From the NCBI GenBank assembly GCA_021157815.1, contig JAGGVT010000172.1:1-40457 (forward strand): a DNA stretch of 40,457 nucleotides. Reading direction: 5' to 3'. The translations under genes were made by a program, and so were the position numbers. Below, piece after piece: positions 1 through 40,457 of this stretch. Below the pieces are notes generated by a model. It made no database searches, was not told the origin of the DNA, and saw only the letters and a program-made list of their open reading frames with translations. How positions within the stretch are numbered: position 1 is the stretch's first letter; each line of letters begins with the position of its first letter. Source of the stretch: a bacterium. GTDB taxonomy: Bacteria > JAJVIF01 > JAGGVT01.

Positions 1-442
1 ACCTATCATCGTAATACTGCCATAAACGATTGTATGTATGATTGTCTTCATGGTCAGCGCGCCAGACTTCTCCTTCACCCATCAAATCATATATCAACGT
101 ATCAGCGACATAATCGTTAAGCATCTCACCGGGGATTGCGATTATTTCATCGAATTCCGGGCAGGTTGAGTCAACTTCCAAATCCTCTCCCCATATCCAT
201 CCTTTTGACTTATAGCCGTAGGTATAGCCGCCGTTGCAGTTGTTGCAATCAATAATGACTTCCCATTGGTGGCGGGACGCTTCGCAAATACTCGGCGGGA
301 AATATCCCCGATAGCGGTAATAATGTTCCCAGCGTCCGTTAATATAACCGACGCCTTTATATCCGCAGTTGCCGGCGTCATACTCGACAGTGTCATACTG
401 AGCGTCCCAAGCCCTTTTGTATCGCGCATTATAACTGGTCAT
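1..442 (-). CDS. Hypothetical protein, 3' end off the window
   Basis: An open minus-strand frame starts at ATG 442-440 (MTSYNARYKRAWDAQYDTV) and runs without a stop to base 1, giving 147 visible residues. The start overlaps the last 14 bases of the upstream HEAT-repeat gene, an arrangement typical of translational coupling, so the two are probably one operon. The protein is very rich in Tyr, Trp, Asp and Glu and has a small cysteine cluster (IDCNNCNGGYTYG, about residues 70-82) that could bind metal or form a disulphide. No signal peptide or membrane segment is visible. I do not recognise the family. The frame reads as real protein, unlike the Thr/Ala-rich open frame at 142-429 in another phase. 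The C-terminus is unseen. Confidence 0.6.
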   Translation of the reverse strand, partial: MTSYNARYKRAWDAQYDTVEYDAGNCGYKGVGYINGRWEHYYRYRGYFPPSICEASRHQWEVIIDCNNCNGGYTYGYKSKGWIWGEDLEVDSTCPEFDEIIAIPGEMLNDYVADTLIYDLMGEGEVWRADHEDNHTYNRLWQYYDDR

Positions 443-1061
443 CCCGGACATACTCCTTGTATCTGTCAAGTGCCCGTAATGCATGTTCCCTGACTTCTTC
501 ATTATCGCTTTCGCAAAGCTCGATAAGTTTATTGGTGATTAGCTTATCATTGCAACCGATAATACGCAAAGTACGGACATAAGAGGAAATGCGATTACCC
601 CTTGCATTGCCCATTGTTTCAAGTAAAACCGGAACTGCGCTATTTGCTTCAAACCACATTAGTTCAATATGAAAAAGTGCATTAGATGCATTGCTTCCAC
701 TCAAACCCTTTTCGAACGCATTGATAAATCCGGGAATAATCAGGCCATTAGGTTCATTATTTGAGTATAGTTCAAAGCAGGCGGCAATAATAACATCCGG
801 ATCTTCATCATTGAAAGCGGAATACATAAGTTTCCTGATTATGGAATTCTTAATGTCCCATCCCAGATACTCTATTGAATCAATGCGAACGTCAGGATTT
901 TCGTGTTCGAGGTTTTTTTTGCACACATTTATCAAGTCGTTTAGTCCGTTGACTTTCTTAATCAGGCGCAATGCTCGACATCTGACTTTTGAATCCTCAT
1001 GTTGAGCCAGATTTGTAATAATGGGATTTGCCTTTTTAGCGCCATTCTCGATGATTGACAA
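429..1061 (-). CDS. HEAT-repeat protein, 5' end probably cut by a MITE
   Basis: The 210 visible residues consist of about five helical pairs with HEAT-like spacing, for example HEDSKVRCRALRLIKK, HENPDVRIDSIEYLGW, DEDPDVIIAACFEL and DNEEVREHALRALDRY. Such repeats form alpha-solenoid protein-binding scaffolds, so a binding role is inferred rather than catalysis. The only usable start is TTG at 1061, with no clear ribosome binding site. However, the same frame stays open and protein-like upstream (IGYRKKEQVDFIINRLKNEL) to about base 1170, exactly where a MITE begins, and then hits TAA inside the MITE. The gene is therefore probably 5'-truncated. It overlaps the next gene downstream by 14 bases. 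Confidence 0.6.
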   Translation of the reverse strand: MSIIENGAKKANPIITNLAQHEDSKVRCRALRLIKKVNGLNDLINVCKKNLEHENPDVRIDSIEYLGWDIKNSIIRKLMYSAFNDEDPDVIIAACFELYSNNEPNGLIIPGFINAFEKGLSGSNASNALFHIELMWFEANSAVPVLLETMGNARGNRISSYVRTLRIIGCNDKLITNKLIELCESDNEEVREHALRALDRYKEYVRDDQL

Positions 1062-1170
1062 ACTTCCAATAATCCCAATTAGATATTCACCGGATGATTC
1101 AGGTTTCAGTTCGTTTTTTAGTCTGTTAATAATGAAATCAACCTGTTCTTTTTTTCTATACCCAATCTTT

Positions 1171-1460
1171 ACTAGTGTCCGGTTAAGTTAGATGCCAATT
1201 ACCAAGTTGCTGATTAATAGAAAATATACCGGCTTACAGGTATCTTTCAGACATGAATTGTAAGTGAATATCGGATTGTTCTATCCGTAAAAAGGGGACA
1301 GTCCACAACAGGCTTCAATTCTGATGTTATCAATATACTATGCTGCAAACCCTCATTTATACAGTACTTATTCACTTTATTGGGACAGTCCCCTTTTTAC
1401 TACCATCGTGGAGTATTCTCTGTTTATGCTGCTTTTTTTCAAGTTTAACCGGACTGTAGT
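1171..1460. mobile_element. MITE-like element, copy 1 (about 290 bp)
   Basis: The element is bounded by terminal inverted repeats: ACTAGTGTCCGGTTAAGTTA at 1171-1190, and at 1441-1460 the reverse complement of ACTACAGTCCGGTTAAACTT. It has no transposase. Inside is a core whose ends are again inverted, TAAAAAGGGGACAGTCC (about 1288) against GGGACAGTCCCCTTTTTA (1382-1399). The same sequence is found inverted at 8098-8347. The element ends where the HEAT gene frame begins. No target-site duplication was seen. Confidence 0.75.
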
Positions 1461-2076
1461 GTTTTCAGGCATTACTAAAAACAAGATTTGTGTGGGATGT
1501 TGATTTTATCCGGATATTATTTTTGTAGCCCGGTTTCTCATGGGAGTGTCTCTAAACTACCAAACGGAAAGAAAAGTGTCATTCCGACCATTCACTTCGT
1601 GAATGACGACCAATTTGTGTTTTTGTAATGTTTTGAGACAAACTCCTCATTAATCGGAAAAACGAGTTGGATTAAATGCAGAATAATGAATTTGGATATG
1701 CGAGAATTAAGTGATAGAATCAGGTTGAGGAGTGTATATCACCATCTTTCCCCGGTTTTGGACATAATAATCGAAGAATATCCATTTAAAAAGACAGGAT
1801 GGTTGCAGAAGATTTTTAAGCATAGAAAAATAAACGATTTACTCCAAAGTCAAATGTGATGCCGGGTTCCTGATTGCAAAATACTGCTGAGATAAAATCA
1901 AATCACACGAAATGGTTTACTTCTTGACCATCATCTGGAATAATTATGGCAGGAGATGTTTTGGGAGCATACGGTTCGGAGCAACAAGGATAGCAATCGT
2001 TGTATGGTGCAGAGCATGATAAATAGGAAATCCCGGACAGGAAGAGTCCGGGTTCCCTTGTGATTTTAAATGTGCG
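1461..2076. other. Repeat-bearing intergenic stretch
   Basis: This gap holds a GTAGCCCGGTTTCTCAT repeat (1521-1541, kin at 3053 and 39671), a short hairpin around 1578-1610 (GTCATTC and GAATGAC arms), and a hairpin at 2032-2052 with CCCGGAC and GTCCGGG arms. A possible 57-codon gene at 1686-1859 is listed separately. I see no RNA gene. Confidence 0.6.
1686..1859 (+). CDS. Possible small basic protein, 57 residues
   Basis: This short frame runs from ATG 1686 to TGA 1857-1859. The product begins MNLDMRELSDRIRLRSVYHH, continues through an aliphatic stretch (LDIIIEEYPF) and ends in a basic, Trp-containing tail (KTGWLQKIFKHRKINDLLQS). The composition looks like a folded small protein rather than random translation. 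Against it, there is no good Shine-Dalgarno sequence and no supporting neighbour. It could be the remnant of a longer gene. Function unknown. Confidence 0.35.
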   Translation: MNLDMRELSDRIRLRSVYHHLSPVLDIIIEEYPFKKTGWLQKIFKHRKINDLLQSQM

Positions 2077-3009
2077 ATGTGGATAAACGGATCTGAAATA
2101 TCTAAGGATTTATGGAGCGCCCTCGGGGAAAATGATTGTTGGTATGCGCTTTTACCTGTTGTGTTTGTACTTGCTGTGCTTGGAATTATTGCGTATAAAA
2201 AAAGAAAAGAAGATTGCAGGTTATCTTTTTTAAGCTATTCATTCCTGCTTTTAGCGACAGCGTTTTTTTTATTATTGCTTAAATTCCAAGTTCGTGTTTA
2301 CAGCTATTCATCCGGTTCCAGAGTGACAAGTATTAACTATCCGATTTTAAATGTTTTTTTTCAATTCCTCATATTTCTTTTCCTGGTTTCATTTATCTTT
2401 TTAATAATTTCATATATGTCAAGCAATAATAAGCTTCTTCGTATCAAATCTATCTTTAAATGGCTATTTCCTGCCTTAACAATTTTTATTAGTTGGCTTT
2501 ACATATATCTGAATATGCGCTTATTTGATTCGTCTCGCCCCGGATTAAAAGGCATATTTGACATGCTTTTTGACATTACCAATAACTATTTTCGTGTGAG
2601 TTATATAGGATTTCCAACACGTCAAATCGCGGTTGTAATTTTGTGTCTCTATTTCATTTGTATTTTTCGATATTTGTGGCTTCACTATCGGAACTCTATG
2701 AAATTATACTTTCCAATTGCAGCATCTGCACTATTGCTTGTTTCAGCATTCGTTTTTAGTGCAAAGGTCAGTTTCCTTGACTTTGAAATGCTTTTTAACG
2801 CTCGACATGTAAGGTATTCTTCGCACCACATGGATTATTTCCTGATTCACCTGGCATTTTGGATTGTGATGGTATCCTGGTTCACATTCTGGCGTTTCAA
2901 GTCACCTTTGATTGAACGTGTTGCGAAGGCTATTGCTATTGGGATTTCTCTTGGAAGCCTCATAATTATACTTCTTTTGCCACAATTAATCATAGGTCCC
3001 TGCATGTAA
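2077..3009 (+). CDS. Polytopic membrane protein, unknown function
   Basis: The 310 residues carry about eight hydrophobic segments (roughly 24-41, 52-70, 90-114, 128-146, 181-199, 209-228, 256-274 and 285-306), separated by short basic loops such as AYKKRKEDCR. It is therefore an integral inner-membrane protein. I see no transporter, kinase or enzyme signature. His/Tyr-rich loops (ARHVRYSSHHMDYF) lie before segment seven. The ATG lies directly after a CCCGGAC/GTCCGGG hairpin and lacks a clear ribosome binding site, so the start is uncertain. The sequence is richer in A+T than the following lipoprotein gene. No operon partner is evident. Confidence 0.75.
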   Translation: MWINGSEISKDLWSALGENDCWYALLPVVFVLAVLGIIAYKKRKEDCRLSFLSYSFLLLATAFFLLLLKFQVRVYSYSSGSRVTSINYPILNVFFQFLIFLFLVSFIFLIISYMSSNNKLLRIKSIFKWLFPALTIFISWLYIYLNMRLFDSSRPGLKGIFDMLFDITNNYFRVSYIGFPTRQIAVVILCLYFICIFRYLWLHYRNSMKLYFPIAASALLLVSAFVFSAKVSFLDFEMLFNARHVRYSSHHMDYFLIHLAFWIVMVSWFTFWRFKSPLIERVAKAIAIGISLGSLIIILLLPQLIIGPCM

Positions 3010-3131
3010 ATCAGTAACCTGAGAACGCTTCCCAGTGGCGGTGAGCAATTTCTTTTGTAGCCCGATTTCTCATTAACCGTGTGATTCGCACCTGGTACAA
3101 ATTAATTACGGACATTTTTAAATTCAAACAA
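3010..3131. repeat. GTAGCCCG(A/G)TTTCTCAT repeat in the upstream gap
   Basis: TTTTGTAGCCCGATTTCTCA at 3053-3072 matches 1521-1540 with one change. The reverse-oriented motif recurs as one arm of a palindrome at 39671-39703. This is a small dispersed REP-like family. Confidence 0.5.
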
Positions 3132-3159
3132 TTGACAAGATTAATAATAGTGGTATAAT
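3132..3159 (+). promoter_or_regulatory. Near-consensus sigma70-type promoter
   Basis: A perfect -35 box TTGACA (3132-3137) and a perfect -10 box TATAAT (3154-3159) are separated by 16 bases. They lie about 125 bases upstream of the large PrcB_C-repeat lipoprotein start. This is strong evidence from sequence alone that the gene is transcribed by a housekeeping sigma factor, with a leader of about 118 nt. Confidence 0.7.
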
Positions 3160-3283
3160 TTTTGTGTTTGATGTTTCCAGTAACTATTTGTAATTTTTAG
3201 TAAGTATGGCATCCACTCGGTTCCCTATCATGAAAAGAATAGATATTAATTTTTTCCTCATTAAATTTTCGGAGGTCTGATTT

Positions 3284-6229
3284 ATGTTTTTCTCATTTCA
3301 ACGCATCATGGGAGCAGTGTTCTTCCTTGTTGCAACGATGATGATTCTAGGCTGTTCGGGGGGTGGAAATCCTGTGGTTCCAACTACAGGTGGGAATAAC
3401 GACACACAGGCGATATACGATGGAGGCGCCAATCTTGGCGCTTTCACTTTGGCGCTTGATTCCGACAATCTCACGGCGACAATCGAACCGATTGATCGTG
3501 AGGCAGCCATGAATGTTTCACAATACGTGGACATCACAATACTTGGCCTTCAATGGGATCCTCTTGCCCGTCTCTGGGATATCGATGTTGAAGTCGAAAA
3601 CAGAACCCAATACGATGGTTATGGTCCCTGGATTGTTTTCACTGAGACAGGAGAACAGAAGATTCTCAACCAGGATGGTTTCATCTGGATTGGGAATAAT
3701 CCGGGTGAACCGCCCAAAAGGGTGCCTGTCATAGCATTTGCGAAAGATAATCCGCAAAGGGTTTTCCCAGCACGTTTCGCTGAAATTTTCCATCTGCAGA
3801 TTCATTGGCCTGATGGATGGCAGGGATTCCAGCCGATGGAGTTTTTCGTTGACGCCTCATATCCGCATCCAAGGCAGGAAGCGATAATAGAGCAACTTCA
3901 CATTGAGCCGATGACGATTCCTGAGCAGTTTAATCTGACAGGTTATATCAAGGACTGGCAGCATTCCTCAGGCGTGCCGTCTCTTGAGGCCTGGGTTGAT
4001 TTGACACCGATTGGCGGACCTCCTCATGAGCCGCTTTTCGATGACGGTAATCATGGCGACGGCGCTCCCCATGATGACATCTGGGGATGTAACTTCATGG
4101 GAATTATGACACCGGAGCCTGTACCATTGACAGTATATGCGCTCGACTTTGAGGGTTTCCAGTTTGAAAATGATGTTGTTTTTGGTTTTAACGTACCTCC
4201 TCCATGCCTTCCGATGGAAACTCTCGATGAGGGGCAAAATGGATTCATGGAGCCGCTCGAAATAATCATCCGTAATCAGGTTCAGTGGGAGGATGTCTGG
4301 TTTGAACTTCATCCTGATCCAGGCCATGAGCCTCCCTGGGTTGATTTTAACCTCGATCAGGTTGTTGTTGCAATGCTCGGTGAGAGAACATTCTCAGGAT
4401 ATTCCGTGCATATCGACTGCGTTAAGGAAATAGGCGGTCCCGATGGCGGACCTCACACGATTGTCGATTACACCGAGGAAATTCCCGGACCCGACTGCCC
4501 GGTCGAAAATGTGACTGATTATCCATATCAGATCGTGAAAACACCTCTAACAGTTGCGAACGATCACTTCTTTCACAACGAGCATGTTTATTCATGCGGC
4601 GGCGAGTGTGTTTCACAGCGCGATCTGGATAGGGGAAATGCTTCCAATATCCATGAACCCAGATGGGAAGCCTATCGCACCGAGGGTGAATGGATGAATT
4701 TCTGGGCAGAGCATGGTCCATATATGCCGCCTCCAATGGTTAATTTCTCCGAGGATATGGCTATTGTAGGAATGATTGGCGACAGGCCAACCACGGGATG
4801 GAATGTCGAAATCGACTGTGTTGAATTTATCAATGATGGTACTACCGACCCGGTAGTCCTGATTCACGCGGTTGAGGTTGAACCCGGTCCGAATTGTATT
4901 GTTCAACCGATTGAAACCCAACCATTCCACTTTATTGCAGTCCCCATGTTTGAGGGACGAATTGATCTCATTCTAAACCATGAAATTGACCCATGTGAAC
5001 CGCCACCATGTGAGGAAATAAGGCCTCTTGCGGAGGGTGACAATTCTGACATACACTGGTTTGTCGAGGAAATGTTCAAAGAACCATACCAGTGGGAGGA
5101 TTTCTGGGCACAGCATGGTGAGAACAGACCCGCACCTGAGGTTGACTGGGCAAGTGAATATGTTATCGCTCTGCTTCCTGATGACCGTCCCACAACCGGT
5201 TATTGGGTTCGCGTTGACTGCGTTAAGCTTCTCGAAGACCCCAGTTATGGCCGTATTACACAGGTTGAATATACACTGATGATTCCGGGTGAGAACTGCA
5301 TAGTTGAACCGGTTGTAACTCAGCCGTTCTTCTATTTTGCCGTACCGCAGTTGTTCAATTCACGGCCGGAATTCATTATGCATGATGAAGTGTATGAGTG
5401 TGAACCTCCACCGGAATGTCAGCCGATCAGGGAAATGGCGGAATGCAATTTCTCAAACATCCATCATCCGGTTGAGGAACTTTTCTTCACGATGGATCAA
5501 TGGACTAATTTCTGGCGGATGCATGATCCAAATAGTCAGCCTCCGGAATTTTACCAGGATGAACATGCAATTGCTTTGATGCTAGGCGACCGCCCCACTA
5601 CAGGATTCTGGATTCGAGAGGATTGTGTCCGCTTTATTGATGATGAGCCGGGGCATTTTGTAATTGAGGTTGAGTACACCGAGATGATTCCAGGTCCTGA
5701 TTGCGAGGTTCTGCAGGTTGTAACTCAGCCGGGTTTGTTCTTTACAATTCCGATATTCACTGAGTCCTATGTTGAATTCATCCACAATGAAGAGGTTTAC
5801 AGTTGCGAACCGCCACCCGATTGCGTGCCGATGGAACTTATCGATGAGGGCGTTTGGTCGAATGTCGATGTGCCACACGAGCAGATTATCTACAACAATG
5901 ATGAATGGTTCGATTTCTGGATGTGGCATAATCCTGATTCGAGCGTTCCACCGCCTCCAATCAATTTCGATGCGAACATGGTTGTTGTTACATGTCTCGG
6001 CATGCGCAATACTGGCGGGTTCTATGTGGAAATAGGCTGTGTTAAATTCATTGAAGACCTTTCAGGAATGCCGCCACAAATCATTGTGGACTACACCGAG
6101 TTCATTCCGGGTCGATCATGCATCGTGCCGCAGGTATTCACATACCCGTACCAGTTCGTAGCGGTACCGCGATTTGAGGGTGAGCCGGTATTCAACCATG
6201 CAGAAATTGTTTACGAATGTCAGGGATAA
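3284..6229 (+). CDS. Large lipoprotein with five tandem PrcB_C-like domains
   Basis: The 981-residue product starts with a lipoprotein signal peptide ending ILGC (lipid Cys24) and a Gly-rich linker. An N-terminal beta module (about 40-300) contains the acidic loop FDDGNHGDGAPHDDIW, resembling calcium-binding loops. From about residue 308 there are five repeats of about 135 residues. Each begins with a Pro-Cys segment, has a WxxFW-type helix (QWEDFWAQHG, EWMNFWAEHG, QWTNFWRMHD), then a GxRxTxG(Y/F/W) strand (LGDRPTTGFWI, IGDRPTTGWNV), a conserved Cys and a closing VTQPxxFxxxP strand. This GxRxT-G pattern is characteristic of PrcB_C domains (Pfam PrcB_C, named from a treponemal protease-complex subunit). 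A surface adhesion or inhibitor-like role is inference. GGAGG lies 8 bases before the ATG. Confidence 0.85.
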   Translation: MFFSFQRIMGAVFFLVATMMILGCSGGGNPVVPTTGGNNDTQAIYDGGANLGAFTLALDSDNLTATIEPIDREAAMNVSQYVDITILGLQWDPLARLWDIDVEVENRTQYDGYGPWIVFTETGEQKILNQDGFIWIGNNPGEPPKRVPVIAFAKDNPQRVFPARFAEIFHLQIHWPDGWQGFQPMEFFVDASYPHPRQEAIIEQLHIEPMTIPEQFNLTGYIKDWQHSSGVPSLEAWVDLTPIGGPPHEPLFDDGNHGDGAPHDDIWGCNFMGIMTPEPVPLTVYALDFEGFQFENDVVFGFNVPPPCLPMETLDEGQNGFMEPLEIIIRNQVQWEDVWFELHPDPGHEPPWVDFNLDQVVVAMLGERTFSGYSVHIDCVKEIGGPDGGPHTIVDYTEEIPGPDCPVENVTDYPYQIVKTPLTVANDHFFHNEHVYSCGGECVSQRDLDRGNASNIHEPRWEAYRTEGEWMNFWAEHGPYMPPPMVNFSEDMAIVGMIGDRPTTGWNVEIDCVEFINDGTTDPVVLIHAVEVEPGPNCIVQPIETQPFHFIAVPMFEGRIDLILNHEIDPCEPPPCEEIRPLAEGDNSDIHWFVEEMFKEPYQWEDFWAQHGENRPAPEVDWASEYVIALLPDDRPTTGYWVRVDCVKLLEDPSYGRITQVEYTLMIPGENCIVEPVVTQPFFYFAVPQLFNSRPEFIMHDEVYECEPPPECQPIREMAECNFSNIHHPVEELFFTMDQWTNFWRMHDPNSQPPEFYQDEHAIALMLGDRPTTGFWIREDCVRFIDDEPGHFVIEVEYTEMIPGPDCEVLQVVTQPGLFFTIPIFTESYVEFIHNEEVYSCEPPPDCVPMELIDEGVWSNVDVPHEQIIYNNDEWFDFWMWHNPDSSVPPPPINFDANMVVVTCLGMRNTGGFYVEIGCVKFIEDLSGMPPQIIVDYTEFIPGRSCIVPQVFTYPYQFVAVPRFEGEPVFNHAEIVYECQG

Positions 6230-6270
6230 TGTAATGAACTGACAAGATTCATCACAGAATTAGCTATCTC

Positions 6271-6302
6271 CGCCCCCCTTTTTAGTAAGGGGGGCTTTTT
6301 AT
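6271..6302 (+). terminator. Rho-independent terminator
   Basis: A GCCCCCCTT / AAGGGGGGC stem with a short TTTAGT loop is followed by TTTTT. It lies about 40 bases after the stop of the 981-residue lipoprotein gene and presumably ends its transcript. Confidence 0.8.
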
Positions 6303-6615
6303 TGTGTGGTAGTAGTTGTGATGTCAGAGACAAATGCCGTGAAAATATAGATTATTTAAGTAGTTATTACGGTGATATTATTGCGAAAGACTTGATATGG
6401 GCTGTCACCACGGCTGTCACCGTGGCTGACACCTTTTGAGTGTTTCGCAATATTGAATTCCAGGTTTAATGGGCGATTCCTGCTGTTTTTACAACGTTGC
6501 ATGAGTATCTATTCTACGTTTACTATAATATACAACTTGATATGGGCTGTCACCGTGGCTGTCACCATGGCTGACACTTTTTAACTCATCCGGGAAATCA
6601 AACGACAGTAAAATT
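6303..6615. repeat. Gap with two 48-50 bp direct repeats
   Basis: A block beginning ACTTGATATGGGCTGTCACC occurs at 6390-6437 and again at 6535-6584. Each copy contains two GGCTGTCACC units and a closing GGCTGACACCTTTT-like end. The rest of the gap shows no gene. TGACACC motifs recur near 17.0, 18.9 and 19.2 kb. Confidence 0.6.
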
Positions 6616-6624
6616 TGATATAAT
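6616..6624 (+). promoter_or_regulatory. Extended -10 promoter element
   Basis: TGATATAAT (6616-6624) matches an extended -10 box (TGnTATAAT), 24 bases before the nuclease start codon. No good -35 box is visible, as is common for extended -10 promoters. The second 50-bp direct repeat ends 31 bases upstream. Confidence 0.4.
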
Positions 6625-6648
6625 CTGTGCTTTGCATTCGAGGTGAAA

Positions 6649-8049
6649 ATGGAAACATCAATACGATTCTTTGGCGCATGCGGAACAGTTACCGGTTCAC
6701 GATTCCTGGTTGAGCACGCCGATGACAATATCCTGATCGACTGCGGGCTTTTTCAGGGACCGCGTGAAATCCGCCAGCTAAACAGGGACCCGTTCCCGAT
6801 TCCACCCGCTGATATCAACCATGTCGCGATAACTCACGCGCATATTGACCACTCAGGTTATCTTCCACGACTGGTCAGGCAGGGATTTGATGGTAAAATT
6901 CATGCAACATGCGCGACAAGCGACCTTCTTCAAATTCTTCTGCCGGATGCTGCGATGATTCAGGAAGAGGACGCGGCATACTACAACAGGAAAAAACTTA
7001 GCCGCCACAAGAAAGCCCTTCCGCTTTACAATTCACTGGATGTCAAACGCGCGCTTGCTCACATACAGGAACATAAACCGGAAGAACCTTTCAAATTAGG
7101 CGAGAACTTTCAGATTGTATATCACACAATTGGACACATTCTTGGAGCGAGCATGATTTATCTGAAAGTGGGTCGTGGCGAGGATCAAAAGGATATTCTT
7201 TTCAGCGGCGACATTGGACGATACGGTGTCCCGATTCTCAAGGACCCGGTTCCACCGCCTCAGGCGGATTGCCTTGTGATTGAATCGACTTATGGCGACC
7301 GTCTGCACACAAGGGAACCATCACCAAGAGAGCAACTGGCTGAGGTCGTTAATAGAATTTACGAAAATAAAGGCGTTCTTTTAATTCCGTCATTCGCGGT
7401 TGGACGCACACAGAATATTCTCTATCACCTGAGAGTCCTGGAAGAAGAAGGGACTATTCCAGAACTTCCGGTATTTGTTGACAGCCCAATGGCTATCAGC
7501 GTTACAAATCTTTATTACAATCATCCGGAGCATTTTGACGTTGAACTGGTTGAGTACATTTCAGAGGATGGTGAATTTCTCACGCCTAAAAATTTCCATA
7601 TGACTCGCTCACCAGCGGAAAGCCGTAAGCTGAACCATCGCGATGGCCCTATCATTATTATCTCGGCAAGCGGGATGTTGACCGGCGGACGGATACGGCA
7701 TCATCTTTACCACCATATTCAAGACCCGTCAACCGAACTGCTGTTTGTCGGGTATCAGGCGCACGGCACTCGCGGTCGAAATCTCATTGAGAATCCTGAC
7801 ACCATTCATATATTCAAGCAGGAAGTGAAAGTAAGAGCTCGCATTACACAAATAAACGGCTTCTCAGCGCATGCCGACTATGAGGAAATGCTCAAATGGG
7901 CATCCGGAATGCCCAAACGACCAAAGAGAATATTTATTGTTCACGGCGAGGAGGATGTTCGCCCAATCTGGGCTAAAAAACTGCAGAAACAATTCCCGGA
8001 CAGCGAGATTCTTATTCCTGAAATAGAGGATTCATTTGCGATTGATTGA
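6649..8049 (+). CDS. MBL-fold beta-CASP exonuclease/RNase family protein
   Basis: The 466-residue protein has a metallo-beta-lactamase domain with the zinc motif THAHIDHSG (His63, His65, Asp67, His68), then TIGHILGAS and FSGDIGR, which supply further metal ligands. ESTYGDR precedes an inserted beta-CASP domain (IPSFAVGRTQNILY, ISASGMLTGGR). The C-terminus carries the RNA-metabolising motif NGFSAHADYEEML and a closing IVHGEE histidine. This order matches the bacterial and archaeal CPSF-73/Ysh1-like family (MBL-fold RNA specificity domain proteins), which cut or trim RNA in the cytoplasm. A GTG at 6643 is possible. ATG 6649 is preferred because GAGG sits 5 bases upstream and the family starts close to the first beta strand. 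Confidence 0.88.
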   Translation: METSIRFFGACGTVTGSRFLVEHADDNILIDCGLFQGPREIRQLNRDPFPIPPADINHVAITHAHIDHSGYLPRLVRQGFDGKIHATCATSDLLQILLPDAAMIQEEDAAYYNRKKLSRHKKALPLYNSLDVKRALAHIQEHKPEEPFKLGENFQIVYHTIGHILGASMIYLKVGRGEDQKDILFSGDIGRYGVPILKDPVPPPQADCLVIESTYGDRLHTREPSPREQLAEVVNRIYENKGVLLIPSFAVGRTQNILYHLRVLEEEGTIPELPVFVDSPMAISVTNLYYNHPEHFDVELVEYISEDGEFLTPKNFHMTRSPAESRKLNHRDGPIIIISASGMLTGGRIRHHLYHHIQDPSTELLFVGYQAHGTRGRNLIENPDTIHIFKQEVKVRARITQINGFSAHADYEEMLKWASGMPKRPKRIFIVHGEEDVRPIWAKKLQKQFPDSEILIPEIEDSFAID

Positions 8050-8097
8050 TACATGAAGAGTGCTGTATGGTAAAAATAGAACGAAAACAGAAATAAC

Positions 8098-8347
8098 TGA
8101 GAATACTCCACGATGGTAGTAAAAAGGGGATTGTCCCAACCATGTGAATAAATACAGTATAAAAGAGGGTTTGCAGTATGGTATATTGATAACGTCAGAT
8201 TTGAAGCCTATGTGGACTGTCCCCTTTTTACGGATAGAACAATTCGATGTTTAATTACGATTTATGTTTGATAAATATCAATAAGCCGGTATATCCTCTA
8301 TAAATCAGCAAGCCGGTAATTGGTCTCTAACTTAACCGGACAGTAGT
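8098..8347. mobile_element. MITE-like element, copy 2
   Basis: This is an inverted copy of the 1171-1460 element. Shared blocks include GAGAATACTCCACGATGG (8100-8117), the hairpin arms AAAAAGGGGATTGTCCC and GGACTGTCCCCTTTTT, and the terminal repeat TCTAACTTAACCGGACAGTA. The opposite terminal repeat is missing or diverged. The element ends 3 bases before the ribF start codon and fills most of the gap after the nuclease gene. Confidence 0.7.
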
Positions 8348-8350
8348 AAC

Positions 8351-9319
8351 ATGAAAACCTACGACTCCATAAACGATTTCACCCCTCCCGATAACGGTAT
8401 CGTTATCTTTATCGGCAAGGCGGATGGCCTTCATCTGGGGCACATCGCGCTGATTAACGAGACATTGAAACTGGCTCATGAAATGGGATGCGATGCCGGG
8501 ATTCTTTCTCTTGTACCAGACTTGTCTGTACCAGACTCGTCTGTTCCGGATTTATCAAATCCTGCAACAGGTGAAATCCCGCTTTTTGTTCTGACTTTGG
8601 ATGAGCGCCGACAATTTCTCGCCAACTGGCCACTGGAGCATCTGTTATACCAGAGCATGACAACAGATTTCACATCAATAAATGCGGATGATTTTATTAA
8701 AGATATTCTGTTGAATAAACTCGGTGTTCGAGGTGTTGTTGTCGGATGGGATTTCAGGTTCGGAAACAACAGAACAGGCGATGTTGAACTGCTGCAAAAA
8801 TACGCGGATGAGACAAAATTCAAACTGCGTGTTGTTAAGCCTGTTACAATCAATAATATTCCTGTTAAAACAACACTGGTACGTGAATTAATCGAGGCGG
8901 GGAAATTCCAGAAAGCGCAGAATCTTCTCGGTTATCCCTTTTTTATTAAGGGTAAGGTTGTTTCAGGCAGGGGACTTGGACAGAAACTCGGATTCCCCAC
9001 CGCGAACATCGATATCCCGAAAGAGAAACTGATTCCATGCTCCGGCGTTCACTTTGTGAGAGGCCTTTTCGATGATGAGGTTACATGGGGACTAGCGAGC
9101 ATAGGCAGACGTCCAACGGTTGAGGATAACGGCAGCATTGTTGTTGAGGTCTGGCTCAAGGATTATGACGGCAATCTGGTTGGAAGAGAAATAAAAATCG
9201 AGTTTTTCAAACATCTTCGAAATGAGATCAAATTCTCCTCCACAGACGAACTAAGGCAGCAGATACAAAAAGACGCCGATGAGCTGGATAAATACCTGAA
9301 GGAAATCCAGGATGTATAG
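8351..9319 (+). CDS. ribF: Bifunctional riboflavin kinase / FMN adenylyltransferase
   Basis: The enzyme phosphorylates riboflavin to FMN and then adenylylates it to FAD in the cytosol. The N-terminal nucleotidyltransferase domain keeps GKADGLHLGH (canonical GxFDGxHxGH) and VVGWDFRFGNNRTGD. The C-terminal kinase domain has SGRGLGQKLGFPTANI, SIGRRPTVEDN and a final helix of the usual kind. Length (322) is near the family norm of about 310. Odd points: residues 55-69 are a low-complexity insert (VPDLSVPDSSVPDLS) encoded by three tandem 15-bp units at 8513-8557, in the place where the family normally has an FxPHP-type segment. ATG 8351 has no Shine-Dalgarno sequence because a MITE end lies 3 bases upstream. 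Confidence 0.9.
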   Translation: MKTYDSINDFTPPDNGIVIFIGKADGLHLGHIALINETLKLAHEMGCDAGILSLVPDLSVPDSSVPDLSNPATGEIPLFVLTLDERRQFLANWPLEHLLYQSMTTDFTSINADDFIKDILLNKLGVRGVVVGWDFRFGNNRTGDVELLQKYADETKFKLRVVKPVTINNIPVKTTLVRELIEAGKFQKAQNLLGYPFFIKGKVVSGRGLGQKLGFPTANIDIPKEKLIPCSGVHFVRGLFDDEVTWGLASIGRRPTVEDNGSIVVEVWLKDYDGNLVGREIKIEFFKHLRNEIKFSSTDELRQQIQKDADELDKYLKEIQDV

Positions 9320-9375
9320 CTAGTCATTCCTGAAGAACTATGTTTTAAGTTATTGCGTTTACTACTATTATTTTT

Positions 9376-9554
9376 CCTGGGAGCGCTGGTCTCTGACCGG
9401 CATCTGTTTGGCGTAACTGGAAATAGTAAAACTGAAACTAACAAGTATGGTTTATAAACTCAATCCACGTCTTAAGGTATGTTATCAGTTAGACAAACTC
9501 TATTGATTTCCATTTACCTGACACAGGTGCCGGTCAGAGACCAGCGCTCCCAGG
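9376..9554. repeat. Inverted-repeat element with perfect 27-bp arms
   Basis: The arm CCTGGGAGCGCTGGTCTCTG... at 9376-9402 is exactly complementary to 9528-9554. The arms enclose about 125 bases without a gene. The structure is that of a small non-autonomous element or a long cruciform. It dominates the 458-base gap between ribF and the flagellin-like gene; the rest of that gap shows only the leader of the next gene. Confidence 0.75.
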
Positions 9555-9777
9555 CATGTAACATTCATCCCTGTCCCCTTTTTTCCTTTTTCAACAGATG
9601 ATTAATTCTGTTTAAATGCGATTTATAATAAAGTGGAACAATTCATGGATACTAATTTGAATAATGAATGACTTAAGAGGATTGGTTTTACATAAATTAA
9701 CTTGAGTCATTTTTATTCATCTTAAAACATCACTCCATATCGGGAGTGAATCCGGATGACTTTCACGGAGGAAAGCC

Positions 9778-10701
9778 ATGGGAATTATTCAAGTTGACCA
9801 GAATATAATCGCACTAAACAGTTTGGAATACATCAGGAGTCTTGAATCCAGTGCGCCTTTGAGTGATGAAAATGTTCCATCAGTTACGCCAGTGGATGCT
9901 GTACCGCAGGAGGAAATCGGGTTTACGGATATTCAAAGCCGTCGCGCGAACCACCACGCTATTTCCCATTCCAATGGGATGAAAGTCAGAGGTATGCATA
10001 ACCTCAAAACTGTCAGGAACGCGTTTCATAAGATTCAGAAACTCTTGCAAAAGACCGGCAAAACGCTCATGAAATTCGCTCAAAGCGATTTCAGCGCCAA
10101 AGATATCCGCAAATTCAACAACAAAATCGACAAGATAATCAGCAAGTTTAATCATATTGTGGCGAAATCGAATTTCGAACTTTCTGAGATTCAAGACCAA
10201 TTGCCTGATGGGGTTGGAGAGATTGATGAATCTATCCCAAACGATCCGATACCCAATGAGAACATGCCCGATGATGGTTCCGTGATTCCGGTAACCGTTG
10301 ATACTGCGGAAATAATTTCGGATTTGGAAAATATCGAAATACCGTCGGAGGTTTCCGAGCCGGTAATAACACCCACACAGGATATTGAAATTGATGCTGT
10401 TCAAATCGATGGTATCGAGTCAACCGAGCAAACAATCGCAAACGTGGATACCGCTATCGATGATATTGACAATATCGCGCTCGGATTCACTTATGCGCAA
10501 TTTCAGATGGAGAGTTCGCTTGTATATCTTTCGATTCCCGGACAGTCCTCTGAAACAGGTGTGCAAAATAACCAGAGCTATTTCACCAGTTTTCAGATGT
10601 CGTATGAATCAACAGTAGTCGAGATGCTTTCCAACGCTGGTGAATCGATAATAATGCAAACATCGAACCTGAGCATTGACATAGTCAGTTTGTTGATATA
10701 G
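9778..10701 (+). CDS. Flagellin-like protein with atypical centre
   Basis: The 307-residue protein has an excellent ribosome binding site (GGAGG, 8 bases before the ATG). Its N-terminus, IIQVDQNIIALNSLEYIRS, resembles the flagellin D0 start (typically INTNxAALNAxRxL). Its C-terminus resembles flagellin D0/D1: about 221-247 (DTAIDDIDNIALGFTYAQFQ) recalls the helix that reads RxxLGAxQNRLE, and the last residues NAGESIIMQTSNLSIDIVSL recall QAGxxxLxQANQxPQxxLSLL. The middle contains basic helices (90-150) and a Pro/Asp/Glu-rich linker (155-215). There is no signal peptide, as expected for flagellins exported by the type III route. No flagellar gene is adjacent. The call is by motif pattern only; it may be a flagellin homologue with another role. 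Confidence 0.5.
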   Translation: MGIIQVDQNIIALNSLEYIRSLESSAPLSDENVPSVTPVDAVPQEEIGFTDIQSRRANHHAISHSNGMKVRGMHNLKTVRNAFHKIQKLLQKTGKTLMKFAQSDFSAKDIRKFNNKIDKIISKFNHIVAKSNFELSEIQDQLPDGVGEIDESIPNDPIPNENMPDDGSVIPVTVDTAEIISDLENIEIPSEVSEPVITPTQDIEIDAVQIDGIESTEQTIANVDTAIDDIDNIALGFTYAQFQMESSLVYLSIPGQSSETGVQNNQSYFTSFQMSYESTVVEMLSNAGESIIMQTSNLSIDIVSLLI

Positions 10702-10857
10702 TAATCCTGAATCACATAGACCGTCATTCCAGCGAACGTGAACAACCTGTCATCCTCGCGAAAGCGGGGATCCATTTTATCCTTTGCCATTCGCCCGCAT
10801 CATACTGTATGATATCCGCAGAACCATCCTGAAAATAAAACATAGGAGAAGCCTGCC
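10702..10857. repeat. REP-like palindromes
   Basis: CGTCATTCCAGCGAACGTGA (from 10722) and CATCCTCGCGAAAGCGGGGA (10751-10770) are two members of the widespread GTCATTCCCGCGAAAGCGGG palindrome type, separated by a few bases. They fill the gap after the flagellin-like gene. Confidence 0.55.
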
Positions 10858-11241
10858 ATGACTCCTGATGCTTTCCCGATGCCATCCCCGTCAATGATCT
10901 TTTTCATTGCCGTGATTGCGGTTGTATTCAACACGTTCATCCTCATGTGGGCTGCCGGGTCGATGGACGTACCTGACGCCTCTTTCGGCAAATGCTTTCT
11001 CACAGTGTTCTTCACAGCAATCGTCAACGCCATCTTCGGCATCTTCTTCAAAGGGTTTATAGGTTTTGTAGTCGCTCTCCTGGCAAGTACAACAATGATC
11101 AAGCTGTTTCTGGACGTCGAATGGGGAAGGGCGTTCATGATCTACATCATGATGCTTGTCATCACGATTGTTATCGCAATAGTCCTCGGCGTGGTACTAG
11201 CATCCTGCACCTGCCTCGCCATAAACGCCGCTATCGGATAA
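10858..11241 (+). CDS. Small membrane protein with four predicted TM segments
   Basis: The 127 residues are almost entirely hydrophobic, with segments at about 14-33, 47-63, 65-79 and 93-123. The last is long and ends in VLASCTCLAINAAIG, a Cys pair that could sit at the membrane face. AGGAGA lies 9 bases before ATG 10858, supporting the start. A polar loop (SMDVPDASFGK) and an acidic turn (FLDVEWGRAF) separate the helices. I recognise no family signature. There is no co-directional partner within 150 bases, so it is probably transcribed alone. Confidence 0.7.
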   Translation: MTPDAFPMPSPSMIFFIAVIAVVFNTFILMWAAGSMDVPDASFGKCFLTVFFTAIVNAIFGIFFKGFIGFVVALLASTTMIKLFLDVEWGRAFMIYIMMLVITIVIAIVLGVVLASCTCLAINAAIG

Positions 11242-11386
11242 TTAATTTTATTCGGTGCAAGCCGTCTTTTGCATACTTGCATTAATGCTGGCGTTGCGGA
11301 AGGTGGATGTTATATTAAATTAGAAAACTGGCTTCATATTAATTCGCAAACCGGGGATACCTTCGCGGATTGTGAATAATAAAATA

Positions 11387-12196
11387 CTAACTATCAAGTT
11401 TATATCCAAAAAAACGACAAGAATAAGCACCTTCACCTACTTTATTGCTACCCAATGAACCATTCGGAATTTTAATCCTCATTTCAGAAAAACCCAAATC
11501 TTTCTTATATTCCATAGAATAGCTATAATGATTAATAACCCATGTTCTTGAAAAAGTATTATTTTGAATAAAGCCCCCATACCAGTACTTATTGCTTTCT
11601 ATCGTTGTGATACCAGCGCCTTTGTAGCCCAGTGGATCTCCAGTTATATTTAATAATTCAACAGGCATATCTATAGTTATATTTTCCCCATTATATGAAA
11701 TAGAAATTACATAAGGACCCATTGGCCAAGTAATCCCACTATCGCCTTCACTGAATTCAAAGCGCCAAGTTCCAAACATCAATTCGCCCGGAATTTGTTC
11801 TATGATTTTAACATCACATGAGATTATCTTAATACCTGCAATATTTGCTGGTACATCAATAATTGTTTATGTTGAAATTGCTGGTTGGTTTACTTGTGTC
11901 GTGGAAATTTCTTCTAGAATAATTGTTCCATCTTTTGCATAAGCACGCACTTTAGTAGTGACTTCAATGTGGTTATAAGCGCTATTTCTGGTATTTTCTA
12001 ATTGGATAAACCACTGTCCGTCTTTTTCCCCTCCATCATATTGCCGAAATGAAGCGTTAACCCCACCCATTTCATTTGAAAAGCTATCATTTGGAAAACC
12101 AGTATCATTTCCATTTCCTACTGGGTTGCCACCTCCACCACAACTTAAAGAACATAACATTGAAAACAGAAATATTAATAAACAGAAACTTTTCAT
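11387..12196 (-). pseudogene. Lipoprotein gene interrupted by one in-frame TAA
   Basis: From ATG 12196 (AAGGTGG 8 bases upstream) the frame encodes a lipoprotein signal with SLSC lipobox and a Gly-rich linker, then a beta-rich domain (QWFIQLENTRNSAYNHIEV). It stops at a single TAA (11869-11867) after about 109 codons. The same frame then stays open and protein-like to 11387: TIIDVPANIAGIKIISCDVK, then ELMFGTWRFEF and a C-terminus RFFGYKLDS. The total is 270 codons with no other stop. The beta-strand style before and after the TAA is continuous. A recent nonsense mutation is the simplest reading; a sequencing error or stop-codon readthrough remain possible. A paralogue might exist elsewhere. 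Function unknown; it would be anchored in a membrane facing the periplasm or outside. Confidence 0.65.
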
Positions 12197-12227
12197 GTTG
12201 TTAGCCACCTTGAACCAGTCATCTCAT

Positions 12228-12520
12228 AATGATTTAATATCATTGCTGTCCAAAACATTTTAAGGTTCTGAATTATCGAACGCAAAATTGCGCGTTTTGG
12301 ACGGATATTCATCGATTTTTCGCGAATTCAGATTCAGGTCTATTTAATCTCGAATTCAGCTGTCCAAATGCTGTTTGATACTTGATTCACCTTGATTATG
12401 TCCTAAAAGACCTTTATTTCAGGTGTTCAGAGTTGGTTTTCGTCAATATTATAATTCGTAATCACATTTCAGCTGTCCAAGAAATCTTATTTTGGACAAG
12501 TATGATTTAATATCATTATT
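12228..12520. repeat. Region bounded by 16-bp direct repeats with TGTCCAAA motifs
   Basis: ATGATTTAATATCATT occurs at 12229-12244 and again at 12502-12517. Between them TGTCCAAA-type words recur in both orientations, including GTCCAAAAC (12248-12256) against GTTTTGGAC (12294-12302), and TGTCCAAG (12474) against TTTTGGACA (12490-12498). No gene is present. It could be a small insertion with a target duplication, or an operator-rich leader. The rest of the gap to 12614 shows nothing else. Confidence 0.5.
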
Positions 12521-12614
12521 GCATAATAGCAGAGTTGTCAAATTTTGCGCAAATTCGCAATTCGTAACAATAGGACAATTTCCCGGTTAACCGTTATTTA
12601 CAGCTTACATATAG

Positions 12615-13286
12615 TTATGGAAACCAGGATACGGATTTAAGTTCTTTAATAAAGTACTTTGCAGTGATCCAACCCTTCTCTCCATTCTGTGTTTGTATTA
12701 ATGCACCTTTCCCGTCAATTCGGATGAGTTCCACCTTTTCACCATGTTTTACTTTTGCGACCACCTGTGACCTAGTTGAATAGTCATCCCAAATATTTAT
12801 TTCCTTTACTATATCCCCAGTTGACCTGTCAAATCCATTGATTGTAACAAATTGTGGAATTGTATATTTCTTGCTTACCCAACCTTCCCATCCTACATCC
12901 CCCAACGTAACGCGAAAACGTATCCACCCATTTTTCTCCTCAAGTACATACAAAGGCTCGTTTTGAAATAATGGTCCAGTTTCATCTAAGTCAAAACTCG
13001 TCCCTGGTCCTTTCCTAATGTTTAATTCTGAGATTGCACATTTCCGTGTTTCTAAAATTTCTTTAAGTTCTTTCTGAGTTGGTTAATATTTTAACCTCAG
13101 CTTTTCTGCTTCCCGTGCTCTTTGATTTTCTGCTTCCCACGCTTTGGATTTTGCTCTTTCGTAATTAGGGGCTGCCAGTGCATTTAAAAACCATATAATC
13201 GCAATTATTATTAAGATGCCTGAACAACAGCCTATTCGTGGTGGGTTAGCTTTTTTTGTTGCTCTCAATCGAGATCGATCTCCCAT
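12615..13286 (-). pseudogene. TM-anchored SH3b-domain protein interrupted by one in-frame TAA
   Basis: From ATG 13286 the first part encodes a basic N-terminus, one hydrophobic segment (CCSGILIIIAIIWFLNALAA) and a charged helix (EAENQRAREAEKLRLKY), and meets TAA at 13085-13083. The same frame continues with PTQKELKEILETRKCAISEL, then the typical bacterial SH3 opening LNIRKGPGTSFD and GWIRFRV...GWEGWV, and a second SH3-like unit (WDDYSTRSQVVAKVKHGEKV...GWITAKYF). Between the TAA and a TTG inside the first SH3 domain there is no ATG, GTG or TTG, so the complete domain cannot be made from its own start. One gene broken by one stop is the best reading. Intact relatives would be cell-wall or ligand-binding membrane proteins. 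Confidence 0.65.
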
Positions 13287-13374
13287 CAATACTTGAAAAT
13301 TTTTCCTTATTACATATTTTCCTTTGTTTTAAGGACATTCATAGAATAACACTCTGGGATATTCAAGTCAATTC

Positions 13375-13398
13375 GTAACCCGGGGAAGCCCCCCAAGA
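13375..13398. repeat. REP-like fragment of the GTAACCCGG family
   Basis: GTAACCCGGGGAAGCCCCCC begins at 13375 and shares its end with the larger GTAACCCGG...CCGGGTTAC palindromes at 13.7, 19.1 and 27.7 kb. Confidence 0.5.
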
Positions 13399-13415
13399 TT
13401 TTGGTTTTATAACCA

Positions 13416-13727
13416 TCACCCCGACACAAACCGCTCAATCGGCCCCAACGACCTTCCCTGCTTCATGCTAATCGAGCTTACATGGAATCCCATTTGGGTT
13501 AGGGCTTTGTTGACAGGCTCGGATATACTTTCCAATTCGCGGATGGTGGATTTGCTTTCAGCGGTTAAATCAACTCTTATCTGCTTGCCGACGCTTAGAA
13601 TCCTGCCGGCGATGTCACCCAGTCGCGATGTCGATACCAGGAAGAGGAACTCGGATGTTGTGATTTCATCATCGTTGATTATCTCAGTGGCTTTGTGCAT
13701 CAACAACTCGAATATGTAACCTGGCAA
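13416..13727 (-). CDS. FliK-like C-terminal fragment (hook-length control family), 5' end cut by REP
   Basis: The 103 codons include FLVSTSRLGDIAGRILSVGK, then IRVDLTAESKSTIRELE and VNKALTQMGFHVSSISMKQG. This is the LxxxxLGxIxVxI...VxxxAxSxxxxxxLxxxxxxLxxALxxxGxxVxxIxV pattern of the FliK C-terminal (Flg_hook) domain, the part that binds the export gate in flagellar systems. Full FliK proteins are several hundred residues, so this is a fragment or a stand-alone domain. The first codons (LPGY) come from a REP element at 13716-13761; ATG 13700 is a likelier start if the gene is expressed. The assignment rests on pattern only. It may be related to the flagellin-like gene at 9.8 kb. Confidence 0.4.
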   Translation of the reverse strand: MPGYIFELLMHKATEIINDDEITTSEFLFLVSTSRLGDIAGRILSVGKQIRVDLTAESKSTIRELESISEPVNKALTQMGFHVSSISMKQGRSLGPIERFVSG

Positions 13728-13811
13728 CCCCTTGCCGGGACGAAGTTCTGGCGCAGGTTACGGATTAGGTAATTGAAGAAACTAAAGCCCGGGAAGGGGT
13801 TCCCGGGTTAC
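13716..13811. repeat. Double REP-like element (GTAACC...GGTTAC)
   Basis: A first palindrome runs from GTAACCTGGCAACCCCTTGC to GCGCAGGTTAC (13716-13761). A second, CCCGGGAAGGGGTTCCCGGG, occupies 13788-13807. The element separates the FliK-like fragment from the next gene and its edge touches both: it supplies the first codons of one and abuts the stop codon of the other. Confidence 0.65.
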
Positions 13812-14056
13812 TACTCCCGCTCGTTTTCTTTGTTTGCCTGTTTCGTCCATTTTCTAATCCCCTTTTCCATATTCTTGATTGCCTTCCTTTGGTTATCGGT
13901 AACTCTTTCGGTTTCATCAATTGTTTCAGAGATGCCTGACAGAGTTTCGCATACAGACTCGGCAAACCTGGCTCCCGCGTCAGGGATATCATCAGCTTCC
14001 AGCACGGCATCCTGAGCTCTCTTTCTCCAGTATTTCCAATCGTTCTTTTTTCTCAA
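13811..14056 (-). CDS. Small charged helical protein, possible frameshift at start
   Basis: The 81 residues are helical and highly charged (WKYWRKRAQDAVLEADDIPD, then ERVTDNQRKAIKNMEKGIRK, tail QANKENERE). There is no signal peptide and the function is unrecognised. The start is doubtful: TTG 14056 sits 12 bases after AAGGA. Upstream, a different frame reads LARKLNSFEKK up to a run of six A (about 14047-14052). Removing one A would join it to this frame as LARKLNSFEKKNDWKYWRKR. So a longer N-terminus with a frameshift or homopolymer error is plausible. The stop lies at the edge of a REP element. It lies 35 bases after the upstream co-directional gene, suggesting an operon. Confidence 0.45.
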   Translation of the reverse strand: MRKKNDWKYWRKRAQDAVLEADDIPDAGARFAESVCETLSGISETIDETERVTDNQRKAIKNMEKGIRKWTKQANKENERE

Positions 14057-14091
14057 ATGAGTTTAATTTCCTTGCCAATGCAGGGAACCCA

Positions 14092-14616
14092 TCACTCGTT
14101 CAAATCGCGGAGGGGTTCGTTGTCAGTATCGTCATCCGGTTCGGGATGGCCTGAAACTACGCTTTCGGGAATGTTTTCGATGATTTTGGCTATCTGAATC
14201 GCCATTTTTATATCAGGATCGAGCTTTTCCGATTTCCTGGCTTCACCAAATCGTCTGATGACTATTACAAACGGATTAATGCTCATTCTCAGCAGGTCGT
14301 CATCCATCATGTTATGTTTGATTTCATCCGTAAAAACAGGCAGTGCCAGTTCGCCATACTGGCCATAGACAAGCATCTTGGCGTCAAAGTAAACATCTCC
14401 GGTCAGAAGCCTGTCATCAATAAGGGCCATCGATGACTGCAGGTCCTCGGTAAATGTCTTGATCTCAATATTAATTTTGTGCTCTTTCTTCAGGTGAACC
14501 GCGACGATATGCTTTGGGTCAATCAAGCCGGATGGCGAAACCCATTCGTAGATATGAACCATGTAACCGTCAATCTCAGATTTCTCGATTTGTTTATAGT
14601 CTTTCAGCTCTTCCAT
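14092..14616 (-). CDS. Conserved-looking cytoplasmic protein, unknown function
   Basis: The 174-residue protein has a strong ribosome binding site (GGAGG, 7 bases before the ATG) and no signal peptide or membrane segment. The N-terminal half is beta-rich (DGYMVHIYEWVSPSGLID, IVAVHLKKEHKINIEIKTF). The second half is helical (IKMAIQIAKIIENIPES), ending in a disordered acidic tail (PEPDDDTDNEPLRDLNE). It seems to head a transcript that includes the small charged protein and possibly the FliK-like fragment. I do not recognise the family and propose no function. Confidence 0.6.
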   Translation of the reverse strand: MEELKDYKQIEKSEIDGYMVHIYEWVSPSGLIDPKHIVAVHLKKEHKINIEIKTFTEDLQSSMALIDDRLLTGDVYFDAKMLVYGQYGELALPVFTDEIKHNMMDDDLLRMSINPFVIVIRRFGEARKSEKLDPDIKMAIQIAKIIENIPESVVSGHPEPDDDTDNEPLRDLNE

Positions 14617-14755
14617 GACATTAACCTCCGCGTCAAATTACAGACATTAGGTATTATATCATTTCTTAAATCTTAATGAACCCAATTGTACCTTAAAGAT
14701 TCGAAGATTGCAGCTTTTGGGCAAATACCGGGATATGATTATGGTATACATTTTA

Positions 14756-14966
14756 GGCTCTTCAATAAATCGTGTGGGTTGAGTTTAGATTAAGTAAAAA
14801 AAGGGGAATGTCCCAACAAAGTGAATAAACACCGTATAAATAAGGAGTTACAGCATAGTATATTGATAACATCAGATTTGAAGCATCATGTGGACGTACC
14901 CCGTTATCGGGGAATGCCCCTTTTTTTACGGTAGGGCAAATAACCCACACAGTTTATTGAAGCGCC
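14756..14966. mobile_element. MITE-like element with different ends but the shared core
   Basis: Terminal inverted repeats of 25 bp (GGCTCTTCAATAAATCGTGT at 14756, and the complement of GGCGCTTCAATAAACTGTGT ending at 14966) match at 22 of 25 positions. Such GGCTCTTC ends are reminiscent of ISL3-family insertion sequences (tentative). Inside is the same hairpin core found in the 1171-1460 and 8098-8347 elements: AAAAAGGGGAATGTCCCAAC, GTGAATAAACACCGTATAAA, CATAGTATATTGATAACATC, then CCCCTTTTTTTACGG. No transposase and no clear target duplication. It occupies most of the gap between the divergent genes. Confidence 0.7.
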
Positions 14967-15043
14967 CTTAAAGTTGATATATACTTTAAAAGTCGCTGGC
15001 GGCTTGTATTTGATATTTCTAATTCAATGATTTCGAGGTTTGA

Positions 15044-16078
15044 ATGATAAACTCCAACATAATACGAACGTGCATTACCGTTCTGCTTTTTGTTTTCTGT
15101 CTCGCTGGTTTTACCTCTGCCAAGCAGCATCACCGTATCACAAGCGAAGATTCGAAAGGTATCGTCAAACTCATAAATCCAGCTGTTACCGGTTCGCTTA
15201 TGATGATGGAGATTCCGGTCTGCCTTGACGTACTCGGCGGTTACGCGTATGTGCTGACCGATAAATCCCTTAACGTGGTGGATGTCGAGCCGGTTTCGGA
15301 GATTAATCTCATCTCCACAACCGCGACATGCGCGAATCCGATTGGTGTAGCTGTAATTGCGGATTATGCCTATGTCCTCTGCCCCGGCAAAGGAATCCAG
15401 ATGTTTAATATCTCTGATAAAACAAAACCGGTTTTAAAAAATACTCTGGGCGGATTGAATCCCGTTGATTGCACGGTCATTGATAATACCCTTTTTGTGG
15501 TATCCCGTGATGATGATTCCGGAACAGGCTGGCACAACAGTATTAACGCTCTGGAACCTGATAGACAGTCCGTTAAGCAGCTTTTCTCTGTTGATGGCCG
15601 GATACTGGCATTCGATTGTGACAGCAAAGGGATTTATGCTCTTTGCGAAATGAAATCTGACAGCGCGGACGGTTTGAATCTGGTTGCTTTCAACTTTGAC
15701 GCTGGAAAGCTCAAAATTATGGGCGCTCTGGAAAGCATAAGCGCTGATGTTAATTCCGCGATGATTGATGGCAATATCCTGTACGCAGTCGATTCATCTT
15801 TCGGCATTTTCGCATACAATGTGGAAGGTGGCACTCCTAAACTTTTAAGCAAATTGAAACTGAAGGGTACTCCGTGTGACATTGATATTTACTCCGATGC
15901 CGCTTTTGTCTGCTGCCAGTCAGGCGGTCTGATTATTGTTGATATCTCCGATCCCTCTAATATGAAAATTAACAACAAAGCTGTAACGCCGGGTAAAATA
16001 CTTGACGCTGTCGCGGGTGGCAAACTTGTTTACACAGTGGATGATTACGGTGTCCAGATAGTCAAGTTGCTGGACTAA
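15044..16078 (+). CDS. Secreted LVIVD-type beta-propeller protein
   Basis: The 344-residue protein has a Sec signal peptide (hydrophobic 9-22, likely cleavage after TSA at 26). After it come about seven blade-like repeats of the LVIVD kind: GGYAYVLTDKSLNVVDVEP, ADYAYVLCPGKGIQMFNISD, GNILYAVDSSFGIFAYNV, SDAAFVCCQSGGLIIVDISD, GKLVYTVDDYGVQIVKLL. Such propellers are periplasmic or surface proteins that mediate binding; I see no catalytic residues. GAGG lies 6 bases before ATG 15044. It is followed 57 bases later by the ZIP transporter gene on the same strand, so the two may be co-transcribed, but no functional link is evident. Confidence 0.8.
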   Translation: MINSNIIRTCITVLLFVFCLAGFTSAKQHHRITSEDSKGIVKLINPAVTGSLMMMEIPVCLDVLGGYAYVLTDKSLNVVDVEPVSEINLISTTATCANPIGVAVIADYAYVLCPGKGIQMFNISDKTKPVLKNTLGGLNPVDCTVIDNTLFVVSRDDDSGTGWHNSINALEPDRQSVKQLFSVDGRILAFDCDSKGIYALCEMKSDSADGLNLVAFNFDAGKLKIMGALESISADVNSAMIDGNILYAVDSSFGIFAYNVEGGTPKLLSKLKLKGTPCDIDIYSDAAFVCCQSGGLIIVDISDPSNMKINNKAVTPGKILDAVAGGKLVYTVDDYGVQIVKLLD

Positions 16079-16135
16079 GATAAGAGAGAGAACAGTTCCA
16101 CTTTTTTTTCGCTTACTTCTGTTGTAGAGTTAATT

Positions 16136-16939
16136 ATGTTAGAAGAATATCTCATACAGTTTAATCCTGTTGTACAGGCTTTATTTGGCACCTTGTTCAC
16201 TTACGCATTAACAGCAGCAGGTGCCGCACTTGTCTTTTTCGTAAGAACCATAAACCAGAAACTGATGGATTGCAGTTTGGGATTTGCAGCCGGAATAATG
16301 ATCGCTGCCAGTTACTGGTCTCTTTTGGCACCGGCAATAGAGATGTCAAGAGGTACCTGGCAACCCGCAGCAATAGGATTCCTCATTGGCGGTGCATTCC
16401 TTTTCCTGATAGATAAAATTCTTCCCCACCTTCACCTGGGTTTGGACATCGAACATGCGGAGGGAATTAAAACCAAGTGGCAGCGAAGTGTATTGCTTGT
16501 TCTTGCTATTACTCTACATAACATACCGGAGGGTCTTGCTGTCGGAGTGGCATTTGGTGCCGTGGCACACGGAATGGAATCAGCGACGATCGGTGGAGCG
16601 ATTGCCCTTGCCATTGGAATCGGAATACAGAATTTCCCGGAAGGGATGGCTGTCGCATTCCCCCTGCGCCGGGAGGGATTCTCACGGACGAAAGCATTCA
16701 TGTATGGGCAGGCATCGGGCATTGTCGAGCCAATCGCTGGAGTGATTGGAGCAGCGCTTGTAATTTCGATGCGAGCCATACTGCCTTATGCGCTCGCATT
16801 TGCCGCGGGTGCGATGATTTTCGTTGTCGTTGAGGAACTGATTCCTGAATCACAGCGAAATAATAACGCTGACCTGGCCACCATGGGAGCGATGGTCGGT
16901 TTCGTGGTCATGATGATTCTTGATGTCGCACTGGGATAA
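16136..16939 (+). CDS. ZIP-family divalent metal transporter (GufA/ZupT type)
   Basis: This 267-residue inner-membrane transporter probably imports Zn2+ or a related divalent cation. Helices are visible at about 13-36, 46-66, 78-97, 117-145, 150-175, 190-212, 214-232 and 248-266, the eight of the family. Signature metal-site motifs are [11 protein letters not shown] (helix IV, His128, Pro131, Glu132) and [11 protein letters not shown] (helix V, Asn166, Pro168, Glu169), plus VEELIPESQ near residue 231. The loop [10 protein letters not shown] (101-110) is the usual His-containing cytoplasmic loop. The length is normal for the GufA/ZupT group. No metal-responsive operator was recognised upstream. 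Confidence 0.88.
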
Positions 16940-17255
16940 AATAGGACAACTCAGCAATAATGCTGAAAGACAACAACCCCGCTTTTTTAAAACCATCCTA
17001 AAGCCAGTATTCATGCCCAAACAAAAAGGTGTCTGACCCGATTAATTTAGGAAATGATGACACATACTTGGAAAATACTAACGGAATAACTGTCAAACTA
17101 ATTTCATAAAAACTATTGTGTGCAAATGCGAAGTATAACCACCTAAGTTAGTGCCATTAGGGACTGACCCCTTTACCGAACTTCGTCCCGGCAAGGCGTT
17201 ACCGGGTTGCATATTCCCTTTCTTTGGAATCTGAGATAATTTCAAGAGAAACTTT
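16940..17255. other. Convergent gap with REP fragment
   Basis: Between two converging genes lie a GGTGTCTGACCC word (from 17029), a GGGACTGACCCCTTT word (from 17160), and a GTAACC-family REP fragment, AACTTCGTCCCGGCAAGGCG at 17179-17198 running on to CCGGGTTGC (17210). The REP fragment is the reverse complement of part of the 13716-13761 element. No gene is seen. Confidence 0.55.
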
Positions 17256-18338
17256 TTAATTAAAATCTTGAACTGATAACAAGTATTCTTCGCTGATTAC
17301 CAGACTACCCATATTATCATTGTTAAGTATCACTGTCGAAATGTTTATGTCTGACATATTCATTGAAAGGTTACACGCACCTGGCAATGAATGACCTGAG
17401 CCTGAGTTATCGAATTGCTTGCAACCTTGAATATATGTCTCACCGTTAATTTTAAGAACAATATATTCGATCAGTTGAGCATCATCATAACCAAAGATAA
17501 AATCGACATTAGAACTCTGAATCTCATCGCTGAGTTTATTAAAATTTTCTTTGATGATCATGAACTGTCCACTGCCCAATAATTCGTCAAAACTCCCGGG
17601 TAAATAATTATTCATATCAAAGAACTTAGTCGTCATTTGCATTAGAATTGAAGTCATTGCACCACATTTAGCATAAAGAAGGCGTAAATGACTATCCTCA
17701 ACTTCATAAACGCCCTTCTTACCGTTGGCTATCGATGAATATCTTTTCATCTTTTCTGGATCAGGAAAATTCCTGCTGTTAGAAAAATCGGGTGGAAAGC
17801 GTCTTCCCCTTTCAGTCCATAAACCTTCTGTTTTTCTCTTCGTTTTATTGTTCATTCTTCTAGTAACAATCTCAAATTCGAAGTTGAAAATGTCTTTGAG
17901 TGTGTAATTGTAAGGCGGGTTACTCTTAACATCATATCTGAATGAACCGAGGTCCAACTGTTCAAGTTGTTCCCCATTATCAGATATCCTGACTGGTTCA
18001 GAATTATACAGATCCACTGGCCACCAGATTGTGAATCCGCTGGTTATCAATTCCTCAGCATTTAATGGTAAACTGCCTGTCGCCTCTCTATACAGAACAA
18101 AATTTCTTCCCAATAATGTAATCAGATTAGACTGTTTCCAACTTTTTAGAAGGTAATCATCATCAATTTCAGGTTCCGTCAGTGGATTCCGGACCGTTTC
18201 CATAACCTGATTTACAGGTGAATTTGTGACAGCACCTGAATCTTTTTGCGGTTGTACTATAATATCCCCGGATTGAAAGGGGCAGCCTGTAAACAATATC
18301 ATCATTGATATTATTATTATAACTAATTTAAATCTCAT
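17256..18338 (-). CDS. Lipoprotein, unknown function
   Basis: The 360-residue product starts at ATG 18338 behind AAGGAGAG, with a signal peptide ending LFTGC (lipid Cys19). The rest is soluble and mixed alpha/beta. Segments around 70-120 (NLITLLGRNFVLYREATGSL...LNAEELITSGFTIWWPVDLY) and 235-270 (MTTKFFDMNNYLPGSFDELL) have the look of the N-terminal helix plus GSLP/LPGSFDEL linker of type II pseudopilin-like proteins, but without the pilin cleavage motif; this is a weak resemblance. The gene lies 52 bases after the Cys-rich protein gene on the same strand, so both may share a transcript. It is AT-rich compared with its right-hand neighbour. Confidence 0.75.
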   Translation of the reverse strand: MRFKLVIIIISMMILFTGCPFQSGDIIVQPQKDSGAVTNSPVNQVMETVRNPLTEPEIDDDYLLKSWKQSNLITLLGRNFVLYREATGSLPLNAEELITSGFTIWWPVDLYNSEPVRISDNGEQLEQLDLGSFRYDVKSNPPYNYTLKDIFNFEFEIVTRRMNNKTKRKTEGLWTERGRRFPPDFSNSRNFPDPEKMKRYSSIANGKKGVYEVEDSHLRLLYAKCGAMTSILMQMTTKFFDMNNYLPGSFDELLGSGQFMIIKENFNKLSDEIQSSNVDFIFGYDDAQLIEYIVLKINGETYIQGCKQFDNSGSGHSLPGACNLSMNMSDINISTVILNNDNMGSLVISEEYLLSVQDFN

Positions 18339-18390
18339 TTTTTTCTCTCCTTATGTATTAATTAATAATAATGCTCAAACTAACATTTTA

Positions 18391-18834
18391 TCAAGGATCA
18401 GCAGGGCAATCAAATGCTGCTATACAGCATTCGGGTTCGCCGTAGGCACAATCTGAACCAAAGAAACAATGTTCCTGGTCACAGTCTTCTGGTGATACTA
18501 ATATTGCCTCAAATCCTGCAATGCAGACCCAATTATCATCGCATGGTGCTATTTTGAAAATAAGCGGACCACAAGTTGGCGCTACAAGACAATCATATGG
18601 TATGGTAGCTGGGCATGTTCCTCCATAACAACCTGCAGTCTCACAACTAAACTTATGTGGTACGTACGAACAATCATACCATTCTCCATTGTAATAGCAC
18701 AACACCTTGTTCTCTGCCCCCCAATCCCACTCACAGTCATGAGCAGAACAGCATTCGGCATTAACAGAACTTAGTGGAAATGCAAGTGAAATGGCAAATG
18801 TCATAACAATCAGTAAAAGTAATCTGTATGCCAT
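18391..18834 (-). CDS. Small secreted cysteine-rich protein
   Basis: The 147-residue product begins at ATG 18834 (GGAG 7 bases upstream; the GTG at 18840 is too close to it). It has a Sec signal peptide likely cleaved after VNA, just before ECCSAHDCEWDW. The mature part of about 121 residues contains 18 cysteines, in patterns such as ECC, HDC, AGCYGGTC, EDCDQEHCFFGSDC and PECCIAAFDC. An even number and signal peptide suggest up to nine disulphides in an extracytoplasmic protein. No toxin, metallothionein or EGF-type spacing was matched with confidence. It lies upstream of the lipoprotein gene on the same strand. Confidence 0.75.
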   Translation of the reverse strand: MAYRLLLLIVMTFAISLAFPLSSVNAECCSAHDCEWDWGAENKVLCYYNGEWYDCSYVPHKFSCETAGCYGGTCPATIPYDCLVAPTCGPLIFKIAPCDDNWVCIAGFEAILVSPEDCDQEHCFFGSDCAYGEPECCIAAFDCPADP

Positions 18835-18840
18835 TTTCAC

Positions 18841-19247
18841 TCTCCTTTTTTAAAGTATAATTTTAAAAATTAAATCTACTTAATATATATCATTTATCGT
18901 TGTCAAATGCAAGATAAACTTTTGGTTACATTATAATTTATTACAGCGGTGTCCGACACCTTTTTCCTTTTTGATACCTTTTTATTTTTCACCCATAACC
19001 TTGCAGACTCGGTAATGGTACTTCGATAAACGCGGATGGGACGGGGCTGTTGAAAAAGTCTGAATTTGTAACCCGGGAACCCTTTCCCGATAAAACCCCG
19101 GCGAGGGGACGCCGGGTTACAATTCACACAACAACCTCGCCCATTTCATCAGGGAACATATCTTTAGTGTATAGCGATACCGCATCCAGTGTCAAGGTGT
19201 CTGACACCGGTAGTTAAACATCCATTCGCGACTCCCACCACCAAATC
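18841..19247. repeat. Gap with GTGTCxGACACC palindromes and a GTAACCCGG REP element
   Basis: GGTGTCCGACACC (18948-18960) and GGTGTCTGACACC (19196-19208) are short palindromes. Between them GTAACCCGGGAACCCTTTCC ... GGGGACGCCGGGTTAC (19068-19120) is a clear REP-like element, nearly identical to the one between secD and secF. No gene is evident. Confidence 0.7.
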
Positions 19248-19276
19248 TTGAACTTTACCGCCGTAAAGGTTATAAT
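19248..19276 (+). promoter_or_regulatory. Sigma70-type promoter
   Basis: TTGAAC (19248-19253) and TATAAT (19271-19276) with 17-base spacing lie 65 bases upstream of the lipoprotein start at 19342. The -35 differs from consensus by one base and the -10 is perfect. Confidence 0.65.
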
Positions 19277-19341
19277 GTTATCAATTACTAAAGATGTAGC
19301 AAAAATTGTTTTGCTCTAAAAAAAAGCAACGAGGTGTGAGA

Positions 19342-22023
19342 ATGAGATTAATTACACTTACAACCGCATTAACAGTTATACTGATAGCATTGGTGGGGTG
19401 TTCGAGTGGAGGCGGTAATTCAGTAACCGCGAATATTCCGAATGATTCCAGCGGCAGTATTCTTGATTCACTGCCGGTAATCGCGTTTGATGGTGAAAGC
19501 GCTATCGGATTATTAGGCGCGTACAGCCTGGTCATTTCACCTGATACTGCAAACGCTGAGCTGATTCCCATGCGATCAAGTGCATTAGGGGAATCATTCA
19601 TAGTCAGCGGTGAGGCGTTTTTCACGATGTCTCCGTGCACAGACTGCCTTCAAATTAATAACATAGCTCTCGATGTTGATGGCAATATTGTGCTGGGCAT
19701 GTCGGTTAAACACCCATTCCCGAAGGGTGATACGCTAAAACCGCCATCAGCGATGAACCGTCTCGACCTGGACGTTTTCGACCTTGCCCTACTGGTCAAT
19801 CCGCTTGAAACAACCTCGACACCCTACACGCTAACCGGCGTGGATGTTTTCCCGGGCAATCTTGTTAACGCTGACGGTTATTCAACGGAACTAGGGAGTG
19901 TCATTGGGGATGATTCAGCTCTGCCATATAAAATTTGTTATGAAGATGAAAACAATAACAGGTTCGAGATGGGGTTAGACTATCAGCCATTTGATATTGT
20001 TCTCTCAACCGGTCCCGAATTTGCATTCGACCTCTTCCTGACAATGGGCTATGGCGCAAGCGCTAAAAAACCTCAACGGCTGATTCCAACTTATTATGTC
20101 CCTGAATATAACCGGAAATCCGCATGGAAAGTTGAGGTTACTCCTCCAGAGGGCGATGATCCGCCAACTATGGGCAATACGTGGGACGATATGGATTCAT
20201 CAGCCCTGCATACCGTTGCAATAGATATTTACGATTGGAATCACGGCGCGACAATCTCACCCGATTATCCTGATCCGGCTAATACTGACCAGATTGCCGC
20301 TCAATCGGATGTTACCTCTGTAACAGTTGAGGTACCCGGAATGACAAGTTCCATTGTAAATGCATCCACAATAGATACCACATCGAACGGCTGGGATGAT
20401 CCGCTCACATACACCGCGTCATTCGCCAATGAGAACCAAATTCCCGCGGGTGAATACTATGGTTTAGTCAGGATTACAGATTCACGAATTCCGGGAGAGT
20501 CAATAATCGGTGGAGAGACTGACACGCTTGTTCACACGCCCGATGGAATCCTCCTTGAATGGTATAACATTCCCGAGTTCACCACATACCAGATTTTCAC
20601 AGCGACAGTAGTTGTCGGTGGCGTGCCCCCACAGATATTCTCAATCGATCCGGACAATGGGTATCTCAATTGTATTATACCCGATGTGCTAATAACAGGC
20701 CAGGACTTCGATTCGGATGCTGAAGTAACACTGACACTAAGCACAGGAGGAACTCCTGTTGATGCTTTGGATGAGGTTGTTGATCCGGGCGGCACTACCA
20801 TCACATGCACACTTGATCTCGATTCAACATTTTTTGAGATCGGCCTTTACGATGTAACTGTGACAAATCCAACTTCAACTCTTTCGGACACACTCGTTGA
20901 AGGCTTTGAGGTTCTTACGCCACCGGATATTGAATTTGAAAATGAAGTTCAGCCGTTTAACCATCCGAACTGGGATGAGTTCAGTCCATGTATATCACAG
21001 GACTCAACTGGACGGTTAATTGCGTTCTGGCATGCGGATACACCAACTATTTCAGCAGATGTTCCCGGACGCTCATATAATGGAACATCCTGGAGTGGCG
21101 GAAGCAATGTTTTCGGGACATCCGCTCCATACAATAGATTCGACGTGTTGAAGATTGCGCCTAAAACCAACGGGGGCACTTTTGTTCTGATAAACTTCGT
21201 ATGGGAAACACTTGTGGCACAGGCTACGGACTATGGCGCGTTTGGCGGCGGTTATGTCTTCAATTACCCCGGACGCAGCTGGCATCTGGAGATGATGGTC
21301 GATGCATCAGGCTATGGTTACGGATGCGGCGACCGAAATGGGAATATCGTTTTCCAGAAAACTCCCAATCCCAATATTCCGGGAAACAGTACGACACGTA
21401 CGATAGCTCCCGGACGCTTGTCTCACGTTAGATCCTGGGGACTGGATTCCAGCGGACTGCTTTACCTTGCATTCCTCGACACAGGACTCAGCAATATTCA
21501 GCTTTCTCACGGTACTGACAACACGAATATCAACTGGACAAGCCCGATTATAGTCTTCGAGGATTCAAACTACGATGATGTCCGCGATCCGAGTGTGCAT
21601 CTGGTTGGCGATGTCATTCACCTCAGTTTCCTCAGGCATGATATATCATCCGGTGATTATGAACTGTGCTATACACAGGCGGATATAAGCGATCTGAATT
21701 TCTCAACACCAGTTGTGGCGGATAGTTTAGCAACACCGATCGAGGATGCTCATATACAGGCGGGAACATATTTCGACGCGTCGGTGGTTGCGATTGCCTA
21801 CCAGAAGCAGAATACCGCTTTTCTTGTCTATTCTCACTGCAACGGGACATACTGGAACGAGCCAATCGTGGCTCAGGAGACATATTCAGCGACAGAGGAT
21901 TGCGACATGGTTTTCCTTGAGCAAACAGGCAGCCTTCCCCAGGATTTTATACTCATCTGGACACAGGATATAGGCGGCGGGAATCGCAACATTGTCACAA
22001 GGATGGGGCATTTCACAGAATAA
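19342..22023 (+). CDS. Large lipoprotein with IPT-like domain and C-terminal BNR-like region
   Basis: ATG 19342 follows GAGGTG and gives an 893-residue protein with a signal peptide ending ALVGC and a SSGGGN linker. A TTG at 19306 would only add a basic pre-sequence. The N-terminal module (about 40-230) contains LLGAYSLVISPDTANAELIP and MSVKHPFPKGD. About residues 430-530 look like an IPT/TIG immunoglobulin-like fold (PPQIFSIDPDNGYLNCIIPD...VLITGQDFDSDAEVTL...YDVTVTNPTS). The last 340 residues have blade-like repeats with RxLIAFW, LYLAFLDTG, HLSFLRHD and DFILIWTQD, suggestive of a BNR/sialidase-like propeller, but no catalytic motif is identified. It probably sits on the outer surface. It has its own promoter and ends in a hairpin element. 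Confidence 0.78.
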   Translation: MRLITLTTALTVILIALVGCSSGGGNSVTANIPNDSSGSILDSLPVIAFDGESAIGLLGAYSLVISPDTANAELIPMRSSALGESFIVSGEAFFTMSPCTDCLQINNIALDVDGNIVLGMSVKHPFPKGDTLKPPSAMNRLDLDVFDLALLVNPLETTSTPYTLTGVDVFPGNLVNADGYSTELGSVIGDDSALPYKICYEDENNNRFEMGLDYQPFDIVLSTGPEFAFDLFLTMGYGASAKKPQRLIPTYYVPEYNRKSAWKVEVTPPEGDDPPTMGNTWDDMDSSALHTVAIDIYDWNHGATISPDYPDPANTDQIAAQSDVTSVTVEVPGMTSSIVNASTIDTTSNGWDDPLTYTASFANENQIPAGEYYGLVRITDSRIPGESIIGGETDTLVHTPDGILLEWYNIPEFTTYQIFTATVVVGGVPPQIFSIDPDNGYLNCIIPDVLITGQDFDSDAEVTLTLSTGGTPVDALDEVVDPGGTTITCTLDLDSTFFEIGLYDVTVTNPTSTLSDTLVEGFEVLTPPDIEFENEVQPFNHPNWDEFSPCISQDSTGRLIAFWHADTPTISADVPGRSYNGTSWSGGSNVFGTSAPYNRFDVLKIAPKTNGGTFVLINFVWETLVAQATDYGAFGGGYVFNYPGRSWHLEMMVDASGYGYGCGDRNGNIVFQKTPNPNIPGNSTTRTIAPGRLSHVRSWGLDSSGLLYLAFLDTGLSNIQLSHGTDNTNINWTSPIIVFEDSNYDDVRDPSVHLVGDVIHLSFLRHDISSGDYELCYTQADISDLNFSTPVVADSLATPIEDAHIQAGTYFDASVVAIAYQKQNTAFLVYSHCNGTYWNEPIVAQETYSATEDCDMVFLEQTGSLPQDFILIWTQDIGGGNRNIVTRMGHFTE

Positions 22024-22220
22024 AGGGGACAGCGCCCTTTTATGTCGCTGATTATATATGCTTTCGCGGACAATCTCGTTTACGTTTGCATGCTCCAGTA
22101 CCGATTTGATCGACATCCTTGTAAGATATATCCTGAATGTCGATTCGCGGTATTCCAAGCATGCACTTAGCTTATAACTTCAGTCCTGATCTGTCAACAA
22201 AAAGGGCGCTGTCCCCTTTT
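22022..22220. mobile_element. Small inverted-repeat element (about 199 bp)
   Basis: Perfect 20-bp arms AAAGGGGACAGCGCCCTTTT (22022-22041) and AAAAGGGCGCTGTCCCCTTT (22200-22219) enclose about 158 bases without a convincing gene. The left arm overlaps the last base of the lipoprotein stop codon region and the right arm ends 16 bases from the convergent gene stop. It could act as a bidirectional terminator. The GGGGACAGNNCCC arm style resembles the other MITE cores in the window. Confidence 0.7.
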
Positions 22221-22235
22221 TGAGGAAATTCCACA

Positions 22236-23489
22236 CTACAGCAGCGGCAAATACTTCCTGCTTCTGTTAACCGTGTCAAACGCGAATACTCGTCCGCCCA
22301 GACCGATGTAAATCAGCTCATCTATTCCATCGTTATTCAAATCATGTGATGCCATGCTTTGACCGATGGGGTAAAACTCATCATGCGCAATCATCATTAA
22401 ATGATTGCGGAATCTGCCGTCCACTTTTGGCGTGTACAGAGTCAGCCATCGTCTGGACTGCATGGCTTCATCGGTGATTATCGCAAGCGATTCCTCATCC
22501 GGCGATGTGAATCTGCCCCACGCCGTGGCAAAAACCAGCCCTTCCGGCAACAGGCGGCATTCCGATGCTCTTTCGAAATCATCACCGCTGAATTGAAGCG
22601 CCGTTATTTTATTGAAAAAGTGCCCGGATGAATGAGTGATTTGCGTGTAGTAGAGCGAATCGCTGTTTGGTGGCGCTTCAATAAGCGTAATTGAATTCCC
22701 CTTTGCAAGAGGCCTTTCGGCGTAGGAGCCGTCATCGCGGCGCATAATCGCCCAGATTGCCTGATTGTAGTTGCCATCGCGCGTTTTGCGCAACGTTATG
22801 ATTTCATCTTTGCCGTCTTTGTTGGTGTCATCGACAATCAAATCCAGCACCGGCGCGGGGATTATTGCGTAGCTTTCCTGCCTGACACTATCCTGCTCGA
22901 TGAAATAAACGATTATCTTGTCAATCGCGCTTTTGGGTGATAATTCGGTTCTCAGCGATGGCACAACGATTTCCAAACTGCCGTTACCATCCATGTCCGC
23001 GAGCGCGATTTCCTCCTGGCGGTCATCCGGAATCTGGCATGGCGGGAAAATATCATTGGCGAGTCCATTGGGTGTAAGGACGCCAATCCATTCGTGTGAA
23101 TCGCTGTCAGACCAGTGCAGTACGACATCGTCAAGACCATCGCCGTTGACATCGCCGGCTTTGATATTCGAGACTCTTCCCTTAAACGAAAAATTCCTCT
23201 TGCCGGATGTAATTCTTTTTTCACTGATCTCAGCGAAGTTAAGCTTGAATGTGCCAAGCGATTGGGCGGATAGGTTTGAATGTACATGAACAAGCAGAAA
23301 GTCCGTCTTCGAGGGCGAGGAAAAATTGCCTGGAATTATGTATTTCAGTTGATACCGCGTTTCGGGTTCAGCATCAGCGAGGATATCTGATCTCTCAAAC
23401 GCTGGGTCGCTTTCATCCAGCATGAAGATATTGTCGCTTCCGCCGGCAAGAAGGAAAAACGAGATGATTGTCAGAATAATAACTTGCAT
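22236..23489 (-). CDS. Secreted FG-GAP/VCBS repeat protein
   Basis: The start is taken at ATG 23489 (MQVIILTIISFFLLAGGSDN), which puts a signal peptide at the N-terminus and leaves GGTGA 5 bases upstream; the longer frame to 23528 adds a polar leader. The 417-residue protein has at least four FG-GAP-type calcium-binding loops: DVNGDGLDDVVLHW, DMDGNGSLEIVVPS, DTNKDGKDEIITLR and DLNNDGIDELIYIG. These fit blades of an integrin-alpha-like beta-propeller. Such proteins are extracytoplasmic and bind ligands; no enzymatic motif is visible. It converges on the large lipoprotein gene across a hairpin element. Confidence 0.8.
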   Translation of the reverse strand: MQVIILTIISFFLLAGGSDNIFMLDESDPAFERSDILADAEPETRYQLKYIIPGNFSSPSKTDFLLVHVHSNLSAQSLGTFKLNFAEISEKRITSGKRNFSFKGRVSNIKAGDVNGDGLDDVVLHWSDSDSHEWIGVLTPNGLANDIFPPCQIPDDRQEEIALADMDGNGSLEIVVPSLRTELSPKSAIDKIIVYFIEQDSVRQESYAIIPAPVLDLIVDDTNKDGKDEIITLRKTRDGNYNQAIWAIMRRDDGSYAERPLAKGNSITLIEAPPNSDSLYYTQITHSSGHFFNKITALQFSGDDFERASECRLLPEGLVFATAWGRFTSPDEESLAIITDEAMQSRRWLTLYTPKVDGRFRNHLMMIAHDEFYPIGQSMASHDLNNDGIDELIYIGLGGRVFAFDTVNRSRKYLPLL

Positions 23490-23957
23490 CGTGTCACCGT
23501 GAAAAGGGACGGCATTATAAAACATCAAATATTAAGTCTGATTAATAATATCATGAGACAGTTGCGAAAAGAAATTTCATGCGTTGCCTGCCCCTCTTTA
23601 ATCCCTCTGCGAGCGGGGGGAGATGTTTTACACACTTGTAAACTTTTATCCGATCCACCTACAAACGGGGGAGACAATTTATTCCTACCCGCTGTTTTGT
23701 CCACGGACATGGTTTAAACATTGTCGGAGGGAGGGTTGGGGTGGGGGTATCTTATTACGGTTCCCTTGGTCCCCTGTCAAGAAACGGAAATTCCCGGGTG
23801 CCGCCCACACATCGCGTCTTTTTGCGATTTGTGGGTGATTACTGCCAAGTCCAGCAATTTCACCCATAAAGCCGAGACGGCTGTATGGGCGGCACCCAGC
23901 GTTTTGAATCAAATTGACGTTTTCAGAGAGACTTTAACAAGGCGTTATGCAAAACAA
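23490..23957. repeat. Gap with palindromic element and duplicated rfbD tail
   Basis: The segment 23754-23793 matches 23957-23996, the 3' end of rfbD, at 36 of 40 bases (core CCCCTGTCAAGAAA). Right after the first copy comes an element with arms GGGTGCCGCCCA (23796-23807) and TGGGCGGCACCC (23886-23897). Further left are low-complexity G/C-rich words (GAGCGGGGGGAGATG near 23612, GGGAGGGTTGGGGTGGGGGT ending 23749). No gene is seen. Confidence 0.6.
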
Positions 23958-25028
23958 TTACGGTTCTTTTGGACCCCTGTCAAGAAATGGAAATTCTTTG
24001 ATTACCGCCGGATGGCTCATGAAATCCGCCAGGGCTTCCTCCCATGGCCGCAACGGCGGGAATCCTCTTAACTGCCAGTAAAACGAATCGAGGACTGAAT
24101 ACGCCGGACGTTTTGCCGGTGTGGGATATTCCTCAGTTGTCAAAGCGTTTACTTTCGTTTCGCGATTGGCTATTTCGAATATTTTCCTTGTGAATCTGCA
24201 CCATGTCGTTGGTTCGGGATTGCTTATGTGATATGTGCCGTAAAACGGTGTGTTTATCAGTTGAACGACAGCCTGCGCAAGGTCGCTTGCGTACGTCGGC
24301 CTGCCCCATTGGTCATCGACAACGCCGATTTCCTTTTTTTCGGCGGACAGTCTCAGCATCGTTTTCACAAAATTGTTTCCTTGCGCTCCGAACAGCCACG
24401 ATGTCCTGATAATGAAATGTTTGCTGATAAGATGCCTTACAATCTGTTCGCCCATCAGTTTTGATTCGCCATAGACATTCAACGGTCGAGTCTGATTATA
24501 TTCACGGTACGGTTTATCAGAGCAGCCGTCGAATACATAATCAGTTGAGATATAAAGCATGATTGTGTCGAAATCCTGGCAGGCGATTGCGAGATTTTGA
24601 GTCCCGATTGCGTTAACCTTGAAAGCCTCCTCCTGATTCGTTTCACAAGAATCGACATTCGTAAACGCCGCCGCGTGGACAACTAAATCCGGCTGAAATA
24701 GCGTGAAATTGGCAAGGACATCATCGGGATTCGTGATATCCATTTCCTCAATATCCGTTGGCATGATATCGAAATCATTTTGAAGAAGGTCAACCAGTTC
24801 CACACCAAGCTGCCCTTTCGCTCCGGTAATTAGAACTTTGGGACGGGAATCCTGCTCCTTGAGAAAATTAATCTCATCAGGTTCGCTTTCATAGCCTATA
24901 TTCGCGGATGAGTCGCGGGATGATGACGGTCGTTCGAAAACATCATCTTCATCGCTAAAATTATCTTTTCCCGCTGAATGAAATGAATCGGTCACATGGC
25001 ACCTTTCGAGTGTATGGAAAGACTGCAT
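23958..25028 (-). CDS. rfbD: dTDP-4-dehydrorhamnose reductase with N-terminal extension
   Basis: The enzyme reduces dTDP-4-dehydro-L-rhamnose to dTDP-L-rhamnose with NAD(P)H, the last step in making a surface polysaccharide precursor. The Rossmann motif VLITGAKGQLG (65-75), DLVVHAAAFTNVDSCE, ISTDYVFDG (160-168) and the catalytic YGESK (Tyr186, Lys190) are intact, as are DDQWGRPTYASDLA and the C-terminal RPAYSVLDS. Residues 1-62 are an unusual polar, acidic, Ser-rich extension, probably disordered. ATG 25028 has no clear ribosome binding site; a GTG at codon 12 sits behind AAAGGTG and could be the true start, still leaving about 50 extra residues. The last codons (FLDRGPKEP) lie in a duplicated 40-bp sequence. 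No other rhamnose genes are adjacent. Confidence 0.88.
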   Translation of the reverse strand: MQSFHTLERCHVTDSFHSAGKDNFSDEDDVFERPSSSRDSSANIGYESEPDEINFLKEQDSRPKVLITGAKGQLGVELVDLLQNDFDIMPTDIEEMDITNPDDVLANFTLFQPDLVVHAAAFTNVDSCETNQEEAFKVNAIGTQNLAIACQDFDTIMLYISTDYVFDGCSDKPYREYNQTRPLNVYGESKLMGEQIVRHLISKHFIIRTSWLFGAQGNNFVKTMLRLSAEKKEIGVVDDQWGRPTYASDLAQAVVQLINTPFYGTYHISNPEPTTWCRFTRKIFEIANRETKVNALTTEEYPTPAKRPAYSVLDSFYWQLRGFPPLRPWEEALADFMSHPAVIKEFPFLDRGPKEP

Positions 25029-25123
25029 ACTGGATTAAAACTTTATTTTAACGAATATTGCTCTTCAGGGCAATGAAAAGAATTTTTAATGGGTTTTGGA
25101 AATCATCAACTACACATATCCTG

Positions 25124-25205
25124 TTTGTGCTGCAGGCATCCTGCCTGCATCTTGAGATGTAATATAATGTCTAAATATATGCAGGCAGGATGCCTGCAGC
25201 ACAAA
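25124..25205. repeat. Hairpin element with 27-bp perfect arms
   Basis: TTTGTGCTGCAGGCATCCTG... (25124-25150) is exactly complementary to 25179-25205, with a 28-base loop. The GCAGGCATCCTGCCTGC motif type is a common dispersed palindrome. It lies between the divergent rfbD and HD-domain genes; the rest of that 372-base gap shows no gene or clear promoter. Confidence 0.75.
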
Positions 25206-25400
25206 ATTAAGTGCTATTTCATTATACATGCCAAACATGGATTCTTCAAAAAGCGCCACGCTTTGCATTTTCATCGCTCAGATGATATAATTCCTCACTC
25301 TGATTTACAAATTATCCGATTTATCGGATAGTTTTTGTATGCGTTTTTACCCCGTGGGACGGGGATTTTTTAAGCCTTTAGTCAGTATGACGAGTGTGAA

Positions 25401-26129
25401 ATGACTGTAACAAAAGTGCCGGATTTAACAACCGTAATGGATGACAGCAGGGTCAAGATTATGCTTGAGGCGGCTGATCGCCAGATGGAAGAGCTGGGCT
25501 ATACTGAGCACGGCGTCCGTCACGCTTTGATTGTCGCAACAAGGGCAAAGGAAATCCTGACTGAGTTCGGGTTTTCACAAAGACAGTCGGAACTTGCCGC
25601 GATAGCCGGATATCTTCATGATGTCGGCAATCTTGTTTCAAGGATTAATCACGCTCATTCCTCCACCTTTATTATCTATCCGGTACTGATAGATCTGGGT
25701 TTTGATTACGATGAGACATTTCAAATCATGGGGACAATAGCGAGCCATGAGGACGAGGACGGCATCCCTACAAATCCCATGGATGCGTCGGTTGTTATCG
25801 CTGACAAATCGGATGTTCATCGAAGCAGGGTCAGGGAATGGGACCCTCTGACAAAGGATATCCACGACAGGGTGAATCTTGCGGCGACATCGGCAAAACT
25901 GGTTTCAGACAAGAATGCGATGAGCATTACGCTGGATATTACCATTGATACATCGATTTCATCTGTCATGGAATACCTTCACATTTTCCTTGGCAGAATG
26001 GATATGTGCCTGAGCGCGGGGAAGCTGCTGAATGCGCAGTTCCAGCTTATTATTAACGGCGTTAAGATGTATAAGGAAGAAGTATTTACGGATTTGTCAA
26101 CCGAGGATAAAGAGAATTCGGTTTCATAG
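25401..26129 (+). CDS. HD-domain phosphohydrolase
   Basis: The 242-residue cytoplasmic protein carries a complete HD metal site: EHGVRHALIV (His37/His41), the paired GYLHDVGN (His73, Asp74), NHAHSS (His84/His86), IASHEDED (His116) and VVIADKSD (Asp135). The order and spacing match metal-dependent HD phosphohydrolases with extra histidines. The substrate cannot be told from sequence; candidates are nucleotides or phosphorylated signalling compounds. It ends with a C-terminal helical/beta extension (SITLDITIDTSISSVMEYLH, LLNAQFQLIINGVKMYKEEV). It lies 57 bases upstream of secD on the same strand and probably shares its transcript, a pairing I regard as meaningful but unexplained. Confidence 0.85.
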   Translation: MTVTKVPDLTTVMDDSRVKIMLEAADRQMEELGYTEHGVRHALIVATRAKEILTEFGFSQRQSELAAIAGYLHDVGNLVSRINHAHSSTFIIYPVLIDLGFDYDETFQIMGTIASHEDEDGIPTNPMDASVVIADKSDVHRSRVREWDPLTKDIHDRVNLAATSAKLVSDKNAMSITLDITIDTSISSVMEYLHIFLGRMDMCLSAGKLLNAQFQLIINGVKMYKEEVFTDLSTEDKENSVS

Positions 26130-26186
26130 ATATTGTTCTAATTAGTTGATAATTATACACAGGGAAGATATTCCCGGAGGCATATA

Positions 26187-27683
26187 GTGAGTGCAGCGAA
26201 ACGAAGATACTGGTTTTGGGTGTTAATAATCCTGGTAGCGCTTTTCTGTGTTGTGGTTCCGGGTGTGCGCTACAAGAACGAAACCAACAAACTTCAAAGT
26301 CAGGTTAAAGCTGGCCTGATAACAGAGGATGAGGCGAAAGCGTCATTTATAAAACTGGGACTTGACCTTGCTGGTGGAGTTGACTTGCTTTATCAGGCTG
26401 ACCCGCCGCCGGGCAGTGATACTGTCACGCAGGACCAGATGAATGGCATTGTCGAGACAATTCGACGGCGTATCGACCCGGAGGGTATCAAGGAAGCCGT
26501 TGTCCAGCAGATTGGCGATACGCGCTTGAATATTCAGGTTCCTGGTGAGACTGATCCCGAACGCATCAAGAAACTCATTGGCAAAACAGCGCTTTTACTG
26601 TTCATCGATGCTCAAGAGGAACCATGGCATGAGGGGGATAATGTTATTGTTCTTCGCGAGGGTGAGGAAACCCCAGAGGATGTGGATGCTGAAACTACTG
26701 ACGGTGATGAACTGACCGGGGATGAAACTGAAACTAATGCTGAGGATGTGGCTGCTGATGAGGAAACCCCACCACAACGCGAATCCGTTACTCGATATGT
26801 CGAAAAAGATAAGGTAATACTTGAGGGTTCGATGTTGAAATCCGCCACAATTGGAATTGGCCAGTATGGTGGTTATCAGATTAACATCGAGTTTGACCGT
26901 CCGGGTGGACGCATTTTTGCCGAGTACACTGCGCATAATGTCGGGCGATACCTTGCTATTGTCCTTGATAACAAAGTCTTGTCATGCCCGGTTATCAACA
27001 GCATGATTCCGCATGGAAGAGGATACATTTCCGGTGATTTCTCGGCTATGGAAGCGCAAGACCTATCAACGCTTTTGCAGTCCGGTTCACTGCCGGTTCC
27101 ACTCTCCATTCTGCAAAGCAGAGCTGTGGGACCCAGTCTCGGAAAGGAATCAATCGATTTATCAATTAAAGCGGCAATGATCGGACTTATTTTTCTAATG
27201 ATTTTCATGATTTTCTATTACAGGCTTGTGGGAATAATGGCTGACCTGGCTCTTATCTTCTACGCTTTTGTTTTCGTTGGACTTGTAAGCGCGTTTGGAA
27301 TAACTCTGACTCTTCCCGGAATCGCCGGATTTATCCTGTCGCTGGGAATGGCGGTTGACGCTAATGTAATTATCTTCGAGCGCATAAAAGAGGAGTTGAA
27401 TTACGGCAAGACATATCGAGCCGCTATTGAAGCCGGATTCGTTCGTGCCTGGCCCGCGATTCTTGACGCAAACGTAACTACTCTTATTACCGGACTTGTC
27501 CTCTACATGATGGGCAGCGGTACAATCAAGGGATTCGCGGTTACTCTCAACCTGGGAATTCTGGTCAGCATGTTCAGCGCGCTTATTGTTACAAGAAGTC
27601 TGATTTACATCTGGAGCGGAACGAAAGCAATACAGAAACCGTTCCTGTTCGGTTATGGCGTGCATGGCGGTGAAAGCGACTAA
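26187..27683 (+). CDS. secD: Protein translocase subunit SecD
   Basis: SecD works with SecF and SecYEG, using the proton gradient to pull exported proteins across the inner membrane. The 498-residue protein starts at GTG 26187 behind CCGGAGG. It has one N-terminal TM helix, the family motif GLDLAGGVDLLYQ (58-70), IRRRIDPEGIKEA in the P1 head, then five C-terminal TM helices with LGMAVDANVIIFERIKEE and the conserved AILDANVTTLITG. Unusual is an insertion of about 40 residues (158-200) made almost wholly of Asp, Glu, Thr and Ala inside the periplasmic domain. It is followed by a palindrome and a REP element before secF. Confidence 0.95.
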   Translation: MSAAKRRYWFWVLIILVALFCVVVPGVRYKNETNKLQSQVKAGLITEDEAKASFIKLGLDLAGGVDLLYQADPPPGSDTVTQDQMNGIVETIRRRIDPEGIKEAVVQQIGDTRLNIQVPGETDPERIKKLIGKTALLLFIDAQEEPWHEGDNVIVLREGEETPEDVDAETTDGDELTGDETETNAEDVAADEETPPQRESVTRYVEKDKVILEGSMLKSATIGIGQYGGYQINIEFDRPGGRIFAEYTAHNVGRYLAIVLDNKVLSCPVINSMIPHGRGYISGDFSAMEAQDLSTLLQSGSLPVPLSILQSRAVGPSLGKESIDLSIKAAMIGLIFLMIFMIFYYRLVGIMADLALIFYAFVFVGLVSAFGITLTLPGIAGFILSLGMAVDANVIIFERIKEELNYGKTYRAAIEAGFVRAWPAILDANVTTLITGLVLYMMGSGTIKGFAVTLNLGILVSMFSALIVTRSLIYIWSGTKAIQKPFLFGYGVHGGESD

Positions 27684-27689
27684 TGCATA

Positions 27690-27711
27690 ACAAGGGGCTT
27701 AAGCCCCTTGT
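27690..27711. terminator. Perfect 22-bp palindrome after secD
   Basis: ACAAGGGGCTTAAGCCCCTTGT is fully self-complementary and sits 7 bases after the secD stop. It is followed by a T-rich stretch. It could slow or partly end transcription or protect the secD 3' end. Confidence 0.5.
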
Positions 27712-27742
27712 CTGATTTCTTATTTTAAATAATGTGAAGCAT

Positions 27743-27804
27743 GTAACCCGGGAACCCTTTCCCGGGGTATGGCAGGAACCCCCGGCGAGGGGACGCCGGG
27801 TTAC
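27743..27804. repeat. GTAACCCGG...CCGGGTTAC REP element between secD and secF
   Basis: GTAACCCGGGAACCCTTTCC (from 27743) and GGCGAGGGGACGCCGGGTTA (27784-27803) form the two halves of the element, closely matching 19068-19120. Its right half adds spurious codons (AGTPGEGTPGY) in front of the real secF start. Confidence 0.75.
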
Positions 27805-27858
27805 AATTATAAATATAGTGTAATACATGCAAAATGCATGTTCGTGGAGAATTCACAA

Positions 27859-28917
27859 ATGAATATCGATGAAATGAAATTCGACATAGTTGGTAACCGC
27901 AGGATATGGTTCACGATATCAGCCGTGATAATCATTCTGGGAATCATTTTCATGATAAGGAATGTGGCGACTGACCCGGTCAACCATTCACCGCTCAGGC
28001 TTGGCATTGATTTCGCTGGTGGCGCGATTATCCAGCTTCAATTCAACAAGAATGAAGCTGATATGAGCAAAATAGGCAGCGAGCAAATTTTCAAAATCGT
28101 TGACTCGATTACCAAAAAATCGCCTCAGATTCAGATAACTGATAATCTGGAAGGCAAGCTTGTTCATATTCGAGCTGACCATTCGCTGATAGTCGAAGAA
28201 AACCGCAAACATCTTAGTGAAATACTAACAAGCGAAATTGGCGCACACACTGAGGTCATGAGCGAGGAAATAACACCGGTTATTTCTCATGAATTGATTG
28301 CGCTTGCGTTAAGGGCGTTGTTCATCGGATCCCTGCTGATTCTACTGTACGTTACACTTCGAATGAGCTTCGATTTCGCGCTTTTTGCTGTAGCGGCATT
28401 GATCCACGACCTTTTGGTTTTGATGGGTATTTTCGCGATTATGCAGATTGAGATTAATTCATATTTCGTTGCCGCCGCGCTGACCGTTGTCGGATATTCA
28501 ATCAACGATACGATAGTCATCTATGACAGAATACGGGAGAATTCGAAAATTCACCGCGCGCAGCCGTTTGACAAGGTTGTTAACCTATCGCTGCTCCAGA
28601 CAATCGCGCGGTCAATAAACACATCTGTTACAACGCTGTTCACAATTCTGGCGCTGTATTTCTTCGGTGGAGCGTCAATCAAGGATTTCACTTTCGCTCT
28701 TGCAATCGGAGTTCTGACAGGATCATATTCATCCATATTCACAGCCTCACAGATGCTTGTCAGTTACAGATTATTCAAGGCGAAAGGCCGTATGATTAAA
28801 GCTGAGGAAACCCTGAAACCCGAGGATTTCGAGGAAAAAGACACCATTGATGCGGGATCTCAGGTTTACAAACAGCAAAGCACAGCCGCGAAGAAAAAAC
28901 GCAAACGTCGTTATTGA
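27859..28917 (+). CDS. secF: Protein translocase subunit SecF
   Basis: SecF is the partner of SecD in the accessory export complex of the inner membrane. ATG 27859 is chosen because GGAGA lies 8 bases upstream and the protein then begins MNIDEMKFDIVGNRRIWFTI, ahead of the first TM helix; the open frame reaches back to 27769 but only through a REP element. The 352-residue product shows LRLGIDFAGGAIIQLQF, the conserved VVGYSINDTIVIYDRIREN in the TM4-TM5 region, and SINTSVTTLFTILALY, followed by a basic cytoplasmic tail (AAKKKRKRRY). It lies 175 bases after secD, a larger gap than usual because of the repeat insertion. Confidence 0.94.
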   Translation: MNIDEMKFDIVGNRRIWFTISAVIIILGIIFMIRNVATDPVNHSPLRLGIDFAGGAIIQLQFNKNEADMSKIGSEQIFKIVDSITKKSPQIQITDNLEGKLVHIRADHSLIVEENRKHLSEILTSEIGAHTEVMSEEITPVISHELIALALRALFIGSLLILLYVTLRMSFDFALFAVAALIHDLLVLMGIFAIMQIEINSYFVAAALTVVGYSINDTIVIYDRIRENSKIHRAQPFDKVVNLSLLQTIARSINTSVTTLFTILALYFFGGASIKDFTFALAIGVLTGSYSSIFTASQMLVSYRLFKAKGRMIKAEETLKPEDFEEKDTIDAGSQVYKQQSTAAKKKRKRRY

Positions 28918-28923
28918 TTTTGG

Positions 28924-29775
28924 TTACTTCACTGATTTCATGACCTTTTCAGCAAGTTCATTTTCAGCTTTTAAAGGCTTGAATCCTGTTCCGCCGTCGT
29001 GTACTTCATCGAAAGGCCTGAAAATGAATATTGCATGCTGACTGTCAAGTGCAACGTCAATTCGATATCGATAATCTTCGATAGGAGTAATTTCAATATT
29101 TTCTGGCTCCACAGTGTAGTTCATTTTTGTGATTGCCTGCTCAACAGTGCATTTGTTTTTCCATGTGAAAGATAAAAAATTATCTATGATTTTATTTCTT
29201 ATCCATTCATCTGTCATTTGGCGCATTTCATCAAGTGGTATATTAGCGATTTTACCTTCTATCGACGTGAACATTGTTACTTCTTTTCCAGCGGGAATGG
29301 TTATCTTCTTCCCTTTTATAGCACCACCCCATAAAATGCCAAAAGCTGCAATTCCAAGAATAGTCTTTCCTGCTTTAGATCCTTGAGTTTTTCCAAATTC
29401 TTCAGCAAGTGAAATAGGCATCCCATAAGGAGGGGCAATACTAAATACTTCGATTTCCAGAGAACCGCTTCTACCCCAGCTCTTTCCTGCTTTGGCTTTT
29501 GTTATGCGACCAAAAACAGGTGTGTTTTTAACAAGGTACGTTTGACCCATCAACACAAGGTCTTCTTTGAGGAGGAACAGAATTTCATCACCGACAGCGT
29601 TGCGCTGAGAGTAAATCTCCTCAACCAGCACGAGTTCCAACGGTGTGCCGGCGGGTAGTATCAGGTCTTGTTTTTCAGGTGCTGGTGGTGCTATTTCATC
29701 GGCATTAACAAATGTTGCCGATTGGCAGAATGATATAGTTATAAATAGAAACATTATTACTAAGTTTTTATACAT
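28924..29775 (-). CDS. Exported beta-rich protein, unknown function
   Basis: The 283-residue protein has a Sec signal peptide (hydrophobic 5-20, probable cleavage around NADE at 25-28). The mature N-terminus (about 36-150) follows a pattern I have seen in envelope proteins of several phyla: ILPAGTPLELVLVEEIYSQ...VGDEILFLLKEDLVLMG...VKNTPVFGRITKAKAG...SGSLEIEVFSI. This suggests a small beta-barrel-like domain. A short hydrophobic Gly-rich stretch (TILGIAAFGILWGG, about 153-166) and a helical C-terminal part with VDVALDSQHAIFIFRP follow. No catalytic motif is visible. It converges with secF, with only 6 bases between stops. Confidence 0.7.
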   Translation of the reverse strand: MYKNLVIMFLFITISFCQSATFVNADEIAPPAPEKQDLILPAGTPLELVLVEEIYSQRNAVGDEILFLLKEDLVLMGQTYLVKNTPVFGRITKAKAGKSWGRSGSLEIEVFSIAPPYGMPISLAEEFGKTQGSKAGKTILGIAAFGILWGGAIKGKKITIPAGKEVTMFTSIEGKIANIPLDEMRQMTDEWIRNKIIDNFLSFTWKNKCTVEQAITKMNYTVEPENIEITPIEDYRYRIDVALDSQHAIFIFRPFDEVHDGGTGFKPLKAENELAEKVMKSVK

Positions 29776-29861
29776 AATAATTCACCTCATGTGGATTCAA
29801 ATAACATTATAGTAACTTGGCATTTTGTTTGCCAAACTAACGAATAAATGCCATAGGGTTC

Positions 29862-30341
29862 TTATTTAGAAAAATTTCCCGAGTAATTGACAGATCCCGA
29901 CATTGTGCCACAATAATCACTATTAGCATCTACGACACCTGTGCCTGTTGTATTTCCATAAGTGGAACCAGGAGTTAAACTGACTCTTAACTGTATCTGC
30001 ACAGTTAAGATTATATTCCCGCAATCGTAAGTCCAAGAAAATAAGGTTTCATTCTGCTGTAGTGTCAATGTTTTACCATCATAGCTCCAAGAGACAAGCT
30101 CACCATTCAGAACTACTGTATTTGTAGTAATCGTACATATGTAAACTCCACTACCAGCTACTGGAATAGTTTCACCTGATCCAGATAATGAACCAGAACC
30201 ACTATATGTATATACCCAAGTACCCTCAAGCCCTGCAAGATTTCGGTCTCCGCTTGGTAAAGTTGGGGCGCCTCCACCACCGCCACAGCTTATTGATACA
30301 AACAACATTCCAGTTGCCAGAAGTAATAGAAGTCGTTTCAT
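29862..30341 (-). CDS. Small lipoprotein, paralogue of the gene at 37204
   Basis: The 159-residue product has a signal peptide ending SISC, a GGGGG linker, and a beta-rich domain opening with LAGLEGTWVYTYSGSGSL. It shares its layout with the plus-strand lipoprotein at 37204-37692: the LxGLEGTW motif, (L/V)SWSYDGKTLTLQ against LEWSYNGTTLYIQ, a Cys in YDCGN against QECGT, VQIQLRVSLTPG against VQLQINISPG, and a final YCGTMSG against ECGDSSG. The two conserved Cys residues may form a disulphide. This is the fold pattern of a lipocalin-like lipoprotein family, but that is a guess. GGAGG is near the ATG. Confidence 0.75.
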   Translation of the reverse strand: MKRLLLLLATGMLFVSISCGGGGGAPTLPSGDRNLAGLEGTWVYTYSGSGSLSGSGETIPVAGSGVYICTITTNTVVLNGELVSWSYDGKTLTLQQNETLFSWTYDCGNIILTVQIQLRVSLTPGSTYGNTTGTGVVDANSDYCGTMSGSVNYSGNFSK

Positions 30342-30754
30342 GACCTTCCTCCATTATTGGTAAGGATAAATGAATTTTGACAGATACAGTATATTACTTT
30401 CAAAATGGAATGCAAGTGTTTCGGGGTTGTTAATAAGTTTTATGGTAGGGGCAGGTCCCTGTGCCTGCCCTGAAGATTGGCATAAATAAAGGGCAACCAC
30501 AGAGAAAGTGTCACAGAATCCACATTTTCTGTCATCCTGAGTGAAGCGAAGGATCTATTCTTGACAATGCGAATTATTCTCATCAGGTTTAATCATCAAC
30601 ACCGCAACTTATAGATTCTTCGCTGCGCTCAGAATGACAAACTTTTTCGCTCATCAGGAGTTCTGAGACACTTTCCAGGGGGTTGCCCTTACAATCCTGA
30701 AGGAATCGACTTCTTTAACAAACCGGAACGGTTGTGTTCCCGGGAAATAAAATT
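30342..30754. repeat. Nested inverted-repeat element
   Basis: An outer pair, AAGGGCAACCACAGAGAAAG (from about 30489) and its partner ending TTGCCCTTAC near 30691 (partial match, both containing AAAGTGTC or its complement), encloses an inner pair, TGTCATCCTGAGTGAAGCGA (30530) and TCTTCGCTGCGCTCAGAATG (30617-30636). Upstream is a separate GGGGCAGG...CCTGCCC hairpin (30445-30471). No gene is seen in the gap. Confidence 0.65.
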
Positions 30755-32800
30755 CTAATCCCAGACTGTTACTTCCAAAACGCCTTCGTCCTCGATTACA
30801 TCATTCTCATGATCGACAAACTCACCGATTCGCACATGGTAGAAATATGTGTTCGGTGCGATATATGCCGGAATCCATTGTGTTAAATCGAATTCCATTG
30901 TTTCTAATGGATCGAGAGTGAAATCGATTGGATTCGCAACGAGGTATCCCGGAGGAATTACGGGACCGTAGAAACTTCCATTGGGCATTTCGAATGAAGC
31001 CCATATTTGAGTATCAATCGGTGTGTTGTCCAGGTTCTCAATTTTCAGGTGATAATTGAACGTACCGCCATCTGAATAGCGAATGTAATTTGGCAGATTA
31101 TAAGGCGCTATTTCGATTACAACTCCCTCGGTCTGCGGATTTGTTATTTCGGGAACGTCAAGGCTGTGCTTGGTCCAGAAGGCATCGTATATTTCATCGT
31201 AATGAGGGCATCCGTTTGTGATGTCATCATCGTCATCGTCGATGAGCAGGTAGTCCGCGGCTTTTTCAGGGAAATAGGTTGTGTTGAAATAATTCGAGAA
31301 ATGCCAGATATGATCTGTCAATTCGTTTCCTATATTTTCAGAAAGATTCCAGTTGGCGCCCGCAAGGATATTGCCCACGCAGTGGCTCTCGCCGTCACAT
31401 TCAGGCGCTGGCCAGTGGCGTTCATTGTCAGACACGCGCCTGTATGTGTCAGGCCCGTACAGGTCGGGACCAATCATGGGTTGTTGTGTGATTCGATTGG
31501 CGAGAGTATCCGCGCAGGCCTCATGGAGCGCCCCTCCGGGATAGCCAATGTATATTTTCGAAACGTAAATATGGCCATACTCGTGTTCGATAATCGTCGG
31601 GCTGTCGCCGGTATTGGTGCAGATATCCCACGGCTGGAAGAAATGGATGCTTGGGTCGCCGCCGACATAAGCGTAAGCAGTGCATTCGCCATACTTGTCA
31701 ACGAATGCAGGCAGCTGGAAATTCAGAAGGTCGAAATCAGGCTCAACTGACCAGAACCAGTCATGAGCAAGTGTTGCATATAAAAAAACATTCCTCTCGG
31801 CTGACAGGGAAAGCGTATCATCCAGCGCGGTTTCGCTGTAAACGCCGGCATCGTGCCAGTCCCAATAATTGAAGGGCGATGCTCCGCTGTCCCATGCGGG
31901 CTTTACATTTATCCACGGATTTACAAAAGTGAGGTTTCTCGCCCGTGTTTTTCTGTAGTAGTCGAATTCGAAAACGCCCATCATGTTTGTGTATGCTCTG
32001 CCGGAGTAGTAATGATCGTAGGAATAGAAATCAACCCGGACCCCATACATATCCACGACAACATTGTCATCCAATGGGCTGAACGGCTTAACCTCGCCGG
32101 TGATATGCCCGTCATGAATCCATCCAAATCTGTTCGGGTGAGTTTCAAGGATTTCGCCGTTTGACGCATCCACTAAAAATGAGGTGTTGTCGCGGTCGAT
32201 TCGCCATGCCGGAATCAAAGCGCCGTCTTTTGCGTAATAGTATTTCGCGGATGAAATGAACTTGCTTTCATCATGGGAATCAGTCATGGCTAAAGCCGTT
32301 GATTCATCAATCGACCATCCACTTGAAGGTGTGTAATCTCGCCAAGTGTTAGCGCCAAAAGAAACTAGTTTCCCGCTTCTGCCGTAGATAATCCGCACAA
32401 GCGAATTTTCAACTTCGACGCCGTTGTACTCCTGGCGATATATCGCGATTCTCATCCCGTCATGAATCTCATCCCGTTTGAGAATCAATTCAGAGGATGC
32501 CACGCCGAACAGTTCAGGATGATTATTGACAAATTCAAGCGGTTGACCCACTGTAACACCACGACCCAGCGCGCGCGTGACTCGACCGATTTCATCCATG
32601 TGGGCAATCCAGTTTTCGCCGCCAACATTGGCAGATGTATTCCAGAATGAATCCTCAACCGGTTTGACAGTAATTGAACGTTTTGATTGCTGCTTGTCAC
32701 CGGATGGCATAATCGGATTGATTGAATTTCCCGATGAACATGACAGAAATGCAAATGCGAATAAAAAGACAATAAGGATTGGAAGAGATTTTTTAATCAT
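30755..32800 (-). CDS. Zinc metalloprotease lipoprotein (thermolysin/fungalysin-like)
   Basis: ATG 32800 (GGGAG 6 bases upstream) gives 681 residues with a lipoprotein signal ending AFLSC (Cys21). Residues about 65-220 resemble a fungalysin/thermolysin propeptide plus PepSY-like region (VTVGQPLEFVNNHPELFGV, RIAIYRQEYNGVEVENSLVR, LVSFGANTWRDY). The catalytic domain has HEYGH (His406, Glu407, His410) and the downstream glutamate helix ALHEACADTLAN (Glu427, Asp431), the Gluzincin (M4/M36-like) arrangement. FVDKYGECTAYAYVGGD before HEYGH gives the usual edge strand. The C-terminal about 130 residues form a beta domain (EIAPYNLPNYIRYSDGGTFN). The substrate is not predictable; it is likely outside the cytoplasm. 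Confidence 0.88.
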   Translation of the reverse strand: MIKKSLPILIVFLFAFAFLSCSSGNSINPIMPSGDKQQSKRSITVKPVEDSFWNTSANVGGENWIAHMDEIGRVTRALGRGVTVGQPLEFVNNHPELFGVASSELILKRDEIHDGMRIAIYRQEYNGVEVENSLVRIIYGRSGKLVSFGANTWRDYTPSSGWSIDESTALAMTDSHDESKFISSAKYYYAKDGALIPAWRIDRDNTSFLVDASNGEILETHPNRFGWIHDGHITGEVKPFSPLDDNVVVDMYGVRVDFYSYDHYYSGRAYTNMMGVFEFDYYRKTRARNLTFVNPWINVKPAWDSGASPFNYWDWHDAGVYSETALDDTLSLSAERNVFLYATLAHDWFWSVEPDFDLLNFQLPAFVDKYGECTAYAYVGGDPSIHFFQPWDICTNTGDSPTIIEHEYGHIYVSKIYIGYPGGALHEACADTLANRITQQPMIGPDLYGPDTYRRVSDNERHWPAPECDGESHCVGNILAGANWNLSENIGNELTDHIWHFSNYFNTTYFPEKAADYLLIDDDDDDITNGCPHYDEIYDAFWTKHSLDVPEITNPQTEGVVIEIAPYNLPNYIRYSDGGTFNYHLKIENLDNTPIDTQIWASFEMPNGSFYGPVIPPGYLVANPIDFTLDPLETMEFDLTQWIPAYIAPNTYFYHVRIGEFVDHENDVIEDEGVLEVTVWD

Positions 32801-32932
32801 GGCCGGCTCCCTGAAAAGTGATGCGTTGACATTAATCCTCATAGTGAAATTATTAGTCAGCGAGGATATATGTATTACTAATATGTCATTTTACAAGGTT
32901 GGGGGTATTCAGGCAAGCTGGCATATCGAATC

Positions 32933-33019
32933 GTAGGGGTGAACCTTGTGTTCGCCCACTAGTGGGTTGCTCTGCATTTATGCCTAACCCTTCTGGGCGA
33001 ACACAAGGTTCGCCCTTAC
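32933..33019. repeat. Inverted-repeat element with 26-bp arms
   Basis: GTAGGGGTGAACCTTGTGTT (from 32933) pairs with AACACAAGGTTCGCCCTTAC (33000-33019), with one mismatch, around a 35-base loop. The right arm overlaps the last codons and stop of the LptA-like gene (stop at 33016-33018), so the element borders or replaced that gene's 3' end. Confidence 0.75.
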
Positions 33020-34026
33020 ATATTCAATATTTCATCAGTTGCGCTTTCGGGAACTTTGATACACATGCTGGGGTTGTCAGTGGCGGTCAGCGATATGCGC
33101 CCCTCATCATCCCATGTTATCTCGATTGCGCCGGTTGTGAATTCAATCATGTCGCGAGTTAGAATAACATCGTCGCTCATTTCAAGATGATGGTTCTCCC
33201 AGTCGAGTTCCACATTATTCGCTGATATTGCACATGGGCCGTTTATTAATTGAATCTGTTTTGAGGCGACAAGGCGCGATTCCTGTATGTTGAATTCAAC
33301 ACTGCCAAACACAAATTTTGATTCATACAAATCATCAATCTCAAGGGGAAACAACTCACCGCCGGATGGCATTACAACATTCGATGCTTTGAATTTGCCG
33401 TTGTCATCGAGCGTATAATGAAGTTCCATCGCGGGAGTTACCAGTCTGCCGCCTGTCGTATCAATCCTTAGGCATTGCCCAAACATATTTTCTGTTGGTT
33501 TTGTATCAGATGATTTTTGCGAATCCGCTTTGTCATTATCCAGCATGAAAATGAATTCAGCGCCGGCTGGAAAATTCCCTATTCCGTTTGAGGCGTCAAA
33601 ATGCAGCAACTCAGTTATTACAGTGCATGAATCACTTTGTATTGTTGTTTCAGTTGCACTGTCGATTTTGTAGCTGTCGACATCGCTGGTTAATACAAGA
33701 TGTTCAGACTCAATTTCCATTCCGTTCAGGTTTGCGTGGATGTTTCCCTTAATTGTGAGTTTATCCGTGAACGGTTTGCTGTCGCCTGAGCGATTGAAAA
33801 AAACAGACTCAGCTGTGCAGACAAACGATTTTTCGCCGCGCGCATATTCAACGGATACATCGCCGATTGCCTCCCATGAGCGGATGATATCCTCATCCCA
33901 GCGGATTTTGTTTTTCGCTGCGGTGATATCTATCCGCGCCTGATTGTTGGTCTCATCGGTCTGCGCAACAGCAATCGTGGCAAAGCATAATAAAAATAAT
34001 ATTGCAAGGAGATGTTTTTTTTTCAT
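33016..34026 (-). CDS. Periplasmic LptA/OstA-like protein
   Basis: ATG 34026 gives a clean signal peptide (MKKKHLLAILFLLCFATIAVA, cleavage before QTDET). The 336-residue protein is a long run of short beta strands in the OstA/LptA style: RSWEAIGDVSVEY, TDKLTIKGNIHANLNGMEIE and SEHLVLTSDVD, then in the second half RLVASKQIQLINGPC, LDWENHHLEMSDDVILTRD and FTTGAIEITWDDEGRI. Repeated 'tag-modify-D-V' units (GDVSVxY, DDVILTRD) resemble the jelly-roll strands that carry LPS across the periplasm. A true LptA is about 180 residues, so this is a longer relative, and no lpt gene is adjacent. The ribosome binding site is weak. Its stop lies inside an inverted-repeat element. Confidence 0.7.
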   Translation of the reverse strand: MKKKHLLAILFLLCFATIAVAQTDETNNQARIDITAAKNKIRWDEDIIRSWEAIGDVSVEYARGEKSFVCTAESVFFNRSGDSKPFTDKLTIKGNIHANLNGMEIESEHLVLTSDVDSYKIDSATETTIQSDSCTVITELLHFDASNGIGNFPAGAEFIFMLDNDKADSQKSSDTKPTENMFGQCLRIDTTGGRLVTPAMELHYTLDDNGKFKASNVVMPSGGELFPLEIDDLYESKFVFGSVEFNIQESRLVASKQIQLINGPCAISANNVELDWENHHLEMSDDVILTRDMIEFTTGAIEITWDDEGRISLTATDNPSMCIKVPESATDEILNM

Positions 34027-34104
34027 AGGCAAATATACATTTTCAGTTGCTGACAAGGCTGGGGCTGTCCGCGTTACAAATCAGTGTTTTAGTTTAGTTA
34101 CGCA

Positions 34105-34132
34105 TTACCCCGGTGAGGGGACACCGGGTTAC
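34105..34132. repeat. Half REP element of the CCGGGTTAC family
   Basis: TTACCCCGGTGAGGGGACAC...CCGGGTTAC matches the right half of the 19.1 and 27.7 kb elements, with compensating A/T changes in both arms (GGTG and CACC). Confidence 0.6.
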
Positions 34133-34175
34133 ATGTTTCAATTTACTCTAGTTGTCCGCGTTTCAAATTAACAAC

Positions 34176-34231
34176 TTGCTAACCTGCTAACCTGCTAACC
34201 TGCTAACCTGCTAACCTACTAACCTACTAAC
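34176..34231. repeat. Octamer tandem array, 7 units
   Basis: Seven units of (C/T)T(G/A)CTAAC on the plus strand, read on the minus strand as GTTAGCAG/GTTAGTAG. The kinase stop codon TAG (34229-34227) is formed by the first unit. The same unit family forms the 25-copy array at 37696-37895. Confidence 0.8.
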
Positions 34232-36464
34232 TGTTTCCAACATTCGCGCCGGTTTTCTGCTCGAATTCATCAATCAGCGTGATATATTTCGCGCGAAGGC
34301 GTCCCTTGACTCGGTATTCATTGTTCTCAATCTGGGCGGGCATATTCGATACAAAATCGGAATTGGACATCCTCTCAAGCATGTCCCGACCCTCGTTTAG
34401 AAGAAATTCGCTGTCAACGATAATTTCACTTCGCCATTCTGTTATCTTGTCAACCCTTAGTCGAACAATGAAATAATCGCTGAGAATCACGATTATTTTA
34501 GCCATGTTGTCGGTGGATGAATCCTCAAGAATTTTATTGGCGCTATCTCGCGCCTGGCTGAAATTATCGTATGCCTGTTCCGCGATTACCGTGCTGATAG
34601 TGTTGCGCGACTCCTCAACCAGATAATAGCCATCCAGCATTTTTTCCAAAGCGGCGTCGGTAGCGCCTGATGTGGATATCATCGACGTTCCCAGTTCAGT
34701 CTCACGGACAGCATCAAGTGCAAGCTGTGTTTCAATTTGAGTCAATTTTGAAACAAGCCACAACCTGCGATCCTCCCACGTATCGGATTTGGGCAGCTCA
34801 ACCGAATCAAGTGAACCGACAAGCGATTCAACCTGGACTTTTTTCTCCGATGTTGTTATTTCGCTGCGGATATAATTCAGCGCTTTGCAGGCTTTTATTG
34901 TAATTCCTATTTTTTTAAGATTATTCTCTCGGATATTTTTCGGTCCCGGTAGATTGAAAAAAAATGAACTGACAAGCTCAGTGGATTCAAGCGTGTTATA
35001 GGATAGATCGTCTTCACGCTGTTCAATCAGTTGGATATTGGCAGATGGATCATTGCTTGCCATAAGTGGTTTGAAATCGACCCAGTAATTTTCAAGTTCC
35101 AGCGCGATTTGTTTTGTCTCGGCGCGCGGCACCAGCGCGTAGCCGTGAAACAGATAGATTATAAGAGCCGCTATTACGGTCCCAAGAAGCATACGGGCGA
35201 ACGGCGACATTTCAGCTGATGGCGCTTTTGGATACGTGTCATCATTGGTTGACGGCATGCGTCTTTTGGTTCTCGGCATTGGTTGTGTTGTTGCGGCATA
35301 TTCAATTTCACCGTGATCTCTTGATGGCGGTGATGTGTCAGATGGATTATCCCACCTGAAAGTGCATGTTCCGATTGTTATTCTGTCGCCCGGTTTCAAT
35401 CGAGCCCGTTTAATCGCCCTTCCGCCAATGAAAGTGCCGCCTGAATCCTCAGCGTCGTAAATCCAGAATGCGCCATCCTCCGGAACAATCCAGCAATGCT
35501 GCGATGCTATTGCCGCATCGTGCGAAAGGTCAACATCCGCGTACTCCCCGCCGAATGTCATGATTGTAGCGCCCATGTCAAGTTCATAACCCTTGTATGG
35601 CCCTGCAAGCCCGATAAGTTTCGGAGGAGTGTTTATTTCAGGCTTGCTGATATCATCGGATTCTCCGCTGTTCATCGGAACGGATATTATTTTCTCCAGA
35701 GCGACAGCGAATTCATGCGCGGATGAAAATCTGTCCTGCGGGTTTTTCTCAAGCGCCCTGCCAACAGTTTGATAAATACTGTCATCAAGTCCCGGTTTCT
35801 TTTTTTCAAGGCTGATGAAATCGTTCGCGACAACTTTCGCGATAACCTCGGGAACTGAATCGCCGCTGTAAACCGCCTCGTTTGCGATAAGTTCATGGCA
35901 GACAAGCCCGAGTGAATAGATATCGCTTTCAGCGCCTCCCTCCACACCTCTTGCTGTTTCCGGCGACATGTATCCCGGAGTTCCGGCTAGCTGTTTAGGG
36001 AACGGTTCACCCGCGCGATGCGCTATTCCGAAATCCATTATCTTCACGGCGCCATCGGTTGTAATCATGATGTTGTTCGGATTTATGTCGCGATGCACTA
36101 TGCCTGAATTGTGGATATAATCCAGCGCGCGTGCGATTTCAGCGGTGATTCGAACAGCTTCCTCCGGCTCGAATTCCTTTCCGCTCGTGATCAGTTCTCT
36201 TAATGTGTGCCCTTTGAGGAATTCATACGCAATCCACGGTGTGCCATTTCCAATTCGCTGCGCGACTATTTTCACAATTCCGTCATGTTTCAATGTCGCG
36301 AGCATGTCGATTTCACGCTGGTAATGCGTTGCGACATCGATGCCCTCAACATGCGGCTCAGGAGTTTTCAACGCTACCAGCTTTCCGCTCTCGTTATCGA
36401 ACGACTTAAACACAGTGCCGGTTGCGCCTCTGCCGAGTTCCTTTATTTTTTCAAAACGTTCCAT
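34227..36464 (-). CDS. Transmembrane Ser/Thr protein kinase with FHA domain
   Basis: This 745-residue kinase has a full N-terminal catalytic domain: GRGATGTVFKSF (P-loop, 11-22), VALKTP (Lys33), REIDML (Glu51), HRDINPNNIMI (124-134), DFGIAH (144-149), GTPGYMSPE (161-169) and DIYSLGLVCHE. The usual catalytic-loop Lys in HRDxKPxN is Asn128 here. Residues about 283-371 are an FHA phospho-Thr-binding fold (TFGGEYADVDLSHDAAI, SGGTFIGGRAIKRARLKPGD, RITIGTCTFRW). A TM helix at about 425-445 leads to an about 300-residue, mostly helical outer domain. This topology fits a membrane receptor kinase; its FHA region may bind its own phosphorylated segment. It is preceded by a 185-base repeat-bearing spacer. 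Confidence 0.9.
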   Translation of the reverse strand: MERFEKIKELGRGATGTVFKSFDNESGKLVALKTPEPHVEGIDVATHYQREIDMLATLKHDGIVKIVAQRIGNGTPWIAYEFLKGHTLRELITSGKEFEPEEAVRITAEIARALDYIHNSGIVHRDINPNNIMITTDGAVKIMDFGIAHRAGEPFPKQLAGTPGYMSPETARGVEGGAESDIYSLGLVCHELIANEAVYSGDSVPEVIAKVVANDFISLEKKKPGLDDSIYQTVGRALEKNPQDRFSSAHEFAVALEKIISVPMNSGESDDISKPEINTPPKLIGLAGPYKGYELDMGATIMTFGGEYADVDLSHDAAIASQHCWIVPEDGAFWIYDAEDSGGTFIGGRAIKRARLKPGDRITIGTCTFRWDNPSDTSPPSRDHGEIEYAATTQPMPRTKRRMPSTNDDTYPKAPSAEMSPFARMLLGTVIAALIIYLFHGYALVPRAETKQIALELENYWVDFKPLMASNDPSANIQLIEQREDDLSYNTLESTELVSSFFFNLPGPKNIRENNLKKIGITIKACKALNYIRSEITTSEKKVQVESLVGSLDSVELPKSDTWEDRRLWLVSKLTQIETQLALDAVRETELGTSMISTSGATDAALEKMLDGYYLVEESRNTISTVIAEQAYDNFSQARDSANKILEDSSTDNMAKIIVILSDYFIVRLRVDKITEWRSEIIVDSEFLLNEGRDMLERMSNSDFVSNMPAQIENNEYRVKGRLRAKYITLIDEFEQKTGANVGNS

Positions 36465-36587
36465 TTCTAAATTATGATTAAACCATGTCCTGATTCAGAC
36501 ATATCATGTCTTGAAAGACATGCACTGAAAGGATGCTCACTTATATTATACGATACCGGATATATTATATCGGTATTAATTGCAAAT

Positions 36588-36647
36588 GAAATAAGTTCCA
36601 ACGAAACTAGTTTCAGCGAAATAAGTTTCAGCGAAACTAGTTTCAGC
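36588..36647. repeat. Four tandem 15-bp units
   Basis: Units GAAATAAGTTCCAAC, GAAACTAGTTTCAGC, GAAATAAGTTTCAGC and GAAACTAGTTTCAGC lie head to tail, ending 2 bases from the stop codon of the coiled-coil gene. A near-palindrome (ATACCGGATATATTATATCG) lies about 30 bases to the left. Confidence 0.8.
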
Positions 36648-36649
36648 AT

Positions 36650-37045
36650 TTATTCAGGGGGCTTGTTGCCAGTGTTGTTTTTTCCGGTTGCCTGCGTCTC
36701 CACTGTGTTATCCCACTCGATGTTTTGGGCGGGTTCGGATTTCTTCTCATGCATCAGTGTGATGTTATGAATCTCATCTAATATTTTTTCAATCTTTTTT
36801 TCAATATCATGCATCTCATTGAATTGTTCAACCAGCGATTCAAGCAATCCCTCATCCTTGATTGCCATTCTCTTTTTCAAATCAAACACTTTTTCGCCGA
36901 GACGGGTCAGCACCTCGCGGCGCTGCATGTCAAGCCCCTTGAGATCGATTTTCAACCGCGCAAGATTCGCGGTCCTGCGACCCTCAAACGAAAGTTTTTG
37001 GCCAAGTTTATTTATCGATTCCAGCAAATCATCCAGCGATGACAT
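36650..37045 (-). CDS. Coiled-coil cytoplasmic protein
   Basis: Start ATG 37045 (AGGA 9 bases upstream; the longer frame adds a basic leader) gives 131 residues. Most of it is a long amphipathic helix with heptad-like spacing (SLDDLLESINKLGQKLSFEG, GLDMQRREVLTRLGEKVFDL, LVEQFNEMHDIEKKIEKILD), then a short polar tail (ETQATGKNNTGNKPPE). The pattern fits a homo-oligomeric coiled coil. No family is recognised and no membrane helix is present. It lies 185 bases upstream of the receptor kinase gene on the same strand and could be co-transcribed with it. Confidence 0.65.
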   Translation of the reverse strand: MSSLDDLLESINKLGQKLSFEGRRTANLARLKIDLKGLDMQRREVLTRLGEKVFDLKKRMAIKDEGLLESLVEQFNEMHDIEKKIEKILDEIHNITLMHEKKSEPAQNIEWDNTVETQATGKNNTGNKPPE

Positions 37046-37203
37046 TTTTATTTTCCTTTTCAATAGCGCACGATACATATAACGTGCCTATTATATCAGA
37101 TAACCGGGCATGGGGTGAGGTTCGATGCGGTTGATTATTTGCCCGTGTGGATTTATGATTCTATATGAGTTTTAATTCAAGAAACCCATTCGGAGGAATA
37201 ACA

Positions 37204-37692
37204 ATGCGATACATATCAGCAATTTTGCTCACATTTGTTTTTATTCTTGTAACAGGCTGCGGAGGCGGCAGCGATGATGGCGGGTTCACGCTTCCACCAT
37301 CAACACATGATTTAAGCGGCCTTGAGGGCACATGGACAGTTAATCTGAGTTTCACCGGTACACTCAACACACCAACCGGCCCGTCGCCCATTTCAGATTC
37401 CGGCGTCGGAACATGGGTTATCTCATCAATCGGCATCAATTCAGGATTCCCTCTCGAATGGAGCTACAACGGAACAACTCTTTACATTCAATGGGAATCA
37501 ACCGCGGGTGACTGGAGCCAGGAATGTGGAACCGAAATCACAGTAGCGGAGGTACAGCTGCAAATCAACATAAGTCCGGGTGATGATTATGCAGACATCG
37601 CTGGAATCGGCACAATGCTTAGAACAACTACAGAATGCGGCGATTCATCAGGAACTCTAACCTACATGGGCAGCATGACGAAAGGCAGTTAA
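37204..37692 (+). CDS. Small lipoprotein, paralogue of the gene at 29862
   Basis: ATG 37204 behind GGAGGA (the TAA-free frame reaches back to 37165) gives 162 residues with a signal ending LVTGC and a GGGSDDGG linker. The domain starts LSGLEGTWTVNLSFTG and carries PLEWSYNGTTLYIQWES, a WSQECGTEITVAEVQLQINI strand pair and a final TECGDSSGTLTYMG. It aligns by eye along its whole length with the minus-strand lipoprotein at 29862-30341. The last codons AAA GGC AGT lead straight into TAA TAA and then an octamer array. Function unknown. Confidence 0.78.
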   Translation: MRYISAILLTFVFILVTGCGGGSDDGGFTLPPSTHDLSGLEGTWTVNLSFTGTLNTPTGPSPISDSGVGTWVISSIGINSGFPLEWSYNGTTLYIQWESTAGDWSQECGTEITVAEVQLQINISPGDDYADIAGIGTMLRTTTECGDSSGTLTYMGSMTKGS

Positions 37693-37695
37693 TAA

Positions 37696-37895
37696 GTTAG
37701 CAGGTTAGCAGGTTAGTAAGTTAGCAGGTTAGCAGGTTAGCAAGTTAGCAGGTTAGCAAGTTAGCAAGTTAGCAGGTTAGCAAGTTAGCAGGTTAGCAAG
37801 TTAGCAAGTTAGCAGGTTAGCAGGTTAGCAAGTTAGCAGGTTAGTAAGTTAGAAAGTTAGTAAGTTAGCAGGTTAGTAAGTTAGAAAGTTAGTAA
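37696..37895. repeat. Octamer tandem array, 25 units
   Basis: Twenty-five GTTAG(C/T/A)A(G/A) units run head to tail over exactly 200 bases, starting 3 bases after the lipoprotein stop codon. Unit types are GTTAGCAG, GTTAGCAA, GTTAGTAA and GTTAGAAA. The array is closed by AAAGTAG. The region from here to cysS at 37979 holds no gene. Confidence 0.85.
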
Positions 37896-37978
37896 AAAGT
37901 AGTGAAGCATATTGTTCGTGGCGCCTGCGTCCCGGGGTCGCCGTAAATAATTCTCAAAACATCCAAGATACTAAATCT

Positions 37979-39535
37979 CTACTCCACCGGCTTCAAAACA
38001 GGGCCATCAGGCGTATCGCGAACCTCGAATCCCAATTCGATAATCTTATCGCGAACCGCGTCCGCCTCTTTGTATTTCTTTTCGCCTTTCAATTTCTGCC
38101 TTTCCTCAAGCAGTTTTTCGGCTTCACCTTTACTGTCAGACACAATCCCGCCGATTCCGAGAACTTTATTCGCTGCGGTTATCTGCATTAGCTCATCGCG
38201 CTCATCGTTGAAAAGTCCAAGTATCGAGCCAGCCCAAAGGATTTCCAGATATGCCAGGTTGGCAATTTCTCTGCCAGTGTCGCTCAAATCAGGAGCGTTT
38301 ATCAGTGTATTCGCCGGATTAACAATCTCAAACACTCTCGACAGCGCGCCCTGCGTGTTGAAATCATCGCATAGGTCATCGAGGAATTTCTCAGCGAACG
38401 ATTCAACCTCACTGAAAACTTTCAGTTCAGCGTCGCTCATATTCTTCTTTTCATGCGGATTGCCAAGCTTATTTATCAGATTATGCCTGCTTTCCTCGAT
38501 TGATTCGCCCAGCTGGCGTCTCACCTCAAAAAAGAAATTATCGATTCTCGCACGGCTCTTTTTCACTTCCTCCATGCGTTCATCGCTGAAATCAATCGGC
38601 GAGCGATATTTCGCGCTAAGGATAAACTGTCGAATTGTTTCCACATCGTATTTTTCAAATAAATCGCGAACAGCGAAACTCTCGCCGCTTTTTGCCAGCT
38701 TGCCGCCTTTCCAGTTGACAAATTCATAATGCATCCAGACTTGCGCAAATGTGCCGGTTCCTGAATGAGCTTCCGCCTGCGCTACCTCGTTTTCGTGATG
38801 CGGAAATTTCAGGTCAATCGCGCCGGAGTGAATATCAAAAGACGTACCCAGATATTTCGTGCTCATCAGCGAGCATTCGATATGCCATCCCGGACGCCCT
38901 TTTCCCCACGGAGATTCCCAGCCGTTTTCCGAATCAGCTTTCCACAATGCGAAATCCAACTGGTCATGCTTGTTTTCATCAGCCTCAATTCTGCATTCGG
39001 TAACCATTTCATCTATATTCCGCCGCGACAGTTTTCCGTATGTTCCTTTATCAGCGTGGAATTTCGGAACATCAAAATAGATATTGCCGTTGGATTCATA
39101 GGCGTAGCCGTTGTCGATAATCACCTTGACATAGTCGATGATATCCTGAATGTGATATGAAACTTTCGGATAAAGGTCCGCGTGTTCGATTCCAAGCGCG
39201 GTCAAATCAAGAAGATATTCGCGAGTGAATTTGCGCGCGAGTTGGGAATAATCAGCATCAGTTTCCTTCGCGCGCTGGATTACCTTGTCATCAACATCAG
39301 TGAAATTAGTTATGAATTTCACTCTGTAGCCGATTTCCACAAGGAACTTGCGGAAAACGTCAAAAAGGATTGGGCCTCGCATATTGCCGAGGTGGGCGTA
39401 ATCGTATGTTGTAAGGCCGCACAGATAGATTGTCACCTCTGGGTGTTTTGATGGCGGCGGGAATTCATGCAGCTTTTTAGTGACTGTGTTATGCACCTTA
39501 AAGCCCTTTTCTTTGGCGGCTTTGGTGTTTTCCAT
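37979..39535 (-). CDS. cysS: Cysteinyl-tRNA synthetase
   Basis: The class I synthetase charges tRNA-Cys with cysteine in the cytoplasm. The 518-residue protein begins at ATG 39535 with GGAGA 8 bases upstream. It has the zinc and active-site start YLCGLTTYDYAHLGNMRGP (Cys39; HLGN replaces HIGH), FTDVDDKVI, the second zinc segment GRPGWHIECSLM and HHENEVAQAEAH, and KLAKSG at about 277 as the KMSKS loop. The C-terminal DALR-like helical domain and a final KLKGEKKYKEADAVRDKIIE helix are in place. Length is slightly above the usual 460-490. The 56 bases upstream are repeat-free and carry no T-box-like leader that I could recognise. Confidence 0.95.
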   Translation of the reverse strand: MENTKAAKEKGFKVHNTVTKKLHEFPPPSKHPEVTIYLCGLTTYDYAHLGNMRGPILFDVFRKFLVEIGYRVKFITNFTDVDDKVIQRAKETDADYSQLARKFTREYLLDLTALGIEHADLYPKVSYHIQDIIDYVKVIIDNGYAYESNGNIYFDVPKFHADKGTYGKLSRRNIDEMVTECRIEADENKHDQLDFALWKADSENGWESPWGKGRPGWHIECSLMSTKYLGTSFDIHSGAIDLKFPHHENEVAQAEAHSGTGTFAQVWMHYEFVNWKGGKLAKSGESFAVRDLFEKYDVETIRQFILSAKYRSPIDFSDERMEEVKKSRARIDNFFFEVRRQLGESIEESRHNLINKLGNPHEKKNMSDAELKVFSEVESFAEKFLDDLCDDFNTQGALSRVFEIVNPANTLINAPDLSDTGREIANLAYLEILWAGSILGLFNDERDELMQITAANKVLGIGGIVSDSKGEAEKLLEERQKLKGEKKYKEADAVRDKIIELGFEVRDTPDGPVLKPVE

Positions 39536-39576
39536 CTTTGCAGTCTCCTTGTGTTTTGATGTTTAATTGCAATCAG

Positions 39577-39666
39577 TTATTGATTTTCAATTATTCTTAA
39601 CATCTTGTCAATCGGTATTCCAAGTTTCCTGGCGGCTTTTTCCCTGTCATCATTGTAATACTCACG
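39577..39666 (-). pseudogene. Helix-turn-helix remnant (Fis/NtrC-type C-terminus)
   Basis: Thirty codons read EYYNDDREKAARKLGIPIDK then MLRIIENQ and a stop at 39579-39577. The REKAARKLGIPxxxMLRII pattern resembles the DNA-binding helix pair at the end of NtrC-type response regulators (NxxxAAxxLGIxxxTLxRKL). In frame upstream there is a TAG and then a palindrome, so this is a detached tail. It may belong with the histidine-kinase fragment just upstream. Confidence 0.35.
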
Positions 39667-39670
39667 CTAT

Positions 39671-39703
39671 GATTCCCCGGCTAATGAGAAGCCGGGCTAC
39701 GAA
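39671..39703. repeat. REP-like palindrome (TAGCCCGG family)
   Basis: CCCCGGCTAATGAGAAGCCGGG (from 39675) forms a hairpin and ends CTACGAA. It carries, in reverse orientation, the GTAGCCCGGTTTCTCAT repeat seen at 1521 and 3053. It sits between the two regulator fragments. Confidence 0.6.
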
Positions 39704-39740
39704 CTACAAACTATTAACATAATCCAATTAATCCGTTTTG

Positions 39741-40085
39741 TTATTTCCCTTTTTGGATGCGGGAATACGGATTGTAAACGTTGTCCCCCCACTGGGCAAG
39801 GTCGAGTTCGATTTCGGCGTACTTGTGCACCTGATTATGAACAAGACGCGCGCTTTCATCTATAATCGTATTAACATCCACTTCATCAATCAATTCACCC
39901 TCATCACGGCGGGCGAACTTTATCAATCCATTCACTGTTTTCCGGAATAACTGCAAAGGCACGAAAAGGGCAATTTCTGAATTTCTCTTTTCGCGATGTG
40001 CTCTGGTTAGTATAATCCCTTTATCATTTAATTCCAATCCGGGTAAAAAGTAAGGAATTGCGCATGAAAAATATCGACACATCAA
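39741..40085 (-). pseudogene. Sensor histidine kinase fragment
   Basis: The readable part, about LFRKTVNGLIKFARRDEGEL, then VDVNTIIDESARLVHNQV and KYAEIELDLAQ, matches the region just after the H-box helix of histidine kinases (LLxFARxxxxxxxxVDxNxxIxxxxxLxxxxxxxxxIxxxxxL). The next residues NPYSRIQKGK recall the N-box lead-in NPxQIQQV, but then the frame ends. There is no H-box, catalytic ATPase part or sensor. The frame's apparent start overlaps the HAD start codon in the opposite strand and is unlikely to be genuine. It is most likely a decayed two-component gene. Confidence 0.5.
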
Positions 40086-40457
40086 ATCTCAAAGGCGTTT
40101 TGTTCGACCTCGGCGGGACGCTTATCTATATCGACAACGACCCGAATTTCTATTCGCGATTCATCTTCGACAAGTTCGAGCAATTACTCGGCACAGATAG
40201 TTCCCGAATGTCTTATGAGGAATTCACAAAGTCCGCCATCAACTACTGGCACAAAATCAAGGATGATTATTTCTCGCGCGGTGAGGATTTCAATCTCGAT
40301 GAATTCTCCTTTGGCCTGCTCAGGGAATACGGCTTAAGCGAGGAACAAGCCAGCCGAATCGCGCCGGAATATTCAAAAGCGATTTTCGAATGTGAATATA
40401 ACGACACCGCCATATTTGACGGCGCTCTCGAATTGCTCAACCACCTCAGAGACAACG
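40064..40457 (+). CDS. HAD-superfamily hydrolase, 3' end off the window
   Basis: ATG 40064 follows TAAGGA by 7 bases. The 131 visible residues start with HAD motif I in the form GVLFDLGGTLIYIDNDP (residues 11-27). The usual DxDGT reads DLGGT, so the nucleophilic Asp is present but the second Asp is Gly. A helical cap region follows (FYSRFIFDKFEQLLG, DFNLDEFSFGLLREYGLSEE), ending near the next motif with FDGALELLNHLRDN. This is the HAD subfamily I layout. Motifs II-IV lie outside the window, so the substrate cannot be inferred. The missing Asp is found in other annotated HAD proteins and does not by itself mean loss of activity. Confidence 0.85.
   Translation, partial: MKNIDTSNLKGVLFDLGGTLIYIDNDPNFYSRFIFDKFEQLLGTDSSRMSYEEFTKSAINYWHKIKDDYFSRGEDFNLDEFSFGLLREYGLSEEQASRIAPEYSKAIFECEYNDTAIFDGALELLNHLRDN

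What the first reader, a model, noticed from the sequence alone, without database searches (positions are those of the whole stretch)
11387..13286. Two adjacent genes each interrupted by exactly one in-frame TAA
The lipoprotein frame 12196-11387 (270 codons) and the TM-SH3b frame 13286-12615 (224 codons) are each open and protein-like on both sides of a single TAA (11869-11867 and 13085-13083). In the SH3b gene no usable start codon exists between the TAA and the middle of the first SH3 domain, so the domain cannot be made separately. Two consecutive genes with the same lesion suggest either a decaying AT-rich patch, or UAA readthrough or recoding restricted to these genes. TAA ends other genes in the window normally (for example at 3009 and 6229), which argues against a genome-wide code change.
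Basis: partly seen in the sequence, partly recalled or inferred. Interest (0 to 1): 0.6.

Follow-up and report, generated by a model that had tools for sequence, protein, structure and literature searches.

The report
Two neighbouring genes broken by stops
Two small neighbouring surface-protein genes in a draft genome of an uncultured bacterium each carry one early stop signal, most likely ordinary recent gene breakage in an AT-rich stretch that also holds a small mobile-element-like repeat, not a new way of reading the genetic code.

Summary
The lipoprotein frame 12196-11387 and the TM-SH3b frame 13286-12615 are each open but for one TAA (11869-11867, 13085-13083); chance frames of that length would carry about 19 and 14 stops. 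The SH3b domains lie wholly after the TAA, with no usable start before them. The genome (a 3.2 Mb, 221-contig draft) uses the standard code: TAA ends half of the sampled genes, both release factors are intact, and no stop-reading tRNA was found. Other broken frames in a 755-kb sample carry TAG and TGA, so nothing is special to UAA. No relative aligning across either TAA was found, so conserved readthrough has no support and cannot be tested here. New: between the two genes sits a 264-bp repeat (12241-12504) with imperfect 15-bp inverted ends and a 9-12 bp target duplication, a MITE-like insertion 45 bp upstream of the lipoprotein start. Both genes are AT-rich, atypical in codon use, and not found in the phylum's three other genomes. 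Best reading: two recently nonsense-inactivated, lineage-specific genes in a patch under weak selection; a draft-assembly error or strain variant is the main rival. Ordinary; low interest.

The parts
11870..12196 (-). lipoprotein gene, part before the stop: signal peptide with lipobox (LCSLSC), 109 codons
   Evidence: AAGGTGG ribosome-binding-like site 8 bases before the ATG
11867..11869 (-). premature in-frame TAA of the lipoprotein gene
11387..11866 (-). lipoprotein gene, part after the stop: 159 open codons and terminal TAG; first possible start (TTG) is 28 codons after the TAA
12241..12504 (-). 264-bp dispersed repeat, MITE-like, with imperfect 15-bp terminal inverted repeats CAT-NNN-TGTCCAAAA; no ORF of 80 aa or more
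   Evidence: 87-89% identical partial copies at G000:C101, C127 end and C28 end; TIR pattern occurs only at the ends of these copies
12232..12240 (-). target-site duplication ATATTAAAT (9-12 bp by how the ends are drawn), copy on the lipoprotein side
12505..12513 (-). target-site duplication ATATTAAAT, copy on the SH3b side
13086..13286 (-). TM-SH3b gene, part before the stop: pseudopilin-like membrane helix and start of a charged linker, 67 codons
13083..13085 (-). premature in-frame TAA of the TM-SH3b gene
12615..13082 (-). TM-SH3b gene, part after the stop: 155 open codons with two bacterial SH3 domains, terminal TAA
   Evidence: Pfam SH3_3 E 1.3e-10, two stretches; PF08239 profile hits at 13031-12864 and 12779-12654

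Best explanation
Two lineage-specific, probably acquired genes (a secreted lipoprotein and a membrane-anchored SH3b protein) have each recently taken a nonsense substitution and now make only truncated products: a 109-residue lipoprotein stub and a 67-residue membrane stub without its SH3 domains. They lie in an AT-rich patch under weak selection. A MITE-like element inserted 45 bp upstream of the lipoprotein start, which may have parted that gene from its promoter. Shown: one stop each, standard code, broken frames with other stops elsewhere, a repeat with target duplication between the genes. Inferred: loss of function, recent age, acquisition, and the link between insertion and decay.
For: One TAA in otherwise open frames. 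SH3 domains wholly beyond the stop with no start before them. Standard code: TAA ends 230 of 464 long ORFs, RF1 and RF2 full length and over cut-off, no anticodon reading a stop among 41 tRNA matches. Other broken frames carry TAG (L081 8283; DUF4875-like) and TGA (L048 11787; TPR_12 match 46-116 runs across the stop at residue 90). TAA is the commonest outcome of a random single-base nonsense change in these genes, 60 of 121 and 54 of 121, so two TAAs in two genes is no signal. Atypical AT-rich genes with GC3 0.23-0.32 against a genome mean of 0.46, no relatives found. MITE-like insertion between them. About 5-6% of random substitutions in these frames create a stop, so one stop each fits roughly 2.5% neutral divergence, in line with no frameshift and no second stop (inference).
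Against: The frames stay open for 155-159 codons after the stop, which continuing translation would also explain. Two adjacent genes with the same lesion is unusual for this genome: about two other credible cases in the rest of the 755-kb sample, so a few percent by chance (inference). No relative could be aligned across the stops, so the ancestral intact state is inferred, not seen. Reads were not available.
Confidence: 0.72

Rival explanations
1. Assembly or consensus artefact: the draft genome (probably a metagenome bin) carries a base error or a minority-strain variant at one or both positions, and the genes are intact in the population.
For: The genome is a 221-contig draft, 90.9% complete. 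The flanks are otherwise undamaged. Single-base differences between strains are expected in bins (general knowledge).
Against: It would take two independent errors in one 2-kb stretch, both creating stops. Broken frames are rare in the 755-kb sample, so the consensus is not generally poor.
Confidence: 0.13
2. UAA readthrough or low-level leakiness: ribosomes pass the TAA at some rate and make small amounts of the full-length proteins, so the downstream frames stay under selection.
For: Long open frames after the stop, in the best-scoring frame of six. The SH3b stop is followed by C (TAAC), a leaky context in other bacteria (own knowledge). Belinky et al. 2021 (PMC7918605) report widespread in-frame stops in bacterial genes with local dN/dS below 1 (TAA 0.74). 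RNA after the lipoprotein stop folds slightly better than shuffles (z -2.1).
Against: UAA is read by both RF1 and RF2 (own knowledge), and both are present. No suppressor tRNA found. The two stops share no context (TAT TAA CCA; ACA TAA ACA), and the RNA after the SH3b stop is no better folded than shuffles (z +0.8). Nothing shows conservation.
Confidence: 0.1
3. Each pair of frames is really two genes, the second starting from an internal or non-standard start codon.
For: The halves are separately open. The TTG at 11782 or ATG at 11779 could start a product of about 130 residues.
Against: The SH3b half has no ATG/GTG/TTG until 43 codons after the TAA, inside SH3 domain 1. An internally started lipoprotein half would lack an export signal. 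No free-standing homologue was found.
Confidence: 0.05

Closest known systems
Nonsense-mutation pseudogenes of bacteria
   Same: Otherwise intact frame cut by one stop, little other damage, gene without a known conserved role; broken frames with other stops occur elsewhere in the same genome.
   Different: Two adjacent genes hit, and no intact parent or orthologue is available for comparison.
In-frame stops with suspected readthrough (Belinky et al. 2021, PMC7918605)
   Same: Single in-frame stop with an open, protein-like frame on both sides.
   Different: Those cases were accepted only when the stop was found at the same place in two or more genomes; here there is one genome and no relative.
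Miniature inverted-repeat transposable elements (MITEs)
   Same: 264 bp, no ORF of 80 aa or more, inverted ends, target duplication at two independent sites.
   Different: No autonomous partner element was found in the draft, so the transposase family is unassigned.

Membership tests
Nonsense pseudogene | premature stop truncates a frame that is otherwise gene-like | tested here: met
   SH3 domains lost by truncation
Nonsense pseudogene | intact orthologue aligns across the stop | tested here: inconclusive
   no relative found in the phylum, genome contigs, viral or plasmid collections
Nonsense pseudogene | no selection on the part after the stop | not testable with these tools
   needs close relatives or strain reads
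UAA readthrough or recoded gene | stop conserved in relatives with intact flanks | tested here: inconclusive
   no relatives found
UAA readthrough or recoded gene | decoding machinery for UAA (suppressor tRNA or altered release factors) | tested here: not met
   41 tRNA matches, none reading a stop; genome 91% complete and the Thr and Tyr tRNAs not seen; RF1, RF2 full length
UAA readthrough or recoded gene | shared stop context or recoding signal at both stops | tested here: not met
   different flanking codons; no shared folded structure
Genome-wide stop reassignment | TAA rare or absent as terminator | tested here: not met
   TAA ends 230 of 464 long ORFs
MITE (12241-12504) | short, non-coding, repeated in the genome | tested here: met
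   partial copies at C101, C127 and C28, 87-89% identical
MITE (12241-12504) | terminal inverted repeats and target-site duplication | tested here: met
   imperfect 15-bp ends CAT-NNN-TGTCCAAAA; duplications ATATTAAAT (window) and TACGCATTT (C127/C28, inferred to be the two sides of one copy)
MITE (12241-12504) | parent autonomous transposon with the same ends | tested here: not met
   exact TIR pattern found only at the MITE copies in the draft, which is incomplete

The most novel reading that the evidence does not exclude
Both TAAs are tolerated or leaky stops that keep two neighbouring cell-surface genes at low expression, a local UAA-readthrough control shared by adjacent genes.
Probability: 0.05. 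Interest if true: 0.65.

Novelty: new member of a known kind. Interest (0 to 1): 0.12.

Why it matters
It matters little. It warns that single in-frame stops in draft genomes should be judged against the genome's background of broken genes before recoding is proposed. If readthrough were real it would be a rare case of UAA leakiness in two neighbouring genes.

Tried and rejected
Genome-wide recoding: rejected. Stop type specific to UAA: rejected by TAG and TGA cases. Several other same-frame pairs in the scan turned out to be normal neighbouring genes, for example FtsA/FtsZ-like in L063, a pair ending in an RlmN-like gene in L068, and ribosomal proteins L21/L27-like in L057 (identified by eye). 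Single-sequence AlphaFold models of both read-through frames were poor (mean pLDDT 47 and 36), so whether the lipoprotein stop falls inside a folded domain was not settled. I suspected an FxLYD-like domain there by eye, but Pfam gave no support. Searches for relatives in GTDB contigs, IMG/VR and plasmids gave no protein aligning across either stop, apart from one weak Deinococcus plasmid hit to the linker and first SH3 domain (34% identity) that I did not pursue.

Full report
Observation. The minus-strand frames 12196-11387 and 13286-12615 are as described: each has one internal TAA and is otherwise open. This is not chance. Under a first-order null the frames would hold 18.9 and 13.7 stops, and none of 20,000 simulations had one or none. 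The same frame is the best of six on both sides of both stops. Third-position GC is low on both sides (0.23/0.24 for the lipoprotein, 0.27/0.32 for the SH3b gene), while the mean for long ORFs of this genome is 0.46. By a codon model trained on the genome both genes are atypical and score close to or below the intergenic model, as acquired or decaying genes often do.

The genes. The first starts with a lipoprotein signal (LCSLSC) and has no Pfam or NCBIfam match over a cut-off. The second has a membrane helix, a charged linker and two bacterial SH3 domains (Pfam SH3_3, E 1.3e-10). Its helix region resembles the pseudopilin N-termini of the same phylum (PNYERAKSKAWEAE against PNYIKAKDKAKEAE), but it lacks the GFTLIE cleavage motif and is probably just an anchor (inference). 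The SH3 domains lie wholly after the TAA, and the next usable start is inside the first domain.

Relatives. No convincing relative aligning across either stop was found in the three other genomes held for the phylum, in genome contigs, in viral contigs or in plasmids. The pattern-based scans reach only close relatives; a pseudopilin match in G002 (query 15-73) and a Deinococcus plasmid hit (query 60-144) run over the SH3b stop by a few residues but are weak and of other architecture. PF08239 finds only this SH3b gene in its own genome.

Genetic code. In a 755-kb sample, 230 of 464 long ORFs end in TAA. RF1 and RF2 are each present, full length and over cut-off. Of 41 tRNA matches none reads a stop codon; the draft is 91% complete and the Thr and Tyr tRNAs were not seen, so the list is not full. 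The two stops share neither flanking codons nor folding.

Background of broken genes. A scan of the sample for single stops with long open frames on both sides and no start soon after gave 12 candidates, six of them in the best frame throughout. By eye two of those six are normal neighbouring genes and one is weak. Credible broken frames besides the focal pair are a DUF4875-like lipoprotein cut by TAG (L081 8283) and a TPR protein cut by TGA, where the TPR_12 match runs across the stop (L048 11787). Broken genes thus exist with all three stops. In the focal genes about half of all single-base nonsense changes give TAA, so the shared TAA carries little information. The adjacency is mildly unusual, a few percent by a rough estimate, and points to a shared local cause.

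The patch. Between the two genes lies a 264-bp repeat (12241-12504) with partial copies at C101, C127 and C28, 87-89% identical, all cut by contig ends. Its ends are imperfect 15-bp inverted repeats, CATACTTGTCCAAAA and CATTGCTGTCCAAAA, a pattern found nowhere else in the draft. The flanks repeat ATATTAAAT here and TACGCATTT at the C127/C28 site, which look like the two sides of one insertion. The true duplication is 9-12 bp, depending on how the ends are drawn. The element ends 45 bases before the lipoprotein start and may have displaced its promoter; this is inference. Short matches to its end occur in one other genome of the class (G003).

Conclusion. The best reading is two recently inactivated, lineage-specific genes in a weakly constrained AT-rich patch. 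A draft-assembly error or strain variant is the main rival. Readthrough has no positive evidence; the general idea is published (Belinky et al. 2021, PMC7918605), but there stops were accepted only when shared by two or more genomes. Interest is low.

Noticed in passing
window 12241-12504; L087/L151, L088/L152, L089/L053: 264-bp MITE-like repeat with imperfect 15-bp inverted ends and 9-12 bp target duplication; TTGGACAGCTGAA motifs repeat inside it. No autonomous partner found in the draft.
   Followed up: partly
L131, L133, L134 (G003), L132 (G001): About 30-bp matches to the left end of the element (CTTGTCCAAAATCAGATTATCTTGGACAGC) at several places in G003, perhaps a related family of repeats in another genome of the class.
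   Followed up: partly
L081 7947-8564 (contig C57): DUF4875-like lipoprotein frame cut by a single in-frame TAG.
   Followed up: partly
L048 12054-11632 (contig C23): TPR protein frame cut by an in-frame TGA; the TPR match runs across the stop.
   Followed up: partly
window 13416-13727 (-): Small ORF of 103 aa with a FliK C-terminal-like domain (Flg_hook E 8.9e-6, below cut-off) standing alone next to the broken pair.
   Followed up: no
window 13102-13149: Two adjacent 24-base copies (71% alike) in the SH3b linker, an internal tandem duplication just before the stop.
   Followed up: no
window 3284-6229 (+): 981-aa lipoprotein built of several tandem copies of a domain of roughly 110-130 aa (motif GDRPTTGFWI), seen by eye only.
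   Followed up: no
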